NCBI GenBank assembly: GCA_023954495.1 | Contig: JAMLIA010000021.1 | Span: forward strand, 1 to 46,950 | Length of the DNA: 46,950 nucleotides | Direction of reading: 5' to 3' | From: Thermomicrobiales bacterium | GTDB lineage: Bacteria; Chloroflexota; Chloroflexia; Thermomicrobiales; CFX8 | In this document: positions 1 through 46,950 of the stretch, one piece after another | How the letters are laid out: each line of letters opens with the position of its first letter | Position numbering within the stretch: position 1 is the first letter of the stretch | Position numbers and translations under genes: made by a program | The notes under the pieces: generated by a model | Seen by the model: only the letters and a program-made list of their open reading frames with translations | Database searches by the model: none | Told to the model about the DNA's origin: nothing

Positions 1-106
1 GAGCCGCCAACACCCTCGATCGGCACCCGTCCGACGTAGCTTGTGCCCGGCTGTCGTGCCGTTGCCAACCCGACCGGCAGATGAATGCCTGCATGCTGGT
101 GGTCTG

Positions 107-133
107 GGCGGGCGTATGCAATACGCCCCTACA
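107..133. repeat. Dispersed palindromic repeat (GGGCGTATGCAATACGCCC type)
   Basis: An inverted repeat whose core reads GGGCGTATGCAATACGCCC. The same core occurs, with longer arms, at 24427-24461, in part at 12562-12597, and in part near 46908-46925. It lies in the 216 bases before the first recognisable gene. I see no convincing gene in that stretch, although a plus-strand frame is open from base 1 to a stop at 37-39 and could be the tail of a gene outside the window. Confidence 0.7.
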
Positions 134-216
134 GCGGCTGGGCCACCTCGCCTGTGTGTTCCGCCGACCGATCAGCTCTCCAGCCGGTCGGTGGGCATGT
201 ATCCGGTAGTCCCTCA

Positions 217-1002
217 CTACCGTCCTTTGAAATTCGCCTCTCTGCGCTCCAGCGTCGCAGCGAGCCCCTCTTTGGCGTCCTCGGATTTGCCGCAGATCTC
301 GCCGCTGCGGCGTTCGTTGCGCAGGGCGTCCTCGATGGAGAGCTGGGCGTTCTGGCGGATGTTCTCCTTGGCCAGGCCGATGGCGAGCGTCGGGCCTTTG
401 GCGAGGCGTTCGGCCAGCTCCAGCGCGGTCGGCAGGAGGTCGTCCGGCTCGACGAGGCGGTTGAGCAGGCCGTAGCTGTTGGCTTCGTCGGCTTCGATGA
501 TGCGGCCGGTGTAGATCATCTCCATCGCGCGGGCTTCGCCGATGAGACGCGGCAGCAGGTAGGAGCCGCCGGCGTCCGGGCAGTAGCCGAGGCGGATGTA
601 GGCTTGGCCGAAGCGTGCCTTGGTCGATGCGATGCGCAGATCGGCGGCGAGGGTCATGTCGCAGCCGGCCCCGACCGCGACGCCGTTTACTGCCGCAACG
701 ACCGGCTTCGGCAGGCGGTAGATGCGGCTGATGAGCGCGTGGGCCAGGTCGATCCAGCTGGCGGATGGCTCGTCGTCTTCATGGCCCGCGCCCCACTCCT
801 TGACATCCGCGCCGGAGCAGAAGCCCCGACCCGAGCCGGTGATGACCAGGCAGCGGACGCTGTCGTCGTACCTGGCGCGCTCGACGGCATGGTTCAGCTC
901 GATCAGGTGGGGAGAGTTGAGCGCATTGAGCGCGTCGGGACGATTGAGTGTCAGGATAGCGACCCCGCCCTGCTGTTCCCAGAGGATGTGCTGGTAGTCC
1001 AT
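217..1002 (-). CDS. Enoyl-CoA hydratase/isomerase family protein, PaaG-like
   Basis: A 261-residue crotonase-fold protein, the usual family length, acting on acyl-CoA thioesters in the cytoplasm. Visible signatures are the CoA/oxyanion segments GRGFCSGADVKEWG and AAVNGVAVGAGCDMTLAADL. The segment normally reading QPExxLGxxPGxGG here reads QAYIRLGYCPDAGG, so the usual hydratase glutamate is absent and an Asp sits before AGG. That PDxGG pattern is typical of PaaG/epoxyphenylacetyl-CoA isomerase-like members, so isomerase or ring-modifying chemistry is at least as likely as simple hydration. It is divergent from the monooxygenase gene that starts at 1207, with a shared 200-bp promoter region. 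The ATG start keeps a normal N-terminus (MDYQHILWEQQGGVAILTLN). Substrate is not determinable. Confidence 0.9.
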   Translation of the reverse strand: MDYQHILWEQQGGVAILTLNRPDALNALNSPHLIELNHAVERARYDDSVRCLVITGSGRGFCSGADVKEWGAGHEDDEPSASWIDLAHALISRIYRLPKPVVAAVNGVAVGAGCDMTLAADLRIASTKARFGQAYIRLGYCPDAGGSYLLPRLIGEARAMEMIYTGRIIEADEANSYGLLNRLVEPDDLLPTALELAERLAKGPTLAIGLAKENIRQNAQLSIEDALRNERRSGEICGKSEDAKEGLAATLERREANFKGR

Positions 1003-1206
1003 CGTCGGCCTCGTTTCCTGTCGCGTCCGGTTGTTCGGCGTTGGTTGTTGCTGGCGGACACTAGCGCAGCGATGGCGGCGCGGTCAAGCGGTTGGTCTGC
1101 CTGTATGCGCATCTGCCGATTGACAGGCTTTCGTCATCCGCACTAGAGTGGTCACCTTGCCGCTACCGGGAGTCTGCGTCCGAAGCCTGCGTCGGAGGAG
1201 GGTGCA

Positions 1207-2838
1207 ATGACCGACCCGCACACCGCGTCCAGCCGGAACACCGACGTCGATGTAATCGTCGTCGGTGCCGGGTTCGCCGGGATGTACATGCTGCACCGTC
1301 TGCGCGAGCTGGGGCTGACGATGCGCGTCTTCGAGGCGGGTGGCGACGTTGGTGGCACCTGGTACTGGAATCGCTACCCCGGCGCGCGCTGCGACATCGA
1401 GAGTCTGGACTACTCGTACTCCTTCTCCGACGCGCTGCAACAGGAGTGGGACTGGAGCGAGCGCTACGCCGCCCAGCCGGAGATCCTGCGTTATGCGAAT
1501 CACGTCGCTGACCGCTTCGATCTGCGGCGCGACATCATGTTCAACACGCGGGTGACGGCCGCGCACTACGACGAGGCCGGGCGGCGCTGGGCCGTCCAGA
1601 CGGACACCGGCGAGCGGGTGACGGCGCGCTTCTGCATTATGGCGCTGGGCTGCCTGTCTGCCGCGCAGATACCGCAGTTTCCGGGGCGCGAGTCGTTTCG
1701 TGGGCGGACGTACCACACCGGCGCGTGGCCGCATGAGGCGGTCGATTTCAGTGGTCAGCGTGTTGGCGTGATCGGCACCGGCTCGTCGGCGATCCAGATG
1801 ATCCCGCTCGTGGCGCGGCAGGCGGCGCACCTGACTATCTTCCAGCGCACACCGAACTTCAGCGCCCCGGCGCAGAATCACCCGCTCGATCCCGAGGTGG
1901 TGCGCGAGCTGAAGTCGCGCTACCCGGAGTACCGGCAGCAGTTGCGGAAGTCGCGCTCCGGCTATAACGCCTGGCTGTCGGCAAACAGCGAGCGTTCGGC
2001 GCTGGCGGTGTCGCCGGAGGAGCGCGAGCGAGAATACATGACGCGCTGGCAGCGGGGTGGCTTCGGCCTGCTGGCGGGCTTCTCAGATCTGTACACCAGC
2101 CGGGAGGCGAACGAGACGGCGGTCCAGTTCGTCCACGAGCGCATTCGCGAGATCGTCGACGACCCGGCTGTTGCCGAGGAGTTGCTGCCGCGTACCTACC
2201 CGATTGGCACGAAACGGCTCTGCTTCGACACTGGCTATTACGAGACCTACAACCAACCCAACGTCACGCTGGTGAACATCGCGCAGGCACCGATTGAGGC
2301 GCTGACGCCGACCGGCCTGCGGACGAGCGCGGCGGACTACGAGCTGGACAGCATCGTCTTCGCGACCGGCTACGACGCAATGACCGGCGCGCTGAGGAAG
2401 ATCGACATCCGTGGGCGCGGCGGGCTGCGGCTGGCAGAGGTCTGGGAGGACGGGCCGCGCAGCTATCTCGGTCTCGCCGTCTCTGGCTTCCCCAACCTGT
2501 TCACGATCACCGGACCCGGCAGCCCGTCGGTGCTGTCGAATATGCTGGTGTCGATCGAGCAGCACGTCGACTGGATCGCCGGCTGCCTCGACTACCTGCA
2601 CGAGCGCGAAATCGCGGAGATCGAGCCGCAGCCCGAGGCGCAGGATGCCTGGTGCGCGCATGTCGATGAGGTGGCTGCGGCGACGCTCTACCCGTACGCG
2701 AACTCGTGGTACATGGGTGCAAACATCCCCGGCAAACCGCTGGGCTTCATGCCCTACGTCGGCGGCGTCGGGCGGTATCGCAGCCGCTGCGACGAGATTG
2801 CGGCGGCGGAGTATGAAGGATTCGCGCTATCCAGATGA
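1207..2838 (+). CDS. Baeyer-Villiger-type FAD/NADPH monooxygenase
   Basis: A 543-residue class B flavoprotein monooxygenase that inserts oxygen next to a ketone carbonyl. The N-terminal FAD Rossmann motif GAGFAG is at residues 20-25, followed by GGTWYWNRYPGARCD, typical of cyclohexanone/phenylacetone monooxygenase relatives. The BVMO fingerprint FxGxxxHTxxWP is present as FRGRTYHTGAWP at 164-175, and the NADPH Rossmann motif GTGSSA is at 190-195. A GGAGGAGG ribosome-binding site lies about six bases before the ATG. The amidohydrolase gene begins 20 bases after its stop, so the two probably form an operon for degrading a cyclic or aromatic ketone. That pathway is inferred from neighbours; the substrate cannot be read from sequence. 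Confidence 0.93.
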   Translation: MTDPHTASSRNTDVDVIVVGAGFAGMYMLHRLRELGLTMRVFEAGGDVGGTWYWNRYPGARCDIESLDYSYSFSDALQQEWDWSERYAAQPEILRYANHVADRFDLRRDIMFNTRVTAAHYDEAGRRWAVQTDTGERVTARFCIMALGCLSAAQIPQFPGRESFRGRTYHTGAWPHEAVDFSGQRVGVIGTGSSAIQMIPLVARQAAHLTIFQRTPNFSAPAQNHPLDPEVVRELKSRYPEYRQQLRKSRSGYNAWLSANSERSALAVSPEEREREYMTRWQRGGFGLLAGFSDLYTSREANETAVQFVHERIREIVDDPAVAEELLPRTYPIGTKRLCFDTGYYETYNQPNVTLVNIAQAPIEALTPTGLRTSAADYELDSIVFATGYDAMTGALRKIDIRGRGGLRLAEVWEDGPRSYLGLAVSGFPNLFTITGPGSPSVLSNMLVSIEQHVDWIAGCLDYLHEREIAEIEPQPEAQDAWCAHVDEVAAATLYPYANSWYMGANIPGKPLGFMPYVGGVGRYRSRCDEIAAAEYEGFALSR

Positions 2839-2858
2839 GCGACCGTTGAGGAGGTTCG

Positions 2859-3839
2859 ATGCGCATTGATGCCCACACGCATTTCCAGCCCGCGGGGTTC
2901 CTGCGGGCGCTGCTCGATGCAGGGCGCTACGAGGTCGTGCCGGGCGTCGGCGATCAGCTCATTGTCAAGGAACGCGGCGCACGGTTCCTGACGATCGTGC
3001 CGGAGATGGCTGATCCGGCTGAGCGCGTTGCGGCGATGGACGCCGACGGCATCGACGTGCAGGTCCTCACCGTGAGCGTGCCGCAGGTCTACTTCGTGCG
3101 CGATCTGGCAGCGGTCGAGCTGGCGCGGGAGTGTAACGATGCGCTGGCCGATGTCGTCGCGCAGCATCCCGATCGGTTCCGCGCGCTGGCCAGCATCCCG
3201 CTGACCGCGTCGGCGCACGATGCGACTGAGGAGCTGGTGCGCTGCATGGACGATCTGGCGATGCCCGGCTTCCTGATCGGCGCGAACATCGACGGCACGC
3301 CGCTGAACGATCCGAAGCTGGATGATTTCTACGCTGAGGCCAGCCGGCGCGGCGCGGTGATGCACATTCACCCGATGCCGCCGGCCGGGATCGAAACGCT
3401 GGATCGCTACGCGCTGGCCCCGCTGGTGGGCTACATGTTCGACACGACGCAGGCGCTGGCGCGGCTGATCTTCTCCGGCTTCTTCGAGCGCTACCCCGGC
3501 ATCCGTGTTATCGGCTCGCACCTCGGCGGGGCGCTGCCGTTCCTGATGGCGCGGCTGGACGCCGGATACCGCAGCTACCCGGATTGTCAGGGCATCGACG
3601 AACCGCCCAGCACGATCGCCCGCCGTCTCTACCTCGACACGACCAACGCCTCCCCGGCTGCGATTGCGCTGGCCGCGCAGGTCGTCGGCGAGGACCACCT
3701 GCTGTTCGGCTCTGACTACCCGCACGTGGTGGGCGATCTGGCGAACGGCGTCGCCGCTGTCCAGCAGGCCATCTCCCCGGAGCACGCAAACGCGGTGCTG
3801 GGTGACACCGCCGCTGCGCTGTTCGGGTTGGTGACGTAA
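2859..3839 (+). CDS. Amidohydrolase 2 (ACMSD-like metal-dependent hydrolase/decarboxylase)
   Basis: A 326-residue TIM-barrel amidohydrolase of the family that includes 2-amino-3-carboxymuconate semialdehyde decarboxylase. Metal-ligand motifs are in the expected order: HxH near the N-terminus (DAHTHF), MHIHPM in the middle, SHLGG, and the late aspartate motif FGSDYPH. A strong GAGGAGG site sits five bases before the ATG. It follows the Baeyer-Villiger monooxygenase by 20 bases and converges on the SDR with an 8-base gap. Members either hydrolyse or decarboxylate ring-cleavage-type acids, which suits a role downstream of the monooxygenase, but the reaction is an inference. Confidence 0.9.
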   Translation: MRIDAHTHFQPAGFLRALLDAGRYEVVPGVGDQLIVKERGARFLTIVPEMADPAERVAAMDADGIDVQVLTVSVPQVYFVRDLAAVELARECNDALADVVAQHPDRFRALASIPLTASAHDATEELVRCMDDLAMPGFLIGANIDGTPLNDPKLDDFYAEASRRGAVMHIHPMPPAGIETLDRYALAPLVGYMFDTTQALARLIFSGFFERYPGIRVIGSHLGGALPFLMARLDAGYRSYPDCQGIDEPPSTIARRLYLDTTNASPAAIALAAQVVGEDHLLFGSDYPHVVGDLANGVAAVQQAISPEHANAVLGDTAAALFGLVT

Positions 3840-3847
3840 GGGGACGT

Positions 3848-4600
3848 CTACATGACGTTGCCGCCGTTGGGACCGAGCATCTGGCCGGTCAGGAAGGCCG
3901 ACGCGTCCGACGCGAGGAAGAGCGCGCTTTCGGCGACATCACGCGGCGTGCCGAGGCGGCGCAGCGGGAGCTCCCGGGCGCGCTGTTGACGTGACTCCTC
4001 GTCGGGATAGATGCCCGTGTTCATGTCGGTAGGGATCGAGCCGGGGCCGATGGCGTTGACATTGATGCCGTGCTCGCCCAGCTCGCGCGCGAGACTCCGC
4101 GTCCAGGTCAGCAGGAATCCTTTCGTCCCGCTATAGACCGAGCCGCGGTTCCAGCCGATCAGGGCGAGCTGGGATGATAGATTGATGATCTTGCCGGAGC
4201 GCTGCGCGATCATGTGCGGCACGACGGCGCGGGTGACCCGCAGCGGGCCGATAATGTTGACTTCGATCTCGTCGCGCCAGTGCTCCTCGGTCGATTCAGC
4301 GAACGGCTCGACAAGCATGATGCCCGCGTTGTTGACCAGGATGTCGATCCGGCCGTATGCGTCGATCGCCTGCTGCACCATCGCGTCGACTGCCGGTCCG
4401 TCGGTAACGTCGGCCCGGATCGCCAGCGCCTCGCCGCCGCGCGCTTGCGCCTGCGTGGCGATCTCATCGCAGCCTTGGCGACTGTCCCGGTAGTTCAGGA
4501 CCAGCGTCGCGCCGGCCTCGGCGAAGCGCTCGGCGATTGCGCGTCCGAACCCGCGCCCAGCGCCGGTGATCAGCGCGACCTTGTTCTCCAGTGCGTCCAC
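3848..4600 (-). CDS. Short-chain dehydrogenase/reductase (FabG-like)
   Basis: A 250-residue classical SDR, full family length, expected to oxidise or reduce an alcohol/ketone with NAD(P)H in the cytoplasm. The cofactor motif TGAGRGFG lies near residue 12, NNAG near residue 90, the catalytic Ser in NLSSQLAL, and Tyr/Lys in the YSGTK motif. The C-terminal GQMLGPNGGNVM is the usual SDR ending. It converges on the amidohydrolase gene. Together with the monooxygenase and amidohydrolase it could supply the ketone to the pathway, but a generic 3-oxoacyl reductase role is also possible. Confidence 0.92.
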   Translation of the reverse strand: MDALENKVALITGAGRGFGRAIAERFAEAGATLVLNYRDSRQGCDEIATQAQARGGEALAIRADVTDGPAVDAMVQQAIDAYGRIDILVNNAGIMLVEPFAESTEEHWRDEIEVNIIGPLRVTRAVVPHMIAQRSGKIINLSSQLALIGWNRGSVYSGTKGFLLTWTRSLARELGEHGINVNAIGPGSIPTDMNTGIYPDEESRQQRARELPLRRLGTPRDVAESALFLASDASAFLTGQMLGPNGGNVM

Positions 4601-4701
4601 GACCGCTCCTCGTCGTTATCGTGTCAAGCTGACTACAGCCGGGGAGCGTCGTCGCCGCTTCCTCCACGCTGCTGTTTGATCGGGCAGTGTCGCACAGGGC
4701 G

Positions 4702-4920
4702 TCAGCGTCGGCGTTGCCACTCGTCCCATGCCTCACGGAGTGCGGCGATGGCGAGGCTGCTCGCCTGGACCGATTCGAGATAGACGCGTGCTGTCGCGTA
4801 GGTCGTCGCTTCCGACGGCCATTCCGGGTCGTCCAGCATGTCGCGAGCGCAATCACCGACCGGGTCATCGCGCTGCGCCTGGAGCGCAAGCCAGGTCAGG
4901 AATGAGCCGTTCCCAGTCAT
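4702..4920 (-). CDS. Small YozE-like (UPF0346 SAM-like fold) protein
   Basis: A 72-residue acidic protein containing SFLTWLALQAQRDDPVGDCA, then a proline/tryptophan turn, TYATARVYLES and a C-terminal helix ALREAWDEWQRRR. The pattern of an aromatic-rich first helix, RDDPVGDLARD, a middle YLES and a terminal EAWEEY helix matches the YozE/UPF0346 family of small helical proteins whose function is unknown. The start ATG lies ten bases after an AGGAGA sequence. It is monocistronic as far as can be seen, between the SDR and the PaiB-like leader. Family assignment rests on motif similarity only. Confidence 0.65.
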   Translation of the reverse strand: MTGNGSFLTWLALQAQRDDPVGDCARDMLDDPEWPSEATTYATARVYLESVQASSLAIAALREAWDEWQRRR

Positions 4921-5059
4921 CCTCCGTCACTCTCCTGCCACATTGGTTCGTCCATGGTCATTGCCCGCCAACTACACAGCGAAACGAAACCTCTGTCAAT
5001 GCGCGGCGGCGTGATCCGGGTGACGTGGAATTGAACGCGGCGCGGCATCCAGCCGCCCT

Positions 5060-5216
5060 GCCTGTGAGTATGTGGCTCTGGCAATGGGAACCTCTCAAAG
5101 AGAAGAATGAGAGCCACTTCACTGGCGAAAGCGCCACAGGTGGCGCTTTCCGAAGGTGGCACTGCATGCTACGTTGTCGATGGATCAGGAGTGAGACTGA
5201 CACGGCAGGCAAGGTG
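5060..5216 (+). promoter_or_regulatory. Structured leader upstream of paiB-like gene (attenuator or T-box-like candidate)
   Basis: The leader holds two strong stems. An 8-bp stem pairs GTGGCTCT (5072-5079) with AGAGCCAC (5110-5117), and an 11-base perfect inverted repeat pairs 5127-5137 with 5140-5150. GTGGC occurs three times (5072, 5140, 5156) and GCCAC twice (5113, 5133), so mutually exclusive pairings are possible. The stretch at 5153-5166 (AAGGTGGCACTGCA) differs from the T-box consensus AGGGUGGNACCGCG at three positions, all transitions. Its TGGC would match a G discriminator base as in tRNA-Trp, and three TGG codons lie at 5073-5087. I found no clear 3' strand for a T-box antiterminator and no U-tract, so the regulatory class is uncertain. 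Confidence 0.3.
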
Positions 5217-5861
5217 ATGGCGATGTATAACCCGGCGCACTTCGAGGAATCGCGAGTCGAGATGATGCATCAGCTTATCGCGGACTATCCGCTCGGCACG
5301 GTTGTGACGAACGGGCCGGACGGGCTGGTTGCCAACCACATCCCGTTCCTCGTGGACATGCGTGACGGCGGTCGCGGGACGCTGATCGGGCACGTCGCGC
5401 GGAACAACGATATGTGGCGCGAGGTGGCGCGGACGCCGGAGGCGCTGGTCGTCTTCCAGGCGGTCGATGGCTACATCACGCCGAACTGGTATCCGAGCAA
5501 GCAGGAGACGCACGAGGTCGCCCCGACCTGGAACTACGCCGTCGTGCATGTGTACGGGCCGATCATTGTGCATGAGGAACCGAAGTGGCTGCGCGGCATC
5601 GTTGGTCGGCTGACCAAGCACTTTGAGGCCGATGAGCCGATCCCGTGGAAGATGGCCGACGCGCCGTCCTCGTATATCAACACCCTGCTGGAATCGATCG
5701 TCGGTATCGAGATCCCGATCAACCGCATCGTCGGCAAGTGGAAGACGAATCAGAACCGGTCCGTCGCCGATCGCGAAGGTGTCATCGCCGGGCTCACCGA
5801 GCGCGGCAATGTGGGAGACGCCGAGATGGCCGAAATAGTGCGGGCGACGCTGCCGTCGTAG
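5217..5861 (+). CDS. PaiB-like FMN-binding split-barrel protein
   Basis: About 214 residues, the usual length for the PaiB/COG2808 family, annotated elsewhere as FMN-binding negative transcriptional regulator. Family features are the N-terminus MYNPAHFEES, LGTVVTNGPDGLVANHIPF, the hydrophobic GHVARNNDMWR segment, and YITPNWYPSKQETHEVAPTWNYAVVHVYG, which is the most conserved block. I start at the ATG at 5217; the ATG at 5223, giving MYNPAHF, is equally good and has AAGG nine bases upstream. The frame stays open upstream to 4728, but that part reads as leader RNA, not protein. PaiB proteins bind flavin and have been linked to repression of sporulation and protease genes in Bacillus. The true biochemical role here is unknown. 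Confidence 0.9.
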   Translation: MAMYNPAHFEESRVEMMHQLIADYPLGTVVTNGPDGLVANHIPFLVDMRDGGRGTLIGHVARNNDMWREVARTPEALVVFQAVDGYITPNWYPSKQETHEVAPTWNYAVVHVYGPIIVHEEPKWLRGIVGRLTKHFEADEPIPWKMADAPSSYINTLLESIVGIEIPINRIVGKWKTNQNRSVADREGVIAGLTERGNVGDAEMAEIVRATLPS

Positions 5862-5949
5862 CGCTGCGCGGTTCGGTCAGGACGGCAGCCGCTCCCTCGC
5901 TATGTGTCATCGCGTGTCCGCAGCTGAGAACCTCGCTGGCGTTGGGCTG

Positions 5950-6048
5950 GGTCTGGCGGGTGGGAGATCTTTCGGTTGCGACCTCAAGATGACAGGAGGC
6001 GGGGGTGGCTGTCGGGCCGGGCTGCTCGCCTTTGCTGGTAATGATGGC
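5950..6048. repeat. Two dispersed intergenic repeat modules
   Basis: The 210 bases between the convergent paiB-like and nitrilase genes hold no gene. They contain a copy of the GGGTGGGAGATCTTTCGC...TCAAGATGACAGG module (about 5960-5998), also found at 12333-12423, 32795-32829, 32989-33031 and 36894-36975. They also contain an inverted copy (about 6020-6046) of the module CCAGCAATGGCGAGCAGTCC found at 36848 and 44458. The modules are not coding. Confidence 0.7.
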
Positions 6049-6073
6049 TCGCTGGATTGGGCTATTCATCGGC

Positions 6074-6883
6074 TCACCCCGTTGGGTACGAAGCAGCATT
6101 GTAGCGGCGGGCGTAGAAGCCGGTGGCGCGGGAGAGGTCGAGGTCGGCGACGAGCAGGCGCGTTTCACCGTAGGGGACGTGCGCGATGCGGTCACCGTCT
6201 GGTCCAACGACTGATGTAGCCGATTCCTGGTAGCGCACCGCGTAGTTGACGCTGGCGAAATAGACGGTGTTCTCCAGCGCCCGCACGACCATCGCCTTCT
6301 CGTAGTACGGCGCGTCCGGGTCTCCCCAGTAGGCTGGGACGTGGCCGGCGTTGTCGCTGCCGGTCACGTGCGGGTGGAAGACGACGCGCGCGCCGCGTGC
6401 TGTCGGCCAGCGGGTTGCCTCGCTGTAGCGCCAGCCTTCGTGGCAGATGGTGACGCCGAACGGCACGCCATCGACCTCGAACAGCCGTCGGCTGCCTTCG
6501 GCGACGTAGTACGGCTCCTCCTCTGGTGGGATCTGATTCTTGGGCTGATACCCGTCCACCTCGCCGTCCCGGCCGATGACGAAGGCGACGTTATGCAGAC
6601 CGATGGCGGTCCCCCACTCCATGCCGACGACGGCAGCCACGCCGTGCCGCCGTGCCGCGTCCTGGATCGTCGCGAGCGCTGCTTCCTGACGCGCCTGATC
6701 TGGTGGTGGGACGGGGAAGTCCATGCCGCGCAGACCGGGGATGTACGCCTCGGGGAAGCAGACGATGGCGACCTGCTGCGCTGCTGCTTCGGCGAGCATG
6801 CGGTCGATCCACTGCAGCCGTTCGTCGATGGCCGGGACATTCGGGACGGCCGCAAGACCGATGCGCAGCGTCTCGTCACTCAC
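6074..6883 (-). CDS. Carbon-nitrogen hydrolase (nitrilase superfamily amidase)
   Basis: A 269-residue nitrilase-superfamily hydrolase that cleaves a nonpeptide C-N bond in the cytoplasm. The catalytic Glu is in CFPEAYIPG, the Lys in YQPKNQIPPEEE and the nucleophilic Cys in VTICHEGWR, in the normal E-K-C order. The GTG at 6883 is chosen because GAGGAG lies seven bases before it. An upstream TTG at 6907 has no ribosome-binding site. The gene follows the Lon-like gene in the same direction after 122 bases. Close relatives act on small amides or carbamoyl compounds, but the substrate cannot be told. Confidence 0.9.
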   Translation of the reverse strand: MSDETLRIGLAAVPNVPAIDERLQWIDRMLAEAAAQQVAIVCFPEAYIPGLRGMDFPVPPPDQARQEAALATIQDAARRHGVAAVVGMEWGTAIGLHNVAFVIGRDGEVDGYQPKNQIPPEEEPYYVAEGSRRLFEVDGVPFGVTICHEGWRYSEATRWPTARGARVVFHPHVTGSDNAGHVPAYWGDPDAPYYEKAMVVRALENTVYFASVNYAVRYQESATSVVGPDGDRIAHVPYGETRLLVADLDLSRATGFYARRYNAASYPTG

Positions 6884-7005
6884 CGTTGGCTCCTCACCTC
6901 GGGGCAAATGTGATCAGATGGAGTGAGAGGCCCCGACCAACTTCTGGATTGCCCAGCGCCGAAAGGCTGCCTGTAACCATCGATCGATCGGGACCCGAGT
7001 GCATA

Positions 7006-9492
7006 CTAGAGTGCCTGTGACTTCGTATCTAGAGGTGCTGGAGTTGGCTCACCGTGGCCGTCGGGTGATGCTGCCTGCCGTTGCGCCGAGAAGGCTTGTG
7101 CCTGCATGGCGTATTCCTCCAGCCGCGCTGCAACCTTGCCGTGGACGCTCTCGGGCGGGTAGTTGCCGTCGGCGTCCATCTCGCCGGCTGGCAGACCGGT
7201 GAGCAGCTCGATACCCTCGTCAATTGACTGGACCGCCCAGATGTGGAACTGACCGGCCTCGACCGCCTCGACGACTTCGGGGAAGAGCATCAGGCTGGGC
7301 ACGTTCGTCGCCGGCACGATCACGCCCTGTTGCCCGGTCAGGCCGCGAGCCTGGCAGACCTTGAAAAAGCCCTCGATTTTGTCGGTGACGCCACCGACCG
7401 CCTGCACTGTGCCGTACTGATCGACCGAGCCGGTGACCGCAATGTCCTGCCGCAGCGGGATTTCGCCGATCGCCGAAAGCAGCGCGTAGAGCTCGGTCGA
7501 TGAGGCCGAGTCGCCATCGACCCCGTTGTAGGACTGCTCGAAGGTGATCGTCGCCCGGATCGCCAGCGGTGCCTTCTTGCCGTACTGGCCGCGCAGGTAG
7601 CCGGACAGAATCAGGAAGCCTTTGCCGTGGCTCGGCCCCGACTGGTTGATTTCGCGCTCGATGCTGTCGATATCGCCGGAGCCGAGCGCGACGCGCGCAC
7701 TGATCCGGCTCGGCTGGCCGAAGGTGTAGTCGCCGATGCTGATGACTGAGAGGCCGTTGATCTGGCCGACCCGGCTGCCGTCGGTTTCCACGTCAATCGT
7801 GCCGTCGATCAGGCGTTCCTGGACGCGCTCCTCGATCAGGTTGGCTCGGTGGATCTTCTGCAGAATCGCCTGGGCAACGTCATCGACCGTCACGATCTCG
7901 TGCCCGGCATTGCCGGCCCAGTAGCTCGCCTCGGTGATGACGTTGGCGATGTCCTGCATGCGGGTTGAGAGCTTGCGCTGGTCCTCGCGGAGGCGCGCGC
8001 TGTATTCGAGCACCCGCGCGACCGCGCTGCGATCGAAGTGGCGCAGGCCGTTGTCGCGGATCTGGCGGCTGATGAACGCAACGTAGTCGGTGGTGTTCTG
8101 GTCGTCCCACTGCATGTCGGGCGCGAACTCGGCCTTCACCTTGAACAGTTCCGCGAACTCTTCATCAGTTGCGTAGAGCGTCTGATAGAGCAGCGACGTG
8201 CCGATCAGGATGACCTTGATGTCGAGTGGGATTGGCTCGGGCCGCAGCGTGGCCGTTGGCACCATGCTCGTCTGCTCGCCCATGTGCTCAATCCGGATTT
8301 CCTTGCCGACCAGTGCACGCTTGAGCGCGTCCCATGCGAACGGCTGGCGCAAGATGTCGGTGATGTGCAGGACGAGGAAGCCGCCGTTCGCGCGATGCAG
8401 CGCGCCCGGCTTGATCTCGCGGAAATCGGTCACCATTGAGCCGAACAGCGAGCGGTACTCCATCCGGCCGATCAGGTTGTAGTAGCTGGGGTTGCGCTCG
8501 CTGACCACCGGCGCGCCGTGGGTGCCGCCGTTGTCGATCAGGACGTTGACGTTGTAGCGGGCAGCGAACTCGACCCGCCGTGCTGCCTGGACTTGCTGAG
8601 CAGGGTCGGCGCTCTGCTGTTGCTCCGCAGGGCGAAACTCGGCGTAGTGAGTCAGGACATCCTCCTGGACCTGGTCGATGAAATGCAGGACCTCGCGATA
8701 GTCGTGATAGCGCTCGCGGAGCTCATCGAGCAGCGGGCCGATGGCAAAGAGCGCTACCTCGCGGTTCAGCTCGGAGACGCGCTCGCCAGCCTCGCGATCG
8801 AGCTCGCGGGCCTTGCGCATCGTCGATCCAAGCTGCTCCTGCACCAGCTGCCCGCGCTCGTCGATCGCCTTGCGCTCGTCTTCCGGCAGTTGTGCGTACG
8901 CCTCGTTCGACAACGGCTGGTCGTTCGCCACCGGGATGGTGGCGATGCCGGTCGGTGTCATCTGGATCGTGAAGCTGTTGGTCGCGGCGAACTGCTGGAG
9001 CTCCTCGAAGAGCTGGTCGCGGCGCTGGCCAACGGCCGACAGCGCGTTGCGTTGGCGGCGAGCGTAGTCCTCGCTATCGAACGCGCGCGGGATCTCGCGC
9101 TGGGCATCGGCGACGAAGCGCTGCATGTCGGCGGCCAGCGTCGTGCCGCGCCCGGCCGGCAGCCGGATTGCGGTCGGGCGGTCGGAGTCCTCGAAGTTGT
9201 GGACATAGGCCCAGTCGTCCGGTGTCGGCATGCGCGGCGCGAACTCGGCGAGCATGTCGATGATGCTCGTCTCACGCCCGGACCCCGGCTGACCGGAGAC
9301 ATAGATGTTGTAGCCGGTGGCGCGAATTTCCAGCCCGAAGGTGATTGCGTCGATTGCTCGTGGTTGGCCGATCGTGCCACGTCCGGGAGGAACATCGGCG
9401 GTCGTTTCAAATGGGAGCGACGCGGGATCGACGCGACGGCGCAGAGCGTCCGGCGGAAGCTCACCCGTCACCAATCTGATCTCATTCGACAT
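7006..9492 (-). CDS. LonB-type ATP-dependent protease (AAA_32/Lon-like)
   Basis: An 828-residue fusion of an AAA-type ATPase region with a long helical insertion and a C-terminal Lon protease domain, matching the Lon-related YcbZ/LonB length. The catalytic dyad is visible: Ser662 in DGDSASSTE and Lys705 in GGVTDKIEGF, 43 residues apart as in canonical Lon. The nucleotide motif at 67-75 reads GQPGSGRET, with Arg where Walker A has Lys, as in several relatives of this group. The insertion (about 170-280) is charged and probably coiled coil. There is no N-terminal LAN domain. It starts divergently from the lipoprotein gene. It should degrade misfolded or specific cytosolic proteins. Confidence 0.93.
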   Translation of the reverse strand: MSNEIRLVTGELPPDALRRRVDPASLPFETTADVPPGRGTIGQPRAIDAITFGLEIRATGYNIYVSGQPGSGRETSIIDMLAEFAPRMPTPDDWAYVHNFEDSDRPTAIRLPAGRGTTLAADMQRFVADAQREIPRAFDSEDYARRQRNALSAVGQRRDQLFEELQQFAATNSFTIQMTPTGIATIPVANDQPLSNEAYAQLPEDERKAIDERGQLVQEQLGSTMRKARELDREAGERVSELNREVALFAIGPLLDELRERYHDYREVLHFIDQVQEDVLTHYAEFRPAEQQQSADPAQQVQAARRVEFAARYNVNVLIDNGGTHGAPVVSERNPSYYNLIGRMEYRSLFGSMVTDFREIKPGALHRANGGFLVLHITDILRQPFAWDALKRALVGKEIRIEHMGEQTSMVPTATLRPEPIPLDIKVILIGTSLLYQTLYATDEEFAELFKVKAEFAPDMQWDDQNTTDYVAFISRQIRDNGLRHFDRSAVARVLEYSARLREDQRKLSTRMQDIANVITEASYWAGNAGHEIVTVDDVAQAILQKIHRANLIEERVQERLIDGTIDVETDGSRVGQINGLSVISIGDYTFGQPSRISARVALGSGDIDSIEREINQSGPSHGKGFLILSGYLRGQYGKKAPLAIRATITFEQSYNGVDGDSASSTELYALLSAIGEIPLRQDIAVTGSVDQYGTVQAVGGVTDKIEGFFKVCQARGLTGQQGVIVPATNVPSLMLFPEVVEAVEAGQFHIWAVQSIDEGIELLTGLPAGEMDADGNYPPESVHGKVAARLEEYAMQAQAFSAQRQAASPDGHGEPTPAPLDTKSQAL

Positions 9493-9564
9493 ACTGCAAG
9501 CCTTCCCTCACTGTTTCTTGATTTTGAATGCAGGATACGACACACAGATGCCCCATCCGTCGAA

Positions 9565-9586
9565 CGGCATCGCGAATGCGATGCCG
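9565..9586. promoter_or_regulatory. Perfect 9-bp palindrome in a divergent promoter region
   Basis: CGGCATCGC and GCGATGCCG are separated by GAAT in the 186 bases between the divergent Lon-like and lipoprotein genes. It could be an operator or a leader hairpin for the lipoprotein transcript. There is no clear T-run next to it. Confidence 0.4.
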
Positions 9587-9678
9587 CAAGCAGGCTTTTG
9601 TGTGATGGTCGGCGTTGTCGTGCCTGCGGGGAACGTTCAATACTGACTTCGTGCCTGTGGTAGTTACGTGGAGGATTC

Positions 9679-10212
9679 ATGCCCAACCGACGATTGCCGA
9701 TTCCTGCTCGTCTGCGTCTGGGCATCAGCTTGTTGGCCGTTGTGCTGGTACTGGCCGGTTGCGCCTCGATCGGCGCGCCCGACCCGACGGCGACACCGCT
9801 GCCCTCCCCGACGCCGACCGCGACACCGATCCCCACTGCCACACCATCGCCGACGCCGTTCGTCCCACCGACCGTTGCCGTGCAGGATGACGACTCGATC
9901 CGGCCCTGCCTGGAGCGCAACCTGACGCCGGAGCTGCTCATCAGCCTGTCGATGGACGACACGACGCTGACGAAGGACATCATGCGTACCTGCCTGGAGA
10001 CGCAGATCCCCGGCCCGCTCGTGTCCCTGATCGATCCGATCATCGAGGACGCCTCCGAGTGTGCGCTGGATGTCAGCAAAACGCTCTCGAACGATGACCT
10101 GATCATCCTCAGCGGCGATAACACGACCAGCAAGGACGCCGTTGTCTCACGCGTCGCGAACGGCATTGTTGACTGTCTGGCGAGTAAGTATCACCTCGAC
10201 TTCTTGCGCTAA
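9679..10212 (+). CDS. Hypothetical lipoprotein with Thr/Pro-rich stalk
   Basis: A 177-residue exported protein. It starts with a basic N-terminus, a hydrophobic core and a lipobox ending LAGC with Cys28 as the lipidation site. Residues about 34-66 are a Thr/Pro/Ala-rich spacer typical of Chloroflexota surface lipoproteins. The mature domain (about 70-177) is acidic, with four Cys residues (CLERN, CLETQ, CALD, CLAS) that could form disulfides. GGAGG lies a few bases before the ATG. I do not recognise the globular domain. It precedes two further exported proteins on the same strand, but the 100-base gap suggests separate promoters. Confidence 0.85.
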   Translation: MPNRRLPIPARLRLGISLLAVVLVLAGCASIGAPDPTATPLPSPTPTATPIPTATPSPTPFVPPTVAVQDDDSIRPCLERNLTPELLISLSMDDTTLTKDIMRTCLETQIPGPLVSLIDPIIEDASECALDVSKTLSNDDLIILSGDNTTSKDAVVSRVANGIVDCLASKYHLDFLR

Positions 10213-10312
10213 GGGCGCGAGACTTGCGTTTGCACAGACGGTCGTCTACGAGACGACGCGAAATCCCATAAGTGGCGTTGAACAGACGCCCAACAATCAA
10301 AGGGGGTGACAG

Positions 10313-12202
10313 GTGGGTAGTCCACGAACTCGTGGTCGGCGTCGCAGTACCGTATTTGTCGTCGCGCTCATCACCATGCTCCTGGGGTCGATGGCCGGGG
10401 TGGCGACTGCTGCTGACCCGTCCGAACAGACACTGGTTCCGATCGGCGGCGGATATACAACGACGTCACTCGAAGGCTTTGCCGAGGTCGTCGCGGACCA
10501 CGCGACCGGCGATACGGTCGACATCCTGGTCGAGCCGTCGTCGTACGGCAATGACCCGGCCGATCTCGATGACAACACTGAGCTGGCGCAGGATCGCACC
10601 GATCAGGTCGAGGATGCCTGTAACTCGGTCGTGGATACGGCGGAGTTCCCGGGCGGATGCGTCGCGACACTCCTGCATCTGTTTATGCGCAGCCAGACCG
10701 ACGGGCCGGAAGGCGAGGCAGCGATTGCCCTGCTGACAGACTCCGAGACGGACGGCGTCTACATCCTCGGTGGCGATCAGACGATCGCGATGGAGGTGCT
10801 GGCCAACAGCGACGTTGAGGATGCGATGGAGGCCGCCTATCTCGCTGGTGTGGTCTACGGCGGAACCAGCGCCGGTGCCGCGGTCCAGTCGACGACGATG
10901 ATCGGTGGCTATACCGATCCGGGTTGGCCGTATAACGCGATGGAGAAGGACAAGGTCATCGTCTGGTGGTCGAACGATCAGACTGGTCCGGATGACTTCA
11001 CCCGTGGCCTGAGCTTCTCGTCAGATACGGCCATCACCGACCAGCACTTCTACCAGCGCGGACGCTTCGCGCGACTGCTGAATGTGGTCATGCAGTCCGA
11101 CGAGCAGTTCGCCGGGCAGAGCAAGGTCGGCATCGGTGTTGATTACGCGACCGGTGTCCAGATCACGGACGATCAGTTCGTGCACGGTGTCTTCGGCGAC
11201 TCGTCGGTTGCCGTCATCGATGCCGAAGCACTGAACGCGACCCATCAGTGGGTTGGCCCGGACGGGACGCTGTCGGTGCGCAACATGCTGACGCACATCA
11301 TCGGCGCAGACCCGGACATCACCTACGACACGGTGAACCGCACGATCTCCGACGCCAGCGGCGTCCAGTCGATCAACGAGTGGGCGATGATGGAGCCCGA
11401 GTTCGACCAGATGCGCATGCGTGCGACGCTGATGCTCGGCGGCGATCTGTCAGATAGCTGGGACGGACCGGCGATGGCCGAGTTCATCCAGCGCATCGAG
11501 GCGGCCCGCATGGCGAAGATGATGGTCGTCGCGGTCGGCGCGACCTACGCGGACGGCCAGGCGCTCGCCCGTGAGTATGTCGCCGGCCTGCGGGAGGCGG
11601 GGCTGCCGTGGTGGTATCAGGTGCAGACGTTCGTCTACGACCAGAGCACGCTGCGCTACGTCAACTCGATCTCGTTCAACCGCACTGCCGGTGTCGTCTT
11701 CGTCGGCGATGATCAGGCGTCGATGACCGCTGCGATGAGCAACCATCTCTTCGGTCGGCTGGTTGAGCGCGCGCTGGACAGCGTGCCGGTTGTCCTGACC
11801 GACCAGGCAGTGACGGCGGTCATGGGCGAACGCTACGTCACTAACCCTGACCCGACCGATGACGACGTGCAGGATGTGGCAATCGCCTCGTTCCAGGCCG
11901 GCAACATCCAGATCGCCAACGGGCTTGGCATCGTCGCTGGTTCGTTGCAGGGTACCCTGACGTACGACCAGCAATGGGGCCGCCTCTACAGTCTGGCGAT
12001 GGATTCCCCGGACGCGTTGGTCTACGGCATCAGCGAGATGACCGCACTCGTCATCAGTCACCGTGAGGCGACTGTCGTCGGCGAGCGCTCGGTGGTCACG
12101 CTCGATGGCAGCCAGGGCACCTGGTCCGTCGGCACAAACGGCGCGTTCTCGGCGCTGAATGTTGTCCTGAATGCCTATGGTCCTGGTGACGCTGTCGAAT
12201 AG
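10313..12202 (+). CDS. Exported tandem peptidase S51 (cyanophycinase-like) protein with inactive second domain
   Basis: A 629-residue protein, more than twice the usual S51 length, with an N-terminal signal segment (VVALITMLLGSMAGVATAA). The first half carries YILGGDQTIAMEVL and GGTSAGAAVQS, with Ser186 as the expected nucleophile, and TDQHFYQRGRFARL with the expected His. This architecture matches cyanophycinase/peptidase E relatives that cleave beta-Asp or Asp bonds. The second half repeats the plan (VVFVGDDQASMTAAM, then VPVVLTDQAVTAVMG, then LTYDQQWGRLYSL), but the Ser and His are gone, so it looks like a pseudoenzyme duplicate. GTG start with an AAAGGGGGTGA site. A strong terminator follows. 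Substrate unknown. Confidence 0.88.
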   Translation: MGSPRTRGRRRSTVFVVALITMLLGSMAGVATAADPSEQTLVPIGGGYTTTSLEGFAEVVADHATGDTVDILVEPSSYGNDPADLDDNTELAQDRTDQVEDACNSVVDTAEFPGGCVATLLHLFMRSQTDGPEGEAAIALLTDSETDGVYILGGDQTIAMEVLANSDVEDAMEAAYLAGVVYGGTSAGAAVQSTTMIGGYTDPGWPYNAMEKDKVIVWWSNDQTGPDDFTRGLSFSSDTAITDQHFYQRGRFARLLNVVMQSDEQFAGQSKVGIGVDYATGVQITDDQFVHGVFGDSSVAVIDAEALNATHQWVGPDGTLSVRNMLTHIIGADPDITYDTVNRTISDASGVQSINEWAMMEPEFDQMRMRATLMLGGDLSDSWDGPAMAEFIQRIEAARMAKMMVVAVGATYADGQALAREYVAGLREAGLPWWYQVQTFVYDQSTLRYVNSISFNRTAGVVFVGDDQASMTAAMSNHLFGRLVERALDSVPVVLTDQAVTAVMGERYVTNPDPTDDDVQDVAIASFQAGNIQIANGLGIVAGSLQGTLTYDQQWGRLYSLAMDSPDALVYGISEMTALVISHREATVVGERSVVTLDGSQGTWSVGTNGAFSALNVVLNAYGPGDAVE

Positions 12203-12224
12203 ATACAACGTCTCGACACGACGT

Positions 12225-12256
12225 CCCCGCTGCTTTTCGAGGCAGCGGGGGCGTTT
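12225..12256 (+). terminator. Rho-independent terminator after the S51 gene
   Basis: A 9-bp GC stem pairs CCCCGCTGC (12225-12233) with GCAGCGGGG (12242-12250) around an 8-base loop and is followed by GCGTTTTCG. It lies 22 bases after the S51 stop codon. Confidence 0.8.
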
Positions 12257-12273
12257 TCGTGTGCCGTCGCCCA

Positions 12274-12704
12274 CCGATCCCTTCGTAGGGACAGCGCTGG
12301 CGCTGTCATCGCCGTGAGGCGACCCTCCCCCGTTGTCATTTCGAGCGCGCACGCGAGAAATCTCTCCTGCGTTTGACTGCGTCGAATGGGTGGGAGATCT
12401 CTCACTGCGGTTCGAGATGACAGGTGAAAAGGTAGGCTACCGATCAGACAACTTGACATTGACAACGCACTCAAAGTGTCGGGGCGTATCGCACACGTCC
12501 GGCCAGATACGCGACCACCCAACAAGGGCACCCGGACACCGTGGTTGCCGATCTGAGTGGGTTGGGGGCCAAACGGGCGTATGCGATACGCCCCTACATT
12601 TCGGGGCCGACACGGTGGGCGATTCTCCAAGGCCGCAATGATCTGCGCGGGAGGGTCGCCTCACGGCGATGACAGCGCCAGCGCTGTCCCTACGAAGGGA
12701 TTGG
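12274..12704. repeat. Foldback element A (56-base terminal inverted repeats)
   Basis: The bases 12274-12329 and 12649-12704 are inverted copies of each other with essentially one mismatch. They flank about 320 bases with no believable gene. The interior holds a palindromic module (12336-12423) of the GAGATCTCTC/GAGCGCGCACGCGAG type. It also holds the 30-base module at 12447-12476, which recurs exactly at 32852-32881, and two GGGCGTATGCGATACGCCC-type cores. No transposase is encoded, so it is MITE-like or a composite repeat island. Arm sequences of the type CGCCGTGAGGCGACCCTCC recur at 14270, 24360 and 46866. Confidence 0.8.
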
Positions 12705-12853
12705 CGGCACGTTCCTGTCAAGGGGTTGCCAGATAGTCAATGCGTAGGTACGATGTGTACGTACACTGTTTGGTGCGCCGCGGTGTGGCCGCGATCGGGG
12801 GTGATGGGCACGGCCTGTCTGCCCGATGCACGACGACGAAGGAGCAGGCAGCA

Positions 12854-14149
12854 GTGTCGAGTCGTACGAGCTATCTGCGCGGCCCCCGGGCCGTCATTGT
12901 GGCAGTTGTCTGTTTGATGCTGGCGAGCGCCGTCATGTGGATTCCGGCACTCGCCGAGGATGATCCCGTGGTTGGGAGCGCCATGGTGGTGAACACCGAT
13001 GGCGAGGGCGTGAATCTGCGCGAATTCCCGTGGTTGGAAGCTGACGCGATTATGGCCGTGCCGGAGGGCATGGTCGTTGACGTGTTGAAGACCGCGCTGT
13101 TCGACGATAGTGGCACGGAGTGGTGGAAGATTCGGGTTGACGGGCAGGACGGATACAGCGTTGCCCAGTATCTCAATCTGTCCGGCAGCGCTCCACCGAC
13201 GACCGGAGCCGGGGCAGTCGGCGCTGTCGCCGGGCAGGTGGCAACCGTCACCGCCACCGATGGCCAGGGGCTGAATCTGCGGGAGAACCCGTGGGTCGAG
13301 TCGCCGGTGATCACCTCCATTCCGGAGGGTGCCATTGTCACCGTGCTCAAGACCGCGCTCTACGATGACAGCGGCATGGAGTGGTGGAAGGTCAGCTTTG
13401 ACGGGACCGAGGGCTACAGCGTCGCGCAGTACCTCGCGGTCACTGGCCAGCGGGCCGGCTCGTCTGCGACGCCGGCACCGGCGGTCGGGCTGCGGGTGGG
13501 CCAGTCCGTCATGATCAGTGCGACCGGCGATGATGGCGTGAATGTCCGCACTGGAGCGGGCGTCGGGAATGCAGTTGTTGGACACCTCGCCGAGGGCACG
13601 ATTCTGACAATCGCGGCCGGTCCTGTTTACGACAGCACTGATGTCGGCTGGTATCAGCTGACTGGCGCGGGCGTGGATGGCTGGGTACATGGCGGCTACG
13701 TTGCCGCCGCTCCGCCGACTGGTGTCGTGACGATCAGCGCCTCCGGCGTGTCCAGCTCGGATGACTGGCTCGACGCGGGTGATGCGATCGTTAGCGAGGC
13801 GATGTCGCACCTCGGCGCCCCGTACCTGTGGGCGGGCACGACGCCGTCCGGCTTCGATTGTTCGGGCTTCGTCTACTACGTCGTCAACCGCGTCCTCACC
13901 AACGACTTCCCTCGCGCCATCGAACAGCAGATGGCGCAGGGCACAGCCGTTGACATGCCCGACCTGCGCCCTGGCGACCTCGTCTTCTTCGAGAACACCT
14001 ACAAAGAGGGCCTGTCGCACGTCGGCATCTATCTCGGCGAGGGCCAGTTCGTCAGCGCTGGTGGTGAAGAGGTCGTGGTCGGCGTCGATAATCTGAACGA
14101 CACCTACTGGGCGACCCGCTACGTCACCGCCCGCCGTGTTGGTGGGTGA
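12854..14149 (+). CDS. Secreted SH3b-NlpC/P60 cell-wall endopeptidase
   Basis: A 431-residue exported protein. An N-terminal hydrophobic signal (AVIVAVVCLMLASAVMWIPALA) is followed by three bacterial SH3 repeats. The first two are near-duplicates containing GxNLRExPW and DDSGxEWWK, and the third contains DGVNVRTGAGVG. A C-terminal NlpC/P60 domain has Cys336 in FDCSGFVY and His389 in SHVGIYLGEG. Such enzymes cut peptidoglycan stem peptides outside the cell, with SH3 domains anchoring to the wall. The GTG at 12854 has AAGGAG nine bases upstream. The frame is open back to 12740, but that lacks a ribosome-binding site. A strong hairpin terminates it. Confidence 0.93.
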   Translation: MSSRTSYLRGPRAVIVAVVCLMLASAVMWIPALAEDDPVVGSAMVVNTDGEGVNLREFPWLEADAIMAVPEGMVVDVLKTALFDDSGTEWWKIRVDGQDGYSVAQYLNLSGSAPPTTGAGAVGAVAGQVATVTATDGQGLNLRENPWVESPVITSIPEGAIVTVLKTALYDDSGMEWWKVSFDGTEGYSVAQYLAVTGQRAGSSATPAPAVGLRVGQSVMISATGDDGVNVRTGAGVGNAVVGHLAEGTILTIAAGPVYDSTDVGWYQLTGAGVDGWVHGGYVAAAPPTGVVTISASGVSSSDDWLDAGDAIVSEAMSHLGAPYLWAGTTPSGFDCSGFVYYVVNRVLTNDFPRAIEQQMAQGTAVDMPDLRPGDLVFFENTYKEGLSHVGIYLGEGQFVSAGGEEVVVGVDNLNDTYWATRYVTARRVGG

Positions 14150-14175
14150 TCTGCAGCGCCTGAATCGCAAGCAAG

Positions 14176-14209
14176 CACGAGCCGCGTCGGTAATCCGACG
14201 CGGCTCGTG
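14176..14209. terminator. 15-bp perfect hairpin after the NlpC/P60 gene
   Basis: CACGAGCCGCGTCGG and its exact complement flank a TAAT tetraloop. There is no T-run on the plus strand, so it may be a factor-assisted terminator or a transcript-stabilising hairpin. It directly abuts foldback element B. Confidence 0.65.
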
Positions 14210-14215
14210 TAGTGC

Positions 14216-14494
14216 GTCGAACAGCGCGACGAACGCCTCCGTGTCCGTACGGACAGGACCCGGCCTGTCCTCGCCGTGAGGCGACCTTCCCGGCTTGATC
14301 GCCATGTTTTCGGCATCCAATGGCGCGGCGTGGGATCGGCATCGCAAAGCGCGTCCGGCGTGCCAACGCGGGTTTTGCACGTCGATTGCGCAGATTCGAG
14401 ACGCGAGCGCTCGGCGCGGGAAAGTCGCCTCACGGCGAGGACAGGCCGGGTCCGTGTCCGTACGGAGGTGGAGGCGTTCGTCGCGCTGTTCGAC
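14216..14494. repeat. Foldback element B (about 77-base terminal inverted repeats)
   Basis: The bases 14216-14292 and 14417-14494 are inverted copies with a 3-base gap and a few mismatches, enclosing about 124 bases without a gene. The inner ends of the arms share the CGCCGTGAGGCGAC module with element A, while the outer ends (GTCGAACAGCGCGACGAACG) are specific to this element. It sits between the NlpC terminator and the alkA stop codon. An antisense open frame that runs through it is not a gene. Confidence 0.8.
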
Positions 14495-14523
14495 AAGCTG
14501 CGCGGTCGCGCGGGAGGGTCGCT

Positions 14524-15456
14524 TCACGCGCCGAACTGGCGGCTCATCCAGACGAAGAACGTCGCCCAGCTACGCCAGGGACGCCAGCGCTCGGCGATGG
14601 CGCGGAGCTCCGGTTCGGTGGCGCGAGCGCCGGTGGCGGCGGTGCCGATCAGGAGTTGCAGGCTGACGTCGCCGGCCGGGATGATGTCCCGGCGGCCCAT
14701 CCCGCGCATCAGCACATATTCCGCCGTCCAGCGTCCGACGCCGCGCAGGCGCACCAACTCGTCGATTGCCTCGTCGTCGGGAAGCGTTGCCAACTCGTGC
14801 AGGTCGAGGCGGCCGGACGTGATCTCTTCCGAGACGCCGATGACATAGGCGGCCTTCTGGCGGCTGAACTGCTGGCCAAGCAGGACGGCGGGATCGAGCG
14901 CGGCGACAACCTCGGGACGTGGCAGCAGCGGATAGCGTACGTCGTCGATGACGAGTTCGTGGCCACAGGTCTCGACGAGCCGGTCTTTGAGACGTCTGGC
15001 AAAGCCGACGTTGATCTGCTGTCCGAGGATGGCCCAGACGAGCGATTCATACAGATCGGCGACGACGATCGGCCGCATGCCCTCGTAGGACGTGACGATC
15101 GGACGGAGGATGTCGTCGGCGTCGGCGAGCGCTGCGAACGCGGCCGGGTCGGTATCGAGCGCGAAGATGCGACGCACCTCGCGTTCGGCGCGGTCGAGCA
15201 ACTCCGGTGAGACGTGCGGCCCGGCGATTCCCACCGTGAGCGTATCTGGCGTTGTCGACTCCCGGAGCGTCACCAGCAGGTCGTGGCCATCGAGCATGAG
15301 TGCCCGCTGCCAGGTGCCGTTCTCCAGATCGACGCGCTCCAGCGTCGAGGCTGTCCAACTGTTGATATAGGTCAGCGCGAGCGGGAAATTGAGCACGCCG
15401 GTCGGTCGGATCTCGCGAACCAACCGGCGTGTCACTTGTCCTTCGCCCGTCGTCAT
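14524..15456 (-). CDS. alkA: DNA-3-methyladenine glycosylase II (AlkA-like HhH-GPD)
   Basis: A 310-residue base-excision enzyme that removes alkylated purines from DNA. The C-terminal half carries the helix-hairpin-helix LVRLRGVGRWTAEYVL and the catalytic aspartate in IIPAGDVSLQ, as in AlkA/OGG-type glycosylases. The N-terminal half is the beta-rich AlkA_N-like region. The ATG at 15456 overlaps the TGA of the upstream Ada gene as ATGA, which implies translational coupling. An in-frame extension to 15570 would lie inside ada and is not used. Adjacent Ada makes this an adaptive response pair to methylation damage. Confidence 0.9.
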   Translation of the reverse strand: MTTGEGQVTRRLVREIRPTGVLNFPLALTYINSWTASTLERVDLENGTWQRALMLDGHDLLVTLRESTTPDTLTVGIAGPHVSPELLDRAEREVRRIFALDTDPAAFAALADADDILRPIVTSYEGMRPIVVADLYESLVWAILGQQINVGFARRLKDRLVETCGHELVIDDVRYPLLPRPEVVAALDPAVLLGQQFSRQKAAYVIGVSEEITSGRLDLHELATLPDDEAIDELVRLRGVGRWTAEYVLMRGMGRRDIIPAGDVSLQLLIGTAATGARATEPELRAIAERWRPWRSWATFFVWMSRQFGA

Positions 15457-16541
15457 GCGTCGGCAGCCACCATTGTGCCCTCGCGTTCGGCAGTCAGGAG
15501 TGCCTTCTTGCGATCCACGCCCCAGCGGTAGCCGGAGAGCGTGCCGTCGCTGCGGACGACGCGGTGGCACGGCACGGTGATCGCGGTCGGGTTCTTTGCG
15601 CAGGCCTGTGCAACTGCGCGGACTGCCTTCGGCTCGCCGATCATGTCGGCGACCTCCGCATACGAGCGCGTGGTGCCGAGCGGGATCGTGCGCAGCGCTT
15701 CCCAGACGCGGCGCTGGAACGCGGTGCCGACGACGTCGACCGGCAGGTCGAGCGATTCGCGTTTGCCGGAGACGTGTTCGAGGACGCGAGCCATCCAGTC
15801 GCCAATGCGGGCGTCGTCGCGCTCGAGCTCGGCGGCGGGATACTCGTGATGCAGCGCCGCTTCGAGCGCGTCGTCGTCATCGCCGAGGTAGATCGCCGAG
15901 ACGCCGCGCTCGGTGGCACCGACCAGCAGGCGACCCAACGGACAATCGCGGATGCTCCACTGAATTTGCATGCCTCGCCCACCCCGCTGATACGCGCGGG
16001 GCGTCATGCCGAGCTGACCGGGCGCGCGCTCGTAGACGCGGCTGCTCGATCCGTAGCCGGCGTCGTAGAGGGCGGTCGTCACGTCGTCGCGCTCGCGCAG
16101 CTGCGACTTGAGGGTCTCCAATCGGCGCGCATCGGCCCAGGCGCGTGGTGACACACCGGCGACGCGGGTGAACGTGCGCTGCAGGTGGTGCGGGCTCAGC
16201 CCGACCGCCCTCCCCAACTCGGCCAGCGTCACCGTACGATCGAGGTTCTCGGTGAGGTAGGCGCAGGCACGCTCGACAATCGTCGCGGCTGGTGCGCGCT
16301 CGTCGCGCGGCTTGCAGCGCAGGCAGGCACGGAATCCGGCTGCCTCAGCCTCGTCTGGACCATCGAAGAAGGTCACATTGCGGCGATAGGGACGGCGCGA
16401 CGGGCAGGTCGGGCGGCAGTAAATGCCGGTCGTCTTGACGGCGACGATGAATGTGCCGTCGAACAGCGGATCACGATCCACCAGGGCCTGCCAGCGCGTT
16501 TCGTCAGTCATCACGATAGAGTTGGTTGTTGTCTGCGTCAT
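15453..16541 (-). CDS. ada: Bifunctional Ada: AraC-type regulator / O6-methylguanine-DNA methyltransferase
   Basis: A 362-residue protein in the full Ada layout. The N-terminal zinc domain takes methyl from phosphotriesters (CRPTCPSRRP and CLRCKP give the four Cys). An AraC helix-turn-helix region follows (LAELGRAVGLSPHHLQRTF). The C-terminal methyltransferase has the acceptor Cys in ITVPCHRVV and the helix-turn-helix motif RAVAQACAKNP. Once methylated it should activate its own operon. The second ATG (16541) is preferred because GGAGG lies eight bases before it and only two bases before the first ATG at 16547. It is followed by alkA with ATGA overlap and preceded by an MFS gene on the same strand. 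Confidence 0.95.
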   Translation of the reverse strand: MTQTTTNSIVMTDETRWQALVDRDPLFDGTFIVAVKTTGIYCRPTCPSRRPYRRNVTFFDGPDEAEAAGFRACLRCKPRDERAPAATIVERACAYLTENLDRTVTLAELGRAVGLSPHHLQRTFTRVAGVSPRAWADARRLETLKSQLRERDDVTTALYDAGYGSSSRVYERAPGQLGMTPRAYQRGGRGMQIQWSIRDCPLGRLLVGATERGVSAIYLGDDDDALEAALHHEYPAAELERDDARIGDWMARVLEHVSGKRESLDLPVDVVGTAFQRRVWEALRTIPLGTTRSYAEVADMIGEPKAVRAVAQACAKNPTAITVPCHRVVRSDGTLSGYRWGVDRKKALLTAEREGTMVAADA

Positions 16542-16617
16542 CTTCATTACCTCCGATCGTATCGTAGATCGGCGGTTCTGTCGTCGCTATCCGAAGGTTG
16601 CGCTCAGAGTCGAGCTG

Positions 16618-17850
16618 CTATTGCGTCGCCGGTACTGGCTCCGGACTGAGCGATTCCACGGGCATCGCCGCCATCTTCATTTCGGCATCGCGCACCAGCC
16701 CGATCGCAGCAACGGTTATGACAACCAGAATACCGCCAGCGACCGCGAAGGGTAGCAGTTGCGAGTGTTGATAGAGCACGGTGCCGAGGAAGGCGCTGAC
16801 CGCCGCTCCGGCTGTGCCGATCGTCGCGTAGGTGCCCTGAATGCGGCCCTGGATGCGCGGGTCGGCGACCGACGCAAGGTAGGCGTCCAGCGCCGGGACA
16901 GTGATCGTCGCGACCGCCCCCTCGATCATGCCCATAAACAGGATCAGCGGCACGACGTGAATCAGTCCGTAGCTGAGGATGAGCGCCGCGAGGACGAAGT
17001 TTCCAATCAGCAGCTTCCGCCAGCGAAGCCCACGGTCGGCCATGCGACCGCCAATCGGTGTGAACAGCATGAAGGCGACTGAATAGGTCGCGAACGACAG
17101 GCCGATCTCCATGTCGCTGGCACCGAGATCGTCCATATAGATCGACCAGACTCCGGCGAACATGCCCTCCAGAATGCGAGCGCCGAAGCCGAGCACGAAC
17201 GCGCCGATCAGCGCGCTGGTGAAGATCGCCGAAGCCGGTATCTTGACGGCGGCATGGTCGTACGGCTTTCGTCCACCGATGCCGCGTAGCCAGCCAATGG
17301 CGAAGACTGCGATGACCAGGTTCAGGACACCAGCGATGACGAAGAGCGGGCTGCGGCCCAGCGGCCCGGCCAGGAACCCACCGACCGGCGGTCCCAGCAG
17401 CATGCCGCCGCTGAAGGCGGCAAACATCCAGGCATAGGACTGGCCGCGCCGATGCACAGGCGTGACATCGGCGATCAGGGCTCGCAAGGCAGGCATGATC
17501 ATCGCGAGGCTGATGCCCTGCAGCACACGCAGTGCGATGAACGTCAGCGCCGAATCGGCGAAGACGAAACCGAACGACGCCAGCGCCTCGACTACGAAGC
17601 CGGCCGCGATTGGCGGCGTGCGGCCGATGCGGTCCGAGAGCGACCCGAACGGCAGTTGCAAGACCGTCTGCGCCACCAGGTAGCTGGAGGCCATGATCCC
17701 GATGGCGGACAGCGACACGCCGCGCTCGCGAGCGACAAGCGTCAGGAACGGAATGGTCAGGCCGAACGCGCCCCCGGCGAGGCCGGCGAGGATCAGAATC
17801 GCGCGCATTGCCGGGTCGCGCATCATCGCTGGCATCGGAATTCTGGACAT
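16618..17850 (-). CDS. Major facilitator superfamily transporter
   Basis: About 410 residues with twelve likely membrane helices in two halves. The loop 2-3 motif A is GSLSDRIGRTPP, repeated in weaker form as GGRMADRGLRWRK in the second half. The closest visible type is the drug/multidrug or sugar efflux group of MFS. The ATG at 17850 (MSRIPMPAMMRDP) is preferred over an upstream ATG at 17889. The gene lies 76 bases upstream of ada on the same strand and may be cotranscribed, and it diverges from the beta-lactamase-like gene. Substrate is not identifiable. Confidence 0.88.
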   Translation of the reverse strand: MSRIPMPAMMRDPAMRAILILAGLAGGAFGLTIPFLTLVARERGVSLSAIGIMASSYLVAQTVLQLPFGSLSDRIGRTPPIAAGFVVEALASFGFVFADSALTFIALRVLQGISLAMIMPALRALIADVTPVHRRGQSYAWMFAAFSGGMLLGPPVGGFLAGPLGRSPLFVIAGVLNLVIAVFAIGWLRGIGGRKPYDHAAVKIPASAIFTSALIGAFVLGFGARILEGMFAGVWSIYMDDLGASDMEIGLSFATYSVAFMLFTPIGGRMADRGLRWRKLLIGNFVLAALILSYGLIHVVPLILFMGMIEGAVATITVPALDAYLASVADPRIQGRIQGTYATIGTAGAAVSAFLGTVLYQHSQLLPFAVAGGILVVITVAAIGLVRDAEMKMAAMPVESLSPEPVPATQ

Positions 17851-17924
17851 ACTGGATCGTCTTTCTGGTGCGCACGTGCCGCAGTCCATCGATCGCCGGT
17901 GGTCGTGTCAATTCTCGCAACGAG

Positions 17925-17953
17925 TCGACACGTTCGCCAAACCGACCTATTAT
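17925..17953 (+). promoter_or_regulatory. Sigma70-type promoter for the beta-lactamase-like gene
   Basis: TCGACA (17925-17930) and TATTAT (17948-17953) each match the -35 and -10 consensus at five of six positions and are spaced by exactly 17 bases. The predicted transcript would start near 17960, about 55 bases before the ATG, whose ribosome-binding site GGAGGAG is at 18001-18007. Confidence 0.6.
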
Positions 17954-18015
17954 GCTCGCGCCGAATGAAGGTTCGATGACCCCGTCACGACCAATTTGAA
18001 GGAGGAGTCAGGCGT

Positions 18016-18834
18016 ATGGACGAACTCGTACAACGGCTGAACGCGATCTGCGACGACCAGCCGTACTGGACCGGCTGGTATCTCAAGGACCTGCGCACCG
18101 GCGCGGAAGCCAACCGCAACGGTGATACCGTCGTGCCGTCGGCCAGCACGCGCAAGATCGCGATTCTGATGACGGCGCTGAAACAAGTGAACGAGGGCAT
18201 TCTCAGCCTCGATCAACCGCTTGAGCTGACGACGAAGTATCAGTACACCAATTCCGGCGTGTATCAGCATCTGACTGCCCCGACGAAGATCCCGTTCCGC
18301 GATGCGCTGGTGCTGATGATCATCGTCTCCGACAACGTCTGCACAGGCACCGTCGCGGACACAGTCGGGCTGGACAAGATCAACGAGCTGAGCCATTCGA
18401 TCGGCATGGTCGGCACGACGCATCGCCATTCGATCCCGGACGGCATCGCCCGCGATCACGCCGTTGATGCGACCAACGCGACGACAGCCAACGACGTCGG
18501 CCTGATTCTCGATCGCATTCTGAAGGGCACGACCGACGCGGAAGCCGCCGCGACGATGGGCTGCACGCCCGAGCTGTGCCAGCTGGCGATGAACATCCTG
18601 AGCTGGCAGAAGTTGCGCCAGCGCCTGCCGGCCAAACTGCCACACGGCACCAAGGTCGCCCACAAGACCGGCACCGGCGCGCGGAACAACAACGACGCCG
18701 GCATCATCTTTGCCCCGGATGGCAGCCCGGCCTACATCCTGACCGTCTATACCGACGAGCGCCGTTCGTATGCTGACGCCCTGCAACTTCTCCGGCTTCG
18801 GCAACGCCGGCCAGACAGATCAGCGCGAAGATGA
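18016..18834 (+). CDS. Class A beta-lactamase-like serine hydrolase with disturbed C-terminus
   Basis: A penicillin-recognising serine hydrolase fold of 272 residues. Ser44-x-x-Lys47 (STRK), Ser105-Asp-Asn107 and Lys217-Thr-Gly219 are all present in order. The omega-loop ExxLN motif that supplies the deacylating Glu166 of true class A enzymes is not visible in the expected stretch (HRHSIPDGIARDHAVDATN). No signal peptide is seen, so it would be cytosolic. From about residue 255 the frame reads unlike the family. The other two frames instead give SGFGNAG and then QISAKMSRASCWDALIE, a normal class A ending, so one or two indels lie near 18783-18814. Lactam hydrolysis is doubtful. Confidence 0.85.
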   Translation: MDELVQRLNAICDDQPYWTGWYLKDLRTGAEANRNGDTVVPSASTRKIAILMTALKQVNEGILSLDQPLELTTKYQYTNSGVYQHLTAPTKIPFRDALVLMIIVSDNVCTGTVADTVGLDKINELSHSIGMVGTTHRHSIPDGIARDHAVDATNATTANDVGLILDRILKGTTDAEAAATMGCTPELCQLAMNILSWQKLRQRLPAKLPHGTKVAHKTGTGARNNNDAGIIFAPDGSPAYILTVYTDERRSYADALQLLRLRQRRPDRSARR

Positions 18835-18949
18835 GTCGCGCATCTTGCTGGGACGCGCTCATTGAGCCGGCGAGGGGAGTCAACGAGCGGCGGCCCTCAC
18901 CCCCCTGCCCTGTCCCAATCGCTATTTGGGGTTCACTCCAGGTCTCTAC

Positions 18950-18973
18950 CTTCTCTCCCGGACAGTTTGAGAA
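18950..18973 (+). repeat. Left terminal inverted repeat of the IS4-family element
   Basis: It begins CTTCTCTCCCGGACAGTTTG. It matches the reverse complement of 20156-20179 except at one position (G against C near its inner end). Confidence 0.9.
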
Positions 18974-19045
18974 AAGGGTCTGCTAGGAATCCAATGTGCT
19001 GAGTGACTGGTGTTGACCACAGCGCTCATCACGAAAGGACATCCC

Positions 19046-20161
19046 ATGCAGACCCGCCTCAAACTGTTGCACATCTGGACCATCCAACTCCACCAACTCC
19101 TGCCCGATCTGCGCGTGACCCGCGTCCGGGTCCTGGCCTTACTGACCCTCGGCCTGATCTGGGCGGAATCGACCACCTTGATCCGCATCGCGGCCGCGCT
19201 GCCCCTTGCCGTCCAGGATCTGTCAACCGAACGGCGTCTGCGCCGCTGGCTCGCCAATCGTCAGATGGTCGTTGCCCCCACCTGGCAGGTGTTGCTCGGT
19301 GCGTTGCTGGCCCGCCTCGGGCAACGTGACGTCACGCTGGTCTTTGATCCAACGCCCTACGACACCCGGCAGACACTGCTCGTCCTGGGGATCGTCGTCC
19401 ACCGGCGCGTGCTGCCCGTCGCCTGGCACATCGTGCCCGCGCAGACGACCTGGCCACAGTCGAACCAGCGCTATCTGCGCCGCTTGTGCAGTCGGGTCGC
19501 GGCCGTCATGCCGCCCGACACGACCGTCACTCTGCTGGTCGATCGCGGCCTGACCAGCGTGGCGATCATCGATCTGTGTCGGGATCTGGGATGGCACTAT
19601 GTCATGCGCCTGAGTGTCGATGCGCATCAGGGCGTCCATGTCCGACTAGCCGACGGCACCATCTGTCCGGCATGGGATCTGGTGGCCGGACGTGGGCAGC
19701 GTTGGCAGGGAACCGTCGCCGTCTTCCGGGATCACGGTTGGCGGGAGGCTGCGTTGACCATCGTCTGGCCGCACCGCTATCAGGCACCCTGGCTCCTGCT
19801 GTCCGATCGGGAGGCGGGTCCGGCACGGGTGGCGGAGTATCGGCGTCGGACGCAGGTCGAAGCGTTCTACGAGGACTGCAAATCGCGTGGCTGGCGGCTC
19901 GAAGGGAGTCGGGTGGGTGAGCGCAACCGTCTCAACCGGCTGCTACTGGCCGTCTTCCTGGCAGCCTGGTGGTGTCATCTGCTCGGGCAACAGGTGATTC
20001 GTGCTGGCAAGCGTCGCCAGTTCGATCGGGCCGATCGCCGCGATCTGAGCGTGGTGCGGCTGGGTCGCCGCTGGATGCGCGATCGGCTCGATCATCTCCT
20101 CCTCCCCGCGCTCCCCTTCCGCTTCCTTGCCGGACGCTGGGTCTGTCGATGGCAATTCTGA
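19046..20161 (+). CDS. IS4-family transposase
   Basis: A 371-residue DDE transposase that cuts and joins the element ends. Asp101 is in LVFDPTPYD, Asp166 in LLVDRGLTS and Glu272 in RRTQVEAFYEDCK. The family signature Y-x2-R-x3-E-x6-K is perfect (Tyr265, Arg268, Glu272, Lys279). The ATG at 19046 follows AAAGGA by seven bases. An in-frame start at 19010 has no such site. The frame is intact, so the element may still be active. Confidence 0.95.
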   Translation: MQTRLKLLHIWTIQLHQLLPDLRVTRVRVLALLTLGLIWAESTTLIRIAAALPLAVQDLSTERRLRRWLANRQMVVAPTWQVLLGALLARLGQRDVTLVFDPTPYDTRQTLLVLGIVVHRRVLPVAWHIVPAQTTWPQSNQRYLRRLCSRVAAVMPPDTTVTLLVDRGLTSVAIIDLCRDLGWHYVMRLSVDAHQGVHVRLADGTICPAWDLVAGRGQRWQGTVAVFRDHGWREAALTIVWPHRYQAPWLLLSDREAGPARVAEYRRRTQVEAFYEDCKSRGWRLEGSRVGERNRLNRLLLAVFLAAWWCHLLGQQVIRAGKRRQFDRADRRDLSVVRLGRRWMRDRLDHLLLPALPFRFLAGRWVCRWQF

Positions 20162-20179
20162 AACTGTCCGGGAGAGAAG
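20156..20179 (-). repeat. Right terminal inverted repeat of the IS4-family element
   Basis: The inverted copy of 18950-18973. The transposase TGA stop (20159-20161) lies inside it. Confidence 0.9.
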
Positions 20180-20191
20180 AGGGCCGCCCCG

Positions 20192-21823
20192 TCACCCCAG
20201 CCGTGCCACCACCCCTTCGTGCCCCCGCAACTCCACTTCTCCCCTATCAACCCGCCCGTCGCGGTCCATGCTGGTCGATAGCATGATCTTTGCATCGTGG
20301 AGGTCGGGTAGGTGAATGGCCGTTGGCTGGTCGATGAAGCTGAGCAGGATCAGGTAGCGGTCGTCGCCGGACGAGCGGCGGTAGGCGTAGACGCCGTCTG
20401 GTACGTCGTCGGCTGGCTGGTAGGTCCCGACGTTCAGTGCCGGGCTGGAGCGACGGATCTGTAGCAGCGTGCGGGTCAGGTGCAGTATCGAGCGCGGATC
20501 GGCCATCTGGGCGGCGACGTTGGTTGTGTCGAGGTCGGGTGCGAAGGGCAGCCACGGCTTGACACCGACCGGGCAGAAGCCGCCGTTCGGGCTTGCATCC
20601 CAGGACATCGGTGCACGCGCCGGGTCGCGGCTGAACTGCGCGTCGTTCATGCGGATGCCCCATGGGTCCTGCATGCGATCGGGCGGCACGATGGCGTCGC
20701 GCATGCCGAGCTCGTCGCCGTAGTAGAGCGTCGGCGTGCCGCGCAGCGTCAGGAGCAGCATCATCGCCACCCGCGCCTGAGCTGCGCCGATGCGTGACAC
20801 GATCCGTGGCTCGTCGTGGTTGCCCATGACGTAGTTCGGCCAGCCGCCAGTCGGGATCGCCGCCTCGATCGCATCGACAAGCGCGCGCACGGCGGCTGCG
20901 TTCCAGGGCGTGTTCAGCAGGCCGAAGTTGAACGGCAATTGCAGCTCGTCGAGCGCGTCGCCGTAGTAGCGCACCCAGCGCTGCAGATCGAAGATGTGCA
21001 GTTCGCCGATCGCCACGCGCGGACTGATCGCCTCGTACTCGTCCAGCACGGAGCGCATGGCGCGGACAGGCTCGTGGATGTCGTCCAGATCGAACTCGTA
21101 GATGTGCTGCTGGCGATCGAACTCCTCGCCGTGCGTGCGGTGGGTCGCCAGTGTGCCCTCGTGGGGCGGGTTGTCGCGCAGCTCAGGGTCCTTCATCAGG
21201 TTGTGGAGCGCATCGATCCGGAAGCCATCGACGCCGCGCTCCAGCCAGAAGCGCAGGACATTCAGCATGGCGTCGCGCACTTCCGGGTTGCGCCAGTTCA
21301 GATCCGGCTGTTCGGTCAGGAAGATGTGCAGGTAGTACTGGCCGGTCGCCTCGTCCCACGTCCACGTCGAGCCGCCGAACGGCCCGATCCAGTTGGTCGG
21401 CGGGGAGCCGTCTGGCCGCGCATCGGCCCAGATGAACCAGTCGCGCTTCGAGTTTGTGCGCGACGAGCGGGACTCGATGAACCACGGGTGCTGATCGGAG
21501 CAGTGGTTCGGTACGTAGTCGATGATGATCTGCATGCAGCGCGCGTGCGCCTCGCTGACCAGCTCATCGAACGTAGCGAGATCGCCGAAGAGCGGGTCGA
21601 CGTCGGTGTAGTTCGACACGTCGTAGCCGAAATCGGCCATCGGTGATGGGTAGAAGGGCGAGAGCCAGATCGCGTCGATGCCGAGCGTCTCGTGCAAGTA
21701 GTCGAGGCGCTGAACGACGCCGCGCAAATCGCCGACGCCATCGCCGTTGCTATCCTGGAAGCTGCGTGGATAGACCTGATAGACGACGCCAGTCTGCCAC
21801 CAATGTGGCTCGCCGTGTCTCAT
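20192..21823 (-). CDS. GH13 alpha-glucosidase (oligo-1,6-glucosidase-like)
   Basis: A 543-residue glycoside hydrolase family 13 enzyme that releases glucose from alpha-glucosides or transfers glucosyl groups in the cytoplasm. The catalytic nucleophile is in GFRIDALHNL, the acid/base in VAIGELHIFD and the stabilising Asp in VMGNHDEPR. The N-terminus WWQTGVVYQVYPRSFQDSNGDGVGDLRG is diagnostic of the oligo-1,6-glucosidase/alpha-glucosidase subfamily. The ATG at 21823 has AAAGGG nine bases upstream. An upstream in-frame TTG is not used. It follows the SIMPL-domain gene by 65 bases on the same strand. An IS element sits just beyond its stop codon. Confidence 0.93.
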   Translation of the reverse strand: MRHGEPHWWQTGVVYQVYPRSFQDSNGDGVGDLRGVVQRLDYLHETLGIDAIWLSPFYPSPMADFGYDVSNYTDVDPLFGDLATFDELVSEAHARCMQIIIDYVPNHCSDQHPWFIESRSSRTNSKRDWFIWADARPDGSPPTNWIGPFGGSTWTWDEATGQYYLHIFLTEQPDLNWRNPEVRDAMLNVLRFWLERGVDGFRIDALHNLMKDPELRDNPPHEGTLATHRTHGEEFDRQQHIYEFDLDDIHEPVRAMRSVLDEYEAISPRVAIGELHIFDLQRWVRYYGDALDELQLPFNFGLLNTPWNAAAVRALVDAIEAAIPTGGWPNYVMGNHDEPRIVSRIGAAQARVAMMLLLTLRGTPTLYYGDELGMRDAIVPPDRMQDPWGIRMNDAQFSRDPARAPMSWDASPNGGFCPVGVKPWLPFAPDLDTTNVAAQMADPRSILHLTRTLLQIRRSSPALNVGTYQPADDVPDGVYAYRRSSGDDRYLILLSFIDQPTAIHLPDLHDAKIMLSTSMDRDGRVDRGEVELRGHEGVVARLG

Positions 21824-21888
21824 CCGCTGGGACCCTTTCGCGCTCGCCAACCTTGTCGGTGTGATAGATGGCCTTTTGCGCTGACCGT

Positions 21889-22533
21889 CTAGCCCTGTTC
21901 GACCGCGTACGTGACAACGACCGACGCCTGGATCGCCATCTCGCCGGCGCTGACTTCCAGCTCAGGTGCGTCCGACATCGTGCGTGCCATCGCGTACGCC
22001 TTCATCGGGCGCTCGACTGGCTCGTAGGACAGGCCCGGCTCGGCGATGCTGATGATGACGCCGAGCCGGGCACCCAGCGCTGTGGCGTACGCGTCGGCGC
22101 GTGCCTGTGCATTCTGGGCGGCCAGCCGGCAGGCTTCGAGTCGGGCAGGATTGTCGAGCGCAATGCTCCAGTTCGGTCCCTGGATCGTCGCACCAGATCG
22201 CGCGACCGCGTCACTCATCAGCTTGCCGATCGGCGCGGGATCGTTCAGCCGCAGTTGGATGCGGTTGGTGGCGTCGTAGCCACGGTGAACCTGCTTGCGG
22301 GACGTTTCGTCCCACTCCGTTGCTTCGCTGACGGTCGCGCCGGTCGTCGTGCGGCGTTCTGGCGCGATGGCGAGATCGTCGAGAATCGCGTTGAGCTCTG
22401 TCGATCGCTCAGCAACGGTTGCCAGCGCGTTGGCTGCCGCTCTATCCCGATATCCGATGACGATGGTCAGCGTCACTTCGTCGGGTTGGGTGTAGGTGAC
22501 GGCTGTGCCGCGAACGATTACGGTTGCAGGCAT
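21889..22533 (-). CDS. SIMPL (DUF541) domain protein
   Basis: A 214-residue protein consisting of one SIMPL domain. Visible features are the opening VIVRGTAVTYTQPDEVTLTIVIGYRDR, the repeating AERSTELNAILDDL helix, GATVSEATEWDE, LEACRLAAQNAQARADAYATALGARLG and the closing IQASVVVTYAVE. Known members are exported or periplasmic, but no signal peptide is visible here. The function of the family is poorly defined. The ATG at 22533 has AAGGAA seven bases upstream. It is upstream of the alpha-glucosidase, possibly in the same transcript, and divergent from a small membrane protein. Confidence 0.85.
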   Translation of the reverse strand: MPATVIVRGTAVTYTQPDEVTLTIVIGYRDRAAANALATVAERSTELNAILDDLAIAPERRTTTGATVSEATEWDETSRKQVHRGYDATNRIQLRLNDPAPIGKLMSDAVARSGATIQGPNWSIALDNPARLEACRLAAQNAQARADAYATALGARLGVIISIAEPGLSYEPVERPMKAYAMARTMSDAPELEVSAGEMAIQASVVVTYAVEQG

Positions 22534-22684
22534 GTTGGGTTCCTTTCGCATTGGCTATCCACACCGCGTGTCTTGCGGAAGATCCTACGACTTCACCACG
22601 CTGTCATGTATCACAGGTACCGTTGGCTGCGGCTTGCGCGAGTGTCGCGTCAAGTCGATCTTCCAGGAAAGGATTACTGTCGTC

Positions 22685-23083
22685 GTGATCTCCCCAACGC
22701 ACCCACTTGCCCGCTGGTCGCGGATTGGCTTTGTCATTACGGCCTGGCTCTATGCTCTGGCGGTCGTTGGTCAGGTGTTTCTTGCAGGCATCAGTGTATT
22801 TGATGATCCTACGCGCTGGCCGGACCATGTTTCGTTCGGCCAGATGATTGGTTCACTGACCGTCCTGCTTGTGATCTTCGCCGTCCTTGGCCGTCTGCCC
22901 TGGCTGCTTGTTGGCCTCGCGTTTGTCGTATTCATGTTGTATGGCATGCAGTATCCATTCGCGCTGTCCGACATCGGTACGATGGCAGCGCTGCACGCTG
23001 TCAACGCGCTGGTCATGTTCTGGTTGACCGTGACGCTTGCCCAGCGCGCTCAGCCGCTCGCGTTCGGCTCAGCCCGCGCCTGA
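22685..23083 (+). CDS. Small four-helix membrane protein, DUF6220-like
   Basis: A protein of about 132 residues with four hydrophobic helices (IGFVITAWLYALAVVGQVFL, MIGSLTVLLVIFAVLG, LLVGLAFVVFMLYG, LHAVNALVMFWLTVTLAQRA). The first helix with QVFLAGISVF and the short loop with conserved-looking His resemble the DUF6220 family, seen widely in Chloroflexota and Actinobacteria. Function unknown. The GTG start is chosen because AAAGGA lies eleven bases before it. The upstream part of this open frame is not hydrophobic and lacks a start signal. The region between this gene and the divergent SIMPL gene is 150 bases. Confidence 0.7.
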   Translation: MISPTHPLARWSRIGFVITAWLYALAVVGQVFLAGISVFDDPTRWPDHVSFGQMIGSLTVLLVIFAVLGRLPWLLVGLAFVVFMLYGMQYPFALSDIGTMAALHAVNALVMFWLTVTLAQRAQPLAFGSARA

Positions 23084-23169
23084 CCTGAGCAGCGCCGGTC
23101 CATTGACAGCCGCCCTGCTCTCCTTCACGATGCATGTATCGAGCAACTGAATGGGAATGGAGCGCCCCG

Positions 23170-24273
23170 ATGCGGACGATCATGGCCGGTGTTCTCTACG
23201 AACCGAACCAGCCGATCCGTGTTGAGCAGGTCGACCTCGACGATCCGCGGGACAGCGAGGTACTCGTCCGGATCGCCGCCAGCGGCGTCTGCCGCAGTGA
23301 TCTGCACGCGATCAACGGCGAATGGCGCATGCCGCTGCCGATGGTGCTCGGGCACGAGGCGTCCGGTACGGTCGAGGCCGTCGGCCCCGGAGTGACTCGG
23401 GTCGCGCCGGGCGATCCGGTCATCCTCTCCTTTGCGCCGAACTGCGGCCAGTGTCGCTACTGCGTCGCCGGACAGCCGCATCTCTGCGAGACGATGCGCG
23501 GCTATCCAGCCGGAACGCTGCCGGGTGGCGGCACGCGTCTCTCCAGCGGCGGGCAGCCCGTCTATCATTTCGCCCGCACCGCCACGATGGCCGAGTATGC
23601 GGTCGTTCACGAGAGCGCGGCGATACCGATTCCGTCCGATGTCTCGCTGGAGATGGCAGCGTTGGTCGGCTGCTCGGTGACGACCGGAATCGGCGCGGTG
23701 ATCAATACTGCCGGTGTTGAGCCGGGCAGCACCGTCGCCGTCATCGGCTGCGGTGGCGTTGGGCTGAACATCGTCCAGGGTGCCAGGCTGGCGAACGCGT
23801 CCCAGATCATCGCGGTCGACATCAGCGAGCCGAAGCTGGAGCTGGCGCGACGATTTGGCGCGACCGATGATGTCGACGCCCGCGAAGCCGATCCGGTTCG
23901 GCGCATTCGTGAGCTGACCGGCGGTGGTGTCGACTACGCCTTCGAGGCGCTTGGGACCGGGCCGACCGTCAGGGTGGCGTTCGACTGCCTCCGCCCGGGC
24001 GGCACGGCGGTGGTTGCCGGCATGGCTCCAGATGGCGTCGTGGCCGAGATCGATGCCCGTATGATCGCCCTGACCGAGAAGAAGTTGAAGGGCAGCTTCT
24101 ACGGCTCGGCGCGCGTCTCGATTGACATGCCGCGCCTTCTGACGCTGGCCAAAGCCGGCAAGGTCGACCTCGAGAGCCTGGTGACCCGCCGCTATCCGCT
24201 CGACGAGATCAACGAAGCCTACGCCGCGCTCGACCGTGGCGATGCCGGCCGTGGCCTGATTGTGTTCGACTGA
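23170..24273 (+). CDS. Zinc-dependent alcohol dehydrogenase (MDR superfamily)
   Basis: A 367-residue medium-chain dehydrogenase oxidising a primary alcohol or aldehyde adduct with NAD. The catalytic zinc ligands are in SGVCRSDLH and LGHEASG. The structural zinc lobe holds four Cys (NCGQCRYCVAGQPHLC). The Rossmann motif is VIGCGGVGLNIVQGA. The pattern is closest to class III/formaldehyde-dehydrogenase-like and NDMA-dependent alcohol dehydrogenases. The ATG at 23170 gives the normal N-terminus, with TGGAG eight bases upstream. It is transcribed alone. A 350-base gene-free stretch with repeats follows. Confidence 0.92.
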   Translation: MRTIMAGVLYEPNQPIRVEQVDLDDPRDSEVLVRIAASGVCRSDLHAINGEWRMPLPMVLGHEASGTVEAVGPGVTRVAPGDPVILSFAPNCGQCRYCVAGQPHLCETMRGYPAGTLPGGGTRLSSGGQPVYHFARTATMAEYAVVHESAAIPIPSDVSLEMAALVGCSVTTGIGAVINTAGVEPGSTVAVIGCGGVGLNIVQGARLANASQIIAVDISEPKLELARRFGATDDVDAREADPVRRIRELTGGGVDYAFEALGTGPTVRVAFDCLRPGGTAVVAGMAPDGVVAEIDARMIALTEKKLKGSFYGSARVSIDMPRLLTLAKAGKVDLESLVTRRYPLDEINEAYAALDRGDAGRGLIVFD

Positions 24274-24426
24274 GGCGACCCTCCGTTGTGGATGTGCAGA
24301 ACGCCGCAGAATAGACGGCCCGCAAACCCATCGTAGAGACATGACCCGGCTTGTCCATCGTCGTGAGGCGATCCCTCCCGTACAGGGGGACAACGATCTC
24401 GGCGAATTGACACCAGGTCGGCCTCA

Positions 24427-24461
24427 AAATGTAGGGGCGTATGCAATACGCCCCTACATTT
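24427..24461. repeat. Perfect palindrome, 16-base arms (dispersed repeat)
   Basis: The arms AAATGTAGGGGCGTAT and ATACGCCCCTACATTT flank a three-base spacer. This is the best copy of the repeat also seen at 107-133 and 12562-12597. It lies in 24274-24621, which contains no gene but also carries a degenerate copy of the GTGAGGCGATCCCTCC module near 24362. Confidence 0.9.
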
Positions 24462-24621
24462 CCACGTGCGCAATGTGCGTGGATCGTGCGCAAATATCTC
24501 CGGGTCATTTCCCTACGAACGTATCGGTAGCGGCTCACTCGCCTGACAGATTCACTGAAATGCTGCCACTTGGAAACATTGGTGCTGACGACTTACTCAG
24601 GGCAGACTACTCACCACCGCG

Positions 24622-25890
24622 TCACTTCACCACCCCGAGCGCAGTTCCGGCCTGTTCCAGCTCCAGCGCACGCTCCCTGTCTTCGGCGATTCTGCCCGGC
24701 GATTTCTGGGAGATCGGATCGAGCCGCAGGGTCAGGAAGAAGGTGAAGATGGCGAAGCCGCAGGCGATCAGGAATGGCACCTGATAGCCGACATAGTTCA
24801 GGATGAAACCGGTTGAGACCGGCACGATGATCGCGGCGGTGTGTTGCAGCGTGACACCCATCGCCAGCGACGGCGCGATCTCGTTGGTCACGGCAATCTT
24901 GCGCAGGTAGGTCGCCGAGCCGATCGACGAGAGCGGCATGATGAATGAGTAGGCGACGTATGACAGGCTGGCGATGTAGACGTTGTCGACCAGCGCGTAG
25001 CCGCCGAGCGCCAGCACGTAGGCGATGTTGACCATCGAGAGCATGCGCTTCTCGCCGAAGGTGTCGATCATCCGACCGATCGCCGGGCTGGCAAACATCC
25101 CACCGGTTCGTACGGCGATCAGCAGCGCCGAAATCTCCGGCACACCGAGATGGTATTGGTGGACGAGTACCCAGAGGCCGAACGAGAAGAAGATCTGCTG
25201 CCGACCGCCGTCGAGCATACAGAGGTAGTAGTACATCTTGTATGGCTTGCGGAAGACGATTGGGTCGCGTCTGCCAAGGAATGCGCGCTCCTCGCCGTCA
25301 TGCAGATTGGGGAAGTTGTAGATCGCAATGGCGGCGAGGATGCCGAAGATGCCGGCGATGATGAACATGGGCCGGAACGAGAGCAGATCGAAGTAGAAGA
25401 CCAGAAAGACCATCACCATTGCAATCAACGCGCCGGCGCTATTGATCGCGCCCATCTTGCCCAGGATGCTGCCGCTGCGACGCTCGGTCGTCAGGCTCAT
25501 GCCCAGCGCGTATTGGGTCTGCAGGACGGTGTGATAGCCCATCGACGAGATGATGACCCACGGCGCGACGGTCCAGAACGAGTTCGACAGACCGAAGAGC
25601 ATGTAGCCGACGCCCATCACGACCAGCATCATTGAGGTCAGGCGTGGAACTGACATGCGATAGAAGATGGCGGTCAGGAAGATGAGCAGGAAGCCTGGCA
25701 CTTCGCGAATGGCAGTGATATAACCAAATTGTGGCCCTTGGAGATTGAGAACGTCCTCGAAATAATTGGTTACTATGTTTTCTTGAATAGACATCGCCAG
25801 CCCGAAGCAGAGCGTCATGATCGCCATGAGGAAGAATCCGCGATGCGCTGCTGGTGATGAAAGTTCTGAAAAACGCTTGATCTGCTGCAC
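24622..25890 (-). CDS. Major facilitator superfamily transporter
   Basis: About 422 residues with twelve hydrophobic segments and no long soluble domain. Segments such as LMAIMTLCFGLAMSIQENIV and PLSSIGSATYLRKIAV are typical of the MFS_1 group. The GTG at 25890 (VQQIKRFSEL) has a GGGGG run four bases upstream. Another in-frame GTG at 25926 adds a Gly/Ser-rich stretch and seems less likely. It diverges from the lamin-tail gene. Substrate unknown; its neighbours give no hint. Confidence 0.85.
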   Translation of the reverse strand: MQQIKRFSELSSPAAHRGFFLMAIMTLCFGLAMSIQENIVTNYFEDVLNLQGPQFGYITAIREVPGFLLIFLTAIFYRMSVPRLTSMMLVVMGVGYMLFGLSNSFWTVAPWVIISSMGYHTVLQTQYALGMSLTTERRSGSILGKMGAINSAGALIAMVMVFLVFYFDLLSFRPMFIIAGIFGILAAIAIYNFPNLHDGEERAFLGRRDPIVFRKPYKMYYYLCMLDGGRQQIFFSFGLWVLVHQYHLGVPEISALLIAVRTGGMFASPAIGRMIDTFGEKRMLSMVNIAYVLALGGYALVDNVYIASLSYVAYSFIMPLSSIGSATYLRKIAVTNEIAPSLAMGVTLQHTAAIIVPVSTGFILNYVGYQVPFLIACGFAIFTFFLTLRLDPISQKSPGRIAEDRERALELEQAGTALGVVK

Positions 25891-26047
25891 GTTACCCCCG
25901 CTGCCCGAGTAACCCTGACTGACCACCCCGCCCCCACGGCACGGCGGTCAAGATCGCAATCATACGCCCATTCTCGGTAACTGTTGACGATGCGTTGCCC
26001 AACTGCGACGATCTGCGCACTGAAACAGGCGAAGGGAGCGCGCGAGC

Positions 26048-27271
26048 ATGGCGTCATGTCGTCGGGCTGTGGTCGGTCTGTTGTTGCTGGCAATCACCGT
26101 GTTGCTCGTGCCCAGCGCCGCGGCTGCGCCAATCGAGCACACTGCCTTCAACCGCACCTGGGCACGCACCGACATGCCGCTGGTCACCTACCAGACATCG
26201 CGCACCTGGATGTGGGGTCCGCTGGCCGCGTCGGAATTGCTGACTGAGCCGTACGCTGAGGCTCCCGGCGGGCATCGCCTCGTCCAGTACTTCGACAAAT
26301 CCCGCATGGAGATCAACGACCGCAACGCCGATCGCTCGTCGCCGTGGTACGTGACGAACGGGCTGCTGGCCAGCGAACTGATCTCGGGCCACATGGCGGT
26401 CGGCGACCGCGCCTGGCTGGTGCGTGATCCGGCTGTCGTGAACGTCGCTGGCGATGCCGATGACCCGAACGGGCCGACCTACGCGACCTTCGCAACGCTG
26501 CTCGATGTTCGCCGGACTGAGGCTGGTGCGTCGATCGTCGCGACGCTTACCCGCGATGGTCAGGTCGGCGCGGATCCGGCGCTGGCGCAGTGGGGCGCGA
26601 CAGATGCCGAGTGGGTTGCGCAGACTGCTCACTGGGTCGCGAGCCCCTTCTGGGCGTTTATGCAGAGCGAAGGCGTTATCTATGAGGATGGCGTCTACGC
26701 GCAGGAAGCGCTCTTCGAGAACCCGTTCTACGCGACCGGCTACCCGATCAGCGATGCGTACTGGAGCCAGGTGCTGGTCGGCGGTGTTCAGCAGAATGTG
26801 CTGATGCAGTGCTTCGAGCGGCGCTGCCTGACCTACACACCGCTGAACGCGCCGGAGTGGCAGGTCGAAGCCGGTAACATCGGCCTGCATTACCTCACCT
26901 GGCGCTACGGGCAGGCAGGAGAGACGCCGGAGCCGGCCAAGGTCAGCACCGGCGATCTGCGCATCGACTACATCCTGCCGGACCCGAGTTGGGAAGCAGG
27001 TGCGGAGTATGAGTACGTCCTGATCCGCAACTACGATGAGGTCACGATCCATCTGGAAGGCTGGCAGGTGCGCGACGAGTCCGGCACCACCTTCACCTTC
27101 CCGGATGTCGTGCTGCTGCCCGGGGCGTCTCTCCGACTCCACGTCGCCAAGGGCTTGAACACCGGAACGGACATCTTTTGGGGTCGGACGGGAGCGGTCT
27201 GGAACAACGGCGGTGACTCCGGCTACCTGATTGATCCAACTGGCAAGATCGTCGCGGGCTATTTCTATTGA
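26048..27271 (+). CDS. Secreted protein with C-terminal lamin-tail domain
   Basis: A 407-residue exported protein with an N-terminal signal (VVGLLLLAITVLLVPSAAAA, cleavage after AAA). Residues about 30-290 form a Trp/Tyr-rich domain with ADRSSPWYVTNGLLASELISG and GYPISDAYWSQVLVGGVQQNVLMQCFERRCLTYTP, recurrent in Chloroflexota secreted proteins but without a function I can name. Residues about 300-405 are a lamin-tail domain (YVLIRNYDEVTIHLEGWQVR, SGTTFTFPDVVLLPGASLRL), an Ig-like fold found on secreted nucleases and surface proteins. GAAGGGA precedes the ATG by about eleven bases. It converges on the ABC permease gene. Confidence 0.85.
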   Translation: MASCRRAVVGLLLLAITVLLVPSAAAAPIEHTAFNRTWARTDMPLVTYQTSRTWMWGPLAASELLTEPYAEAPGGHRLVQYFDKSRMEINDRNADRSSPWYVTNGLLASELISGHMAVGDRAWLVRDPAVVNVAGDADDPNGPTYATFATLLDVRRTEAGASIVATLTRDGQVGADPALAQWGATDAEWVAQTAHWVASPFWAFMQSEGVIYEDGVYAQEALFENPFYATGYPISDAYWSQVLVGGVQQNVLMQCFERRCLTYTPLNAPEWQVEAGNIGLHYLTWRYGQAGETPEPAKVSTGDLRIDYILPDPSWEAGAEYEYVLIRNYDEVTIHLEGWQVRDESGTTFTFPDVVLLPGASLRLHVAKGLNTGTDIFWGRTGAVWNNGGDSGYLIDPTGKIVAGYFY

Positions 27272-27334
27272 GCGAGATGAGCGCGCCGTTGCGCTCTGGC
27301 CACACCCGTCGCCGTTGACGGGCGCAGCCGATCG

Positions 27335-28267
27335 CTATACCCGACGTTGCCGTGGGTCCAGAGCGTAGCGGAGGCCATCACCGATCAGGTTGAAGCACAG
27401 TGCAGTGATGGCGATGATGACGCCCGGCAGCGACGAGACGTGCGGCGCGACGCTGAGTACGCGGCGGCCCTCGTCAACCATCAGGCCCCACTCGGCCGTC
27501 GGTGGCGACACACCCAGCCCGAGAAAGCTCAGGCTGGCGGTGAACACGACGAGCAGACCGATGATTGTGGTGGCATAGACCAGCACGGGTGCCATCACGT
27601 TCGGCAGCATGTGCCGGCCAATGATGCTGGTAAACGGCGCACCGATCGCGCGGGCGGCAGTGACGTACTCCGAGTGGGCCTGCTCGCGCGTCGCCGTGTA
27701 CGTCATCCGGGTGAGCGGCGCGATCGTTACCAGCGTCGTAGCCAGAATCACCGAGCGTGATCCCGGGCCCATCGCGGCGGCGATCGCAATCGCGAGGATC
27801 ACGCTCGGCAGGGCGAAGAGCACGTCCATCAAGCGCATGATGATCGTATCGATGAATCCGCCGAGATACCCGGCGGTCAGGCCGAGGAACAGGCTGATGA
27901 CCGATGCGATCGCGACCGGGATCAGCGCGTTCGGCAGCGAGACACGCCCGCCCCAGATCAGGCGGCTCAGCATGTCGCGTCCCTGAAAGTCCAGCCCGAG
28001 GATGTGGCCCTCGGTGCCCATCGACTTGAGCCGCATCGTCGAGTCGCTGGTGATCGGGTTATAGGGACTGATGATTGGTGCGAAGATCGCCGCCAGTGCA
28101 ATCAAGAGGATGACGATTGCCCCAGCCACTGCGGCCTTGTCCTGCGAAAACCCGCGCAGCGCGGCGCGCCAGCCGGACTGCGAGGGTCGAAGAGTGTCGG
28201 AGACGAGCGCGCGCGCGTCGCGATCATCATCCTCGATGGTTGCGCTACGACTAGAGCTAATGCTCAC
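27335..28267 (-). CDS. Peptide/nickel-type ABC transporter permease (DppC-like)
   Basis: A 310-residue inner-membrane permease. After a polar N-terminus it has about six helices and the permease EAA loop ARAIGAPFTSIIGRHMLPNVMAPVLV, which contacts the ATPase. SFLGLGVSPPTAEWGLMVDEGR is diagnostic of the DppC/OppC type. The GTG start has GGAGGAGGA six bases upstream and lies 13 bases after the DppB-like stop. It is the last gene of a four-gene operon. No ATP-binding subunit gene follows, because a convergent gene ends 63 bases beyond. Confidence 0.93.
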   Translation of the reverse strand: MSISSSRSATIEDDDRDARALVSDTLRPSQSGWRAALRGFSQDKAAVAGAIVILLIALAAIFAPIISPYNPITSDSTMRLKSMGTEGHILGLDFQGRDMLSRLIWGGRVSLPNALIPVAIASVISLFLGLTAGYLGGFIDTIIMRLMDVLFALPSVILAIAIAAAMGPGSRSVILATTLVTIAPLTRMTYTATREQAHSEYVTAARAIGAPFTSIIGRHMLPNVMAPVLVYATTIIGLLVVFTASLSFLGLGVSPPTAEWGLMVDEGRRVLSVAPHVSSLPGVIIAITALCFNLIGDGLRYALDPRQRRV

Positions 28268-28280
28268 GCATGTCCTCCTC

Positions 28281-29231
28281 CTACATCAATCGGATGCGCG
28301 GATCGATGACCCCCTGGAGGACATCGGCGAGCAAGTTCAGGGACGTGAAGACGAGCGCGATGAGGACAGTGATCGTCATGATGACCGGCACATCCCGCGC
28401 GCCGATGCTCGTGTAGAGCTGCTGGCCCATCCCCGGCCAGGAGAAGACCACCTCAGTGATGAGCGACCCGCCCAGCAGATACCCGGCCTGCAGCGCAACG
28501 ATCGTGATGAACGTCGGCATCGCGTTGCGCAGTGCGTGGCGCAGGACGACGACGTGCTCGGCCAGCCCCTTCGCGCGTGCCGTCCGCACAAAATCGAGAT
28601 TCATGATCTCCAGGATCGACGAGCGCACCTGCCGTGCGATGACGGCCGCCGGTACTGCCGCTGTCGCGACGGTGGGCAGCACCAGGTGGCGGGCGAGATC
28701 TCCCAATCCGCCGTCACCACGAACGTCGTACATGCCAACTGCCGGGAACCAGCCCAGCTTCAGCGAGAAGATGATCAGCAGCATGATCGCCAGCCAGAAC
28801 GACGGCAGGCTGGCACCGATGATCCCGAGGATCGTCGCTGTCCGATCGGTCCGTGAGTTCGGTCTCGTGCCGGCGATGACACCGACTGTCAGGCCGATGA
28901 CGACTGCAACGACCAGTGATGATCCGGCGAGGATGACCGTATTCGGGAAGCGATCCTTCACGATGCCGAACGCGCTGATGCGATGCTGGTACGAGCGCCC
29001 GAAGTCACCCTGCACCGCGTTGCGCAGCCAGTAGAAGTACTGGACCGGCATCGGCTTGTCGAGGCCCATGGCCCGACGAATCTGCTGAATCTGATCTTCC
29101 GGCGCGTTAGACGGCAACTGTGCCCGCGCCGCGTCTCCGGGTGTGAGATGGACGATCGTGAAGATCAGGATGGAGACGCCGAACAGGACGGCGACCGTTG
29201 CGATGAGTCGACGAATGATGTATCTGCCCAT
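28281..29231 (-). CDS. Peptide/nickel-type ABC transporter permease (DppB-like)
   Basis: A 316-residue permease with the family N-terminus MGRYIIRRLIATVAVLFGVSILIF and the LTPGDAARAQL segment. Six helices are expected. The EAA loop is VRTARAKGLAEHVVVLRHALRNA and the late motif is EVVFSWPGMGQQLYTSIGARD, both typical of DppB/OppB. It pairs with the DppC-like permease 13 bases downstream and the binding protein 65 bases upstream. Together they would import peptides, or another oligo-cationic solute, if an ATPase encoded elsewhere is supplied. Confidence 0.94.
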   Translation of the reverse strand: MGRYIIRRLIATVAVLFGVSILIFTIVHLTPGDAARAQLPSNAPEDQIQQIRRAMGLDKPMPVQYFYWLRNAVQGDFGRSYQHRISAFGIVKDRFPNTVILAGSSLVVAVVIGLTVGVIAGTRPNSRTDRTATILGIIGASLPSFWLAIMLLIIFSLKLGWFPAVGMYDVRGDGGLGDLARHLVLPTVATAAVPAAVIARQVRSSILEIMNLDFVRTARAKGLAEHVVVLRHALRNAMPTFITIVALQAGYLLGGSLITEVVFSWPGMGQQLYTSIGARDVPVIMTITVLIALVFTSLNLLADVLQGVIDPRIRLM

Positions 29232-29296
29232 ACGTCACACGACCTTTCCGTCTGGATGTTCGGTGCGCACCGCATCTGCGATGCGCACCGGCATGG

Positions 29297-31024
29297 CTAT
29301 TCGTCGATCCAGAGCTTGGTCAGGTCATAGTTGACGTTGACCGAGTGGACGAATCCCTTCAACGAGGGCTTCATCAGATGCGGCAGCTTGTCGTGGGTGA
29401 TGGCCACGAAGGCACAGTCTTCGACCATGGCCTTCTCGTTGGCCTTGCGATACAGCTCGTTCGACGTGGCGGTATCCGTGGCCTCCGAGCCGGCGACGAG
29501 GAACTCGTCCAGCTCCACGTTCGGGTTCTCACGGTTGGTGTAGCCCGCATCCCCGGCGTCCTGCTCGGAGCGATAGCGCGACTCGGCCTGGATATTGACA
29601 AAGAAGTTCGTCGGCATACCCCAGGCGGTGCCCCACATGATCATGTCGGTGCGCTCGCGGAAGATGATGCCGAGGTAGGTGACCCACTCGGTCAGCTCCA
29701 GCTCAAGGTCGATGCCAACCTCCGCGAGGTTGTCCTTGATGAACTGCGCGACCGCCCCGGCTTGTGGCCAGCCTGAAGCTGTTGGAACGCCCAGCAGTTT
29801 CGTCTTGAAGCCATCCGGGTAACCGGCTTCGGCGAGCAGCTCGCGCGCCTTGTCGGGATCGTAGGGGAACGGCTTCCAGTCCGGATCGTAGGCCGGCGCA
29901 CCCGGAGAGAGCAGGCCGTAGGCCGGGATCGCCGAGTCGCGAAACAGGTCGCGCGCGATCGCCTCGCGGTTGATCGCGTAGCTGATCGCCTGGCGAATGC
30001 GCACGTCCTTGCCATATTCGTTGCGGAACTGGAACCGGTAGTAGGCGACCTGTGGCGTCATGCCGTCCGACAGGGTGAACCCCTCGTCGATGAGGCTCTG
30101 GATGACGTCGGGCGGCGGGTCACTCATCAGGTCGATCTCGCCCGTTTGCAGGGCGACGACACGCGCCTGATCTTCCAGGATCGGGCGGATGATGACTTCA
30201 TCGAGATAGGCTTTCTCGCCCCAGTAATCCTCGTTGCGCTCGAACTTGGTCCGCTGTCCCTCGACGCGCTCGACAAAGCGGAACGGTCCGGTGCCGGACG
30301 GGTTGGCCGCCAGGTTCTCGTTGCCGACCTTCTCGATCTGCGTCGGGCTGGCGATGCCGAACCAGTAGTAGTCGCCGATGGTCGACAGGAACTCGGCGAC
30401 CGGTCGATCGTGCGTGATCGTCCAGGTGAATGCATCCGGCGCTGTCACCTCGGTCGCATACTGAAACGCGAACTGCCCGTGCCAGGCGGTCTCGTAATAG
30501 AACTTCGAATCTGCCACCGACATGCGCTCGTAGTTCGCCATGACCGCGGCGGAATCGAAGTCAGTGCCGTCGTGAAACTTCACGCCTTCACGCAGCTTGA
30601 ACGTCCAGGTCAGCCCGTCCTCGGTCGCTTCCCAGCTCTCGGCGAGCAGCGGGACGATCTCCGGGGTGCCTTCGGTGACGGAGAGATCTTTCCGGACGAG
30701 GCTCTCGTACATCATCGTCGACTGTCGCCAGGCTGCCCAGGCGTTGGTTGTGTGTGGATCGAGCGCGTCGGCGTCGCCGCCCATGCCCCAGACGAGTGTG
30801 CCGCCCGACTTCGGGTCTCCGGCCTCAGCTTCGCCCTGCGGTGCTGTTGCTTCTGCGGCGGGCGTGCTGCCGGGATTCGTGTTGGTGTTATTGCCAAAGT
30901 CGTCGTCGCCACCGCAGGCGGCCAGCAGGCCTGGCAGGACGACGCTGCTGATGCTGGCGAGTGCACCCAGCCGGAGCATCGTACGGCGTGTTATCCGGTG
31001 TGACGACAAGGTGTGGAGTTCCAC
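29297..31024 (-). CDS. Peptide-type ABC transporter substrate-binding lipoprotein
   Basis: A 575-residue family-5 extracellular solute-binding protein. The N-terminus has a twin-arginine motif RRTMLRLGA and a lipobox LLAAC with Cys37, followed by GGDDD, so it is probably exported folded and lipid-anchored. SBP_bac_5 blocks include YESLVRKDL, WTFKLREGVKFHDGTDF and RQAISYAINREAIARDLF. The GTG start at 31024 follows GAGGAG by seven bases. It lies 38 bases after the HDAC-like gene and 65 before the DppB-like permease. Ligand unknown; the genomic link to an acetylpolyamine-type hydrolase suggests an amine or acetylated compound. Confidence 0.94.
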   Translation of the reverse strand: MELHTLSSHRITRRTMLRLGALASISSVVLPGLLAACGGDDDFGNNTNTNPGSTPAAEATAPQGEAEAGDPKSGGTLVWGMGGDADALDPHTTNAWAAWRQSTMMYESLVRKDLSVTEGTPEIVPLLAESWEATEDGLTWTFKLREGVKFHDGTDFDSAAVMANYERMSVADSKFYYETAWHGQFAFQYATEVTAPDAFTWTITHDRPVAEFLSTIGDYYWFGIASPTQIEKVGNENLAANPSGTGPFRFVERVEGQRTKFERNEDYWGEKAYLDEVIIRPILEDQARVVALQTGEIDLMSDPPPDVIQSLIDEGFTLSDGMTPQVAYYRFQFRNEYGKDVRIRQAISYAINREAIARDLFRDSAIPAYGLLSPGAPAYDPDWKPFPYDPDKARELLAEAGYPDGFKTKLLGVPTASGWPQAGAVAQFIKDNLAEVGIDLELELTEWVTYLGIIFRERTDMIMWGTAWGMPTNFFVNIQAESRYRSEQDAGDAGYTNRENPNVELDEFLVAGSEATDTATSNELYRKANEKAMVEDCAFVAITHDKLPHLMKPSLKGFVHSVNVNYDLTKLWIDE

Positions 31025-31062
31025 AGGTTAGCTCCTCACATCTGTGCGATGGTGTTCGGTGG

Positions 31063-32199
31063 CTACGACAGGGATTTCCAATAGGCCTTTTGCGCGTCCC
31101 GGATCCTGGCGATGGCGGCCTCGCCGCTCTCCCCGACCGTGCTGTACTGCGGCTGGTTCTTGAGTCCCTCCAGCGCCAATGGCTCGTCAATATTCGTGCG
31201 CTGTTCGGCCAGCGTCTCGACGATCGCCAGCGTGCAATAGGGCCCGTACAGCTCGCTGTAGCCGCCCTCCTGCAGGATGACGAGACGTCCGTTGGCGTGC
31301 TGCTCGGCGATGTCGATCATCGCCTGCGTCATGCGCCGATACCCCTCGGTCGTCACGCACATGCGCCCGAGCGGGTCCATCGTACTGGCGTCCTGCCCGG
31401 CTGAGACGAGGACAATCTCCGGATTGAACTCGTCGGCGATCGGACGAATGATCCGCTCGAACGCGGCCAGATAGGTCGCATCGCCACTGCCCGGCGGCAG
31501 CGCGACGTTGACGGTATAGCCCTCGCCCGCGCCGCTGCCGGTCTGGGCGATCTCACCGAAGCCCGGCGGGTAGAGTTGATCCTGATGCAACGAGACGAAC
31601 AGCACATTCGGATCGTCATAGAACGCGTCCTGCGTCCCGTTGCCGTCGTGGACATCCCAGTCGAGCACCATGACCCGCTTCAGTCCGTGGCGGTTCTGTG
31701 CGTGCCGGGCGGCGATAACAACGTTGTTGAAGATACAGAAGCCCATGCCTTTTTCGGCCATGGCGTGGTGGCCCGGTGGGCGGATGTTGGCAAACGCGCG
31801 TCGGACGCTCCCTTCGACAACGGCATCGACTGCGGCCATGCCGCCACCGGCGGCCAGCAGCGCGATGTCATACGAATCGGGGCTGGCCGGGGCACCCTCG
31901 CCAGTGTCCCCGCCACCCTCAGCGCAGATCTGCTTCACGCGCTCGACGTACTCCGGCGTGTGATAGACGGTGATGTCCGATTCCTGCGCCGGACTGGCCG
32001 CGATCTGTGTCAGATCCTTCGACAGTCCAGTCATGTCGACCAGATGCTTCGTCCGCATGACGAGGCGATAGTTCGACGGGTGCATGGTTGGCTCAACGAA
32101 CGGCACCTGTCTGCCTGATCCCCAGGCAGTCTGCAGACCCGGGTTGTGCTGGAGATAGCGATCGTCGTAGACGAAGCCGATGGCTGGTTTCGTTCCCAC
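31063..32199 (-). CDS. Histone deacetylase family / acetylpolyamine amidohydrolase-like enzyme
   Basis: A 378-residue zinc hydrolase of the arginase/deacetylase fold that removes acetyl groups from amines. The active-site blocks are present in order: RPPGHHAMAEKGMGFCIFNN with the His-His pair, DWDVHDGNGTQDAFYDD with the zinc Asp and His, and VSAGQDASTMDPLGR with the second zinc Asp. The GTG at 32199 has GAGGGG nine bases upstream, and the longer frame to 32277 lacks one. It is the first gene of an operon with a peptide-type ABC binding protein and two permeases. That suggests uptake followed by deacetylation of an acetylated amine, an inference from linkage only. Confidence 0.92.
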   Translation of the reverse strand: MGTKPAIGFVYDDRYLQHNPGLQTAWGSGRQVPFVEPTMHPSNYRLVMRTKHLVDMTGLSKDLTQIAASPAQESDITVYHTPEYVERVKQICAEGGGDTGEGAPASPDSYDIALLAAGGGMAAVDAVVEGSVRRAFANIRPPGHHAMAEKGMGFCIFNNVVIAARHAQNRHGLKRVMVLDWDVHDGNGTQDAFYDDPNVLFVSLHQDQLYPPGFGEIAQTGSGAGEGYTVNVALPPGSGDATYLAAFERIIRPIADEFNPEIVLVSAGQDASTMDPLGRMCVTTEGYRRMTQAMIDIAEQHANGRLVILQEGGYSELYGPYCTLAIVETLAEQRTNIDEPLALEGLKNQPQYSTVGESGEAAIARIRDAQKAYWKSLS

Positions 32200-32762
32200 T
32201 GTTTCATTCCCCTCAATGCCACATACACGGTCCCTCAAACCGCTTCGATCTGCCGCAGGTATCCGCGTTCCTTTCACGTTGCGCGTATGCCGAATATGTC
32301 GATCTGGGCACGATCAACCGAGATGCACCTGCACATTCGTTGGGCATGTGATGAGCGGCATTGCGCTGGCTCGCGGCAGCGCGAGCGTCCTCAGCATTGA
32401 GGCGATGCGATCGTTAAGACACCGAGCGACACCAATGACGGGAGACAGGGGACTCCGCAGGCGCGGGTGAAAACAGCTATCCGAGTGCTTGCGGTGTCAG
32501 TGACACGTACAAGCTTCCTGATCCCGACTCACGAATGTTGCTGGTTTCAAGGCGACGCAGGCGGCAGCATCACATGGGTGTGCATGCTTGTCAATACCTC
32601 GGAGAACGCGAAAATCTTTGCAAAGCTGTGATACCGGGTATGGCATAGAGAGCGTGTGAACAATATCACGGGTAGGGTTGGAATGGCTGCACACCTGGCG
32701 ACCAATATGTAATCTTCGGTGGTCAACCAAGCAACTGGAACGATGTATCGCGCACGCGGGAA

Positions 32763-33057
32763 CGCTCTCCTGTGTCCGGATGTGTCGAACGAGTGGGAGA
32801 TCTTTCGCGTGCGCGCTCAAGATGACAGGTGAAGATGGTGGCTGCCGGTTGGACAACTTGACATTGACAACGCACTCAAAGACAGGGGAAGCGGGCGGCT
32901 GCAGATCCAGCTTGCCGCGCCGAATATTGCGGTTGGCGGATTGCTGGCACCAGCAATGGAAGCGTCTCGGTCCGGCAGCCATCCTCTTCACCTGTCATCT
33001 TGAGCGCGCACGCGAAAGATCTCCCACCCGTTCAAGGCATCCGGACGCAGGAGAGCG
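32763..33057. repeat. Foldback element C (86-base terminal inverted repeats)
   Basis: The bases 32763-32848 and 32972-33057 are near-identical inverted copies, both containing the GGGAGATCTTTCGCGTGCGC module. They flank about 120 bases that hold the exact 30-base repeat (32852-32881) also present in element A. It lies within a 940-base gene-free region (32200-33140) upstream of the tag gene. The rest of that region shows no coding signal that I trust. No transposase is encoded. Confidence 0.85.
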
Positions 33058-33140
33058 CTCTCGACAAGGACATCTCCGCGAGAGAAGCGCGGCATACTTC
33101 CCTGACTTGTTGATGACGAGCGAGCGAGAGGACAGTGGTT

Positions 33141-33719
33141 GTGTGTGCAGACGAGGCACTGGGGCGATGTACGTGGGCGGGTAATGATCCGCTGTATACG
33201 CGCTACCACGATGAAGAGTGGGGCGTGCCCTGCCACGACGACCAGAAGCTGTTCGAGATGCTAATCCTGGAAGGGTTCCAGGCGGGGCTGGCCTGGATCA
33301 CGATCCTGCGCAAGCGCGAGAACTTCCGCCGTGCATTCGAGGGCTTCGACCCGCAGCACATCGCGGCCTACGGCGAGGCCGATGCGGCACGCCTGCTGGC
33401 TGACCCGGGGATCGTGCGTAATCGGCTGAAGATTGCAGCAGCGTCGCGGAATGCGCGCGCGTTCCTTGCCGTCCAGGACGAGGTCGGCTCCTTCGACCGC
33501 TACCTGTGGAGCTGGACCGATGGCGAAACCATCCGCCACCCCGAGGGCTACACGATGGAGACGATCCCGGCGACAACACCGCTTTCCGACGTGATCTCCC
33601 GCGACCTGAAGCGCCGCGGGTTCACGTTCGTTGGCTCGACAATCATCTACGCCTATCTGCAGAGCGTCGGCATCGTCGATGACCACATGCGCGGCTGCTT
33701 CAAGTTCGTCGAGCGTTGA
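33141..33719 (+). CDS. tag: DNA-3-methyladenine glycosylase I (Tag)
   Basis: A protein of about 192 residues, the usual Tag length, removing 3-methyladenine from DNA. The structural zinc ligands are visible: Cys in GRCTWAG, His in YHDEEWG, and the His and Cys in DDHMRGCFKF. The catalytic helix-hairpin region runs FEMLILEGFQAGLAWITILRKR. The second GTG at 33141 is preferred because GAGAGGA sits eight bases before it; the one at 33135 is only two bases away. It converges on the FAD oxidoreductase gene with a 20-base overlap of coding sequence. A second 3-methyladenine glycosylase is encoded with ada at 14.5 kb. Confidence 0.95.
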   Translation: MCADEALGRCTWAGNDPLYTRYHDEEWGVPCHDDQKLFEMLILEGFQAGLAWITILRKRENFRRAFEGFDPQHIAAYGEADAARLLADPGIVRNRLKIAAASRNARAFLAVQDEVGSFDRYLWSWTDGETIRHPEGYTMETIPATTPLSDVISRDLKRRGFTFVGSTIIYAYLQSVGIVDDHMRGCFKFVER

Positions 33720-35142
33720 GCGAGCGGTCGCGCGCCAGCCGTCGCAGCACCGCCGTCGCGGCGTGGTAGCCGCACATGCCGTGGACACCGCCGCCTGGCG
33801 GTGTGGCCGCTGAGCAGAGGAAGATGCGCGGATTCGGCGTTGTGTATGGATTGGTGCGCAGGATCGGGCGAGTGAAGGTCTGGCGCAGATCCGGGCGGCC
33901 GACCGAGATGTCGCCGCCGATGAAGTTGGCGCTGACCGCCTCGATGTCGGCTGGGTACATGACCTGCCGGGCGATGATGCGCTCGCGGAAGCCGGGCGCG
34001 AAGCGTTCGATTTGGGTGTCGATGGCGGTGGTCATGTCGAGCGTTGAGCCGTTCGGGACGTGGCAATAGGCCCACAGCGTGTGGATGCCGTCCGGCGCAC
34101 GCGATGGATCGAACAGCGTCGGCTGTGCGGCGATGATGAACGGCGCGTCCGGATGCCCGCCGCGCGAGACGGCGCGCTCAGATGCGGCGATCTCCTCCAG
34201 CGTCCCGCCCAGATGCAGTGTCCCGGCCTCGCGACACTCGTCCGCCGCCCACGGCACCGGACCGTTGAGCACGTAATCCATCTTGAAGACGCCGGGTGCC
34301 TGCCGCATTCGTGTCAGTTGCCGCCGGTACCCACGCGGTAGCTGCGGCTCGGCGATTTGCGCCAGTGCCGACGCCGATGTATCGAACAAATAGGTCCGCG
34401 CCGGTGGCAGGTCGGCCAGGCGCATGACGGTCGTGTCGGTCACGATTTCGCCGCCGAGTGCTGTGAGGTAGCCGGCTAGCGCGTCGCTCAGGCGCTGGGC
34501 TCCGCCGCGTGGGAACGGCCAGCCGGTTGCGTGCCCGAGCACACCGAGGACGAGGCCGAACGCGGCACTGACGTGCTCTTCTAATGGAAGAAACGAGTGC
34601 GCAGCCAGCCCGGCGAAGAGCGCTCGCGCCTGCGGACTGGTGAACGTCGCTGACGCGAACGACGCTGCCGGACGGAGTGCCTGAATGCCGAAGCGCGCCA
34701 GCAAGCCTGGGTGATCGGGCAGGTGCGCCGGCGCGAGGGCGTCCTCCAGCAGGTCGTTCGCATCGTGGACCAACGGTTCAAAGAGCGCACGCCAGCGCTC
34801 GCCATCGCCGCCGAGTGTCTGGCCGGTGGCCGCGATGTCGCGCCGCAGCAGCACCGCTTCGCCGGAATCGAGCGGGTGCGCCAGTGCGACCGGTGGATGC
34901 ACCCACTCCAGACCGTAGCGGTCGAGCGGCAGGGAGCTGAGCCACGGCGAGGCGAACGCCAGCGGGTGGATCGCTGCGCCGAGGTCATAGGTCACGCCGG
35001 GAACGCTCGCCTCAGCCGAACGTGCCCCGCCGCCGGGACGGTCGTGCGCCTCGTAGACGCGCACCGAATGCCCCTGCTCGGCCAGCCGGATCGCTGCTGC
35101 CAGCCCGTTCGGCCCCGCGCCGATGACGATTGCATCGAGCAC
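33700..35142 (-). CDS. Phytoene desaturase/PYROXD2-like FAD oxidoreductase
   Basis: A 480-residue flavoprotein with an N-terminal FAD motif (AIVIGAGPNGLAAAIRLAEQGHSVRVYEA) and the GGGARSAE loop. The C-terminal segment RIFLCSAATPPGGGVHGMCGYHAA is characteristic of the carotenoid-desaturase-like and PYROXD2 subgroups. These act on isoprenoid chains, or have no defined substrate. No other carotenoid gene is in the window, so I do not assign carotenoid synthesis. GTG start with AAAGGAG ten bases upstream. It overlaps the tag gene by 20 bases at their 3' ends and diverges from the HtrA-like gene. Confidence 0.88.
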   Translation of the reverse strand: MLDAIVIGAGPNGLAAAIRLAEQGHSVRVYEAHDRPGGGARSAEASVPGVTYDLGAAIHPLAFASPWLSSLPLDRYGLEWVHPPVALAHPLDSGEAVLLRRDIAATGQTLGGDGERWRALFEPLVHDANDLLEDALAPAHLPDHPGLLARFGIQALRPAASFASATFTSPQARALFAGLAAHSFLPLEEHVSAAFGLVLGVLGHATGWPFPRGGAQRLSDALAGYLTALGGEIVTDTTVMRLADLPPARTYLFDTSASALAQIAEPQLPRGYRRQLTRMRQAPGVFKMDYVLNGPVPWAADECREAGTLHLGGTLEEIAASERAVSRGGHPDAPFIIAAQPTLFDPSRAPDGIHTLWAYCHVPNGSTLDMTTAIDTQIERFAPGFRERIIARQVMYPADIEAVSANFIGGDISVGRPDLRQTFTRPILRTNPYTTPNPRIFLCSAATPPGGGVHGMCGYHAATAVLRRLARDRSLNARRT

Positions 35143-35333
35143 CGACGCCGCTCCTTTCCTTCGTTCATCGCGACCATGCTACGCTGCCGACAGCATAGTG
35201 CCCCGCAACTGGTGAGCCGGGACCCTGCCCGGATGAGCAGGTCGCCCCTGCCGACCCGGCTGATGCCGTCGGGATCGGCGCTCGGCACACTTGATACATG
35301 ACACATTCGCCTGAACGAAAGGGGCATATACCA

Positions 35334-36209
35334 ATGAATGCGAATGATGGAACGATGATTCCACAGTCTGGCTTTGCTGATGTCGTCGCCGGTGTCGGCG
35401 CATGGACGGTCGGTGTTGACGCGCGGCGGCGCTACGGTGCGACTGGCATCGTCTGGGCCGAGGGCGTCGTCATCACCGCCGATCATGTCGTCGAGCGGGA
35501 TGAGGACATCGTCGTCATCCTGCCGGATGGCAGCGAAGTATCGGCGACCGTCGCTGGCCGCGACCCGGCCAACGATCTCGCGGTGCTGCGCGTCGATGGT
35601 GCGACCACGGTCGCGCCGCGCGCCGATGCGACGCGGGTTGGCGACATCTGTCTGGCTGTCGGTCGGGCCGGTGGCAACCTGAGCGTGTCGCTTGGCATCG
35701 TGTCGGCAATCGGCACGATCTGGCGGCGACGGCGTGGCGGGATGCGGCGGCAGGTCGTGCGACCGGATGTCACCCTCTACCCCGGCTTCTCCGGTGGCCC
35801 GCTGATCAACGCGACTGGCGAGATGATCGGCATGAGCTCGTCTGGCCGCGGCGGCGTTGTTGCCGTTCCGGTCGCCGAGATCGAGCCGATTGTCACCGAG
35901 CTGCTGACCCACGGTCGGCGTCGACGAGCCTTCCTCGGCATGACGAGCCAGCCGGTCGCACTGCCGACCGCGCAGTCGTCCGGCCAGGAGAGCGGTCTGC
36001 TCGTCGTCGGTGTCGCACCGGAGTCTCCGGCGGCAGCCGGCGGTCTGATCGTCGGGGACATTGTGATCGGCATCGGTGATGCTGCGATCCGCGACACCGA
36101 CGATCTGCGCGAGGCGCTCTCGTCCGACCTGGCTGGGAAGTCGGTGCAGATCCACCTGCTGCGCGGTGGTGCCGAGCAGATGCTCGACGTCACTGTCGGC
36201 GAGCAGTAA
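35334..36209 (+). CDS. HtrA/DegP-like trypsin-fold serine protease with PDZ domain
   Basis: A 291-residue S1C protease. The catalytic triad is His51 (TADHVV), Asp81 (NDLAVLRV) and Ser153 (GFSGGP). Residues about 195-285 form one PDZ domain (GLLVVGVAPESPAAAGGLIVGDIVIGIG). It is shorter than DegP/DegS because it lacks any signal peptide or membrane anchor and has one PDZ domain, so it is predicted cytosolic. The oxyanion block has Phe where most HtrA have Asn (GFSGGP versus GNSGGP). The ATG at 35334 has GAAAGGGG about nine bases upstream. Three bases separate its stop from the LuxR regulator gene, so they are coexpressed and may act together. Confidence 0.92.
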   Translation: MNANDGTMIPQSGFADVVAGVGAWTVGVDARRRYGATGIVWAEGVVITADHVVERDEDIVVILPDGSEVSATVAGRDPANDLAVLRVDGATTVAPRADATRVGDICLAVGRAGGNLSVSLGIVSAIGTIWRRRRGGMRRQVVRPDVTLYPGFSGGPLINATGEMIGMSSSGRGGVVAVPVAEIEPIVTELLTHGRRRRAFLGMTSQPVALPTAQSSGQESGLLVVGVAPESPAAAGGLIVGDIVIGIGDAAIRDTDDLREALSSDLAGKSVQIHLLRGGAEQMLDVTVGEQ

Positions 36210-36212
36210 GGA

Positions 36213-36836
36213 ATGACGAGCGCGCGTCAGGTCGCCCGCGTCGCGATCGCGTCACCCTACCCGTCTGTGCGGGCAGGCTTGCGAGCGATGCTGACGCCGC
36301 TCGAAGCGGTCGAGGTCGTTGCCGATATCATCGGCGGCGATCTCGATCCATCCGATGCTGTCGATGTGCTGGTCATTGATATCGCGCAGGGCGAGCTTGC
36401 CGAATTCGAGCATATGTCGACCACCTTGGCGCACGCCGCGATCGTTGCGCTCGTCGATGATTCCGACGCTGGCCGTCGGGTGCTGACCTCAGCCGGTCGC
36501 CCAATTGCGATTCTGTCGCGTGAGGCGGGGCCGTCTGAGATCAGTGCAGCCGTCCTTGGTGTGCTGTCCGGCCTGATCGTCCTCGATCCGACCGTTGCGC
36601 CAATGGACACGAAAGCCTCTCCGCTGACCGACTACGACCAGACGCTGACCGAGCGTGAGCGTCAGGTGATCGAGCTCGTCGCGCTGGGCCTGCCCAATAA
36701 GTCGATCGCCGTCGAGTTGGGCATCAGTGAGCACACCGTGAAATTTCACGTCGCCTCGATCCTTGACAAGCTGGACGCCGCCAGCCGCACCGAGGCCGTC
36801 GCCATCGCCGCGCGCCACGGGCTGCTTGCGCTCTGA
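36213..36836 (+). CDS. LuxR-family regulator with degenerate receiver domain
   Basis: A 207-residue NarL/FixJ-like regulator. The C-terminal helix-turn-helix is clear: LTERERQVIELVALGLPNKSIAVELGISEHTVKFHVASIL. The N-terminal domain has the receiver plan, but where the acidic pair should be it reads ASPYPSVRAG. The Thr and Lys of the switch are not apparent (ALVDDSDAG and ILSREAG), while an aspartate in DVLVIDIAQ remains. It probably does not respond by ordinary phosphorylation. It is translated directly after the HtrA-like protease, and coupling is likely. The target genes are unknown. A gene-free stretch with repeats follows. Confidence 0.9.
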   Translation: MTSARQVARVAIASPYPSVRAGLRAMLTPLEAVEVVADIIGGDLDPSDAVDVLVIDIAQGELAEFEHMSTTLAHAAIVALVDDSDAGRRVLTSAGRPIAILSREAGPSEISAAVLGVLSGLIVLDPTVAPMDTKASPLTDYDQTLTERERQVIELVALGLPNKSIAVELGISEHTVKFHVASILDKLDAASRTEAVAIAARHGLLAL

Positions 36837-36847
36837 GCAAGACGCCA

Positions 36848-36977
36848 GTGCCAGCAATGGCGAGCAGTCCGATCCGACAGTTAACGCCGCCGCTTGCCAT
36901 TTCGAGCGCGCACGCGAGAAATCTTCCCCGCGTTGGACTGTGTCGGACGGGTGGGAGATCTTTCGCTGCGGTTCAGC
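36848..36977. repeat. Dispersed repeat modules
   Basis: The 36848-36873 module CCAGCAATGGCGAGCAGTCC is shared with 44458 and, inverted, with about 6020. The palindromic module 36894-36975 carries both GAGCGCGCACGCGAGAAATC and GGGAGATCTTTCGC arms as in element A. There is no gene between 36837 and 37123. Confidence 0.7.
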
Positions 36978-37123
36978 GGTCGATTGAAGGTGACAGAGAC
37001 AGGGGCTGGACTGCGACTTCATTGGCGCTGACAGCCCGCAGAAATCCTCGATCCTCCACAATGCCCGATCTTCCCGTATCCTGCTCGCATTGAGCGGCAA
37101 TGGTGAAGGGAACATGGCAAACG

Positions 37124-38029
37124 ATGGCAATTCATAAGTTCTCCCCGGACCACTACTTTTCGACGATGGGCAGCCACGAGGCGGTGCTGCGCATCGCAGA
37201 CGGCGACACGGTCGTCACGACGACGATCGATGCCGGCGGGCGCGACGCGTCCGACACGGTGATCCATCAGGGTGGCAACGGCCAGACCGGCCCGTTTTAT
37301 GTTGAGGGCGCCGAACCGGGTGATGCGCTGGCCGTCCGGCTGGATAGTTTCGCGCCGAACCGTCGCCGTGGCTGGAGCGCCTCGGTGATCGCCGAGCGCA
37401 TCCTCGATCCGGAGTTCGTTCGCGACCTCCCGGCCCGAAAGACGATCGACTGGGATGTCGATGTCGAAGCTGGCACGGTCACGCTGGCCGACGCGGGCAC
37501 AGCGCTCGGACAGCTCGTTCTGCCCCTGGCTCCCATGCTCGGCTGCTTCGGCGTCGCACCGGCCGGTGGGCAGGCCATCTCAACAGCAACATCCGCATTC
37601 CACGGCGGCAACATGGACTACCGCGGGCATCGACCGGGCGTGACAGTCATCTTTCCGGTTGCGGTGTCGGGTGCGCTGTTCCACCGCGGCGATGGCCACG
37701 CGGTGCAGGGCGACGGTGAGATCGTCGGAACCGGCGTCGAGATCTCGATGGATGTGCAGTTCACCGTCTCGGTCATTAAGCAGAGCAACATCGTTTGGCC
37801 ACGCACGATCGACGACGACTACATCATGGCGCTCGGCAACGCCCGCCCGCTGGACGAAGCGCTGCAGGCCGCGACGACCGAAATGGTGCGCTGGCTGTCC
37901 GCCGACTACGGCCTCGACACCCGCAGCGCCTCAACCCTGCTCGGCCAGACGATCGAATACGACATCGCCAACGTCTTCGACCCGGCCTACACGGTCGTCG
38001 CGAAGCTGAACAAGCGCTGGTTGCCGTAG
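37124..38029 (+). CDS. Acetamidase/formamidase family protein
   Basis: A 301-residue amidase of the FmdA/AmdA family, hydrolysing small aliphatic amides such as formamide or acetamide in the cytoplasm. Matching segments are the opening SHEAVLRIADGDTVVTTTIDAGG, VEGAEPGDALAVRL, MLGCFGVAPAGGQAISTATS, HGGNMDYRG and GDGHAVQGDGEIVGTGVE. All are conserved in the family, including the metal-ligand His and Asp in the last two. The ATG at 37124 is chosen because the protein aligns there; an in-frame start at 37100 would add eight residues. It may help use amides for nitrogen alongside the nitrilase at 6 kb. Confidence 0.92.
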   Translation: MAIHKFSPDHYFSTMGSHEAVLRIADGDTVVTTTIDAGGRDASDTVIHQGGNGQTGPFYVEGAEPGDALAVRLDSFAPNRRRGWSASVIAERILDPEFVRDLPARKTIDWDVDVEAGTVTLADAGTALGQLVLPLAPMLGCFGVAPAGGQAISTATSAFHGGNMDYRGHRPGVTVIFPVAVSGALFHRGDGHAVQGDGEIVGTGVEISMDVQFTVSVIKQSNIVWPRTIDDDYIMALGNARPLDEALQAATTEMVRWLSADYGLDTRSASTLLGQTIEYDIANVFDPAYTVVAKLNKRWLP

Positions 38030-38085
38030 CGGTAGAGCTGCGTCATGTCCCTATACAGGGATCGGCGGCGTCTCCCTTATCCAAG

Positions 38086-38700
38086 TCACGCATCAATCGC
38101 CGGGCGGTGGATTTCATACTGGTCGGCGGTGGGGCAGTACCAGTCGCCGGTGAGGCGACCCAGGGCATCAAGGCGCTGCAGGTCGATGCGGTTGTTGGCG
38201 ATCAGCAGGTCGTCGCGGATGTGGATGCGCACGACTTCGGCGATGACCAGGTGCGCTCCATACGGCAGACCACCGACCGGAAAGACCTGCCGGACGACGC
38301 ATTCGAGATTGGCCGGTGCCTCGGCCACGCGGCGCGGCTGGACGACCTCGCTGGGCACGGCGGTCAGGCTGCTGGCATCGAACTCGTCGATTTCCTGCGG
38401 CCACTCAGCAGCGGTGATCGCCATCTGCGGGCCGAGTGCGGCGCTGACGGTGTTGATGACCAGCTCACCGTTCGCGCGAATGTTCTGCAGCGTGTCCTTC
38501 TCCTCGCCGTCGCGCGCGCCGATTGACAGGGCGATGTGTGGCGGTGTCGAAGTGATCATCATGAAGAAGCTGAACGGTGCGAGATTGTCTTTGCCGTTGG
38601 CATCGATTGTCGATGTCCAGCCGATCGGACGCGGCACGACCAGGCTGGCCATCAGCTTGTAGGCGAGTTGTGGGTCAAGTTCGGCAGGGTCGAATTGCAT
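38086..38700 (-). CDS. Flavin reductase family protein (FMN-binding split barrel)
   Basis: A 204-residue FMN-binding split-barrel protein. It has LMASLVVPRPIGWTSTIDANG at the start of the barrel, the central NLAPFSFFMMITSTPPHIALSIG and a late LVIAEVVRIHI, the standard order of this family. Such proteins reduce FMN with NAD(P)H for partner monooxygenases or act directly on quinones. AAAGGA lies seven bases before the ATG. It converges with the acetamidase gene. A partner oxygenase is not next to it, so its role is open. Confidence 0.88.
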   Translation of the reverse strand: MQFDPAELDPQLAYKLMASLVVPRPIGWTSTIDANGKDNLAPFSFFMMITSTPPHIALSIGARDGEEKDTLQNIRANGELVINTVSAALGPQMAITAAEWPQEIDEFDASSLTAVPSEVVQPRRVAEAPANLECVVRQVFPVGGLPYGAHLVIAEVVRIHIRDDLLIANNRIDLQRLDALGRLTGDWYCPTADQYEIHRPAIDA

Positions 38701-38877
38701 GGCCCATCCTTTCGGAATGCGCGTATTGTAGTCGCGATGTGTTGCGGCTGGGCAACCTCACTCACTAAAGGTTGCCCGCGAATCCGTAATTTCCCGGATG
38801 TGCCGCCGGTTGCATGACGCTACTCTGTCCGTGTGGGCGCTGGAATGCCCAGCGCCGGTCACTGATGGAGGCTTGAT

Positions 38878-39225
38878 ATGGACCAGATCTGCTTCGCGGT
38901 TCCGATCCTCCCGGGGAAGGTCGATGTTGCCCGAGCTTTCATGACCGAACTTGAAACCGAGCGGAAGGCCGACTACGACCGCTCGGAACGGCGGATAGGC
39001 ATTACGAAGGAAGTGTGGTTTCTGGCGAACCTGCCGTCAGGCGAGCATTTCGTTGCTTACATGGAGAGCGAGAACTTCGCGCAGGCACTGCAGATGTTCA
39101 GCCAGTCCCAGGATGCGTTCGACCGCTGGTTCAAGGAGCGGCTGGCTGAGGCAACCGGTCTCGATCTCGCTAATCCTCCGACCGACATGAGCTTGCCAGA
39201 GATGCTCTCCAGTTATCAGACGTAA
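38878..39225 (+). CDS. DUF6176-like small alpha-beta barrel protein
   Basis: A 115-residue protein with CFAVPILPGKVDVARAFMTELETER, RIGITKEVWFLANLPSGEHFVAYMESENFAQALQMFSQSQDAFD and a polar tail. The beta-alpha-beta-beta-alpha-beta pattern and ending resemble the DUF6176 family, a dimeric ferredoxin-like barrel of unknown function. A TGGAGG motif precedes the ATG by six bases. It stands alone, with a palindrome after its stop. Confidence 0.7.
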   Translation: MDQICFAVPILPGKVDVARAFMTELETERKADYDRSERRIGITKEVWFLANLPSGEHFVAYMESENFAQALQMFSQSQDAFDRWFKERLAEATGLDLANPPTDMSLPEMLSSYQT

Positions 39226-39263
39226 CGCACACTGCCTGATTGCGGGTTGTGCGTGCAGCAGGA

Positions 39264-39301
39264 GCGCCTGACCATTGCCCGACTGTGGCGAGGTCAGGCG
39301 C
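39264..39301. terminator. Possible bidirectional terminator hairpin
   Basis: GCGCCTGACC (39264-39273) and GGTCAGGCGC (39292-39301) form a perfect 10-bp stem around an 18-base loop between the two convergent genes. It overlaps the stop codon of the minus-strand CoA-transferase gene. No T-run follows. Confidence 0.45.
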
Positions 39302-40589
39302 GATTCCGATCCCTGGCGAAGGCGCGCAGTTCGTCGCGGACGCTGGGGTGGGCTATCTGGATCAGTGCCTCGGCGCGCTCGCGCAGGTTCTTTCCATAGA
39401 GATGAGCAATGCCGTACTCGGTGACGACGTAGTGGACGTGCGCCTGGTCGGCGTCACCATCGCGCCCTCGTTGAGCCGCCCGACGATGCGCGAGACCGCC
39501 TCTTTCGGCCGCCATCGGGGGCGGCGCGATGATCGCCTTGCCGCCGTCGGCCAGCGCCGCGCCGCGGATGAAGTCGGTCTGCCCGCCGAAGCCGCTGTAG
39601 ACGCGATCGCCGATCGACGCGGCACAGACCTGCCCGGTCAGGTCGATCTCGATGGCCGAGTTGATTGCGACCATGCGGTGGTTGCGGCGGATGACCGACG
39701 TGTCGTTGTGCGATCGCGGCCATCTCCACTTGCGGGTTGTCGTGGACGAAGTCGTACAGCCGCTGCGTGCCCATCGGGAATGATGTCTGTTACCGGGATG
39801 GATCGGGTTGCGCGTGCCGGTGATGACTCCTGCCTCAACCAGGTCGATGACGCCATCGGAGAACATCTCCGTGTGCAGGCCGAGATTACGGTGGCCACCG
39901 AGTTGAGCCAGCACGGCGTTCGGGATGCTGCCGTGCCCAGTTGCAGGGTCGCCTCGTCCTCGATCAGCGTCGCGACGTGCTCGCCGATCCGGTGTTCGGC
40001 TTCGTCCGGGTTGCGGCATCCGGATTTCCGGCAGTGGCGTATCGACCTCGACGATTGCGTCGATCTGATCAACGTGGATGAAGCCGGCCCCATGCGTCCG
40101 CGGCATCGCCGCGTTCACCAGTGCGATGACCGAACGTGCCTGGTGGATGGCTGCCATCGTGACATCGACCGAGACGCCGAGCGAGCAAAAGCCGTGCGCG
40201 TCCGGTGGCGAGACGTGGATCAGCGCGACGTCAATCGGCAGGAGTCCGGAGGCGAACAGACGCGGTACTTCTGAAAGGAAGATTGGGATGTAGTCCGCCT
40301 GCCCGCTGTTGACCGCCGCGCGGAGGTTCGCGCCGACAAAGAGCGCTTCGTGGCGAAAGCCCGACAGCACCGCTGGCTGCAGGAACGGTGACGCTCCCTC
40401 GGTATGGAGATGAACGAGGCGGACTCCAACCAGTTCGCTGGCGCGTTCCGCCAGTGCGGAGAGCAGCAACGTCGGTGTCGCACTCGCTCCCTGGATGAAG
40501 ACGCGTTGGCCGCTTCGGACGAGCGCGACTGCTTCGGCGCTCGTCCGGAGCTTGAGGCTGTAGCGATCGAGCCAGCCATCTAACGCCAT
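39294..40589 (-). CDS. Acetyl-CoA hydrolase/transferase-like gene carrying several compensating frameshifts
   Basis: The frame is open for 431 residues but only parts resemble the family (4-hydroxybutyrate CoA-transferase / acetyl-CoA hydrolase type). Good family sequence is at 1-190 (ending VDTPLPEIRM), 219-264 (GSIPNAVLAQLGGH, TEMFSDG), 294-358 (YSGFGGQTDFIRGAALADGG) and 382-431. Between them are three stretches whose normal sequence is in another frame: GEHVATLIEDEATLQLGT, MGTQRLYDFVHDNPQVEM and EAVSRIVGRLNEGAMVTPT. At least six single-base indels are needed, near 40005, 39931, 39775-39800, 39712, 39508 and 39447. This is either poor local sequence or a dying gene. If repaired, it would transfer or hydrolyse acyl-CoA. 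Confidence 0.8.
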   Translation of the reverse strand: MALDGWLDRYSLKLRTSAEAVALVRSGQRVFIQGASATPTLLLSALAERASELVGVRLVHLHTEGASPFLQPAVLSGFRHEALFVGANLRAAVNSGQADYIPIFLSEVPRLFASGLLPIDVALIHVSPPDAHGFCSLGVSVDVTMAAIHQARSVIALVNAAMPRTHGAGFIHVDQIDAIVEVDTPLPEIRMPQPGRSRTPDRRARRDADRGRGDPATGHGSIPNAVLAQLGGHRNLGLHTEMFSDGVIDLVEAGVITGTRNPIHPGNRHHSRWARSGCTTSSTTTRKWRWPRSHNDTSVIRRNHRMVAINSAIEIDLTGQVCAASIGDRVYSGFGGQTDFIRGAALADGGKAIIAPPPMAAERGGLAHRRAAQRGRDGDADQAHVHYVVTEYGIAHLYGKNLRERAEALIQIAHPSVRDELRAFARDRNRA

Positions 40590-40598
40590 CGTTTGTGG

Positions 40599-41532
40599 CT
40601 AGCTTGCGAGAGCGGATGGTTGCGTCTGCTTCGCCTCGCGGACGTGGGCTCGTGGCGGGATTGCCAGCACCGGCGTCTTGCTACGATGGAGCACCTCGTT
40701 GGTCACGCTGCCGAACGCCCAGCGCCGGATGCCGCCGCGTCCGTGCGTCGAGATGACAATCAGGTCTGCGTCGGTTGTCTCGGCAACACGAGCGATCTCA
40801 TCGGCTGGCCGACCGGTGCGGACTTCCCAGACTACGCGTAGCCCTTCGCCGCGCAAGCGCGTGGCCAGCGTATCCAGGTCGCCGCGTGCTTCAGCGTGGG
40901 CCTGCTCCTCCAGATCGTCAATCTGCGATTGCGAGAGATAGACCGCTTCGGGCGTCTCGGCGATGAACGCCGATTGCCAGTACGGCTCGACAACACGCAC
41001 CAGCGCGAGCGTTGCGCCGGTGCCCTGGGCCAGTTCGACTGCGTATGGCAGAGCGGTCTCAGATAGTGCCGAGCCATCGAGCGGCACGAGGACGGTGCGC
41101 AGCACGTCGTGCGGCTGCTCGTGCTCGTCGCGCACCAGCACGACCGGCACGGTCGAGCCGCGCACGATCTTGTCGGCGACGCTGCCGAAGACCATCCTGC
41201 CGAAGCCGCTGCGCCCGTGCGTGGACATGACGATCATCGAGTCGGGCGTGCGGTCGGCCAAGCACGTAAACACCGCCAGTCGGATCGCCGGAGAGGACGC
41301 GGACCTCGGATTCGATATCGTCGGACACAACTTCAGCAACCGCGTTGAGATAGTCCGTCGCATTCTCGCGATCCTCGACGGACATCGCCGGTGGGAGGTC
41401 AGTGAACGCGGGTTCGTCGATGACGTGGACGATCGTCAACCGTGCGCGCTGACCTCGTGCGATCGTCTCGCCAAGGCTGATGGCATATCGGGAAAGGTCG
41501 GAGCCATCGAGTGGAACGATGACTGTCTTCAT
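40599..41532 (-). pseudogene. Universal stress protein with two UspA domains, interrupted by a frameshift
   Basis: The first frame starts at 41532 (MKTVIVPLDGSDLSRYAISLGE) and is good through VLSGDPTGG. The family continuation, ADRTPDSMIVMSTHGRSGFGRMVFGSVADKIVRG, is in another frame that runs to 40599 through a second UspA domain (VLVPLDGSALSETALPYAVEL, VISTHGRGGIRRWAFGSVTNEV). One extra base near 41258-41263 (CTTGG where CTGG is expected) explains it. The ATP-binding loop G-2x-G-9x-G(S/T) pattern is visible in both domains. It adjoins the likewise frameshifted CoA-transferase gene, which suggests either local sequencing errors or decay of both. Role if intact: stress survival. Confidence 0.75.
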
Positions 41533-41703
41533 TCTGCGTCCCCCTATAGATGACCGTCGCGCCGAGCACGGCGCAGACGATCGATGCGTGCGGGTGATTC
41601 GTTTCTCAACGTAAGCCTAACGGAGAACGTGTCGCGGGCGTATCACTGACATCGCGGCGGTTGTTACAGAATCGTGTACGTTTTTGCACTTCAGGCTCGG
41701 GTC

Positions 41704-41755
41704 GGCAGGACTCGCAGGTTAGTTTGGGCTACCATTGCTGTGGTAGTTGCCTGCC
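41704..41755 (+). promoter_or_regulatory. Nested inverted repeat before the response regulator gene
   Basis: GGCAGG (41704-41709) pairs with CCTGCC (41750-41755), and within it CTACCA (41729-41734) pairs with TGGTAG (41741-41746). It lies 27 bases before the ATG in the region divergent from the stress protein gene. It could be an operator dyad or a leader structure. Confidence 0.35.
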
Positions 41756-41781
41756 AATCGCGTGCATCATGGAGAGATCGT

Positions 41782-42483
41782 ATGCGCAAGCATTTGATCC
41801 TCGTCGCGGACGACGACGCTCCGATACTACGGCTGGTACGAGCGAAACTGCAGACCGACGGGTATGCCGTCGTCACAGCGACGAACGGCGCGGAAGCTGT
41901 CGAGACAGCCGAGCGCGAGCGCCCCGACCTCGTGATTCTCGACATCATGATGCCGGTGATGGACGGCCTGGAGGCGATGAAGCACATTCGCCAGGTCTCG
42001 ACCGTCCCGATCATCCTCCTCACCGCACGCGCCAGCGGATCGGACAAGATCCGCGGTCTGGATCAGGGCGCGGATGATTATGTGACGAAGCCGTTCGATC
42101 CGGACGAGCTGTCTGCGCGCGTCGCCGCAATCATGCGCCGCGTCAGTGGAAGCGGCTCATCGTCGCTGCAAATCCTGAACTACCCCAATGTCACCGTCGA
42201 CCTGACCAATCGCAGCGTCACCGTCAATGGTGACGAGATGCAGCTCAGCCGGACCGAGTGGGAGGTGCTCTATCAGCTCGCCTCGAACGCCGGTCGCGTC
42301 ATGCTGCACAGCGAGCTGCTCTCTCGCATCTGGGGGCCTGAGTTCCGCGACGAGACGTATTATCTGCGAACCTGGGTCAGCCGTATTCGGAAGAAGCTCG
42401 GCGATCAGGACAATGAAGCGCCGCTCATCCGCACGTTCCCCGGCGTTGGCTACCGGATGGAGCTTCCCAGCGAGGATTCCTGA
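41782..42483 (+). CDS. OmpR-family response regulator
   Basis: A 233-residue two-component response regulator. The receiver domain has the acidic pair at residues 11-12 (VADDDAP), phospho-acceptor Asp54 (VILDIMMP), the switch Thr in ILLTAR and Lys in YVTKPFDP. The C-terminal winged helix is of OmpR/PhoB type, with LSRTEWEVLYQLASNAGRV and TYYLRTWVSRIRKKLGD. The stop TGA shares its last base with the start of the histidine kinase gene, so the pair is translationally coupled. GAGAG lies before the ATG. Stimulus and targets cannot be read, although the pairing with a GAF/PAS kinase suggests an internal redox, ligand or energy signal. Confidence 0.94.
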   Translation: MRKHLILVADDDAPILRLVRAKLQTDGYAVVTATNGAEAVETAERERPDLVILDIMMPVMDGLEAMKHIRQVSTVPIILLTARASGSDKIRGLDQGADDYVTKPFDPDELSARVAAIMRRVSGSGSSSLQILNYPNVTVDLTNRSVTVNGDEMQLSRTEWEVLYQLASNAGRVMLHSELLSRIWGPEFRDETYYLRTWVSRIRKKLGDQDNEAPLIRTFPGVGYRMELPSEDS

Positions 42484-44423
42484 TGCCGCTTAGTGTGATC
42501 AAGCCGGTCACGGAAGCGCTCTCGAAGGCGATCGGCGTGCCGGTGTCGCTTGTCGCCAGCGCGCCATCGCCGGTGCGCCGCGCAATGATGGCCGCGACTG
42601 AGCAGCACGGCGTTGGCGCGGTCGCCGTGCAAGTCAATCACCATCGCTACCTTGCCTGTCGCTACGACACGGCGCGCGAATCGGTCGTCGTCCTCGGCCC
42701 CTATCGGAAAACCGACGATCCGCCGCAGGAGATCGCCACGCTTGATGCTGACGCTGAGGGGCGCGCAATCGCCGCACTGCATGTCGCGTCGGTCGGATTT
42801 CGTTCGGCGCTGGAAAACGAACGCAACCGGCTCAATCTCGCCTCGCAACTGGAGGTCGTCAGTCGTTCGGTGCTGGCCGTCACGAGCGAGCTGGAGCTGA
42901 ACACTGTTCTGCGCCGGATCGTCGATCTGGCAGCGGAGCTGGCCGGCGCGCGCTACGCCGCGCTGGGTATCCCCGGGTCGGACGGCGAGCTCGTTTCCTT
43001 CATTACTGCCGGGGTAACGGCAGAGGAAGAGGAGCGCATTGGGGAGCGGCCGCATGGCCACGGCATCCTGGGCTTGCTCCTGCGCGAGCAGCAGACGATC
43101 CGGCTGCCTGACCTGACGTTGCATCCGGAGTCGGTCGGCTTTCCCCCGAACCACCCGCCGATGCGGACGTTTCTGGGCGTCCCGATCGTTGCCCGCGGCA
43201 CCGTGCTCGGCAATCTCTACCTCACCGAGAAACGCTATCGCAGCGAGTTCACTGACGACGATGCCCGACTGGTCGAGCTGCTGGCGCGCCACGCAGCGGT
43301 GGCGATCGAGAACGCCCGCCTCTATGCGGCGCTTGATGAGCAGCAGGTACGGCTGCGGACGATCATCGACAAGCTACCGGAGGCGATCCTGGTGATCGAG
43401 CCGGGGGCGGAAGAGACGATCACGATGGCGAACTCGCAAGCCTCGGCGCTCGTGGGCTGGCCGATTACGCCGCCGATTAGCGTCGATCACTTTCTGGCGC
43501 AGAATCCGCGCTTCGATAGCCAGGGTGGTCGGGTCGACCGCAGCAGCATCCCGATGGTGCGCTCGCTGCAGGCTGGCGAGACGATTTCGCGGCACGAGCT
43601 GCGGCTGCTCCGGCCCAGCGGCGAGATGATCACGATTCTGGTCAACAGCACGCCCGTGCATGACCAGACCGGCGCAGTGAGCGCTGCCGTCGTCGTGTTT
43701 CAGGACATCACCCAGATCAAGGACGCCGAGCAGCTGAAGGACGACTTTCTGTCGCTCGTGTCGCACGAGCTGCGTACGCCGCTGACAACGATCCAGGGCG
43801 GTGCGGCGATGCTCCTGCGCGACTGGGATGCGCTGGACGATGAAAGTCGCCACGCGTTCCTCAGCGACATCGCGTCGGAGAGTCGCCGCCTGGCGAGCCT
43901 GATTGAGAACATGGTCCAGCTCTCGAACATCCGCGCCGGACGCCATCCACTGGCAACTGAGCCGGTCCTCGTCCGTCCGCTCGTGCAGCACACGATCCAT
44001 GCCGAGAGTCGGCTGGTGACTGACCGCGAGTTTCGCATGGCGCTTGAGCCGAACCTGATGCTCGATGCTGATCCGGAGTGGGTCGACCAGGTGCTGCGCA
44101 ATCTGATACATAACGCGGTGAAGTACACGCCGGACGGCTTGCCGATCGAAGTTGAGGCGCGCAGGCAGGATGGCTGGGTCGAAATGGCGGTGCGCGATTA
44201 CGGCCCCGGCATCGAGGAGACCGATCTGCCGTATGTCTTCGAGCGCTTCCATCGCTCCTCCGGCGCTCGCCGATCCAGCAAGCCGGGCATGGGGCTCGGA
44301 CTCTATCTCGCCCGTGTCGTCGTCGAGGCGCACGGCGGCCGCATCTGGATCGAAAGCCCGGACGACGGCGGCCTGCGCGTCGCCTTCCTGCTGCCAGGTA
44401 TTGATGAAGACGAACTGGACTGA
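42483..44423 (+). CDS. Sensor histidine kinase with GAF and PAS domains
   Basis: A 646-residue kinase partner of the OmpR-type regulator. No membrane helix is visible, so it is cytosolic. Residues about 1-120 are a GAF-like or unassigned N-terminal domain. About 125-285 is a GAF domain (VLRRIVDLAAELAGARYAALG, LGVPIVARGTVLGNLYLTEK) and about 290-405 a PAS domain (IIDKLPEAILVIEPG). The HisKA helix has phospho-acceptor His428 in SLVSHELRTPLTT, followed by the HATPase domain with Asn544 in HNAVKYTPD and GLGLYLARVVVEAHGG. It starts one base before the regulator ends. The signal detected through GAF/PAS is not known. Confidence 0.95.
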   Translation: MPLSVIKPVTEALSKAIGVPVSLVASAPSPVRRAMMAATEQHGVGAVAVQVNHHRYLACRYDTARESVVVLGPYRKTDDPPQEIATLDADAEGRAIAALHVASVGFRSALENERNRLNLASQLEVVSRSVLAVTSELELNTVLRRIVDLAAELAGARYAALGIPGSDGELVSFITAGVTAEEEERIGERPHGHGILGLLLREQQTIRLPDLTLHPESVGFPPNHPPMRTFLGVPIVARGTVLGNLYLTEKRYRSEFTDDDARLVELLARHAAVAIENARLYAALDEQQVRLRTIIDKLPEAILVIEPGAEETITMANSQASALVGWPITPPISVDHFLAQNPRFDSQGGRVDRSSIPMVRSLQAGETISRHELRLLRPSGEMITILVNSTPVHDQTGAVSAAVVVFQDITQIKDAEQLKDDFLSLVSHELRTPLTTIQGGAAMLLRDWDALDDESRHAFLSDIASESRRLASLIENMVQLSNIRAGRHPLATEPVLVRPLVQHTIHAESRLVTDREFRMALEPNLMLDADPEWVDQVLRNLIHNAVKYTPDGLPIEVEARRQDGWVEMAVRDYGPGIEETDLPYVFERFHRSSGARRSSKPGMGLGLYLARVVVEAHGGRIWIESPDDGGLRVAFLLPGIDEDELD

Positions 44424-44452
44424 TCGAGCAGTAGCCGGCAGCACAGTGGGTC

Positions 44453-44483
44453 GTCATTGCCAGCAATGGCGAGCAGTCCGATC
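44453..44483. repeat. Dispersed repeat module (CCAGCAATGGCGAGCAGTCC)
   Basis: A 26-base unit also found at 36848-36873 on the same strand and, with changes, inverted near 6020-6046. It lies in the 206-base gap between the kinase and SDR genes. The gap holds TTGACA at 44503-44508, a possible -35 box, but I see no good -10 partner. Confidence 0.75.
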
Positions 44484-44629
44484 CTGTCCCACTCAGCGGA
44501 GATTGACACACGGCTGTAGCACTATTGCGCTGCTTCACCACGCCCCTGCCACCAAACGCAGACCATACTGACACTGGCTGGCGCGTGGCGCGCCGACGCC
44601 GCCTTGTGATGCACAAACAGGAGGGCCAC

Positions 44630-45406
44630 ATGTCACTGCCACAGATATTTGACCTGACCGATCGCGTCGCCATTGTGACTGGCGCTGGCTCCGGGCTGGG
44701 CGTCATATTCAGCGAAGCCCTGAGCGAGGCCGGTGCGACGGTCGTCTGCGCCGACATTCAGCTCGATGCTGCCGAGAAGACGGCTGCAAGTCTCCGTGAA
44801 GTGGGGCGTTCGGCAGCGGCGGTCGGGGCCGATGTCTCCGACGCCGGGGCGGCGCGTGCCATGGTCGACGAGGCGGTGCGGCAGTTTGGGCGGCTGGACA
44901 TCATCGTCAACAACGCCGGTATTGCCGCCGTTGGTGCGCCCGAGGACGTCGATCCGGCTGAGTGGGCGCAGGTGATCGCCGTCAATCTCAGCGGCGTGTT
45001 CTACTGCGCACAGGCTGCGGCCCGCGCGATGATCGAGCTTGGCAACGGCGGCAGCATCATCAATATCGCGTCGATCCTCGGCGACGGCGCATCGCTGCCG
45101 GTGGCCGCGACCGCCTACGCAGCCAGTAAGGGCGGCGTCGTGAACCTGACGCGCGACCTGGCGGTCCACTGGGCAGAGCATGGCATTCGCGTAAATGCGA
45201 TCGGCCCGGCCTACTTCCCGTCCACCATGACTGAAGGCATCTTCGCCGAGCCGCAGATGCTGCAGGCAATTGAAGAGCGCACGCCACTCGGCCGCGTTGG
45301 TCGCCCGGAAGAGCTGCGCGGCCCGATTGTCTTCCTGGCCTCCGACGCCGCGTCGTATGTCACCGGCCAGACGCTGTACGTTGATGGCGGCTGGACGTCC
45401 TGGTAG
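44630..45406 (+). CDS. Short-chain dehydrogenase/reductase
   Basis: A 258-residue classical SDR. The cofactor motif is TGAGSGLG, the NNAG motif is in IIVNNAGIAAVG, the catalytic Ser is in NIASILGDG and Tyr/Lys are in AYAASKGGVV. The end LYVDGGWTSW is typical of the FabG/gluconate-dehydrogenase-like group. The ATG at 44630 has AGGAGG seven bases upstream. The open frame extends back to 44525, but that part has no domain similarity. It is transcribed alone between the kinase and tyrS. Substrate unknown. Confidence 0.93.
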   Translation: MSLPQIFDLTDRVAIVTGAGSGLGVIFSEALSEAGATVVCADIQLDAAEKTAASLREVGRSAAAVGADVSDAGAARAMVDEAVRQFGRLDIIVNNAGIAAVGAPEDVDPAEWAQVIAVNLSGVFYCAQAAARAMIELGNGGSIINIASILGDGASLPVAATAYAASKGGVVNLTRDLAVHWAEHGIRVNAIGPAYFPSTMTEGIFAEPQMLQAIEERTPLGRVGRPEELRGPIVFLASDAASYVTGQTLYVDGGWTSW

Positions 45407-45503
45407 GACGAAGCCGTCACATCGCCGTCGCATCCACTATGCTTACGGGATAATTTGCGTGGGCAGAATCGCGCCCGGTAGACGAGCATGTGGAGTGACG
45501 GCG

Positions 45504-46802
45504 ATGGCGAGGACGACGGAGCGCTCGACGGATATTGCACGACAGGCGGGGATGAACCCGCTGGACTACCTGCGCCAGCGCGGGTACGTGCATGATGTCA
45601 CCGATGAAGCTGGGCTGCGAGAAGCGTTCGACACCGGAGCCGTGACCCTCTATAACGGCTACGACGCCACCGCGCCCAGCCTGCACGCCGGAAACCTCGT
45701 CTCGATCATGATGCTCTCCAGCCTGCAGCAGTTCGGCCATCGCCCGATTGCCCTCGCCGGTGGCGGTACGACAATGATCGGCGATCCGTCCGGTAAGGAC
45801 GAGATGCGCAAGATGCTCACGGTTGAGGCGATCAACGAAAACCTCGTCGGCATCAAGGAGCAGTTCGCGCGCTACATCGACTTCGAGGGCGCTCGCTTCG
45901 GTACGAACGAGCCTGCGATGCTGATCAACAACGCCGACTGGCTACTGGAGTTGCGGGTGATCCCGTTCCTGCGTGACATCGGCCGTCACTTCTCGGTCAA
46001 CGAGATGCTCACGGCCGAGACCTACCGGCAGCGCCTGGAGACGACCGGCCTCAGCTTCATCGAGTTCAACTATCGTGTGTTGCAGTCGTACGACTTCCTG
46101 CACCTGTTCCGTACCGAAAACTGCATCCTGCAGACGGGCGGTTCGGACCAGTGGGGCAACATCACCGCTGGCGTCGACCTGATTCGCCGTGCCGATGGCG
46201 GCAAGGCGTTCGGGCTGGTGACGCCGCTGATTACGACCAGCGACGGCCGCAAGATGGGCAAGTCGGTCAGCGGTGCGATGTGGCTAGACGCCGATATGCT
46301 CTCACCGTTCGACTATTACCAGTTCTGGATCAACACGACCGACGATGATGTCGCCCGATTCATGCGTCTCTATACCTTCCTGCCGGAGGACTACATCAAC
46401 GACCTGACGTCCGTTTCCGGCGAAGCACTGCGTGAGGCGAAGGCGGTCCTCGCCTGGGAGGCGACGGCCCTGACACACGGCGACGCAGCAGCGGACTCTG
46501 CTGCCGAGCGCACCCGCATGCTGTTCACCGCCGCCAGCGGCACGATCTCCACCGACGAAGCTGCCGCCATCGCCGACGACCTGCCGCTCGCAGCCGACGC
46601 AACCCTCGCCGATGTCGTCATCGGCGCAGGCCTGGGCAAGTCACGCAATGAAGTACGTCGCCTGGCGGCGCAAGGCGGACTCAGCGTAAACGGCGAGCGT
46701 GTCGAGAACGTTGACGTTCCAGCGAGTGACCTGGATGATGTCCTCGTCCTTCGCGCCGGCAAGAAGCGCTTCCGAACGGTGCGTCTGGTTCGCGAGGGCT
46801 AG
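45504..46802 (+). CDS. tyrS: Tyrosyl-tRNA synthetase
   Basis: A 432-residue class I synthetase charging tRNA-Tyr. The HIGH-like signature is PSLHAGNLV, the tyrosine pocket region includes YNGYDATAPS and GGSDQWGNI, and the KMSKS loop is KMGKS. A C-terminal S4 RNA-binding domain is present (NEVRRLAAQGGLSVNGERVENVDVP). GGAG lies eight bases before the ATG at 45504; the frame is open further upstream into the SDR gene but without a start signal. A short GC hairpin with a T-run terminates it. I see no T-box leader in the 97-base gap upstream. Confidence 0.97.
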   Translation: MARTTERSTDIARQAGMNPLDYLRQRGYVHDVTDEAGLREAFDTGAVTLYNGYDATAPSLHAGNLVSIMMLSSLQQFGHRPIALAGGGTTMIGDPSGKDEMRKMLTVEAINENLVGIKEQFARYIDFEGARFGTNEPAMLINNADWLLELRVIPFLRDIGRHFSVNEMLTAETYRQRLETTGLSFIEFNYRVLQSYDFLHLFRTENCILQTGGSDQWGNITAGVDLIRRADGGKAFGLVTPLITTSDGRKMGKSVSGAMWLDADMLSPFDYYQFWINTTDDDVARFMRLYTFLPEDYINDLTSVSGEALREAKAVLAWEATALTHGDAAADSAAERTRMLFTAASGTISTDEAAAIADDLPLAADATLADVVIGAGLGKSRNEVRRLAAQGGLSVNGERVENVDVPASDLDDVLVLRAGKKRFRTVRLVREG

Positions 46803-46832
46803 CACGCAGGCAGGATCAAGATATCAGCAGGG

Positions 46833-46855
46833 CAGGCTCAGCAGCCTGGCTTTTT
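46833..46855 (+). terminator. Rho-independent terminator after tyrS
   Basis: CAGGCT (46833-46838) pairs with AGCCTG (46843-46848) around a four-base loop, followed by GC and five T residues. It lies 31 bases after the tyrS stop codon. Confidence 0.8.
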
Positions 46856-46858
46856 CCG

Positions 46859-46925
46859 TGTCATCGCCGTGAGGCGACGCCCCCGCGCAAGGTCGATGGC
46901 GGCTTCGGCGTATCGCATACGCCCG
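46859..46925. repeat. Repeat modules at the right edge
   Basis: TGTCATCGCCGTGAGGCGAC is a copy of the foldback A arm module, and CGGCGTATCGCATACGCC is a degenerate copy of the GGGCGTATGCAATACGCCC palindrome. No gene is seen after tyrS to the window end. Confidence 0.7.
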
Positions 46926-46950
46926 GCCGGAAACACGACCATCCAGCATG

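Follow-up and report, generated by a model that had tools for sequence, protein, structure and literature searches.

Two adjacent genes lie on the forward strand of the window, by which we mean the whole 46,950-nucleotide stretch of Thermomicrobiales DNA that was analysed. The upstream gene (35334-36209, +) encodes protease A, a 291-residue HtrA-like serine protease that has a single PDZ domain and lacks a signal peptide and was characterised from open reading frame calls, Pfam, orthologues and structural neighbours. The downstream gene (36213-36836, +) encodes a 207-residue LuxR/NarL-type regulator with a pseudo-receiver, recognised from open reading frame calls, Pfam, phmmer and a family comparison. 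Only three bases separate the stop codon of A from the start codon of the regulator (TAA-GGA-ATG), which confirms the gene pair described in the original prediction.

Pfam identified Trypsin_2 and PDZ_2 domains in A, the latter at residues 216-288 (35979-36197, +; E 7.7e-14). The protein thus has the architecture of the HtrA/Deg (S1C) proteases, in which a trypsin-like domain with a His-Asp-Ser triad is followed by a PDZ domain. Its scores against the NCBIfam models degP_htrA_DO (163 bits, cut-off 416) and DegS (133 bits, cut-off 423) fall below the cut-offs, and by these models A is HtrA-like rather than a Do-family protein or DegS. A structural neighbour search, which used the first of two fold models of a fused A-regulator chain and gave matches covering the protease part, placed AlgW (Z 29.4, rmsd 2.4, 284 residues), plant Deg1 (Z 29.3, rmsd 4.0, 283 residues) and DegS (Z 29.0, rmsd 3.4, 276 residues) at the top, with Z-scores that are effectively tied. 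The same genome encodes one further, more distant match to A (34% identity), whose N-terminus includes a hydrophobic stretch (KD 2.6). Matches to A in plasmids amounted to 614 records, all below 60% identity, and the eight listed are Do-family, S1C or trypsin-like proteases wherever annotated. A defence-system reading was rejected after PADLOC returned weak generic matches only; the trypsin-containing conflict systems described elsewhere differ from the A-regulator pair (PMC7159879).

The catalytic triad of A is intact and consists of His51 (35484-35486, +; 112/112 in the family alignment), Asp81 (35574-35576, +; 111/111) and Ser153 (35790-35792, +; 109/110), the last within a GFSGG motif (35784-35798, +). 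This motif had been described as an altered oxyanion motif, a misleading reading because Phe152 is the family norm, present in 109/110 sequences. HtrA proteins usually have GNSGG, as do the B proteases described below (Asn in 68/70, triad conserved), and we reject the idea of an altered oxyanion hole in A. The sole exception at Ser153 is a family A member from the window's family of genomes (L130:3971-4846) in which GLAGG replaces the motif and Ala the catalytic Ser. Its locus retains the regulator and the C-terminal tail discussed below; the operator was not found in its upstream region, where the best score was 1.6 bits.

Export or a membrane anchor is usual among bacterial HtrA/Deg members. 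No signal peptide was found in the window's A, and the alternative start at ATG 35298 adds only 12 residues (MTHSPERKGHIP). Only some 55 bases separate that ATG from the candidate operator, a space where the promoter would be expected, and this position supports 35334 as the probable start codon. The reading frame opens no more than four codons before the chosen start in 19/113 A orthologues, too late for a signal peptide to fit (one of the 19, L145, is truncated where its contig stops). Furthermore, in none of 112 A sequences, whose start codons were picked by a simple rule, does any stretch within the first 24 residues exceed KD 1.6, versus 2.6 in the genome's other HtrA protein. Signs of export or anchoring are therefore missing from the A family by both orthologue frames and N-termini. 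The claim that this protease has neither signal nor anchor holds, since the findings named beforehand as evidence against it, an orthologue signal peptide or an upstream start, were looked for among these frames and N-termini and did not appear.

In the regulator, Pfam detected GerE (PF00196, E 1.9e-20) and no receiver domain, and among 37 family members GerE was found in 37 and Response_reg in 2. With phmmer, however, the window protein matches ChrA, VraR and NarL across the receiver. The region, at about residues 8-125 (36234-36587, +), is a pseudo-receiver in the sense that a receiver is recognisable while key phosphotransfer residues are missing. As had been noted before, the acidic pair and the switch Lys are lost, being replaced by S14-P15 and Arg, although the phospho-acceptor Asp56 is retained. 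We compared 91 distinct module regulators with a sample of 29 full-length LuxR proteins from eight class genomes; comparison loci were obtained for only 30 of the places searched, and the 29 include one module regulator, L187, located upstream of A. The genome of the window has 16 GerE-domain places. The acidic pair is present in 0/91 module regulators versus 24/29 other LuxR proteins, the switch Lys in 2/91 versus 23/29, and the phospho-acceptor Asp in 22/91, the window protein among them, versus 25/29. All of these residues occur together in 0/91 and 23/29, respectively. The near absence of the acidic pair and Lys gives good support to the suggestion that regulators of this family act independently of phosphorylation.

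The recognition helix SEHTVKFH (residues 172-179; 36726-36749, +) contains the family motif HTxKFH, which is found in 90/91 module regulators versus 1/29 other LuxR proteins. The C-terminus is conserved as well: the window protein ends in GLLAL-COOH (36819-36833, +), and hydrophobic last and third-last residues (Phi-x-Phi-COOH) occur at one alignment position in 89/91 module regulators versus 2/29 others. The same end is found in 38/40 regulator clusters formed at 60% identity. A hydrophobic end of this form is typical of class II PDZ ligands. A hydrophobic C-terminal residue occurs in 0/112 A and 16/70 B sequences. PDZ domains often bind C-termini (PMC7593790). The two comparison proteins with a Phi-x-Phi end are L187 and L004. 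The latter (L004:1019-1714, -) is a LuxR response regulator from the window's own genome that has intact receiver residues, adjoins a kinase-like open reading frame and ends in GLVQV.

Upstream of A, a matrix search located a lux-box-like dyad, CCCTGCCCGGATGAGCAGGT (35223-35242, +), which is a candidate operator. It is followed by a second conserved element, CCCTGCCGACCCGGCTGATG (35246-35265, +), aligned by eye with relatives; the aligned upstream regions share a dyad of roughly ACCTRSCCRWWYKKCYAGGT and then roughly CTAGCC-N5-GGNGATG. Of 114 upstream regions, 110 were used to refine the matrix once duplicates and short ones had been dropped. A dyad of at least 8 bits is present in 101/110 A upstream regions versus 1.6% of dinucleotide shuffles, where the matrix was trained on the same loci that it scores (the window excepted) and the shuffles were scored without retraining; 9/110 loci have no dyad. 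The dyad begins 80-150 bases before the A start codon in 80/101 loci. Scored with a matrix whose counts exclude the window, 35223-35242 is the best site on both strands of its 46,950 bases, at 18.28 bits, the next scoring 16.87. Loci without a regulator downstream of A often keep the dyad too, among them L086 (24.1 bits), L082 (22.1), L110 (15.3), L070 (13.7), L080 (12.8) and L069 (9.7). A sigma-70 consensus scan of the upstream region gave no match.

In its 20-bp length, its half-sites near ACCTG and CAGGT and its association with a GerE-type helix-turn-helix, the dyad appears similar to the lux box of quorum-sensing LuxR. Quorum-sensing LuxR differs from the window regulator in having an autoinducer domain in place of a pseudo-receiver. 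The window regulator, with its near-invariant recognition helix, very probably binds the predicted dyad and controls its own operon. Across 28 genomes, a strict pattern found no genome-wide excess of dyads (51 versus 50 for the reversed control), and no regulon is visible by this weak test, whose pattern fails to match even the site in the window. Two species of one genus (G065 and G066; L213 and L214) have another strong operator-like site near an open reading frame that looks exporter-like by eye, possibly a second target.

The pairing of A with this regulator is not peculiar to the genome studied here. When 158 genomes of the class were searched with A (match of at least 150 bits), it was present in 82, the window's own included. 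At these loci the regulator is downstream on the same strand in 69 (two of which, L093 and L152, are cut by the contig end) and upstream in 2; the contig ends in 8, and no regulator lies within about 4 kb in 3 (L080, L091 and L110). The L080 and L091 genomes carry a family regulator on another contig, and the L110 genome only a 175-bit LuxR. Counted by genome, 71 have both genes, 11 have A only, 3 the regulator only and 73 neither; no regulator score in the class falls between 193 and 177 bits, the model having been built from 37 members that score high by construction. In a sample of 400 genomes from the phylum, which overlaps the class set, A (E up to 1e-80) was found in 114 and the regulator (E up to 1e-53) in 82, with A alone in 33 and the regulator alone in 1. 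Of the 82 regulators, 76 follow A on the same strand at a distance of no more than 4 kb, 4 are upstream and 2 are on other contigs. Fisher p-values of 6e-29 for the class and 2e-56 for the phylum ignore relatedness and are indicative only. The survey of linkage that the original prediction had called for thus found the genes side by side in other genomes, where a lack of linkage would have spoken against it.

A scan of named genome contigs, some of which also belong to the class set, gave 33 A loci, by their names 30 from Chloroflexota, 2 from a 'bacterium' and 1 from Actinomycetota. Leaving out the last (L072, 30% identity), the regulator is downstream in 26 of the remaining 32 and upstream in 2, one of these 3.7 kb away, and the contig ends in 4. 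Among near relatives of the window the module has a patchy distribution. A genome of the same genus (G102) has neither gene at our thresholds; the genome G103 has A and B, its sole LuxR match being one of 175 bits on a separate contig; and the genome G098 has the regulator and A on different contigs. The 33/114 A-bearing genomes of the phylum sample without a regulator above threshold suggest that A may act alone, and draft assemblies and the strict cut-off may account for some of them.

A second HtrA-like gene, B, accompanies 55/69 of the A-regulator pairs in the class and is absent from the window. Forms of B with and without a PDZ domain occur, some of those without it being short (L062, L096, L104, L106, L114 and L118). 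No third conserved gene was found among the top 14 clusters of open reading frames of at least 120 residues from 40 loci. Several of the widest neighbour clusters are antisense to A or B (the two widest to A), and others form a block confined to one lineage. In 19 relatives A and the regulator share one frame, with a single stop between them in 16, as in the window, and two or three in 3. No evidence of read-through or fusion emerged, and the junctions TAA-TTG, TAG-CCC-TTG and TAA-GGA-ATG look like tight coupling.

The linkage, the loss of phosphotransfer residues, the near-invariant recognition helix, the upstream dyad and the shared tail are all observed in this module. We propose that the conserved operon A-(B)-LuxR of this phylum, Chloroflexota by the names of relatives, may form a self-regulating cytosolic protein-quality switch whose input is PDZ capture of the regulator tail, a reading we favour at a little under an even chance. 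Here the regulator would bind the dyad upstream of A and so control its own operon. Protease A, as a cytosolic relative of DegS and AlgW, would bind the Phi-x-Phi-COOH tail of the regulator through its single PDZ domain, hold the captured protein and perhaps cut it. When cytosolic proteins misfold and expose hydrophobic ends, these would compete for the PDZ domain, and release of the regulator would alter how A and B are expressed. The pseudo-receiver would then take its input from protein capture in place of phosphorylation. Control of the regulator by the protease is plausible, the more so given the conserved PDZ-ligand-like C-terminus. More tentatively, the module may be a phylum-wide cytosolic counterpart of DegS, in which a PDZ protease that reads hydrophobic C-termini captures the tail of a pseudo-receiver LuxR protein and thereby, by way of a lux-box-like operator, determines how its own operon is transcribed.

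The operator and the linkage could also be explained without any contact between the proteins, by a plain autoregulated protease operon. The regulator would then be an orphan with a pseudo-receiver that answers to another signal (a ligand, dimerisation or another protein) and is never touched by A or B, and its tail would serve dimerisation or folding of the helix-turn-helix. The A-bearing genomes without a regulator are in keeping with this account, as are the fold models: strand pairing of the tail with the PDZ domain of A was seen in neither of the two fused-chain models, where the domains are well folded (pLDDT 88.5 and 85.7; pTM 0.68 and 0.60) and the tail is coil. The fused chain may itself forbid docking in both models, and the alignment behind the first was partly wrong, with the receiver of 32/33 regulator-only rows in protease columns, that of the second being correct. 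What a plain operon leaves unexplained is a hydrophobic end fixed in nearly all module regulators, when the tails of other LuxR proteins in the class vary, and the close pairing with PDZ proteases. We consider it a serious possibility that nonetheless falls well short of an even chance.

The regulator could instead be a substrate rather than a reversible partner, cleaved or degraded by A or B on a signal in an irreversible switch. The catalytic triad conserved in both A and B fits such a role. The helix-turn-helix of DdrO belongs to a different family from that of our regulator. The IrrE-DdrO pair resembles A and the regulator in joining a cytosolic protease to a transcription factor, and differs in that IrrE is a metalloprotease and repressor cleavage is its known mechanism. 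It supplies the precedent, as IrrE controls DdrO by cleaving it (PMC7593790). The L130 pair, with Ala for the catalytic Ser and with regulator and tail kept, points the other way, since binding without cutting may suffice there, and we regard an irreversible switch as unlikely. Far less probable still is that the genes are neighbours by descent only and share no function. Distances correlate at 0.73-0.86 about equally between and within proteins, as co-inheritance would give, but linkage persists over the phylum sample, no other neighbour is as widely common in the 40 loci, and the pair stays together even though the genes are not always in the same order and B is not always present.

The separate parts of the module, a DegS-like protease, a pseudo-receiver LuxR protein and a dyad operator, are of known kinds. 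DegS and AlgW are the site-1 proteases of the sigma-E/AlgU envelope stress response. Like A, they combine one trypsin-like domain with one PDZ domain, in agreement with their rank among its structural neighbours. They are described as PDZ-activated stress sensors, in which protease activity is governed by a PDZ domain that reads the C-termini of proteins that have misfolded (PMC7593790). In contrast to A, which has no signal or anchor and carries GFSGG, they are periplasmic and act on an anti-sigma factor, whereas the likely partner of A is the DNA-binding regulator of the same operon. BldM and WhiI are pseudo-receiver (atypical) response regulators. To our knowledge, neither these two nor VpsT and CsgD are encoded with a PDZ protease or bear a conserved PDZ-ligand-like C-terminus. 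All four share with the window regulator a receiver-like domain that lacks phosphotransfer residues, joined to a DNA-binding domain. VpsT and CsgD are likewise classed as pseudo-receiver (atypical) response regulators in a source that terms the activation of pseudo-receivers a mystery (PMC12632262). Among open-access papers, the scope of our search, no report of the A-regulator combination was found.

How pseudo-receivers are switched can now be addressed directly with purified components, since an entire family of them is accompanied by a candidate partner for the switch and has both a conserved contact motif and a DNA site that is likewise conserved. If the capture reading is true, an entire pseudo-receiver family would gain a defined input, and bacteria would possibly have a further, new way of sensing damaged proteins. 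The phylum would then also have a cytosolic stress response that is built on a protease and differs from the familiar heat-shock regulators.

Two other features of the window were noted. An acetyl-CoA hydrolase/transferase-like open reading frame (39294-40589, -) appears by eye to be partly out of frame at residues 184-293, between two good Pfam matches, and possibly reflects a frameshift or an assembly error. Additionally, a palindrome-like dispersed repeat (TTTCGAGCG..CGCGAGAAATC) occurs at 12337-12363 and at 36898-36924, the latter just 3' of the LuxR gene; the genome holds 22 copies at up to three mismatches, and the reversed control none.
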